This document shows positions 1 to 35,841 of a stretch of 35,841 bases of DNA, one piece after another. Made by a program: the position numbers and the translations under genes. The notes under the pieces are model-generated. The model worked only from the letters and a program-made list of their open reading frames with translations. It was not told where the DNA came from and made no database searches. Within the stretch, counting starts at the first letter, position 1. Every line of letters begins with the position of its first letter. The stretch is from NCBI GenBank assembly GCA_937934185.1, contig CALHAB010000106.1, positions 1-35,841 of the forward strand. Direction: 5' to 3'. Origin of the DNA: an uncultured Ignavibacterium sp. GTDB lineage: Bacteria; Bacteroidota; Ignavibacteria; Ignavibacteriales; Ignavibacteriaceae.

Positions 1-1
1 T

Positions 2-709
2 AAATTTAATGCCTGGGCTAAGTATGATAATTACAAACTCGATGCAAAGATCCCTAAAATGATTTCTGAAAAATTGAAACTTGAAAGAGTAGTTGCAGAA
101 CATAAAAACAAAGAAGTAGTACTCGAAGGCGGCAGTATTGATTACAATGGAACCGGAACAATAATAACTACTGAAGAATGTCTGATGGATAATGAAGTTC
201 AGGTGCGAAATCCCGGATTTACAAAAAAAGATTATGAAGATGTTTTCAGAAAATATTTGGGAGTTACAGATGTTATTTGGCTTGGGAAAGGTATTGCAGG
301 AGATGATACTCACGGTCATGTTGATGATATAACAAGATTTGTAAACCGCAACACAATAGTTACTGTTATTGAAACAAAAGCCAACGATCTGAACTATATT
401 CCTCTGCTGGAAAACAGAGAAAGATTAGAAGATGCAGTTCTTGAAGACGGTTCAGTTCCGGAGATTGTTGAATTACCAATGCCTTCACCGGTTTACTTCA
501 AAGGACAAAGATTACCGGCGAGCTATGCTAACTTTTATATTTCAAACTATGCTGTGCTCGTTCCAACTTTCAATGATCCTAATGACAGAATTGCACTTGG
601 AATTTTATCAGAATTATTTGAAGACAGACCAGTAATTGGAATTCACGCTGTGGATTTAGTCTGGGGTTTAGGAACTTTGCACTGTCTTACTCACGAGCAG
701 GTTCTTTAA
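2..709 (+). CDS. Agmatine deiminase / peptidyl-arginine deiminase family protein (5' truncated by window edge)
   Basis: Frame is open from position 2 (KFNAWAKYDNYKLDAKIPKMISEKL...); C-terminal GLGTLHCLTHEQ resembles the catalytic-Cys motif of agmatine deiminases. Confidence 0.9.
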   Translation, partial: KFNAWAKYDNYKLDAKIPKMISEKLKLERVVAEHKNKEVVLEGGSIDYNGTGTIITTEECLMDNEVQVRNPGFTKKDYEDVFRKYLGVTDVIWLGKGIAGDDTHGHVDDITRFVNRNTIVTVIETKANDLNYIPLLENRERLEDAVLEDGSVPEIVELPMPSPVYFKGQRLPASYANFYISNYAVLVPTFNDPNDRIALGILSELFEDRPVIGIHAVDLVWGLGTLHCLTHEQVL

Positions 710-712
710 TCG

Positions 713-2740
713 TTATCTCAACAGAATCATCTTCTTTGTTTGAACAAATTCACCGGCTTTCATTTGATAAAAGTAAATTCCGCTCGATAAGTTCTCTGCG
801 TTAAACTGAATTTCATAATAATTCTGAGTCTGAAATTCATTAACGAGTGTTTGAATTTCATTTCCGAGTAAATCATATATTTTTATTGTTACCATTTCAT
901 CTCTCGGGATTGAATACGCTATTCTTGTTCCGGGATTAAATGGATTTGGAAAATTCTGATAAAGATTAAACTCCAAAGGAAGCGGCGGCGGATCCTGATA
1001 TTTTATTTCAAGTTTGTTGTCCAATAATCTTTCATTGTTAGAACTTATCAGAATAATTTTATCAACAGTAACATTCTCAGGATTTTCAACTGGGAAGGGA
1101 ATATTCGCCAGAAAATTATTTCCACTTGAGAGTGTTTTCATGCCCGCTCTGTCATAGAGCAGCACTCGAAGTTTGTTGTCGCTTGAATAATAATGTCCTT
1201 GTCCAAGCGAAGTATTAATTTTTATATCACCTGAATAATTCCCTGTATTTGAAAATTCTGCCTGAACTCCCCGTACTTCGATATCTGTATCAAGATAAAG
1301 CGTAATACCTTTTTTGCTTATGAAAATATTTGTTTGCAAGTTATTGTTACTATGTCCTCCAGCCGGACCTGTTATAATAAAACTGCAGGCATTTATTTCT
1401 GTTCCGTTCGGATAAACACCGGTCAATATTATATTTTGAAGAAGAGATAAATCCTGAACATTAACAACTCCATCGGGATTTGGTTCAGGTGTTCCATAAA
1501 TCCATGGTGCTAAATCAGCGCGGAGGAATGCTTCTCCTTCAAGTGAATCTCTGCCAATTATGTGATCAACAACTAATAAAATATCAAGGATATCGAGACA
1601 ACCATCACCATTAACATCACCATAAAATCCCACTCTGTTTCTTGCTATAACAGTTAATTCATTTCTTGATGGAGTTATATCAATTGGAAAGCCCTGATAA
1701 GTACTTGCCAGAGCATCAGTAATTAAGAATGAAGATTTAACACTATCGGTCAGTGGCGGCAAATCAGCTACGCGATAATTTACTCTGAACAAATCATTAT
1801 AATTTCCGGGAGGCAATCCGTTGTTTTGATTAAGATTATATAGCAGCACAAGAATTTCATCCTGTGAAGCACCATTTGGTGTAATTGATCCTCTGATAAC
1901 ATTGTAGTTTAAAACCCAGCTTGGGTCAGCAATGTCATTTCCTTTCTGAATAGTTTGAAAAGACAAAATTGTCTGATCGTTTATTGCCTGATTAACTTTT
2001 AATCTGAATTGAATTGCCTGAGCTTGTGCTGATAAATCTTTCAGCTGCATAATGTCTGTGTAAGAAAAATCTTCAAGACGGTAAACAGTATCCTGCTGAA
2101 ATACCAAACCTCTTTTTGGGATTGCAAAACTATGAATTGTAATTACTTTAAACTCGTTTCTTGAAGGAGTGATATCAATAGGGAAACCATCGTAAGTACT
2201 CGCTGAAACATTTGAAATTCTGAAGGAAGATTTCAAACTATCCTGATATGCTTCGAGATTAGCAACACGATAATTTACTCTGAGCAAATCATCATAATTA
2301 CCCGGAGGAAGTCCGTTATTATAATTCTGGTTATAAATCAAAACATAGATATCATCTGCCGAAGCGCCGTTTGGTTGAATTGTTCCTCGAATAATATTGA
2401 AAGCTAATATCCAAGTTGAGTCAGAAATATCTTCTCCCTTTGTAATGCTCAGAAATGTGAGTGTAAGACTATCATCAACTGATTTGTTGACTGAAATTTT
2501 AAATTGGATTGCCTGAGCACGAAGTGATAAATTTTTCAGCTGAATCTTATCGGTGTAAGAACTGTCCTTAAGTCTGAATACAAGTTCTTTTTCAAATATC
2601 AATCCTGACTGAGTTGTATCGGTATTAAATGAATTAAATTTTTTTTCTTCCTGAGGTAAAGCAGAAGCTGAAAAATTTATTTGTAATATCAAAATGATGT
2701 TCAGAAGGAACATCATATAAAAATTTTTATATGACTTCAT
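713..2740 (-). CDS. Secreted protein with two tandem ~155-aa domains, a dockerin-type-I-like segment and a T9SS C-terminal sorting domain
   Basis: N-terminal signal peptide; internal duplication; GDVNGDGCLDILDILLVVDHIIG plus NPDGVVNVQDLSLLQNII; C-term FNLYQNFPNPFNPGTRIAYSIP...SSGIYFYQMKAGEFVQTKKMILLR. Confidence 0.85.
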   Translation of the reverse strand: MKSYKNFYMMFLLNIILILQINFSASALPQEEKKFNSFNTDTTQSGLIFEKELVFRLKDSSYTDKIQLKNLSLRAQAIQFKISVNKSVDDSLTLTFLSITKGEDISDSTWILAFNIIRGTIQPNGASADDIYVLIYNQNYNNGLPPGNYDDLLRVNYRVANLEAYQDSLKSSFRISNVSASTYDGFPIDITPSRNEFKVITIHSFAIPKRGLVFQQDTVYRLEDFSYTDIMQLKDLSAQAQAIQFRLKVNQAINDQTILSFQTIQKGNDIADPSWVLNYNVIRGSITPNGASQDEILVLLYNLNQNNGLPPGNYNDLFRVNYRVADLPPLTDSVKSSFLITDALASTYQGFPIDITPSRNELTVIARNRVGFYGDVNGDGCLDILDILLVVDHIIGRDSLEGEAFLRADLAPWIYGTPEPNPDGVVNVQDLSLLQNIILTGVYPNGTEINACSFIITGPAGGHSNNNLQTNIFISKKGITLYLDTDIEVRGVQAEFSNTGNYSGDIKINTSLGQGHYYSSDNKLRVLLYDRAGMKTLSSGNNFLANIPFPVENPENVTVDKIILISSNNERLLDNKLEIKYQDPPPLPLEFNLYQNFPNPFNPGTRIAYSIPRDEMVTIKIYDLLGNEIQTLVNEFQTQNYYEIQFNAENLSSGIYFYQMKAGEFVQTKKMILLR
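1646..2110 (-). repeat. Tandem protein-domain repeat, copy 2 (about aa 211-365)
   Basis: GLVFQQDTVYRLEDFSYTD...GLPPGNYNDLFRVNYRVA...ASTYQGFPIDITPSRNELTVI. Confidence 0.8.
2141..2605 (-). repeat. Tandem protein-domain repeat, copy 1 (about aa 46-200)
   Basis: GLIFEKELVFRLKDSSYTD...GLPPGNYDDLLRVNYRVA...ASTYDGFPIDITPSRNEFKVI parallels copy 2. Confidence 0.8.
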
Positions 2741-2932
2741 ATTGATGCCTGGTTAGCATTATTCAAAATATCTTGTAGAAAATTTGCCAAGATTTGTACC
2801 ACTCAAATTTGGTTCAGAGTCTTTGATTATTGAATGAAATACAAATTCTTCAATATGATTATCGATGTAATGAGTGGAAATTTTACAGTAAGAAATGTTA
2901 TTTAAGTAACTTTTGGAGTATAGATTTTAGAC

Positions 2933-2964
2933 TAAAAAAGCTGTTGATTAATTAAACCAACAGC
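2933..2964 (-). terminator. Rho-independent terminator-like hairpin downstream of the 2990-4318 gene
   Basis: Minus strand reads GCTGTTG-(gtttaattaat)-CAACAGC followed by TTTTTT. Confidence 0.75.
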
Positions 2965-2989
2965 CTTTCGAAAATCCGTTTGATATAGT

Positions 2990-4318
2990 TTATTTCATCA
3001 GAATCATTTTTTTTGTTTCAACAAAAATTTGTTCCGTGCCTTTTGAAGAATTGGTTACACGAAGTTGATAGAAATATACTCCGCTTGGTAGAGACACGCC
3101 GCGGCGTGTCTCTACAGCGTTAAATTCAACCTCATATCTTCCAGCTTCTCTAAATTCGTCAACAAGCGTTGCTACTTCATTTCCTAGTATGTCATAAACT
3201 TTTAATGTTTGCCAACTGCTTACTGGCGACTGCCAACTAATCTTCGTGCCTGGATTAAATGGGTTCGGAAAATTTTGATATAAAATAAAGTTATTGGGAA
3301 CTTCAGAATATTGTTCATCATTTACATCAGTGATTGAGGAAAGATTTGTCCCGTCAAAAACCAATAATCGTCCAGTACCAACTTCACCCATCCAGATTTT
3401 GTTTTGATTATCAACTTTAAGTTCTGCGATAGATTCAGAGGTAAGATTTGAGTAAGAATAAATACTATCATTCCACAAGCAGGCAAAACCATTATCTGTA
3501 GCTATCCAAAGTTTTCCGTTTGAATCTTCATCAATAGCATTAATGAAATTGTTCGGAAGCGCAGAGTTTGATTGATTAAAATATCTGAAGTTATTGTTAT
3601 CAATCCATTCAACAAGTCCTTTATCGAATGTCCCTAACCATCTTTTTCCATTGCTGTCAATATAAAAACTATAAATCGCCTGAGTTTCAATTGATGAATT
3701 TGATGTATCGAGGATTACATAGGCAGAATCATTTTCTATCAGAATAAGTCCTTTGTTACTGCTGACAAAAACTGAATCACCTTTAATAAAAATTTTACCC
3801 GCTAAAATGTTTGCAGGAATATCTGAATTTGTAGCATCAAAAGTTTTCCAGCTACTGCTTGATTTGTTAAATCTGAATATTGGCGGAAATCCATAAATTG
3901 ATGAATGATAGATCGAAAGGTAAATCATATCATTTTTTGAAGCTAAGTCTGAATACTTGAGATATGAAGTTATATTAACCGGTAAAGAAATTACTGTCCA
4001 GTTTGAACCATCAAACTTGTACAGACTATTTTGCATAAATGCCCAAATGTTATCGTTATTATCCACACAACTGCTAATCCAATAAAAAGGGATATTGTAA
4101 ATTGAAGTCATATTCCAGATTTCAAGCGAACCATTATTATATCTTACTACATAAGACGAGTCGTAATTCCCAGTCAAAGCATAAACAACACGGTTTTGGG
4201 AATCGAAATCAATTGATTGAATTAGATTTGACTGTGGCTTTAGAATTATCGGACAAGTGATAATCAAAAACTGGGTTAACAGGAGAAATACTCGGAAATT
4301 TTTGAAAAATGCTTTCAT
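2990..4318 (-). CDS. Secreted beta-propeller-like protein with T9SS C-terminal sorting domain
   Basis: Repeated 'D.NGK.W.GT..GL' propeller-type motifs; C-term QNFPNPFNPGTKISWQSP...KKMILMK. ORF opens at 4381, but ATG at 4318 has a GGAGGTGAGT ribosome-binding site and a signal peptide. Confidence 0.75.
   Translation of the reverse strand: MKAFFKNFRVFLLLTQFLIITCPIILKPQSNLIQSIDFDSQNRVVYALTGNYDSSYVVRYNNGSLEIWNMTSIYNIPFYWISSCVDNNDNIWAFMQNSLYKFDGSNWTVISLPVNITSYLKYSDLASKNDMIYLSIYHSSIYGFPPIFRFNKSSSSWKTFDATNSDIPANILAGKIFIKGDSVFVSSNKGLILIENDSAYVILDTSNSSIETQAIYSFYIDSNGKRWLGTFDKGLVEWIDNNNFRYFNQSNSALPNNFINAIDEDSNGKLWIATDNGFACLWNDSIYSYSNLTSESIAELKVDNQNKIWMGEVGTGRLLVFDGTNLSSITDVNDEQYSEVPNNFILYQNFPNPFNPGTKISWQSPVSSWQTLKVYDILGNEVATLVDEFREAGRYEVEFNAVETRRGVSLPSGVYFYQLRVTNSSKGTEQIFVETKKMILMK
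3088..3115. repeat. Perfect 28-bp palindrome within the T9SS CTD coding sequence
   Basis: GTAGAGACACGCCGCGGCGTGTCTCTAC equals its own reverse complement; encodes (A)VETRRGVSLP. Confidence 0.9.
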
Positions 4319-4393
4319 ACTCACCTCCACAAAGTGGTTGATTTTCATATTAAATCTAACCTGAAAGAGATGAAAAATCAATAATAAAAAAGA

Positions 4394-5569
4394 TTATTGA
4401 AGATCTTTATTGACCTTCAAAAATCTTTCTTTGAATATCTTAATTACCAGAGCAAATAGTAAAACATTAAGTACAGATAAATTAATCAGCTCAGAGACTA
4501 TATGGCTGGTATTTGCTCCCATTGAAACAATTCTGTGAACAGCTTTCAGATATGCAGTAGTTGGAATTAACAAACCAATTATCTGAGATATTTGAGGCAT
4601 TGCAAATGTAGGCCAGGAATAACCTGTGAAAAAGAATATTGGATAAGTTGTGAAAGATATTAAAATAAGAGCGTGGACTTTTTTTGAAAAGAAACTACCA
4701 ATTATCAGAGACATAAATGAAATAGATATTATTAACAAAATACTCACTATTATGAATGCAGAATAACTGCCTTTAAAGTCAACTTTAAAGACTGAAAGAT
4801 GAAGTGAAAAGAACAGCAGAGCATAAGCCAAATAAAGGATCAAATAAAAACTTATCTTACCAGTGATTGCTGTTATCGGATTATCTGAAGAAAGATTTTT
4901 TAACTCATTAAATTTTTTTATTTCATTTTCTTTGGCCATTGATTGTCCCAAACCCATAAATAGTGTTTGCTGCAGAACTAATATTAAAATTGCAGGAATT
5001 AAAAAATCACCATAGGACTCTGATGGATTAAAAAGTAATTTGATATCATCTTTTAGCGGAGTTGATAATTCCTTAGCTTGTTCTTTAGAAAAACCTTTTG
5101 AGTTAAAATATTCAACTCTTATTTCTTCACCCATGCTTAATGCAACTTCATTAACGGCTTTATTTAAGTCATTAGAATGAAGAAAACGATGCGTATTCAG
5201 ATAAAGCTTTAATCTTACATCTCTGTTAAGTTTTAAATTTTTACTAAAATCATCTGGAATAAAAAGAACTCCCTCTACATCTTCATTGATTAATTTTTTA
5301 TCTAATTCAATTAAGTTAATAAGCTTCTCTTTAACATTTATTGAATGATGAGCGTTTAATTTTTTAATCAGATCTAATGATGCACCTGAACGATCTTCAT
5401 CATAAACTGCTATCGGAATTTTATGCTCAACTTTATTCATATACATTGTACCATAGAAGAATGAATAGAATAAAGGAGCTGCAATAAGCATGGCAATCAA
5501 ATCAATATCAGTTAAAATCCATTTAATCTCTCTTTTTATTATTTCACATACCGATTTAATTCTTTTCAT
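4394..5569 (-). CDS. ABC-2 type transporter permease
   Basis: MKRIKSVCEIIKREIKWILTDIDLIAMLIAAPLFYSFFYG..., large extracellular region, several C-terminal TM helices with FFFTGYSWP motif. Confidence 0.85.
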   Translation of the reverse strand: MKRIKSVCEIIKREIKWILTDIDLIAMLIAAPLFYSFFYGTMYMNKVEHKIPIAVYDEDRSGASLDLIKKLNAHHSINVKEKLINLIELDKKLINEDVEGVLFIPDDFSKNLKLNRDVRLKLYLNTHRFLHSNDLNKAVNEVALSMGEEIRVEYFNSKGFSKEQAKELSTPLKDDIKLLFNPSESYGDFLIPAILILVLQQTLFMGLGQSMAKENEIKKFNELKNLSSDNPITAITGKISFYLILYLAYALLFFSLHLSVFKVDFKGSYSAFIIVSILLIISISFMSLIIGSFFSKKVHALILISFTTYPIFFFTGYSWPTFAMPQISQIIGLLIPTTAYLKAVHRIVSMGANTSHIVSELINLSVLNVLLFALVIKIFKERFLKVNKDLQ

Positions 5570-5573
5570 TGCA

Positions 5574-6734
5574 TTATCTATAGTTTTGTTTTAATCTTAT
5601 TTTAATTGATAGAATTGCAATTGAAAAAAACGAAACCAAAAAAATCATTAAAGCAATTAATTCATTTTTCAGATAAATAATATTTGCATTCATTTCATAA
5701 AGTTTTATAAATCCCGAAAGGAAATAAGTATATGGAATAAGCTCGGCAAAAAATTGGTGAATTTCGGGCATTGCCCACAAAGGAAAAGTTAAACCGCTGT
5801 AAATGAATGCTGGAGTTAAAACAAATAATGCAACTTCAGTAGCCAATGTTCTTTTAGGTATTAATGAAGAGAGCATTATTCCAAAGCTGAAACTAACTAT
5901 TATGAAAAAGAACAGATAAAGAATTACGATAAATATTTGAGCTTTAATGTTTATATGAAAAACCGGAAAAATTATTCCTACAAGAATTAAAGTATTTGCG
6001 AAGTGAAAAGACAAATGCGGCATAGATTTTCCGATAAGAATTGGAGTTATCTTTCCTCCTGTTCGTTTTAATACTTCCTTAAAATCTTTTTCATTTATCT
6101 TGTGATTAATGACAGGAACAGCTCCCATCATTACAATCATCATCAGTATGAAAGTTGTTAACCCTGGAATCAGATAAGTTATGTAGCTGTAATTAGGATT
6201 GTACAATACATTTGTTTCTATCTTAATGGGATTGATAAAATTGATTGCCTGATTTTCAGTCATCTCATTTGACTGTAATTTTTTTAAGAGAATTCCTGCG
6301 TTAACAGTCTTTAAAATTTTTGTTCCATCGTTTAATAAACTATTACTAATCAGAAGATTACTTGCATCAATATACATTACTGCATTCGATTGCTTGCCTG
6401 ATTTAATTTTAGAACTTAAGCCGGAAGGGAAGTAAAATGCACCGTGAATTTTACCCTTTAGAAATGTCTCCTTTATTTCTTCCTGATCATTTAAGTATTC
6501 CACAATTCTTATTGAGGGAGAAGACTCAATGTATTGAATTAAAGTTCTTGATAAATCAGATCTGTCCTTATCCACAATTGCAACAGGAATTTCTCTGATA
6601 ATTTCATTCTTGTAAACAACTGAAAAGCAAAGGAATACTACCAATGGAAATAATGAATAGAGGAATAAAGTTATCCGGCTGTTTATTATCTGATTAAATT
6701 CATTCCGGGCAATATTTAAAATCTCTTTGATCAT
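5574..6734 (-). CDS. ABC-2 type transporter permease (second)
   Basis: Same architecture as the neighbour; PAFIYSGLTFPLWAMPE motif. Confidence 0.85.
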   Translation of the reverse strand: MIKEILNIARNEFNQIINSRITLFLYSLFPLVVFLCFSVVYKNEIIREIPVAIVDKDRSDLSRTLIQYIESSPSIRIVEYLNDQEEIKETFLKGKIHGAFYFPSGLSSKIKSGKQSNAVMYIDASNLLISNSLLNDGTKILKTVNAGILLKKLQSNEMTENQAINFINPIKIETNVLYNPNYSYITYLIPGLTTFILMMIVMMGAVPVINHKINEKDFKEVLKRTGGKITPILIGKSMPHLSFHFANTLILVGIIFPVFHINIKAQIFIVILYLFFFIIVSFSFGIMLSSLIPKRTLATEVALFVLTPAFIYSGLTFPLWAMPEIHQFFAELIPYTYFLSGFIKLYEMNANIIYLKNELIALMIFLVSFFSIAILSIKIRLKQNYR

Positions 6735-6742
6735 TTTTTATG

Positions 6743-7723
6743 TTACTTCGATAAAATGATATTTGCAGTCATTCCTGGTCTTAGTTCAGATATTTTTTGT
6801 AAAGGCTTCAATCTTATTTCGAAAGTTTTAATATCAAAATCACCTTTTTGATTAGTGGGTCGCCAATTAGCAAAATCTCCCATTGATGCGATGTAATAAA
6901 CTCTGAATTTTATTTTCTTGTTACCAAGAGCTTTGATTATTCCGTAAAACTCATCACCTGTTTTTATTCCGTTCATCTCATCTTCCTTAAGCTGAATAGA
7001 TACCCAGTAATCTTTTGAATCTATTACAGAAAAAACAGGATAACCACTGGAAATAATTTCACCCTGATTAACCAATTTTTTCTGCAATTCACCATTAACA
7101 GGACTTTTAATTTCAAGTTCCTGCTGATAAACGAGTGCTTCTTTGTAACCGTTCTCTGCCTGATAGTAAAGACCTTTTGCCATTTCAATCTCTTCATATC
7201 TTGCTCCTTTAACTACCATATCATATTTTGATTTAGCAGCATTCATCTGTTCAAACGCAGCTTTGTACTGAAACTCATATACATCTTTTTCCTGAGCAGA
7301 AATTAAACTATCCCAATAGAGGTTCATCATTCTTTCATAGGTTTTTTGTGCAAGTTCATACTGATGTTTTGCCTGCAGATAGATTTTTTCAGTTGCTTCT
7401 TTTTCTTCTGGACGAGCTCCGTTTAGTGCCATCTGATATTTGAATTTTGCAGCTTCGAGCTGACCTTTTGCCTGCTCAACTTTAGCATTCATTTCTTTGC
7501 TTTCAAGTCTGGCCAATATCTGACCTTTTGAAACTTTGTCACCTTCTTTAACAAAAATTTCTTCAATCCTTCCTGGAATTTTCGAAGCAACATTTACAGT
7601 AGTTGTTTCGACCAAGCCGGTTACAATTTTTTCATCATCATTTTTTGATTGAACAGCAATAATGATTACTGCAATAAGTGCAAGTACAAACGGCAGTGCA
7701 ATAAGATATTTTTTTAACTTCAT
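6743..7723 (-). CDS. HlyD family periplasmic adaptor (membrane fusion protein)
   Basis: Single N-terminal TM, GLVETTTVNVASKIPGRIEEIFVKEGDKVSKGQILARL biotinyl-lipoyl-like domain, coiled coil, LRPGMTANIIL. Confidence 0.9.
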   Translation of the reverse strand: MKLKKYLIALPFVLALIAVIIIAVQSKNDDEKIVTGLVETTTVNVASKIPGRIEEIFVKEGDKVSKGQILARLESKEMNAKVEQAKGQLEAAKFKYQMALNGARPEEKEATEKIYLQAKHQYELAQKTYERMMNLYWDSLISAQEKDVYEFQYKAAFEQMNAAKSKYDMVVKGARYEEIEMAKGLYYQAENGYKEALVYQQELEIKSPVNGELQKKLVNQGEIISSGYPVFSVIDSKDYWVSIQLKEDEMNGIKTGDEFYGIIKALGNKKIKFRVYYIASMGDFANWRPTNQKGDFDIKTFEIRLKPLQKISELRPGMTANIILSK

Positions 7724-7726
7724 TTT

Positions 7727-9190
7727 TTAATTCTCCTTATTTTTCAAAATCTTCAGTACATTCTGAGTATTACCTGAAACCGAGTATAACTCTGTAAGGT
7801 TTGAATAGTATTCAAATAAAAATGATTCTGAATCGAGAAGTGATTTTTCATAAACGAGATTAGCATCAACAACCTCCAATGAAGTACCGAGACCGGTTTC
7901 AAATCTTTTTTCATTCAATCGAAGATTTTCTTTTGCAAGAGCAATTGTTGTTTGGTTTCTGAGATATTTTTCTCTGGAGTTTATAACATCCTTAAAATTT
8001 TTGTTTATCAGTAATGTTACTTTATCTTCTGCATTTTTCAGAAGTGCATTAACTTCATCAATCAGATAATCAGCAGTTTGTAGTTTTGCATAATCACGAA
8101 AACCATTAAAAAGGTTTATGTTAAGTGAAAGTCCAACTGCCCAGCGAGGTTCTAACGCAGATAAGTATTCCGGGTAAAGTTCATACTTACCAAATGCTGC
8201 AAGAGTTGGTAAGAATGAACTTCTTTCAACATTAAATTTTTGTTCTGCCTGCTGTTTTTTTAATTCAATCAAATTCAAAATAAAATTATTTGTCTTTGCA
8301 AGAGTTATATAATTTTCTATTGATTCGTTGAACTCCTGATAGATTAAGGAGTCATCTACCGTGATTGCCTCATTCAAATCCATTCCCATTTCACTCTTCA
8401 GGCCCAGATAAGCCAATTCGAGCTTATTCTTATCTTCAAATAAATTTTTTTCAGCATCTGCCAGTGCAACTTCTGCACGAAGTAAATTATGATTTGATAT
8501 CAAACCTTGCTTAAGCATTTTATCTGCGCGGTCACGATGCTTTTTAATTGATTCAACAATATCAATCCTGATTTTGATTACATCGTTCATCATAACAACT
8601 GCAAGATATTTTTTAATTATTTCCTTGGTTACCTCATCTTTGATTTGCTTTAACTCAATCTCTGCTGCTTTCTCATCGATTGAAGAATATTTTTTTGCAG
8701 CAAGAAGTTTTCCTCCGGTGAAAATTGGTTGAGTACCCACTATCGTTGCAGTTTTATAATCCTGTTTTTTTAACTCTTTTGTAAAGGGTGGGATAAGTGA
8801 ATTTAATTGAGTACTGTATTGGCTAAATAATAAATTTCTTTGCTCGTTGGTAAGCTGTGGATTTCCTTGAAATATACTGTAGATATTTGCAAACTCAACC
8901 TGGTTTTTCGATTGAAGCTGAATCATTGCCTGGCGAATCGGATACAGATCAATTCCTATTGGATCATTCAAATGTGTATATGATGAAATAAGATTTATCT
9001 GCGGTAAAAAGTTTCCCAATGCTTCTAAGTTCTGATATTCTTTCTGACTGATTTTAGCTTCATACTGTTTTATTTGTTGATTATGTTTCATTGCATAATC
9101 AATAGCATCTTCGATAGTCAGACTTTGACTGTAAGCCGTTGAAAAGAATAATATCATTATTGCAGCCACTTTTTTCATATTAAACTCCAT
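7727..9190 (-). CDS. TolC family outer membrane efflux protein
   Basis: Signal peptide; SLTIEDAIDYAMKHNQQIKQYEAKISQKEYQNLEALGNFLPQINL; C-terminal RFETGLGTSLEVVDANLVYEKS typical of TolC/OEP. Confidence 0.9.
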   Translation of the reverse strand: MEFNMKKVAAIMILFFSTAYSQSLTIEDAIDYAMKHNQQIKQYEAKISQKEYQNLEALGNFLPQINLISSYTHLNDPIGIDLYPIRQAMIQLQSKNQVEFANIYSIFQGNPQLTNEQRNLLFSQYSTQLNSLIPPFTKELKKQDYKTATIVGTQPIFTGGKLLAAKKYSSIDEKAAEIELKQIKDEVTKEIIKKYLAVVMMNDVIKIRIDIVESIKKHRDRADKMLKQGLISNHNLLRAEVALADAEKNLFEDKNKLELAYLGLKSEMGMDLNEAITVDDSLIYQEFNESIENYITLAKTNNFILNLIELKKQQAEQKFNVERSSFLPTLAAFGKYELYPEYLSALEPRWAVGLSLNINLFNGFRDYAKLQTADYLIDEVNALLKNAEDKVTLLINKNFKDVINSREKYLRNQTTIALAKENLRLNEKRFETGLGTSLEVVDANLVYEKSLLDSESFLFEYYSNLTELYSVSGNTQNVLKILKNKEN

Positions 9191-9226
9191 AAATGAACAG
9201 TAATTCAGTAATTGAATAAAAAATTT

Positions 9227-9814
9227 TCATATTAAAATTCCTTTTTTAACAACATATTTTATATCCTGTCTTACTTTATTTAATGGAAATTCGTTTGGAT
9301 TAAGTGCCCATAAATGTAGTAAATGACGAATTCCTCCATAAATAAAATTCTTGGTTATATTCTTATCAAGATTTTTATTAAATGAATTATTTTTTACACC
9401 ATCATCTAAAATTTTCTCACCTATTTCAAGAAAATTGTTGTAAAGGTTATTAAGCTTGTTATTTTTATCCTGAAGGAAATGTGGCTGCTCTTTCACAAAT
9501 AGCAATGCAAGCTTTGGATTTGATGTAAAAACATCAAATACAGTATCAATAAAACCGTCAAGTTTCTCGATAGAAGTAAGATCATCCCGGTCGTAAATTG
9601 ATTTTACCAGTGAGATCAATTTCATCCATAATCCACTGAATATTTTTACAAGCAAATCCTCTTTACTCTCGAAATAAAGGTAAACGCTGCCTGTTGCGAC
9701 ATTAGCAAGTTCAGCGATGTTGGATATTTTCGCATCATGGTAACCATCTTGTGCAAATACTTCTATTGCTGCTGTAATTATATCCTGTTCTTTATTTCCT
9801 TCTTTTCTTCTCAT
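9227..9814 (-). CDS. TetR/AcrR family transcriptional regulator
   Basis: IITAAIEVFAQDGYHDAKISNIAELANVATGSVYLYFESKEDLL HTH; ATG at 9814 (MRRKEGNKEQ) preferred over the 9874 ORF start. Confidence 0.9.
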   Translation of the reverse strand: MRRKEGNKEQDIITAAIEVFAQDGYHDAKISNIAELANVATGSVYLYFESKEDLLVKIFSGLWMKLISLVKSIYDRDDLTSIEKLDGFIDTVFDVFTSNPKLALLFVKEQPHFLQDKNNKLNNLYNNFLEIGEKILDDGVKNNSFNKNLDKNITKNFIYGGIRHLLHLWALNPNEFPLNKVRQDIKYVVKKGILI

Positions 9815-9892
9815 TGTAAAAAAAATATAAATGAATAACGGTTCAAAAATAAACTTACTTAAAGTATCTGTCAATTTTTATGTTTGTCATTT

Positions 9893-9906
9893 ATCAATTT
9901 ATTGAT
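9893..9906. promoter_or_regulatory. Short inverted repeat upstream of tetR, possible operator
   Basis: ATCAAT-TT-ATTGAT in the tetR/pntAA divergent intergenic region; very AT-rich, so weak evidence. Confidence 0.2.
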
Positions 9907-10070
9907 TTATATCACCATAGATTGACTATTCTCTATAAAATTTTAGAAAAATTTTTATCAAAAAAATTTTTTACAAAATATTAAGAAAAAGTCTGTTTGG
10001 TTTTATTTACAGTTGAGTTTAAGTTTTCAATGTTAATTATAAAATATTTACCATTAGGAGGATAAATTCA

Positions 10071-11213
10071 GTGATTATTGCCATACCTAAAGAACTCCTG
10101 CCTGGTGAAAACAGAGTCGCCTGCGTTCCAGATGTTGCTTCTAAATTAATTAAATCCGGATTTGAAGTTCTAGTAGAGAAAAATGCCGGACTAAATGCCG
10201 GATTCCGTGATGATCAATACATCAAAGCAGGGGCTAAAATCGCAAACACTGTTGAAGAACTTTATGCAAATGCAGATATGATCTTTAAAGTGCAGCGACC
10301 TATCGAACACCTGTCAGGAAAACACGAAGTTGATTTATATAAGAAAGGTTCACTTCTTATTTCACTAGCTTATGTTCTTCATTATTATGACATAGCAAAG
10401 AAATGTGCTGAGAAGGGAATTGATTTTATTTCGATGGATATGATTCCCCGAACAACTCTCGCACAAAAAATGGATGCGCTAAGTTCGCAAGCTAATATTG
10501 CTGGATATAAGAGCGTTATTCTTGCAGCTAATCATCTTGGAAAAATATTTCCTTTGATGATGACTGCTGCTGGAACAATCTCTCCTGCAAAAGTTGTGAT
10601 TATGGGTGCTGGTGTTGCAGGATTACAAGCACTCGGTACAGCAAAAAGATTAGGTGCTGTTGTTGAAGTTTCGGATATTCGTCCCGCTGTGAAAGAAGAA
10701 GTTCAGTCGCTCGGTGGAAAATTTATCGAAGTGGAAACTTCTGAAGAGATGCAGGATGCTGGTGGTTATGCAAAAGAAGCTTCACCTGAATTCCTTAAAA
10801 AACAACAGGAACTCATCTTCAAACATGTTACTGAAGCTGATATCGTAATTACAACGGCTTTAGTGCCTGGTAAAAAAGCCCCGATTCTTGTTACGGAAGA
10901 AATGGTTAAAAATATGCGCGCAGGAAGTGTTGTTTTAGATATGGCCACTGAGTTTGGCGGCAATTGTGAAATAAGTGAAAAAGGCAAAACCGTTAAAAAG
11001 TATGATGTCACTATAATCGGTGAACCCAATTTACCAAGTATGGTTCCGACACACGCAAGCGAAATGTATTCAAAGAATATTTTGAGTCTCATTCAACACA
11101 TTTCAAAAGAAGGAAGAATTAATCTGAATTTAGAAGACGAAATTGTTAAAGGATGTTTAATTACCAGAAACGGTGAAGTAATAAATCAAAGAGTAAAAGA
11201 TTTAATAAAGTAA
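10071..11213 (+). CDS. pntAA: NAD(P) transhydrogenase subunit alpha part 1
   Basis: GTG start after AGGAGG; IAIPKELLPGENRVACVPDVASKLIKSGFEVLVEKNAG and VVIMGAGVAGLQALGTAKRLGAVVEVSDIRPAVKEEVQSLGGKF. Confidence 0.95.
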   Translation: MIIAIPKELLPGENRVACVPDVASKLIKSGFEVLVEKNAGLNAGFRDDQYIKAGAKIANTVEELYANADMIFKVQRPIEHLSGKHEVDLYKKGSLLISLAYVLHYYDIAKKCAEKGIDFISMDMIPRTTLAQKMDALSSQANIAGYKSVILAANHLGKIFPLMMTAAGTISPAKVVIMGAGVAGLQALGTAKRLGAVVEVSDIRPAVKEEVQSLGGKFIEVETSEEMQDAGGYAKEASPEFLKKQQELIFKHVTEADIVITTALVPGKKAPILVTEEMVKNMRAGSVVLDMATEFGGNCEISEKGKTVKKYDVTIIGEPNLPSMVPTHASEMYSKNILSLIQHISKEGRINLNLEDEIVKGCLITRNGEVINQRVKDLIK

Positions 11214-11227
11214 AAAGGGAAAAACTT

Positions 11228-11512
11228 ATGGAAGAATATTTGTTTTTAATGCACATTTATGTTTTTGTGCTTGCCATATTTGTTGGCTTTGAGCTGATTA
11301 CAAAAGTTCCGCCCACGCTTCACACTCCGCTTATGTCTGGTTCTAATGCTATTTCAGGCATTACCGTAGTTGGAGCAATATTAAGTGCAGGCATGGAACA
11401 GTTTAATGTCAGTACAATTCTTGGTCTGGTTGCAGTTATCTTCGCAATGATAAATGTTGTCGGAGGATTTCTTGTAACTGATCGAATGCTTAAAATGTTC
11501 AAGAAAAAGTGA
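11228..11512 (+). CDS. pntAB: NAD(P) transhydrogenase subunit alpha part 2
   Basis: VFVLAIFVGFELITKVPPTLHTPLMSGSNAISGITVVGAI. Confidence 0.95.
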   Translation: MEEYLFLMHIYVFVLAIFVGFELITKVPPTLHTPLMSGSNAISGITVVGAILSAGMEQFNVSTILGLVAVIFAMINVVGGFLVTDRMLKMFKKK

Positions 11513-11521
11513 GATGAAAAA

Positions 11522-12934
11522 ATGAAAGCTGTTATAGAAATTACTTATCTGGTCTCTTCAATTTTATTCATCTTTGGAATAAAAAAATTAGCATCGCCAA
11601 AAACTGCCCGACAGGGAAATTTATTCGCTGCTATAGGAATGTTTCTCGCAATAGTTGCAACACTGCTTGATCAGAATGTATTAACTTATGAATGGATAAT
11701 TATTGGTTCTATTATAGGAGCGCTGATTGGTTCCACAATGGCTATAAAAGTACCAATGACAGGAATGCCTCAGATGGTTGGGCTGTTAAATGGTTTTGGT
11801 GGTGGTGCTTCAACATTAGTGGCATTATCTGAGTACTTCCGAAAAAATCCAAACTACCCGGTTGATACTGGTGTTGCATTTATTTTACCAATCGACCAAG
11901 GAATTGCTATAATACTTAGTCTTCTTATCGGCAGTGTTACATTTACAGGTTCTTTAATTGCATTTGGCAAACTTCAGGGAATTGTAACCGGCAAAGTTGT
12001 AAAGTATCCGCTTCAGCATCCGATAAATCTGATATTATTATTAGCTGTTTTAGCCGCTGGTGCTTATGTGGTTATGAATCCCAACGAATTGAATTTACTT
12101 TTCATCATAACTGGTGTTTCACTGGTGCTTGGAGTTTTGTTGGTCCTTCCGATTGGTGGTGCTGATATGCCGGTTGCCATTTCATTATTAAACTCGTATT
12201 CAGGTTTGGCTGCATCAACTACAGGATTTGTTCTTGGGAATAATGAATTGATTATTGCAGGCGCTTTGGTTGGTGCATCGGGAATAATCCTTACAATAAT
12301 TATGTGCAAAGGAATGAACCGTTCATTACTTAATGTTGTGATGGGAGGTTGGGCAAGTGCCGGAACAACCGGACCGGCAACAACTACTTCTGCAAAAGGT
12401 CAGGTGAAATCAATTGATACTGAAGAACTTGCAATGCTGCTCGATGCAGTTAGCAGTGTTATAATTGTTCCCGGTTATGGAATGGCAGTTGCACAAGCCC
12501 AGCACGCAATAAGGGATTTAATGAATGTTCTTGAAAAGAAAGGCGTAAATGTTCGGTTTGCAATTCATCCTGTAGCAGGAAGAATGCCCGGACATATGAA
12601 TGTTCTTCTTGCAGAAGCTCAGGTTCCTTATGATAAACTTTATGCTATGGAAGATATTAACGACGATTTCCCAAATACTGATGTTGTAATTGTGATTGGT
12701 GCAAATGATGTCGTTAATCCTGCTGCCCGCCACGATCAGAACAGTCCGATTTATGGAATGCCAATTCTGAATGTTGACTATGCAAAAACTGTAATTATAA
12801 ACAAGCGTTCATTAAATGTTGGTTATGCAGGAATTGATAACGAATTATTCTTTTATCCAAATGCACTTATGTACTTTGGTGATGCCAAAGAAGCAATTAC
12901 AAGACTTGTAAATGAACTGAAAGCATCTTCTTAA
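11522..12934 (+). CDS. pntB: NAD(P) transhydrogenase subunit beta
   Basis: GLLNGFGGGASTLVALSEY; IIVPGYGMAVAQAQHAIRDL; RFAIHPVAGRMPGHMNVLLAEAQVPYD; VIGANDVVNPAAR. Confidence 0.95.
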   Translation: MKAVIEITYLVSSILFIFGIKKLASPKTARQGNLFAAIGMFLAIVATLLDQNVLTYEWIIIGSIIGALIGSTMAIKVPMTGMPQMVGLLNGFGGGASTLVALSEYFRKNPNYPVDTGVAFILPIDQGIAIILSLLIGSVTFTGSLIAFGKLQGIVTGKVVKYPLQHPINLILLLAVLAAGAYVVMNPNELNLLFIITGVSLVLGVLLVLPIGGADMPVAISLLNSYSGLAASTTGFVLGNNELIIAGALVGASGIILTIIMCKGMNRSLLNVVMGGWASAGTTGPATTTSAKGQVKSIDTEELAMLLDAVSSVIIVPGYGMAVAQAQHAIRDLMNVLEKKGVNVRFAIHPVAGRMPGHMNVLLAEAQVPYDKLYAMEDINDDFPNTDVVIVIGANDVVNPAARHDQNSPIYGMPILNVDYAKTVIINKRSLNVGYAGIDNELFFYPNALMYFGDAKEAITRLVNELKASS

Positions 12935-12952
12935 AAAGTTATGATTCTTTTG

Positions 12953-12988
12953 TCCCTCTTTTACACCAGTGAAAGAGGGATTTTTTTT
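12953..12988 (+). terminator. Rho-independent terminator after pntB
   Basis: TCCCTCTTT-(tacaccagtg)-AAAGAGGGA followed by T8. Confidence 0.9.
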
Positions 12989-13066
12989 GTTATATCTATT
13001 CTGATGACTTCAAATACTTAATCATTTATATTTGATGTGAAAACTCAAATAATTTGGAGATATTCA

Positions 13067-13315
13067 ATGAAAATGAATTGGGAGCCATTTATTGGCTTTA
13101 TGGTGAATGTTACGATGCACGAAAATTATGGTTTGACTTTCGATTCAAAAAATGACCAAACATTGTATGAAATAGTCTTTAAATCCGGAAAATTATCTGC
13201 TGTTTATGAAGAGGGTTTACTTCTTGAAACTTCCAGAGAGAATCATAGAGTAAACATTTTCATCCCGCACTCTTCCATAAAATGTGTTGAAATGTTTGAC
13301 ATCAAAGGGGAGTAA
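13067..13315 (+). CDS. Hypothetical protein (~83 aa)
   Basis: ORF opens at 13037 (GTG) but ATG at 13067 has GGAG upstream; no family recognised. Confidence 0.55.
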   Translation: MKMNWEPFIGFMVNVTMHENYGLTFDSKNDQTLYEIVFKSGKLSAVYEEGLLLETSRENHRVNIFIPHSSIKCVEMFDIKGE

Positions 13316-13317
13316 CA

Positions 13318-14538
13318 TTGACAAAAATAATCTTAATTTTATTCTTTTCTCTGGTTGTAAACATAGCTGGTCAGGAAATTACAATACGTAGCCTTCAGGT
13401 TTACACTTCAGATGATGAAAAATCATTCCCGGTCTTAACATCAAAAAATCAACTTGTAATTGAATTTGATGTTCAAAGTTCAACGCTTCCGGTTTTCAAT
13501 ATTGTCTTCAGATTTTGTGATAGAAACTGGAAACCAATTGATAACATTTTTTTTAATAATTACGGAAAAAACACTGCTTATTTTCTCGATCATTTCTCTT
13601 TACCAGTAACAGTTGAAGAAGCAGATTATCATTTTATTAATCGCTTCCCTGATAAAGCTGGATATGTAAGTTTTCCGTTTTCTGGCAAATGGAGATTTTA
13701 TGTTGTAGATCCTCAGGACACAACAAAAGTTTATGCACAGGGGAAATTTATTGTTGCAAATCCTGAGGTGGCCTTAAATGTTGATTTGAAAAAAGAAACC
13801 ATTGAAGATAAAACATATTATCCGCCCGAGCTTTCAAGATCTTTTTGGGTAGTTATTAAAACAACTATTCCGGATGATTTTTTTAATCATTTTGTTGATG
13901 AAGCAGAAATAATCAGAAATCATCTCGTTGATTATCCAATAAGAATTAACAGAAACGGTCAATTTGATTTCAACAGAAAATTTGAATGGGATGGTTCAAA
14001 TAATCTTACATTCATCGCAAAAGATTTCCGACCCGGGAATGGCTACAGACAAGTCAATCTGATGAACACAAATATTTACAGTGCTAAAAATGTTTTAGCT
14101 AAGTTTGAAGGATTTGAATCAGATCGCTTCTACAAAAACCCTCTCTCTGATTTTAATGGCGGTATGATTCTATACAATCATAAAGATCCTTATGCAACTT
14201 ATATGAATGTTAAATTTTCAATCAAACCATCTATTACAATTTATGGTGATGTTTACCTTGTCGGCGCATTCAACGAATGGAAAGTATTGCCTGATTACAA
14301 AATGGAATTTGATGGTGAACTTTATACAAAAACAATTTTACTCAAGCGCGGCGTTTATGATTACCAATATGTTGTTGTAAACGGCGATCCGGAAATTCCT
14401 GAAAACATTGATTGGTATATTCTTGAAGGAAATAATTGGGAAGCAAGGAATACAATCAGTGTTCTTCTTTACTATCGCGACCAGAATTACGGAGGTTATG
14501 ATCGCTTAATTGGTTTTTCCCGAATTAAAACAAAGTAA
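13318..14538 (+). CDS. T9SS plug protein-like (DUF5103) family protein
   Basis: Signal peptide then QEITIRSLQVYTSDDEKSFPVLTSKNQLVIEFDVQSS...FRFCDRNWKP; C-term VYLVGAFNEWK E-set-like segment; TTG start. Confidence 0.75.
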   Translation: MTKIILILFFSLVVNIAGQEITIRSLQVYTSDDEKSFPVLTSKNQLVIEFDVQSSTLPVFNIVFRFCDRNWKPIDNIFFNNYGKNTAYFLDHFSLPVTVEEADYHFINRFPDKAGYVSFPFSGKWRFYVVDPQDTTKVYAQGKFIVANPEVALNVDLKKETIEDKTYYPPELSRSFWVVIKTTIPDDFFNHFVDEAEIIRNHLVDYPIRINRNGQFDFNRKFEWDGSNNLTFIAKDFRPGNGYRQVNLMNTNIYSAKNVLAKFEGFESDRFYKNPLSDFNGGMILYNHKDPYATYMNVKFSIKPSITIYGDVYLVGAFNEWKVLPDYKMEFDGELYTKTILLKRGVYDYQYVVVNGDPEIPENIDWYILEGNNWEARNTISVLLYYRDQNYGGYDRLIGFSRIKTK

Positions 14539-14543
14539 TTAAA

Positions 14544-15539
14544 ATGAAAAAATTAAAAGTTGGAGTCATTGGAGTTGGTCATCTTGGAAAACTTCACACA
14601 AAAATGTTTAAATCAATTGAAAACTGTGAATTAGTTGGTGTTTATGATACTAACGAAGATACAGCTAAGTTAGTTGCACAGGAATTTCAGACAAAAGTTT
14701 TCAAATCTCTTGATGATTTATTATCAAACACGGAAGCAGTTTCTATTGCGGCTATAACAAGTGCTCACTATCTGTTAGCAAAGAAAGCTTTTGAGTTAAA
14801 TAATCATGTTTTTGTCGAAAAACCGATCACTACAACAATTGAAGAAGCAGAAGAATTGGTTAATATCTCTAACCAAAAAAAATTAAATCTTCAGGTTGGA
14901 CACATCGAAAGATTTAATCCAGGCTTACTTGCACTTGAAAATTATATAACCAATCCGATGTTTATTCAGAGCGATCGGCTTGCACAGTTTAATCCAAGAG
15001 GCACTGATGTAGCAGTTGTACTTGATTTGATGATACACGACATAGATATAATCCTAAGTTTTATCAAAAGTCCGGTTAAGAGTATCGAAGCAAACGGAGT
15101 GGAAGTTGTTTCGGATCATATCGATATTGCAAATGCCAGAATTCAGTTTGAAAACGGTGCTGTAGCAAATGTAACTGCAAGCAGAATTTCTCAGAAGAAA
15201 ATGAGGAAGATGAGAATCTTTCAGAAAGATACTTATCTTTCATTGGATTTTGTTACAGGTGTCAGTGAGGTTTACAGACTATTGCCTGTTGATTCACCCG
15301 TTTCAAATGGTTCATTATCATTTGGCGAAATTGGAATTGGCGAGAAGAAAAAAAGACTGATTTATGAACAACCAGAAACAAAAGAAGTAAATGCTTTGCA
15401 ATATGAACTACAGCTTTTTGTTAATTCTGTATTGGAAAAAACCAAACCTGTTGTGTCAGGCGAAGATGGTCTTCGTGCATTAAAAGTTGCAGAGGCAATA
15501 ATCCAGAAAATAAATGATTCAAAAAGAGTAATACTATGA
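14544..15539 (+). CDS. Gfo/Idh/MocA family oxidoreductase
   Basis: KVGVIGVGHLGKLHTKMF Rossmann motif; VFVEKPITTTIEEAEEL; QVGHIERFNPG. Confidence 0.9.
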   Translation: MKKLKVGVIGVGHLGKLHTKMFKSIENCELVGVYDTNEDTAKLVAQEFQTKVFKSLDDLLSNTEAVSIAAITSAHYLLAKKAFELNNHVFVEKPITTTIEEAEELVNISNQKKLNLQVGHIERFNPGLLALENYITNPMFIQSDRLAQFNPRGTDVAVVLDLMIHDIDIILSFIKSPVKSIEANGVEVVSDHIDIANARIQFENGAVANVTASRISQKKMRKMRIFQKDTYLSLDFVTGVSEVYRLLPVDSPVSNGSLSFGEIGIGEKKKRLIYEQPETKEVNALQYELQLFVNSVLEKTKPVVSGEDGLRALKVAEAIIQKINDSKRVIL

Positions 15540-16147
15540 AAAAAACAATTTCAACAATTGCAATAATTTTGATTGCCTTTACATTTTATCAATGCAGTAT
15601 TTATCAGACGCTTACAAATCTATCAAGACTTCAATTCAAAATTGGTGAAGTAAACAGCTTTCGTGTGAATGATCTCGACATATCGAATAAATCTTCTATA
15701 AATGATTTTAATCCGACTGATGTACTTAAACTGACAACTATGTTTTCCCAGGGAAAACTACCGGTTTCTTTCGTGCTAAATGTTGACGCGAAAAATCCAA
15801 ATGACGGAAAAGGTGGCTATCCTCGAACAGATGCAACTCTTAAATCATTCAAATGGAGATTGTTTATTGATGACAAAGAAACGATTACCGGAGATATTGA
15901 TGCACCTGTTACTGTTCCCGGAACAGGTGAGATTACAAAAATTCCATTAAGAATTAATATTGATTTATTGCAATTCTTTAAAGATCAGGGATTTGATAAA
16001 GTTCTTAATCTTGCTTTAAAACTTGGAGGTAAGAATGGTACAACATCGAAAATTACCTTGTATGCTCAACCGACTGTTTCAACACCTTTAGGAAACATAA
16101 CCTATCCTGGTGAGCTTAAAATCATTGATACACAATTCACAAACTAA
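15536..16147 (+). CDS. LEA14-like lipoprotein
   Basis: Lipobox-like FYQCSI; VSFVLNVDAKNPND...FKWRLFIDDKETITGDID resembles LEA type 2 / LEA14 domains. Confidence 0.6.
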   Translation: MKKTISTIAIILIAFTFYQCSIYQTLTNLSRLQFKIGEVNSFRVNDLDISNKSSINDFNPTDVLKLTTMFSQGKLPVSFVLNVDAKNPNDGKGGYPRTDATLKSFKWRLFIDDKETITGDIDAPVTVPGTGEITKIPLRINIDLLQFFKDQGFDKVLNLALKLGGKNGTTSKITLYAQPTVSTPLGNITYPGELKIIDTQFTN

Positions 16148-17119
16148 TTGGTAGTTATGGCTAAAACAGAAAACTTCGCTGTTGGTGTTGACTTAGGAGG
16201 AACGAACATAAAAGTCGGAATCGTCTCCGAAAGCGGAAAAATAATTTCAAAAACTTCTGTTAAAACAGAAGCTATGTTAGGACCAAAAATAGTGATTAAA
16301 AATATCAAGAAAGGTATTAACGAAGTTTTAAGAAACAATAAAAGGAAAATTTCAGGAATTGGAATTGGTGCTCCTGGCATTGTTACAACCAAAAAGGGAA
16401 TCGTTCAGAATCCTCCTAATTTACCCGGCTGGGATCAGATTGAACTCGGGGCTATAATTAAAAAAGAATTTGGAATCAAAGTAAATGTGGAAAATGATGC
16501 AAATGCGGCAGCAATAGGTGAATTGATTTTCGGTGAAGGAAGAAAATATGATTCGTTTATAATGGTCACTTTGGGAACAGGTGTTGGCGGTGGAATAGTT
16601 TTCAATCATAAAATTTTCAGAGGAGAAATTGGTGGTGCAGGAGAAATCGGACATATTAGTATTGACCCGAATGGTCCAAGATGTAACTGTGGTTCAACTG
16701 GTTGTATTGAAGCTTATGCGGGAAACCATTATATAAAAGAAGCAGTTAAGAAAGATTTGCATAATCATCCTGCATCAAAAATATGGGAACTTATCGAAAA
16801 TGATCTTGAGAAAGTTTCACCAAGAATAATTCAGCTTGCTGCAGAACTTGGTGATGTTTATGCTAAAGAATTTATTCACGATCTTGGAATAAAGCTCGGG
16901 GTGGCTTTCACATCAATCAGTAATATACTTGATATAAGTACATTCATCATCGGTGGAGGAGTTGCCGGATTTGGAAGTCCTCTGTTTACAACAATTAAAT
17001 CAACAATGGTTTCAAGAGTTTTAACTCCTCTTAAGCACAGAATTAATGTTGTTCCTGCAAAGCTTAAAAATGAAGCAGGAATACTTGGAGCTTCAGCACT
17101 CGTATTTTATAATACATAA
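16148..17119 (+). CDS. ROK family sugar kinase / glucokinase-like protein
   Basis: AVGVDLGGTNIKVGIVSE; VENDANAAAIGE; GTGVGGGIV; CNCGSTGCIEAYAG ROK zinc motif. Start may be 16148 (TTG) or 16157 (ATG). Confidence 0.9.
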   Translation: MVVMAKTENFAVGVDLGGTNIKVGIVSESGKIISKTSVKTEAMLGPKIVIKNIKKGINEVLRNNKRKISGIGIGAPGIVTTKKGIVQNPPNLPGWDQIELGAIIKKEFGIKVNVENDANAAAIGELIFGEGRKYDSFIMVTLGTGVGGGIVFNHKIFRGEIGGAGEIGHISIDPNGPRCNCGSTGCIEAYAGNHYIKEAVKKDLHNHPASKIWELIENDLEKVSPRIIQLAAELGDVYAKEFIHDLGIKLGVAFTSISNILDISTFIIGGGVAGFGSPLFTTIKSTMVSRVLTPLKHRINVVPAKLKNEAGILGASALVFYNT

Positions 17120-17143
17120 ATTTATTTGCGCATTCGTTGAATT

Positions 17144-19669
17144 ATGAAACAAAAACTAGTTTTATTTTTTTATGTTGTCTTCATTTATACTTCTTTTGCG
17201 CAAATCAACGATACTATTTTATCGCCTCAAAACCTAAATTCTATTTCAGATACTTCCGTCTTAAACAAACCAAAGAAATATGATGTTGACACTACTGTAT
17301 TTGCTGAGGCAAGAGATTCTATCTTCTTCAAAATCAAAGAAAAGAAAATGATTATTTATGGCAGCGGAAATCTTAAGTATAAACAAACAGAAATTAAAAG
17401 CGGAAGAATTGATATCGATTTTGAAAGAAATGTAATTGATGCCTATGGGATTAAAGATGATTCTCTAAACAAATTTGTCGAAACTCCTGTTCTTGCTGAA
17501 GCGGGTGAAACTTACAAAGGCAACCGAATGAAATATAATTTTAAGACTCAGCAGGGAGTAATTTCATTTGCACAAACAGAACAGGAAGGCGCAAAATACA
17601 CCGGACAGAGAATTAAGAAAGTTGATAAAGATGTTTACTTCATTGCTGATGGTATATATACAACCTGTGAAGATAGTATTCCTCACTACTATTTTTATTC
17701 ACCCAAAATGAAAGTCATTCAAAAAGAACAAATAGTTGCTGAATGGATCTTTCTTTATTTCGGTGGAGTGCCTTTTCCAATACCTTTGCCTTTTGCTGTT
17801 TTCCCGATTGAGTCAGGCAGAAGATCAGGAATAATTGCACCTGTTTTTGGTGATGACGGAACTTACGGAACTTACTTTTCCCGATTTGGTTACTTCTGGG
17901 CGATTAGCGATTATATGGATTTGAATGTTACCGGAGATTTTTATACAAGAGGTAGCTACAGAGTTAATAGTTTATTCAGATATGCAAAGCGTTATGAGTT
18001 TAACGGTAATTTTGATGGCAGCTATGGAAATTTTGTAATCGGCGAAAAAGATGATCCTGACAGAAGAGAATCGAAAGACTGGCGATTGCGATGGAATCAT
18101 AATCAAACAATTACACCTACAATGAGACTTGATGCCCGGCTGGAATTTTTATCCAACAATCAGATTACCAGAAACATTTCAGATATTAATGACTTACTTA
18201 GAAATGAAGCTGTTTCAAACGCAACACTTTTCAAATCCTGGGATGAGTCTGGTAACAGCATCTCAATTAATTATAATAGACGACAAGTCTTTCAAACAAA
18301 TGAAGTATTTGAAATTCTTCCAGGTATAACATTTACAATGTCACAGAAATATCCATTTCGTAACGGTGCTGGCAGCTCACAAAATATTTTTGAAACCTTC
18401 GGCTTTTCATATTCGGGTAGTCTCGAAAACAGAAGAGAAAGAAAAAACCGTGATTTGAAAATAAGAGGTGGAATCAATCATCAGTTAAATGCCAGTCTTT
18501 CACCAAAAATTGGTTACTTCAGTATCTCGCCTTCATTCAACTATCAGGAAAGATGGTACAATAAAAGAATCGAGAAATATTCTATACCTAATTTTGAAGG
18601 AAAAGATTCTGTAATTACTAATGATTTTAAAGAAATAAATTTTGTCAGAACCTTTTCTTTTGGTCTAAGCGTATCAACAAAATTCTACGGTATAATCAAT
18701 CCTGAAGTTTTAGGTATAAAATCATTCAGGCATACAGTTATACCGGGCATCAGTTATTCATTTACTCCTGATTTTTCGTCAAAGGGTTGGGGTTATTATG
18801 ATTATTATACTAACCTTGCAGGAGAACAAATAAAGTATAATAAGTTTGAAAGAGAAATTTTCGGCGGTGCATCTAACAGAGAATCTCAGGCAATAAACTT
18901 TTCTGTTTCAAATATTTTTGAAATGAAAACTCAATCTGATCCAACAGACACGACATCAAAAGAGAATAAATTTCAGTTGCTTAATCTTAATGCAAATATT
19001 GGTTACGACTTCACTGCGGATAGTCTGAAGTTTTCAGATTTGAGATTGAACTACAGAACTCAGATTGGTAGTTTCTTCAGCTTTAATGGTGCATCCTCTT
19101 TTTCAATGTATGACTACGAAGGAAATATTCCCAGAGTTAACAGATTTCTTTATGATGTCGGGAAAGGTTTACTAAGATTAACCAGTTTAAATTTTTCTGT
19201 ATCACTTACTCTCTCGGGAGAAAAATTAAAATCAACTCAAACACAGCAAACAGCCAGACCTATGCAGGAATCAGGATTTGAGCAGGATAACAGAAATATT
19301 TATCAAGGACTTTATTATATGAATGATCCTGATTTTTCAATTCCTTGGGATATAAGTTTGAATTATTATTTTAACGAGTCGAGACCAACGCCTGATAACA
19401 TCAATAAGTCTTCAAGTGTTAGTGGAAGTATGAATTTTAATTTAACACCGGCGTGGAAATTTTCAGTTACAGGAAGCTATGATTTAAACCGGAAAGAATT
19501 TGCTGCACCCGTCATAAGAATATCCCGTGATCTTGATTGCTGGATAATGAATTTTACCTGGAATCCTGTGGGCACTTTCCGAGGTTATATGTTTGAACTC
19601 AGAGTAAAAGCTCCTCAGCTTCAGGATTTGAAGGTTACAAAGCGTGATCAATTCTTTGAGGGAAGATGA
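17144..19669 (+). CDS. LptD/OstA-like LPS-assembly outer membrane protein
   Basis: OstA-like KKMIIYGSGNLKYKQTEIKSGRIDIDFERNVIDAYG; FPIESGRRSGIIAPVFG; long beta-strand-rich barrel. Confidence 0.8.
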   Translation: MKQKLVLFFYVVFIYTSFAQINDTILSPQNLNSISDTSVLNKPKKYDVDTTVFAEARDSIFFKIKEKKMIIYGSGNLKYKQTEIKSGRIDIDFERNVIDAYGIKDDSLNKFVETPVLAEAGETYKGNRMKYNFKTQQGVISFAQTEQEGAKYTGQRIKKVDKDVYFIADGIYTTCEDSIPHYYFYSPKMKVIQKEQIVAEWIFLYFGGVPFPIPLPFAVFPIESGRRSGIIAPVFGDDGTYGTYFSRFGYFWAISDYMDLNVTGDFYTRGSYRVNSLFRYAKRYEFNGNFDGSYGNFVIGEKDDPDRRESKDWRLRWNHNQTITPTMRLDARLEFLSNNQITRNISDINDLLRNEAVSNATLFKSWDESGNSISINYNRRQVFQTNEVFEILPGITFTMSQKYPFRNGAGSSQNIFETFGFSYSGSLENRRERKNRDLKIRGGINHQLNASLSPKIGYFSISPSFNYQERWYNKRIEKYSIPNFEGKDSVITNDFKEINFVRTFSFGLSVSTKFYGIINPEVLGIKSFRHTVIPGISYSFTPDFSSKGWGYYDYYTNLAGEQIKYNKFEREIFGGASNRESQAINFSVSNIFEMKTQSDPTDTTSKENKFQLLNLNANIGYDFTADSLKFSDLRLNYRTQIGSFFSFNGASSFSMYDYEGNIPRVNRFLYDVGKGLLRLTSLNFSVSLTLSGEKLKSTQTQQTARPMQESGFEQDNRNIYQGLYYMNDPDFSIPWDISLNYYFNESRPTPDNINKSSSVSGSMNFNLTPAWKFSVTGSYDLNRKEFAAPVIRISRDLDCWIMNFTWNPVGTFRGYMFELRVKAPQLQDLKVTKRDQFFEGR

Positions 19670-19671
19670 TG

Positions 19672-20118
19672 ATGAATCATTTTATCATTGATGGAAATAA
19701 TCTTATTGGAAAAATTCATTCGTTGAAAAATTCTTCGGATAAGCAATCTGCTCGTCAGAAACTTGCTTTAATGCTCGAAAGATATTTCGATAAGAAAAAA
19801 GTTAAAGTCAGTTTGCATTTTGATGGTTTTGAGAATGAACCAATTAAAGTATCCGGTATGAAGATTTATTATTCTCAAACCCGCCCTGCAGATGAATTAA
19901 TAAAAAAAGAAATCGAAAAAATAAAAAACCAAAAAACAACCTATGTTGTATCATCTGATCTTGAAATAATTTCTTATGCAAAAGTTTGTGGCTGCAATGT
20001 GATTAAATCTGAAGATTTTTATACTCAAATTATTAATCAGAATAATAGAAAGAATGAAGATGAAAAACCTTCAGATTTCAACACCAGCGAGTTCAAAAAA
20101 TTGTTTGGAATAGAATAA
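19672..20118 (+). CDS. YacP-like NYN domain protein
   Basis: NHFIIDGNNLIGKIHSL...HFDGFE...SQTRPADELIKKEIEKIKNQKTTYVVSSD; overlaps the LptD-like gene stop in the ORF track. Confidence 0.75.
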   Translation: MNHFIIDGNNLIGKIHSLKNSSDKQSARQKLALMLERYFDKKKVKVSLHFDGFENEPIKVSGMKIYYSQTRPADELIKKEIEKIKNQKTTYVVSSDLEIISYAKVCGCNVIKSEDFYTQIINQNNRKNEDEKPSDFNTSEFKKLFGIE

Positions 20119-20248
20119 TTTCCTTCGATTGTAAAACCCTATCCAACATATTTGAAATTTAATCTTGACCTTCTCATAAAAATTTCTCAAGTTTAAGTAA
20201 AAGATTACCAATTATTAATATTCACCACCACATTCTGCAGGGAAAATT

Positions 20249-22294
20249 ATGAAATACATTTTTACACTTCTGTTAATATTGTCCTCCAATATTTTATTCG
20301 CTCAGATTGATATCAGACAAATTTTTGAAAACAAAACTGAAGTTTATTTCCGTTTTGAAATTTCAGATCAAAGTGAACTTGATGTTCTGACAAACATTAT
20401 ATCAATTGATAATGTTGAAAAAGGCAAAACAGTTTATGCCTATGCTAACATCAGTGAGTTTGAAGAATTTCTTAAACTTAAATATGATTTCGAAATTTTG
20501 CCTAATCCTTCTTCGATCATTGAACCGGAGATGAGCAATAATATTGAAGATATTACTGCTTGGGATGTATATCCAACTTATGATGCATATGTCAACTTGA
20601 TGAATCAGTTTCAAACTAACTATCCACAGATTTGTAAATTAATTGATGCAGGAAATACAGTTCAGGGAAGAAAAATTTTATTTGTAAAAATTTCAGATAA
20701 TGTTAATCAAAGAGAAGCCGAACCTCAATTTATGTACACTTCAAGTATGCACGGCGATGAATTAACAGGTTATGTTTTGATGTTGAGATTAATTGATTCA
20801 CTGCTCTCTTCTTATGGAAATGATCCGAGAATTACAAATATGATTAACAATGCTGAAATCTGGATAAACCCTCTTGCTAATCCTGATGGAGCATACAGAA
20901 GCGGAAACAATACTGTAAGCGGCGCAACAAGATATAATTTTAACAATTACGATCTTAACCGAAACTTTCCTGACCCTGTTAATGGAGTTAATCCAAATCA
21001 ACAAGTTGAAACCACCAGATTCAGAACACTTCAGGAAGCGAACAACTTTGCTCTTATTGCTAACTTTCACGGTGGTGCTGAAGTAGTAAATTATCCCTGG
21101 GATACCTGGTCAAATACAGGAACAAATTCAAGAATTCACGCTGATCAAACCTGGTATCAGTTCATTTCAAGACTTTATGCAGACACCTGTCAGTTTTATT
21201 CACCATCAGGATATATGACTTATCTGAATAATGGAATTACAAATGGAGGTGCCTGGTATGTGATTCACGGCGGAAGACAGGATTACACAAACTGGTACAG
21301 GCACGGAAGGGAAGTAACAATTGAAATTTCAAACACAAAACTTCCACCTGCAGGTCAACTACCTTCTTTCTGGGAATATAACAAGCGATCATTCCTCAAT
21401 TACATCGAACATATTTTTTACGGAATAAATGGAGTTGTAACTGATACAGTTGGAAATCCTGTTCGCGCTAAGATTACAATTATCAGTCACGATTACGACA
21501 GTTCAGAAGTTTACTCTGATGCTGCAACTGGGTTTTATTCAAGAATGATTCAACCTGGTAATTATACTTTGAAATTTCAAGCTCCAGGATTTTTTGATTT
21601 CATCAGCAATCCTGTACAAATAAGTTCGTATTATTCAAGTATAAACTTTAATGTTGAGATGATACCTGTAGTCCCGATTCCGGTTGAACTTGTTTCTTTT
21701 GCAGCAAATGTTATTGATAACGATGTGCATCTCGAATGGACAACTGCTACTGAGACGAATAACAAAGGTTTTGAAATTCAGCGCTCTGTCATTCCGAGCG
21801 AAGCAAGAAAGCTTAGCTGGGAAATTATTGGTTTTGTTAATGGAAAAGGAACAACCACTGAACCTCAGAGATATTATTTTGTTGATAAAAGTTTAATTAA
21901 CGGATCTTATAGTTACAGACTCAAACAAATTGATTTCGACGGTTCTTTTAATTTATCTGATGAGATCGAAGTGAGTATAGAAAGTCCAAAAACCTTTTCT
22001 CTGGAACAGAATTATCCCAATCCATACAATCCCAGTACTAAGATCAGTTGGCAGTCGCCAGTTAGCAGTTGGCAAACATTAAAAGTTTATGACATACTTG
22101 GTAATGATGTAGCAACATTAGTTGATGAATATAGAAAGGCGGGAAGTTACGAAGTTGAATTTAACGCTGTAGAGACTCGCCGCGGCGTGTCTCTACCAAG
22201 CGGAATATATTTTTATCAGTTGCGTTTAGTTGATCCTTCGTCAAGCTCAGGACAAAATTTTGTAGAAACGAAGAAAATGATTTTAGCGAAATGA
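20249..22294 (+). CDS. M14 family zinc carboxypeptidase with T9SS C-terminal sorting domain
   Basis: YTSSMHGDELTGYVLMLRLID (HxxE), NPLANPDG, YNFNNYDLNRNFPD, ANFHGGAEVVNYPWD, EVTIEISN; C-term QNYPNPYNPSTKISWQ...KKMILAK. Confidence 0.9.
   Translation: MKYIFTLLLILSSNILFAQIDIRQIFENKTEVYFRFEISDQSELDVLTNIISIDNVEKGKTVYAYANISEFEEFLKLKYDFEILPNPSSIIEPEMSNNIEDITAWDVYPTYDAYVNLMNQFQTNYPQICKLIDAGNTVQGRKILFVKISDNVNQREAEPQFMYTSSMHGDELTGYVLMLRLIDSLLSSYGNDPRITNMINNAEIWINPLANPDGAYRSGNNTVSGATRYNFNNYDLNRNFPDPVNGVNPNQQVETTRFRTLQEANNFALIANFHGGAEVVNYPWDTWSNTGTNSRIHADQTWYQFISRLYADTCQFYSPSGYMTYLNNGITNGGAWYVIHGGRQDYTNWYRHGREVTIEISNTKLPPAGQLPSFWEYNKRSFLNYIEHIFYGINGVVTDTVGNPVRAKITIISHDYDSSEVYSDAATGFYSRMIQPGNYTLKFQAPGFFDFISNPVQISSYYSSINFNVEMIPVVPIPVELVSFAANVIDNDVHLEWTTATETNNKGFEIQRSVIPSEARKLSWEIIGFVNGKGTTTEPQRYYFVDKSLINGSYSYRLKQIDFDGSFNLSDEIEVSIESPKTFSLEQNYPNPYNPSTKISWQSPVSSWQTLKVYDILGNDVATLVDEYRKAGSYEVEFNAVETRRGVSLPSGIYFYQLRLVDPSSSSGQNFVETKKMILAK
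21787..21820. repeat. Candidate dispersed-repeat remnant inside the carboxypeptidase ORF (VIPSEARKLSW)
   Basis: TGTCATTCCGAGCGAAGCAAGAAAGCTTAGCTGG resembles, from memory, 'GTCATTCCGAGCGAAGC...' repeats common in Bacteroidota genomes. Only one copy in this window. Confidence 0.45.
22169..22196. repeat. 28-bp near-perfect palindrome, second copy, within T9SS CTD coding sequence
   Basis: GTAGAGACTCGCCGCGGCGTGTCTCTAC; one T-T mismatched pair; same in-frame peptide VETRRGVSLP. Confidence 0.9.
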
Positions 22295-23038
22295 CGCCTG
22301 AAAATTAATCTTATAAACTTCCTGATTAAGAAAATCTCTTTCCAAACCAAGAGAAACATTCCAGCTTACTTCGTTTTCAATTGCGCTGTTATAGCTCGAA
22401 ACCGATCTAACTGCATTAATTGCACTTACTAATCTGTTAACCAGCATTGCACCAACAACAAATCTGACATCATTAAATGTCTGTTCGCTTGATGTCCACA
22501 TACTTCTGTAAGTTTTTCTTTGCTCAGTTGAATTCCATTTCCAGAAAAATTTCTGCTCACTTAACATTTCATCAAATCTTCTTTCCAATGCCTTTTCATT
22601 ATTATATGATTCAATGCTTGTGTATAAACCGATAGTAGCATAGTAATCCTCATCTTTGCCATCTGGATTTACGCCTGCATAAGTCTGAGCATAGCTTTTA
22701 TATCTGTTCTCCTGCCAGTTACCATAAACATTCATTCCGATAAAAGTTGCCCACAAAGCTCCTTCAGCGATGGTGAAATATTTTCCGCTGCTGTAATTAT
22801 CTGCATAAAGCTCTCCCATCCCGGGCAAAAGCAGAGAATAAATTATTGCCAGTCCGGCATTTTTTCTAGTCTTTGTTTCTAATGGTAAAATATTTTGTAT
22901 GATAAGATTGTTTTCAGATTGTTGTTCAGATTTTAACTTATCCTTTAATTGCAAAAGAGATATGGATTGGAATTCCTGACTAAAAGCAAAGTTTGCAGCA
23001 ATGACGAAGACGAAAAAGATGAGATTTATTTTTTTCAT
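22283..23038 (-). CDS. DUF5683-like membrane/secreted protein
   Basis: Signal peptide MKKINLIFFVFVIAANFAFSQ; KTRKNAGLAIIYSLLLPGMGELYADNYSSGKYFTIAEGALW. ATG at 23038 preferred over ORF start 23080. Confidence 0.6.
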   Translation of the reverse strand: MKKINLIFFVFVIAANFAFSQEFQSISLLQLKDKLKSEQQSENNLIIQNILPLETKTRKNAGLAIIYSLLLPGMGELYADNYSSGKYFTIAEGALWATFIGMNVYGNWQENRYKSYAQTYAGVNPDGKDEDYYATIGLYTSIESYNNEKALERRFDEMLSEQKFFWKWNSTEQRKTYRSMWTSSEQTFNDVRFVVGAMLVNRLVSAINAVRSVSSYNSAIENEVSWNVSLGLERDFLNQEVYKINFQASFR

Positions 23039-23060
23039 ATTTTTTATTTGAATAATAATG

Positions 23061-24389
23061 TTAAAGACAGCGTAATTCAAAGTTATTTTTTATCTCTACC
23101 AATTCAGCCAAAGCCAATCCATCTTTTATCTCTTTTATTTTTACAACAGCGAAAGTGTTAATAAGTTTTTCATTGAAAGGTAAAGCTACTCTTACATAGT
23201 TAGATGAAAATCCTTTAATCATTCCGTTATCATTCTCAGATTCGAAAAGAACTTCGAGTTCAGATCCAATCAGAGAATTATAGAATGCTCTCTTCTTTTT
23301 GTCACTGAGAATTCTAAGCATATTATTTCTTTTCTTTCTTTCATTAACTTCAACTTTATCAGGGATGGAAATTGCTTTTGTATTTGGTCTTTCTGAGTAG
23401 GTAAAGACATGCAAATAGGAAAAAGGAATCTCAGTTAAAAATTTATAAGTCTCATTAAAATGTTTTTCGGTTTCACCGGGAAAGCCAACAATAACATCTA
23501 TTCCAATTCCACATTCCGGAATCTTATCAACCACTTTATTAATTACATTCCGATAGTCATCAACAGTATAACGACGCTGCATTAACTTAAGTATTTCAGC
23601 ACTACCGCTCTGCAAAGGAATATGAAAATGTTTACACATTTTGTCTGATGAAGCCGTCAGGTCAATTATCTCATCGCTCAATAAATTCGGTTCAATTGAG
23701 GAAATTCTTATTCTGAAATCTCCTTCAACCTCAATTAATTTCAAAAGTAAATTGTATAAATCAGTTGAATAATTTTTTCCGTAATCTCCGACATTAACTC
23801 CAGTAAGAATTATTTCTTTATATCCTTCATTTATGAGTGATTTAAATTCATTGATAACATCATCAGGGTTCATACTTCTGCTTTTACCGCGTGCAAGTGG
23901 AATTGTGCAGAAGGAACATTTGTAATCACAACCATCCTGAATTTTGAAAAATGCTCTTGTTCGGCTGTCAGCATCCGTTGAATGAGCTTTGCCAAAATTA
24001 TTAAGTTCTTCAAGAGGCGAAACATAGATGCACGATAATTCTTTTTTAGTGAAGTCATTGAGAATAGAAAAGATATTGAATTTTTCATTGCTTCCGAGAA
24101 CAGCATCAACGCCGTCAATCTTTGCAATTTCTTCAGGACGAAGTTGTGCATAACAACCAGTTACAATAACAAATGCATCAGGATTGTTTCTTAATGCACG
24201 ACGGACAAGTTGGCGACATTCTTTCTCAGCGTTTTCTGTGACTGTGCAGGTATTGAAAACATAAATATCTGCTTTCGAGTCAAAGTCAACGATAGAGTAT
24301 CCTTTCTTCAGAAATTCTTTTCCAATGGTTGAAGTTTCTGAAAAATTAAGTTTACAGCCAAGAGTATGTAATGAAACAGTTTTTTTCAT
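23061..24389 (-). CDS. mtaB: tRNA (N6-L-threonylcarbamoyladenosine(37)-C2)-methylthiotransferase MtaB
   Basis: TLGCKLNFSETSTIGKEF; FNTCTVTENAEKECRQ; radical SAM FKIQDGCDYKCSFCTIPLARGKSRS; HIPLQSGS. Confidence 0.93.
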   Translation of the reverse strand: MKKTVSLHTLGCKLNFSETSTIGKEFLKKGYSIVDFDSKADIYVFNTCTVTENAEKECRQLVRRALRNNPDAFVIVTGCYAQLRPEEIAKIDGVDAVLGSNEKFNIFSILNDFTKKELSCIYVSPLEELNNFGKAHSTDADSRTRAFFKIQDGCDYKCSFCTIPLARGKSRSMNPDDVINEFKSLINEGYKEIILTGVNVGDYGKNYSTDLYNLLLKLIEVEGDFRIRISSIEPNLLSDEIIDLTASSDKMCKHFHIPLQSGSAEILKLMQRRYTVDDYRNVINKVVDKIPECGIGIDVIVGFPGETEKHFNETYKFLTEIPFSYLHVFTYSERPNTKAISIPDKVEVNERKKRNNMLRILSDKKKRAFYNSLIGSELEVLFESENDNGMIKGFSSNYVRVALPFNEKLINTFAVVKIKEIKDGLALAELVEIKNNFELRCL

Positions 24390-24399
24390 ATTGATATTA

Positions 24400-24427
24400 T
24401 AAAGAAAGAGCGGGAAAAATCCCGCTC
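24400..24427 (-). terminator. Rho-independent terminator-like hairpin downstream of rpsA
   Basis: Minus strand GAGCGGGA-tttt-TCCCGCTC followed by TTTCTTT. Confidence 0.75.
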
Positions 24428-24452
24428 AATTTTCCATACCTGTAGATTACTC

Positions 24453-26279
24453 TTACTTAGAATCTTCTTTCTTTTCTTCTTTAGAAGTTTCCGGAGAAGC
24501 TTCTTCAAAAATCGGGAAATCAGATGTATCAATTGTTCCGGTGTCTGCATTTTTAATATTCTGAACCGTTACTTTTTCCAGTTTAAATGTGTCAATGTAT
24601 TTCTGAATTTCTTCATCTGATTTTTCTTTAAGTGCAGCAATTGCACTCAGAACAATTTTCTTACTTTCCTTGTCGAATTCGATCACCTTAAGAGGTAATT
24701 CGGCATCAACAGGGAAATGAGTTGCAAGATTTTTAATCTTCGCAGTAGATAGCTGTGTTGCAGGAACAAATCCGTCAACTTTTTCAGGAAGTTCTGCAAT
24801 TAATCCTTTCTCAATAATTCGGACAACTTTTCCTGTGGTTTCAGTACCAACAGAATACATCTGTTCGAATTTTGGCCATGGATTTTCAGTTATTTGTTTA
24901 TGACCGAGAGAAATTTTTCTCTGATCGACATCAACACTGAGAACAATAACCTCAATCTTTTCATTTTTCTTTACAACTTCACCGGGATGACGAATTTTCT
25001 TTGTCCACGATAAATCTGAAATATGAATAAGACCATCTACTCCTGGTTCTAATTCAACGAATACACCAAAGTTGGTAAGGTTTCGAGCGATTCCCATATG
25101 TCTTGAGCCAACAGGATATTTTTCCATGAGTTTTTGCCAGGGATCCGGTTCAAGTTGTTTTATTCCAAGAGAAATTTTCTTTTCATCTTTATCAAGACTC
25201 AGAATTACCGCTTCAACAATCTGGCCCATTGCAACAACCTGACTAGGATGTTTAATATGCTGAGTCCAGCTCATTTCGGAATTATGAATCAGACCTTCGA
25301 TACCTTTTTCAATTTCGATGAAAGCGCCGTAATCTGTAAGAGAAACAACACGACCAGAAACTTTATCGCCAACTTTGTATTTCTGCTCGATGTTTTCCCA
25401 AGGATGAGGAAGAAGTTTTTTAAGTGAGAGAGAAATTCTTTTTTTCTCTTCATCAAAATCAGTAACTACTACTTTAATTGTTTCATCAAGTTTAACTACT
25501 TCATTTGGGTGATTGATTCTACCCCAGCTTAAATCTGTGATGTGAATTAAGCCATCAACTCCGCCAAGATCAACGAATACACCGAAGTCGGTAATTGCTT
25601 TAACCGTTCCTTCAAGTATCTGACCTTTTTCGAGGCTTTGCAGAATTGCTGCTCTCTGATCCTTCATTTCTTCTTCAATCAGAACTTTATGTGAAACAAC
25701 AACATTCTCAGTTGGTTCATTGACTTTAACAACTCTGAAATCCATTGTTTGACCAACGAATGCATCAAAATCACGGATAGGTTTTACATCAATCTGAGAA
25801 CCTGGTAAGAATGCTTCCATTCCCATCAGGTCAACTACCATTCCTCCTTTAATTCTTTTGATGATTTTACCTTGAAGAACTTCACCGGTTTTAGCAGCGT
25901 TTATAACTCTTTCCCATATTCTCAGGAAGTCAGCTCTCTGTTTACTAAGAACAAGATTTCCATCCTGGTCTTCAACACTTTCAAGCACAACCTCAACTTC
26001 CTGCCCGATTTTTATTTCGGCATCAGGTGGAAATTCAGATTTGGGAATTGTTCCTTCTGATTTGAATCCAATATCGACAATTACATTATCGCCCTGGATT
26101 CGAACGATTTTTCCGCGAACCAACTCGCCTTCCTTAACATCCCTGAATGATTCAGAGTAAAGTTTGGCAAGTGTTTCGAACTCTTCATTTGAATACTGAT
26201 CATGGTTGAATTTGACTTTCGCCTTTTCAATCTCATCGGGTGTCAGTGTATTAAGAGCCGTTTCTTTTGTTTGGGACAT
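24453..26279 (-). CDS. rpsA: 30S ribosomal protein S1
   Basis: 608 aa with several S1 domains (GEVLQGKIIKRIKGGMVVDLMGMEAFLPGSQID; GVDGLIHITDLSWGRINHP; GIEGLIHNSEMSWTQ; GVDGLIHISDLSWTKKI); AGGAGG upstream. Confidence 0.97.
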   Translation of the reverse strand: MSQTKETALNTLTPDEIEKAKVKFNHDQYSNEEFETLAKLYSESFRDVKEGELVRGKIVRIQGDNVIVDIGFKSEGTIPKSEFPPDAEIKIGQEVEVVLESVEDQDGNLVLSKQRADFLRIWERVINAAKTGEVLQGKIIKRIKGGMVVDLMGMEAFLPGSQIDVKPIRDFDAFVGQTMDFRVVKVNEPTENVVVSHKVLIEEEMKDQRAAILQSLEKGQILEGTVKAITDFGVFVDLGGVDGLIHITDLSWGRINHPNEVVKLDETIKVVVTDFDEEKKRISLSLKKLLPHPWENIEQKYKVGDKVSGRVVSLTDYGAFIEIEKGIEGLIHNSEMSWTQHIKHPSQVVAMGQIVEAVILSLDKDEKKISLGIKQLEPDPWQKLMEKYPVGSRHMGIARNLTNFGVFVELEPGVDGLIHISDLSWTKKIRHPGEVVKKNEKIEVIVLSVDVDQRKISLGHKQITENPWPKFEQMYSVGTETTGKVVRIIEKGLIAELPEKVDGFVPATQLSTAKIKNLATHFPVDAELPLKVIEFDKESKKIVLSAIAALKEKSDEEIQKYIDTFKLEKVTVQNIKNADTGTIDTSDFPIFEEASPETSKEEKKEDSK

Positions 26280-26299
26280 TAATCCTCCTTAAAGTTTTT

Positions 26300-26366
26300 C
26301 TGTTTTTTATAATCCAAGCCGGAAGATTATAAAAAACAGTAATTAGTTTGACATAATTACCGGCTT
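26300..26366 (-). ncRNA. Candidate structured rpsA 5' leader (two abutting hairpins plus loop-upstream pairing)
   Basis: Minus strand: AAGCCGG / TAATTA-tgtcaaac-TAATTA / CTGTTTTTTATAATC-ttCCGGCTTg-GATTATAAAAAACAG; 15-bp perfect stem whose loop CCGGCTT is complementary to upstream AAGCCGG. Confidence 0.55.
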
Positions 26367-27064
26367 TAATTTATTTCTAATTTAATTCCTTTTTTATCGG
26401 CTATTTTTTTTGATTCAGTCAATATCAAATCAACCTGCTCTTCAATAGTAAGATTTGAAGTATCAACCTCTATTGCATCAGGACTTTTTGTTAATGGGCT
26501 TACACTTCTGCTCGAATCAATTCTATCTCTTTCGAGGATATTCTGTTTTACTTTTTCGATGTCAACATCCTGACCTTTCTGAGCAAACTCTAAAGCTCTT
26601 CTTCTTGCCCTTTCATCAATTGAAGCGGTAAGAAAAACTTTTACATCGGCATTCGGAAAAACAACAGTCGTAATATCTCTTCCTTCCATCACTACTCCGC
26701 CGTTTTTACCAATTTGTTTCTGCTTTTCGACCAGAATTTTTCTGACTCCTTCAATCTTACTTACAGGACTGACATTTTGATTTACTTCTAAAGAACGAAT
26801 TTCGTCAGATACATCTTTACCGTTTACAAACACTTTCGTTATACCATCTTCTAGTTTCAGTTCAATGTCAAGTTCAGAAGCAAGTTCAATAATTTTATTC
26901 TCATCATTAAGTATGTTATTCTTAATTGCAAAAAGAGTTACGGCTCGATACATTGCACCGGTGTCAATGTACAGATAGCCAAGTTTTTTAGCCAGCAGTT
27001 TTGCAGTAGTACTTTTTCCTGAACCCGCAGGACCATCGATCGCAATAATGAGTTTTTCAGACAT
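26366..27064 (-). CDS. cmk: Cytidylate kinase
   Basis: IIAIDGPAGSGKSTTAKLLAKKLGYLYIDTGAMYRAVT; VVMEGRDITTVVFPNADVKVFLTAS; RDRIDSSRSVSPL. ATG at 27064. Confidence 0.97.
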   Translation of the reverse strand: MSEKLIIAIDGPAGSGKSTTAKLLAKKLGYLYIDTGAMYRAVTLFAIKNNILNDENKIIELASELDIELKLEDGITKVFVNGKDVSDEIRSLEVNQNVSPVSKIEGVRKILVEKQKQIGKNGGVVMEGRDITTVVFPNADVKVFLTASIDERARRRALEFAQKGQDVDIEKVKQNILERDRIDSSRSVSPLTKSPDAIEVDTSNLTIEEQVDLILTESKKIADKKGIKLEIN

Positions 27065-27132
27065 AGATACCAAAAATATCTATTATCTTCCAATATTAAA
27101 AGTATTTAGGGCTGGAATTTTTAGCTCTGTTT

Positions 27133-28794
27133 TCAGGAGATTTCCCGACCTCCAAGTTCTTCGATAATTATTTTTTCAAAAGGGTCGGAAATTGAGGATT
27201 TATCAATTTTTTGAGAAGTTGATTTCTTTTTATCGCTTATTTCCTGCTTTTTTTCGACGAATTGAAGCTTTTTACCAAAAATGCTCAATGATTTTTTTTC
27301 GAGATACTCTTGGCTTAAGCTTAAGGTTTCCATAAATCCCGGTTCAAGATTTTCAAGATAAAGCTTGTTACCATCTATGTCGGCTGGCAAAACTTTATTG
27401 AAAATAGGTGCGAGTAAAAATGCTTTCTCTTTCGAAATGTCTTCTACGAATAATTTCCATCTGGAAACAATATCTTCAAAGTTACTGATATTAGCTTTTG
27501 TTGTTAATTGATTTAAAACGGATTCTTTATGAGGAACAGATTTTCGATCTTCAATGGTATTGATTTCTTTTGGGGAAGTGAAAGTATTCTTTATTACAGT
27601 TTTTGGTTCTGCTACTTTTTCAATGGACTTTTTTTTTACTGGCTCATCAGAATATTCAATAGTTTTTCCGTCTTCAATTGCCGAAAGGATTTCGGAAATG
27701 GTTGCAGATTTTTCAAGCCCGATTAAATGAGATAAAATTATTTCAAGTTTTAGTTTACGGTTGTTTGAAAATCGCAACTCTTGTTGTGACTTTGAAAGGA
27801 AATGCAATATCCTTAACAAATCACCTTTTGAAAATTCTTTAGATGCCTGAAGATATTTCGGTTTATAGATTTCAGCACATTCAATCTGATTGGTTTTATT
27901 TGTCAGAACAACTGTAAGAATATTTCTGAAATGTTCAATTAAACCGTCAAGAAAGTCAGTAAAGTCCCAGCCATTCTGATATATTGTATTTATAGTATCA
28001 AAAACGATTTGAAAATTTTTAGATGTAATCGCATCAGAAATACTGAAATAAGTTTCTTCATCAATTAAGTTCAGAATTTTTGAAACAGTTTCCGAATCAA
28101 CTTCTTCACCACAAAATGCTATAACCTGATCAAAATAACTTTGTGCATCACGCATTGCACCATCGGCTTTTTTGGCTATTATGGTTAGTGCTTTATCATC
28201 AATTTTAATTTTTTCTTCATTTGCAATTTTCTTTAACTGTTGTTTAATGGTATCGATCTGCAGTCTTCTGAAATCAAATCTCTGGCATCTTGAAATTATA
28301 GTCGGTGGAACTTTGTGTATATCAGTTGTTGCAAAAACAAAAATTGTGTGAGCCGGCGGTTCTTCAAGTGTTTTAAGAAATGCATTGAAAGACTCGGTAG
28401 TTAACATATGAACTTCATCAATTATATAAACCTTATACTTACCGAGTGTTGGAGCATATTTTACCGATTCTCTTAAAGTCCTAACCTCATCAATTCCGCG
28501 GTTTGTAGCGGCGTCAATTTCAATAATATCCATTGATTGCATTTCATTGATTGCTCTGCACATTTCGCACTTGTTGCAAGGTTCAAATTCAACCGGCTGA
28601 AGGCAGTTTAGTGCTTTTGCAAGAATTCTTGCAGTAGTTGTTTTTCCGACACCGCGAGGACCAGTAAAAATATAAGCGTGTGCAATTCTGTTTTTCCGAA
28701 GAGAGTTCTTTAAAGTTTCGGTAATGTGTTCCTGTCCGACAACTTCCTCAAATCTTTGCGGACGCCATTTTCTTGCTGTTACCTGATATGCCAT
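27133..28794 (-). CDS. dnaX: DNA polymerase III subunit gamma/tau
   Basis: ARKWRPQRFEEVVGQEHITETLKNSLRKNRIAHAYIFTGPRGVGKTTTARILAKALNC; zinc module CNKCEMC; VYIIDEVHMLTTESFNAFLKTLEEPP. Confidence 0.97.
   Translation of the reverse strand: MAYQVTARKWRPQRFEEVVGQEHITETLKNSLRKNRIAHAYIFTGPRGVGKTTTARILAKALNCLQPVEFEPCNKCEMCRAINEMQSMDIIEIDAATNRGIDEVRTLRESVKYAPTLGKYKVYIIDEVHMLTTESFNAFLKTLEEPPAHTIFVFATTDIHKVPPTIISRCQRFDFRRLQIDTIKQQLKKIANEEKIKIDDKALTIIAKKADGAMRDAQSYFDQVIAFCGEEVDSETVSKILNLIDEETYFSISDAITSKNFQIVFDTINTIYQNGWDFTDFLDGLIEHFRNILTVVLTNKTNQIECAEIYKPKYLQASKEFSKGDLLRILHFLSKSQQELRFSNNRKLKLEIILSHLIGLEKSATISEILSAIEDGKTIEYSDEPVKKKSIEKVAEPKTVIKNTFTSPKEINTIEDRKSVPHKESVLNQLTTKANISNFEDIVSRWKLFVEDISKEKAFLLAPIFNKVLPADIDGNKLYLENLEPGFMETLSLSQEYLEKKSLSIFGKKLQFVEKKQEISDKKKSTSQKIDKSSISDPFEKIIIEELGGREIS
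27629..27637 (-). promoter_or_regulatory. Candidate A9G slippery run in dnaX (recoding or transcriptional slippage)
   Basis: Minus strand GTA AAA AAA AAG TCC ATT GAA; contains in-phase A AAA AAG; -1/+A frame stops at TGA and +1/-A frame stops at TAG within a few codons. Confidence 0.5.
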
Positions 28795-28796
28795 AT

Positions 28797-29288
28797 TTAA
28801 TTGATTATTTCTTCTGTTAGAAATTTAACTATTTCTTCCAAATATTTTTTGTCTGTTTCATTAAATGAATTGAATGAATCAGAGTCAATATCCAAGACGC
28901 CAATTAGTTTATTATTCTTGAACATCGGAACCACAATTTCGGATTTTGAATCCGGATCACAGAAAATATGTCCGGGAAATTTATTCACATCCGGTACAAT
29001 TAAAGTTTCGCCTTTTTCAGCCGCAGTTCCGCAAACACCCTTGCCGATTTTTATTGTGGTACAAGCAATCTTTCCCTGAAAAGGTCCGAGATAAAGTATT
29101 TCACCATCATATAAATAAAATCCCACCCAACTTATTTTATCGAAAGTTTGCTTTAATGCCGCAGAAAGGTTTGCGAGATTTGTTATTAATCTTTCTTCTT
29201 TTGACAGCAGACTCTTTAATTGTTTTATCAACAATTCATATTGTTCTGAAAGCTGAGAATCTTTTTTAACTTCTAAAACTTCAGCCAT
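28797..29288 (-). CDS. GAF domain protein, free methionine-(R)-sulfoxide reductase type
   Basis: WVGFYLYDGEILYLGPFQGKIACTTIKIGKGVCGTAAEKGETLIVPDVNKFPGHIFCDPDSKSEIVVP with three Cys in the fRMsr arrangement. Confidence 0.88.
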   Translation of the reverse strand: MAEVLEVKKDSQLSEQYELLIKQLKSLLSKEERLITNLANLSAALKQTFDKISWVGFYLYDGEILYLGPFQGKIACTTIKIGKGVCGTAAEKGETLIVPDVNKFPGHIFCDPDSKSEIVVPMFKNNKLIGVLDIDSDSFNSFNETDKKYLEEIVKFLTEEIIN

Positions 29289-31717
29289 TATTTTTTCGTT
29301 TTCCTTTTAAGCTTTACTGGTTTTTTAAGAGAAGGGAATACATAAGGGATAGCATCTTCAATCCTTTCGATCAACACTATTTTAATCCCTTCCTTAACTT
29401 CATTTGGTATTTCCTTCAAATCAATTTCATTTTCTTTTGGAATAAGAACAGTCTCAATCTGATTTCTTTTTGCAGCAAGAAGTTTTTCAGTTAAGCCGCC
29501 GATTGCAAGAATAGAACCAGTAAGAGTAATCTCTCCTGTCATCGCAACATTGTTAGAAGCGGGAATTCCACTAACAGCAGAATACATTGCCATTGCCATT
29601 GCAATTCCTGCAGAAGGACCGTCTTTAGGAATTGCACCTTCAGGTAAATGAACATGAATTTCTTTTCCTTTAAAGAAATCAGGATTAAGATGAAGCTCTT
29701 TTGCGTGTGCTCTGAGATAACTTAAAGCTGCGTGTGCAGATTCCTTCATAACATTGCCGAGCTGACCTGTTAAGGTTAATTTCCCAGGACCAATCATAAC
29801 AGCAGCATCAACATTCAGAATCTCTCCTCCGGTACTTGTCCACGCTAAACCAGTAACACTTCCAACCTTCAAGGTTTTGCTGTGTTTTGAATAACGATAT
29901 CTAGGAATTTTCAGATATTCTTCTACTTTATTTTCATCAACAAGGTATTTATATCTGGATTTCGATTTACCGTTTGACGACTCTTTAAGAACAATATCTC
30001 TTGCAATCTTCCGGCAAACAGTTGCAATTTCTCTTTCAAGATTTCTTACACCGGATTCACGAGTGTATTCACGAATGATCTTTCTGATTGCTTCATCGAT
30101 TACAGTAACATTTTTATTTATCAAACCATGTGCTTTTAGCTCTTTCGGCAGAATATGCCTTTTTGCAATTTCAAGTTTGTCATATTCAAGATAGCCCGGT
30201 AACTCGATTATTTCCATTCTGTCCTGAAGCGGAAGAGGGATATTGTACCGAACATTTGCAGTAGTTATAAATAATACCTGACTAAGATCGTAATCAACTT
30301 CAAGGTAATGATCGTTGAATGAATGATTCTGTTCAGGATCAAGTACTTCGAGCATTGCTGCAGAAGGATCGCCGCGGAAATCCATACTCATTTTATCTAT
30401 TTCATCGAGCAGAATAACAGGATTAATTGTTCCTGCTCTTTTCATTGACTGAATAATCTTTCCGGGCATTGAACCGATGTATGTTCTTCGATGACCTCTT
30501 ATTTCAGCTTCATCACGAACACCGCCAAGACTGATTCTTACGAACTTTCTGCCAAGTGCTCTTGCAATTGATTTTCCGAGAGAAGTTTTACCAACTCCCG
30601 GAGGTCCGACGAAGCAAAGTATTTGTCCTTTAATCTGTTTAACAAGATTGAGAACGGCAATGTGTTCAATAATTCTTTCTTTGGGTTTTTCCAAACCGAA
30701 ATGATCTTCGTCAAGAATTTTCTGAACGTGCTTTATATTCAGATTATCTTTTGTTTTCTTTGACCAGGGAACATCAATCAGCCAATCGAGATAATTTCTG
30801 ATTACTGTTGATTCAGGAGACATTGGAGGAGTTTTCTTTAACTTATTAAGTTCCTCCATTGCTTTTGCTTCGACTTCCTGAGGCATTTTAGCTTTCTTAA
30901 TTGCATCACGAAGTTTTGAAAATTCAGGTGAAGCATCTTCATCTTCCCCGAGTTCATCCTGAAGAATTTTTATCTGTTCCTGAATAATGAATTTACGCTG
31001 AGTCTTGGCAATATTTTCCTGAACCTTTGAATCAATTTCTTTTTCGATTTTCAGAATATCTATTTCTGAATTAAGAATTTTAATCAATTCATAATACTGT
31101 TCTTTGAGTGTGGTTTTCTGAAGTAAAGATTGTTTAACTTCAATCGGTTGAATAACATTTGCTGCAGCATAAAATAATTTTCTGTCGGGTTCTTCAATAT
31201 TATCGAAAGCGGCAATTGTATCGTTGGGTACATTCCTGCTGATTTTAACATAATCCTTAAATAATTGTGTCATCTGACGAACGAGAGCATTCATCTCGTG
31301 ATCAATTTCAACTTTAGGAAATACAGCTTCGATGTATGCCTCAAAAAAGTCGTTCCTTTCGGTAAAGCCGACAATTTTACCCTGCACAAGTCCATCAACA
31401 AGAATTTTCATCAGACCATTTGGCAGCTTAAGTATCTGAACAATCTTTGCTATAGTGCCTTCAGGATAAATATCTGCCGGGGTTGGATCTTCTATACTTG
31501 ATTTAACCTGAGTTGAAAGGAAAATGTATTTGGTATTTTCAGCAGCATAATTAGCTGCACGAATTGATTGTTCTCTACCAACGAGAACTGGAAAAATCAT
31601 ATAAGGATAAATAACAATATCCCTTAAGGGAAGAACAGGCAGTAATTCCGGTATATCGTCAATAAAACTTTTTTGATTGTCGTTTAAAATTTCTGTTTCT
31701 CCGTCAATGTTAGTCAT
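29288..31717 (-). CDS. lon: ATP-dependent protease La (Lon)
   Basis: LPVLPLRDIVIYPYMIFPVLVGREQSI; FVGPPGVGKTSLGKSIARALGRKFVRISLGGVRDEAEIRGHRRTYIGSMPG; PEGAIPKDGPSAGIAMAMA catalytic Ser. Confidence 0.98.
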   Translation of the reverse strand: MTNIDGETEILNDNQKSFIDDIPELLPVLPLRDIVIYPYMIFPVLVGREQSIRAANYAAENTKYIFLSTQVKSSIEDPTPADIYPEGTIAKIVQILKLPNGLMKILVDGLVQGKIVGFTERNDFFEAYIEAVFPKVEIDHEMNALVRQMTQLFKDYVKISRNVPNDTIAAFDNIEEPDRKLFYAAANVIQPIEVKQSLLQKTTLKEQYYELIKILNSEIDILKIEKEIDSKVQENIAKTQRKFIIQEQIKILQDELGEDEDASPEFSKLRDAIKKAKMPQEVEAKAMEELNKLKKTPPMSPESTVIRNYLDWLIDVPWSKKTKDNLNIKHVQKILDEDHFGLEKPKERIIEHIAVLNLVKQIKGQILCFVGPPGVGKTSLGKSIARALGRKFVRISLGGVRDEAEIRGHRRTYIGSMPGKIIQSMKRAGTINPVILLDEIDKMSMDFRGDPSAAMLEVLDPEQNHSFNDHYLEVDYDLSQVLFITTANVRYNIPLPLQDRMEIIELPGYLEYDKLEIAKRHILPKELKAHGLINKNVTVIDEAIRKIIREYTRESGVRNLEREIATVCRKIARDIVLKESSNGKSKSRYKYLVDENKVEEYLKIPRYRYSKHSKTLKVGSVTGLAWTSTGGEILNVDAAVMIGPGKLTLTGQLGNVMKESAHAALSYLRAHAKELHLNPDFFKGKEIHVHLPEGAIPKDGPSAGIAMAMAMYSAVSGIPASNNVAMTGEITLTGSILAIGGLTEKLLAAKRNQIETVLIPKENEIDLKEIPNEVKEGIKIVLIERIEDAIPYVFPSLKKPVKLKRKTKK

Positions 31718-31832
31718 ATTTTAAATTGTTTGTTTTTATGTGTTTCTAATATATCCAAATTGATTTGAGCTATCAAGGAAAGTACTTTTACTTGAAAGTT
31801 ACCTGACTTGAAGTTCATTAAAAATAAACTCT

Positions 31833-33434
31833 CTATCTGACTAAAATCATTTTGTTGGTCTTTGAAATTCCGTTTATGTCTATTCTGTAGAAATAAATTC
31901 CACTGCTCAAATTTTCTGAATTATTAACAGAAGGAAACATTACTTCATAGTAGCCCGGCTCAAGAAAATCATCAACTAATGTTTCTATTTCTCTTCCGAG
32001 TAAATCATATACTTTTAATTTCACAGGTAAAAATATCTGATTGTTTGAGGCAAAATCAGTTCGAACCACATAAGAAATTTTAGTCTTTATGTTGAATGGA
32101 TTAGGGAAGTTGTTTATTAAAATGTCAGGTTTACTGTTTATAAAATTGTAAGGATTTTGTAGCCTGATAACAAAGCCCTTCTTGGTTTTCTGATCAGAGA
32201 AATAACCTGCTAAAAGTATTTTACCATCGCGTTGAATTAACAGGTCTCTGATTTCTTCATCATGTCCAAATATTCTGTAAGTAAATATTCCTCTGTCACC
32301 GAATGAAATATCTGAAGAACCATCACTGTTTAATTTTGCTATTAAAAGATTTTTAGTTCCGTTAATTGTTGCAATGCCACCGACCAATATTTTATCATAA
32401 TTGTCTGTTTTAAGTACCCAGGCAAAATCATCTGCGGAATCATTATCAATGAGTACAATTCCATCTTTACCAAAAGATCTATCAATTGAACCATCAGTAT
32501 TATATCTTACCAGCATAATATCAGTATCTAAGAATCCGGGTTTGTTTGTATAACCAGCAGCTATGTATTTCCCATCACTTTGAATATCAATTGAATGAGC
32601 AGTGTTGTAAAGATGATGATAATCTGTTGTAACAATTCCGGTTGAACCAAATGAATTATCAAATGTACCATCAGAATTCAGTCTGACCAAAGCAAAATCC
32701 CAACTGCCAAAGATATAAGTCCAGCCGCAGACGATAATTTTTCCATCTTTTTGTGCTTTTAATGAAAAAGCAACATCGTTGTAAGATCCGATGTTTATTA
32801 CCTTACTCCCATTGTTACCAAAAGCTGAATCAATCGTACCATCTGTATTTAATCTGATAATTGCAAAGTCCCAATTAAAATTTTCAGCAAAGCCACAGGC
32901 AACAATTTTTCCGTCTGACTGAATATCGATAGAAAAGCATCGATCATCTTTTCCAAAAAAATCTTTTGTGAAATATCCTTTGCCATTAAATGATGAATCT
33001 AAGCTTCCGTCTTCATTAAACCTGATGATAATAAAATCCCAACTTCGTCCGTTAAAATATCTGCCGGCGACTAAAATTTTTCCGTCACTTTGAATTGCTG
33101 AAGAGTATGCATCTTCCCAGGTTCCGTTGCCAACACTGAATGTTCCGGAAGAATTAAAACTTGTATCCATTTCTCCATTTTCGAAAAATCTTATTATGCT
33201 GATATCACTTGGAGATTCTGCATCAGTATATGCCCAACCAGTTACAATAATTTTATTATCAGTTTGGAGAGATAATGACCAAAAACCACTGTTAACCGCA
33301 TTGGTCTGTGGAATATCAATTCCATTGTTACCAAAATTGTTATCAAAAATATTCTGAGCAAAAAATGAATTAACCTGAGATGCAAAGAATAGGATAATTA
33401 GAAAGATTATTTTATTCAGATTGATGTGCAACAA
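31833..33434 (-). CDS. Delta-60 repeat secreted protein with T9SS C-terminal sorting domain
   Basis: About seven repeats of 'IQSDGKI(L/V)..G.....DF.(I/L)(I/V)RLN.DG..D.SFG..G'; C-term NNFPNPFN...SSGIYFYRIDINGISKTNKMILVR. Confidence 0.9.
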   Translation of the reverse strand: MLHINLNKIIFLIILFFASQVNSFFAQNIFDNNFGNNGIDIPQTNAVNSGFWSLSLQTDNKIIVTGWAYTDAESPSDISIIRFFENGEMDTSFNSSGTFSVGNGTWEDAYSSAIQSDGKILVAGRYFNGRSWDFIIIRFNEDGSLDSSFNGKGYFTKDFFGKDDRCFSIDIQSDGKIVACGFAENFNWDFAIIRLNTDGTIDSAFGNNGSKVINIGSYNDVAFSLKAQKDGKIIVCGWTYIFGSWDFALVRLNSDGTFDNSFGSTGIVTTDYHHLYNTAHSIDIQSDGKYIAAGYTNKPGFLDTDIMLVRYNTDGSIDRSFGKDGIVLIDNDSADDFAWVLKTDNYDKILVGGIATINGTKNLLIAKLNSDGSSDISFGDRGIFTYRIFGHDEEIRDLLIQRDGKILLAGYFSDQKTKKGFVIRLQNPYNFINSKPDILINNFPNPFNIKTKISYVVRTDFASNNQIFLPVKLKVYDLLGREIETLVDDFLEPGYYEVMFPSVNNSENLSSGIYFYRIDINGISKTNKMILVR

Positions 33435-33528
33435 CTCTTCTTCGACAATAATGTAATAAATTTGTGTTCAAAACTTTTAATATTTGTTTTTAATATCAAC
33501 ACAATTTTAATTACACCTGAGGACTTTT

Positions 33529-34299
33529 ATGATTGAGGATCTTATTTACATAGCAAAGGAAGCTGGTGAGATAATCCGACAAGCACACGGAACAAGATTT
33601 TCAATCGAAATAAAATCAAACAATGTTAAGAATTTGGTAACTGAGGTAGATAAAAAATCAGAAAAGACGATTACAGATTTTATCAGAAAAAAATATCCTT
33701 CGCACAGCATACTTGCTGAAGAAGGCGGAGAAACAAAAAGTTCATCTGAATATCTTTGGGTTATTGATCCTCTTGATGGAACTACAAATTTTGCTCACGG
33801 CTTGCCGATTTTTTCTGTTTCAATTGGTCTTCAATATAAAGGAGAAACAGTTGCAGGCGTTGTTTATGATGTTATGAGAGATGTAATTTACAGCGCAGAG
33901 AAGGGAAGCGGTGCTTTTGAAAATGGTAAAAAAATATCTGTGAATTCAAACGAAATAATTGAGGAAAGTTTACTTGTAACAGGTTTCCCTTATAATGTTG
34001 CAGAAAATCCTGAAAAAGTTTTTGAGAGATTTATTGAAATGCTGAAAGTTGCACGCGCAGTAAGACGACTTGGTTCTGCTGCTATTGATTTTTGTTATGT
34101 AGCAAACGGAGTATTTGACGGTTTCTGGGAAGTGCACCTGAATCCGTGGGATATTTGTGCAGGCAAATTGATTGTTGAAGAAGCTGGTGGAAAGGTAACT
34201 GACTTTACTGGAAATCAAATTTCAATTTTCAATAAAACTATCCTTTCCACCAATGGAAAGATTCATAATAGAATGATTGAACTGCTCAACAGTGTTTAG
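33529..34299 (+). CDS. Inositol monophosphatase family protein
   Basis: ILAEEGGE; WVIDPLDGTTNFAHGLPIFSVSIGL; NPWDICAGKLIVEEAGGKVTDF. Confidence 0.93.
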   Translation: MIEDLIYIAKEAGEIIRQAHGTRFSIEIKSNNVKNLVTEVDKKSEKTITDFIRKKYPSHSILAEEGGETKSSSEYLWVIDPLDGTTNFAHGLPIFSVSIGLQYKGETVAGVVYDVMRDVIYSAEKGSGAFENGKKISVNSNEIIEESLLVTGFPYNVAENPEKVFERFIEMLKVARAVRRLGSAAIDFCYVANGVFDGFWEVHLNPWDICAGKLIVEEAGGKVTDFTGNQISIFNKTILSTNGKIHNRMIELLNSV

Positions 34300-35841
34300 T
34301 TTTCTTTTTTCTCCAGACTTTCGTACATCTTTTCAATCAGATTGCGATATCGCTCTTCAATATATTTTCTTCTTACTTTAAGACTTGGGGTAATTTCACC
34401 GGTTTCAATGGTGAATGGTTTATCAAGCAGCGCAAATTTTCTTACACGCTCATAATTAGCAAGTTGTCTTTGCATCTGATTTAATTCTGACTCAAGTAGT
34501 TTGTAGATTCTCTCGTCCCGAACTAAATCATCAACTTTTGTGTAAGGAATTTTATTTGAATCAGCGTATTCTTTCAAAGCTTCAAAGTCGGGAACAATTA
34601 AAGCTGTAAGGAACATTCTTCTGTCACCAATCAGAACAAACTGGTCAATATATTTGCTGGCAAGGAAAAGATTTTCAATTGGAGTAGGTGCAATGTACTT
34701 TCCTGCAGAAGTTTTGAATAAATGTTTTTTTCTGTCAGTAATTTTAAGAAATCCTTCCGAATCAAATTCACCAATATCACCTGTGTGTAACCATCCGTCA
34801 ATAATTGTAGCTTCAGTTTCTTTTTTATTTTTATAGTAACCTTGCATAATGTTCGGACCTTTTGCAAGAATTTCTCCATCTGATGCAATCTTGACTTCAA
34901 CACCAGGGAAAGGTTTGCCAACTGTTCCGAATTTATAATCATCAACTCTGTTTGCTGCAATTACGGGTGATGATTCAGTAAGTCCATAACCTTCAATGAT
35001 TAAAATTCCTACTGCTTCAAAAAATTCTCCAAGATCTTTTGACAATGCTGCGCCGCCGGAAATGAAAAACCTCAATCTTCCACCGGTTCTTTCTCTTAGT
35101 TTTTTGAAAACTAATTTGTCTGCAATCTTATGCTTTGCGGCTAATGATATTGGAATTCTTCCGCTTTTCTTTGCACGGGCGTATTCTTTCCCGATTTCAA
35201 TTGCCCAGTGAAATATTTTTTGTTTCTTTTCAGGTTGTGACTCAACATTCTTCATTATTCTGGAATAAATTCTCTCAAACAATCTGGGCACGGTTGTCAT
35301 AATTGTCGGTTTAACTGCAACTAAATCCTGAGCGACTGTTTCAATACTTTCAGCATAACAAATTGTTCCGCCAGAAGAAAATGCGGTATAGTAGCCGGCC
35401 ATTCTTTCAAAGATATGACAAAGCGGAAGGAATGATAAGAAAATATCATCTTTGTTTATTGGAAAACACTCAAGTGCTGCGCGGACATTTGACAAAATAT
35501 TATTGTGAGTTAATACAACTCCTTTTGGCTCTCCCGTTGTCCCTGAAGTATAAATAATTGTGCATACATCTTCTGGTTTGGTCATTTCAATACTGTCTTT
35601 GATCAGATTAGGATGGTCTTTACTGTATCTTTTTCCAATATCCTGAACTTGCTTGAATGTATAAAGTCCCTGAATATTCGGATCAAAATCCTTTTCGTTG
35701 TAAATGATAATAAATTCAATTGTTTTACAATTATTTCTGATTTTCAGAAACTTATTCAGCTGAAACTTGTTGGAAACAATAATTCCTTTTGATTCTGAAT
35801 TGTTTATGATAAACTCAACAGATTCAGCAGTAAGCGAAGGA
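34296..35841 (-). CDS. AMP-dependent long-chain acyl-CoA synthetase (5' truncated by window edge)
   Basis: TIIYTSGTTGEPKGVVLTH; GYGLTESSPVIAANR; GWLHTGDIGEFDSEGFLKITDRKKHLFKTSAGKYIAPTPIEN. Frame stays open upstream of the 35585 Met (...FKQVQDIGKRYSKDHPNLIKDSIEM). Confidence 0.95.
   Translation of the reverse strand, partial: PSLTAESVEFIINNSESKGIIVSNKFQLNKFLKIRNNCKTIEFIIIYNEKDFDPNIQGLYTFKQVQDIGKRYSKDHPNLIKDSIEMTKPEDVCTIIYTSGTTGEPKGVVLTHNNILSNVRAALECFPINKDDIFLSFLPLCHIFERMAGYYTAFSSGGTICYAESIETVAQDLVAVKPTIMTTVPRLFERIYSRIMKNVESQPEKKQKIFHWAIEIGKEYARAKKSGRIPISLAAKHKIADKLVFKKLRERTGGRLRFFISGGAALSKDLGEFFEAVGILIIEGYGLTESSPVIAANRVDDYKFGTVGKPFPGVEVKIASDGEILAKGPNIMQGYYKNKKETEATIIDGWLHTGDIGEFDSEGFLKITDRKKHLFKTSAGKYIAPTPIENLFLASKYIDQFVLIGDRRMFLTALIVPDFEALKEYADSNKIPYTKVDDLVRDERIYKLLESELNQMQRQLANYERVRKFALLDKPFTIETGEITPSLKVRRKYIEERYRNLIEKMYESLEKKEN

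Follow-up and report, generated by a model that had tools for sequence, protein, structure and literature searches.

Double-foot REPs, together with REPs that lie in frame within the TnpA-REP genes of subclass 2.4, have been described in Cyanobacteria and Bacteroidetes (Quentin et al., 2018; PMC6006769). The portion of that report used here gives the motifs of subclass 2.4 as NH[IFV]H, WQ and YIxNNP, and predicts that the insert in these transposases forms a peripheral loop (PMC6006769). Intragenic GTAG REPs have been described as well (Di Nocera et al., 2013; PMC3733652). Going by these two accounts, the first as far as the part used here extends, the kind of element found at our locus is therefore already known. 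What appears to be new is that it has colonised T9SS sorting domains repeatedly; a search of the literature for REPs together with T9SS returned nothing relevant among open-licence papers.

The window analysed here is a stretch of 35,841 nucleotides from an uncultured Ignavibacterium sp. An earlier sequence-only reading had singled out GTAGAGACACGCCGCGGCGTGTCTCTAC at 3088-3115 as a perfect, GC-rich palindrome translated in frame inside a T9SS sorting domain, and each part of that description was borne out: the segment is self-complementary in 28/28 bases, has 64% GC, and in the minus-strand ORF 2990-4381 is read as EFNA-VETRRGVSL-PSGVYFYQL. Codons 3115-3089 specify VETRRGVSL, and base 3088 opens a proline codon. 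Searching the window with up to three mismatches gave two copies (shuffles expect 0), the exact one at 3088-3115 and another at 22169-22196 with one mismatch; the latter, unmentioned in the earlier reading, occupies the equivalent CTD position. Both are in frame (EFNA-VETRRGVSL-PSG[VI]YFYQL) inside T9SS type A sorting domains (CTDs). The features concerned are as follows.

2990..4381, minus strand: 463-aa ORF with a Reg_prop propeller repeat and the REP-bearing T9SS type A sorting domain.
3041..3271, minus strand: T9SS type A sorting domain (TIGR04183), with the REP in the loop between predicted CTD strands 53-60 and 73-83.
3088..3115, no strand: double-foot REP, perfect 28-bp palindrome, minus-strand translation VETRRGVSL(P), CTD loop A.
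3209..3238, minus strand: heptad-like repeat (AGTTGGC)n, CTD loop B, translated SWQSPVSSWQ.
20249..22294, plus strand: 681-aa zinc carboxypeptidase (Peptidase_M14), its T9SS sorting domain carrying the second REP.
22013..22225, plus strand: T9SS type A sorting domain of the M14 protein.
22046..22075, plus strand: heptad-like repeat (AGTTGGC)n, loop B of the M14 CTD.
22169..22196, no strand: second REP copy with 1 mismatch, VETRRGVSL in frame, equivalent CTD loop.
22232..22255, plus strand: 24-bp in-frame insert GATCCTTCGTCAAGCTCAGGACAA (DPSSSSGQ), third CTD loop, missing in four orthologues.

Against TIGR04183, the sorting domain of ORF 2990-4381 scores 27.3 bits (cut-off 23) and the other REP-bearing CTD of the window 24.2 bits, compared with 41.2 bits for a REP-free neighbour. 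CTD alignments thus include translated mobile DNA and should be handled with caution. In the product of 713-2740 (675 aa), a dockerin type I domain occurs together with a REP-free T9SS sorting domain. The M14 carboxypeptidase ORF has three apparent in-frame repeats beyond its REP, namely SVIPSEARKLS (21785-21817), SWQSPVSSWQ (22046-22075) and DPSSSSGQ (22232-22255).

On either strand the 28-mer offers two open frames (VETxxxxSL and xRDxxxxVST) and one containing TAG. With two stop-free frames per strand, entry into coding DNA is possible without terminating translation. CTD copies use VETxxxxSL, and RAYT copies use both open frames. The AlphaFold model of the window CTD (mean pLDDT 85) is a seven-stranded beta fold in which VETRRGVSL forms residues 62-70, within the loop (61-72) that joins strands 53-60 and 73-83. 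Residues 25-27 (loop B) and about 84-88 (the third insert) are likewise at strand-strand turns.

The window's own genome contains at least 12 copies of the palindrome, a number that comes from pattern searches and misses decayed copies: five are in open CTDs, one truncates a CTD and six are elsewhere. The pattern GTAGAGAC-N6-24-GTCTCTAC recovered 10 copies with a CTAC foot (reversed control 0), and two further copies, both in CTDs, end in TTAC rather than CTAC. Open-CTD copies are found in C106 (two), C159, C60 and C220. The copy in C222 is at the equivalent CTD place in another frame, where GTAG gives a TAG stop and the CTD terminates at LLNL; copies of this frame-shifted or stop-bearing sort would mark dying genes or disappear. 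Among the remaining copies, one is immediately 3' of a CTD gene, one is intergenic with a diverged centre, and four are inside one longer repeated intergenic cassette and are not independent. The 109 CTDs of this genome make up about 0.9% of it, and the 5/12 copies in open CTDs greatly exceed that share (P about 5e-8 on the possibly untrue assumption of independent copies). A plasmid collection searched for the palindrome gave zero matches. The sequence-only reading had proposed comparing intergenic with CTD-internal copies, and both kinds are present in the own genome and in relatives.

In the genus, family and order, 79 genomes together gave 316 matches to GTAGRGRC-N6-18-GYCYCTAC vs 15 to the reversed control, and the repeat family was present in 51 of the 79. 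Length is exactly 28 bp in 132/139 distinct copies. The ends are constant (GTAGRGRC/GYCYCTAC), while the 12 central bases vary both between and within genomes and still form a palindrome (examples of centres are ACGCCGCGGCGT, GGGATATATCCC, AACTCATGAGTT and GATGCATGCATC). The exact 28-mer occurs in ten stretches of the named genome collection. Their sources are five metagenome-assembled genomes: Ignavibacteriaceae bacterium SJ115, Ignavibacteriae bacterium NAT134, two with the label Bacteroidota/Bacteroidetes and one with the label Acetofilamentum. In a phylum-wide sample, 77/297 genomes had pattern matches. Certain genomes are rich in a version with a TTAC foot, GTAGRGAC-N12-GTCYTTAC (34 copies in G055, 16 in G032, 12 in G038). 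When one such copy per genome was sampled from 30 genomes, 15 were in CTDs, including one (L339) assigned by eye from its SGIYLYQL tail, and four were in RAYTs. The flanks of the 139 copies are AT-rich, and their profile gave no obvious target motif.

Three different loops hold the palindrome in frame: loop A (EFNA|..|PSGVYFY), loop B (IPN|..|VTLKIYD) and an FN3 loop (GFEIERS|..|WETIGF). Strict DNA patterns applied to 164 genomes of the order found CTAC-foot copies eight times in loop A, with six centre types in five genomes of three genera, and four times in loop B, with three centres in four genomes; some CTDs (such as that of L324) have palindromes in both. The occurrence of differing centres in the same loop argues for repeated arrival. 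Unrelated dispersed repeats, identified by eye, also appear to occupy these two CTD loops in frame within the genus. They include the PNEVRNL/PNGVRNL and RQAQ types, GNRQPALPSG, runs of the AGTTGGC heptad and a REP-like sequence with a single foot, and their presence favours loop tolerance over strict targeting by a single transposase. The single-foot sequence, GTAGGACAAACTTCCAGTTTGTC, is a 23-nt GTAG hairpin of a different REP-like type that is translated VGQTSSLS in loop A of a CTD (L272 near 1606, G000:C1). Loop B of a CTD in the sister species G005 (L066) carries a long in-frame insert, VILSLSKDDRDDVTLRQAQSDRK, which resembles two RQAQ-type repeats joined in inverted orientation.

Related CTDs that lack the palindrome, both orthologous and paralogous, were found when domains with and without it were compared, as the earlier reading had recommended. 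The orthologue of ORF 2990-4381 in G005, part of a syntenic 17.8-kb stretch with 82% nucleotide identity, has no palindrome. Its sequence at this point is AATGCA-AGTACA-TTACCAAGCGG, against AACGCT-GTAGAGACACGCCGCGGCGTGTCT-CTACCAAGCGG in the window, which thus has 24 nt in place of 6 (net +18 nt), with the right foot overlapping a pre-existing host TAC. The earlier estimate that the palindrome-bearing domain is about six residues longer, which came from a CTD of the same window, also holds against this true orthologue (FNA-ST-LPSG, +18 nt), in a loop whose length is naturally variable. In the C220 orthologue pair (79% identity, 898 aa) the own loop has a REP and the G005 loop is different, apparently a run of heptad-like repeats. 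The carboxypeptidase REP is missing in four orthologues and the loop there varies greatly in length; in G005 it is as long as the REP-bearing loop and unrelated to it in sequence. Given the replacement of 6 nt by 24 and the variability of the loops, a simple picture of 28 bp inserted is unproven, and the loop may have been replaced locally or by gene conversion.

The sequence-only reading had also suggested looking for a RAYT/REP-type transposase, and in the order RAYT genes both carry and flank the palindrome. Six loci fetched solely for their palindrome content (L033, L036, L057, L086, L096 and L117) had it within a transposase gene. Against NF047646 (REP-associated tyrosine transposase), the RAYT proteins that were tested give E-values of 1e-15 to 1e-19, with scores under the model's 80-bit cut-off, and the sole PDB match of the RAYT alignment is TnpA-REP (4er8). 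In that alignment (A2), N78, H79, H81, W143, Q144, Y164, I165 and N168 are invariant and the last motif varies as YIxxN[PA]. Relatives of the one RAYT used as query (P0002) occur in 47/79 genomes. The palindrome is internal in 25/67 RAYT genes, and internal or within 500 bp in 29/67. The internal copy is in frame after the HUH motif (MPNHxHGIIIIN-VETGHAPSLQ-...); in the AlphaFold RAYT (mean pLDDT 81) this insert is part of segment 87-117, which follows the HUH strand, precedes the next helix and is modelled with low confidence.

Centres also connect internal and flanking copies. They agree in 4/7 genes that have both (permutation p 0.0025), L086 has the identical palindrome three times, upstream of, within and downstream of its RAYT gene, and the copy in G000:C70 is identical to the RAYT-internal copy of L227 (genome G064). 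Palindromes are commoner in RAYT-bearing genomes (Fisher p 0.002, rank correlation 0.56, with phylogeny ignored in both figures). In G012 and G037 the abundant centres match no intact RAYT-internal centre from those genomes. No RAYT of this group was found in the own assembly, which is 86% complete, apart from a single remote match within a methylase ORF; the cognate enzyme is therefore not placed in the same genome as the window copies. The palindrome-linked enzymes are a weaker-scoring RAYT group, not the strongest PF01797 matches. The latter, IS200-like Y1_Tnp proteins, were rejected as mobilisers after 60 of their loci showed just one unrelated palindrome nearby. A TTAC right foot was likewise considered as a mark of uncuttable RAYT-internal copies and rejected, as TTAC-foot copies are widespread and dispersed.

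Some transposase genes of these genomes have unusual architectures. At positions 1-3420 of L053 (G000:C32), a 1140-aa frame has a Y1_Tnp HUH domain (299-376) followed by an Eco57I-type restriction-modification methylase domain (537-788), the two separated by SREASDT repeats; it looks as though a methylase gene had captured a transposase domain in frame. Two RAYT genes (L244 1230-1802 and L265 1002-1703) contain tandem REP-like peptides (VETGHA repeated; VEEQNSVKTQN...VETQNFASLH), as if a portion of the translated palindrome had been amplified within the RAYT gene.

With a probability of roughly 0.86, we read the palindrome as a copy of a dispersed double-foot GTAG REP, most likely spread by a RAYT, that persists in tolerant in-frame loops. 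Such an element would be a non-autonomous hairpin of 24-28 nt, spread via single-stranded DNA by a RAYT/TnpA-REP similar to subclass 2.4. Its copies would survive where the frame is kept and the loop accepts extra residues, and the commonest tolerant places would be the variable loops of T9SS sorting domains, plus the post-HUH loop of the RAYT itself. Sequence comparison suggests that a RAYT moved the copies described here; the REP-bearing protein presumably remains functional, and the excess in CTDs would be due to tolerance rather than targeting. The earlier suggestion of an inserted element in a surface loop is supported by the mixed contexts of the copies, the link to RAYTs, the existence of empty CTDs and the position of the loop.

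The closest competitor, tentative in our judgement, is that few REP insertions into CTDs were original and that the copies within a genome multiplied chiefly as the sorting domains carrying them underwent gene conversion or duplication. The five own CTD copies are all in loop A, share one centre type and have nearly alike flanks (EAGRYEVEFNA...LPSGIYFY), and CTDs are a 109-member paralogous family in which DNA is conserved on both sides of the loop. However, loop A holds different centres in other genera, loop B and the FN3 loop are also occupied, and in two orthologue pairs only the loop changed and the remaining gene is orthologous, so that any converted tract would be very short at most. 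It is unlikely that the RAYT targets the CTD loop, with a 24-nt unit inserting directly 5' of a host TTAC that is part of the Leu-Pro TTACCN before SGVYFY. The empty site has TTACCAAGC exactly at the start of the REP foot, two own CTD copies terminate in TTAC, and TTAC-foot copies are found in CTDs more often than CTAC-foot copies (15/30 vs 3/29 sampled, Fisher p 0.0015); guide tetranucleotides are also known to let IS200/IS605 transposases pick short cleavage and target sites (PMC8266576). The same pattern would nevertheless arise from CTA to TTA, which leaves the leucine unchanged and is favoured where genes are AT-rich. Moreover, intergenic TTAC-foot copies exist, just one clean empty site was observed, and short repeats without known RAYT link gather in the same loops, which points to tolerance. 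A fuller version is slightly more doubtful still: sorting-domain loops would be the true landing pad, RAYTs would insert the 24-nt hairpin immediately 5' of a host TTAC/CTAC at the Leu-Pro codons that precede SGVYFY, transposase and secretion tag would be mutually adapted, and translated REPs would continually diversify the tag family.

Retention of the palindrome as an RNA hairpin that regulates host genes is improbable. Its RNA fold is strong (-27.4 kcal/mol, z -5.8), but it is near the 3' end of coding regions in unrelated genes, orthologues occur without it, its centres are of many kinds, and no conserved gene context was found beyond CTDs and RAYTs. Least probable of all is an ancestral CTD codon pattern that was simply inherited or that selection on the peptide has preserved. 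The equivalent position in several CTDs of the own genome would fit this idea, and the earlier reading had pointed to it should the palindrome prove confined to vertically inherited CTDs at one site; copies were found elsewhere. Intergenic copies, an empty orthologous site and differing centres at one loop rule it out, and RAYT copies and the use of other frames elsewhere also speak against it.

Under the preferred reading of a dispersed REP in tolerant loops, a mobile DNA repeat is repeatedly translated within one domain common to many exported proteins. T9SS sorting domains would thereby serve as a natural experiment on which protein loops accept foreign peptides, and insertions whose orthologous site is empty can help to clarify how REPs insert, a process that is still poorly understood.

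The sequence-only reading had likened the palindrome to Rickettsia palindromic elements, which share with the window REP a palindromic repeat translated in frame within unrelated proteins. RPE-4/6 are CGTC-tagged and RPE-1 is longer, and these elements have no linked RAYT (PMC3733652), in contrast to the 28-bp, GTAG-tagged and RAYT-linked window element. GTAG-tagged REPs are nearer, having in common a GTAG end, a short hairpin, dispersal, a RAYT link and some intra-ORF copies (PMC3733652). In their canonical form GTAG is unpaired at one end, whereas in the window copies it pairs with CTAC; the TTAC-foot copies elsewhere come nearer to the unpaired form. The intragenic cases in that account stress DNA repair genes, and here they are secretion tags. 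The likeness to Rickettsia elements thus gives way to a closer one, with the double-foot GTAG REPs of TnpA-REP subclass 2.4 (PMC6006769). Compared with the part of that report used here, our system differs in its many copies in T9SS sorting-domain loops, in a coexisting TTAC-foot version and in an own assembly without such a RAYT. On the features given in the same part, the two agree: one long hairpin that begins 5' with GT[AG]G and ends 3' with the reverse complement of that tetranucleotide, multiple dispersed copies (here at least 12 in the own genome and 316 in 79 genomes), and, in relatives of the window genome, copies that flank the RAYT gene and lie in frame between its HuH and Y motifs (PMC6006769).
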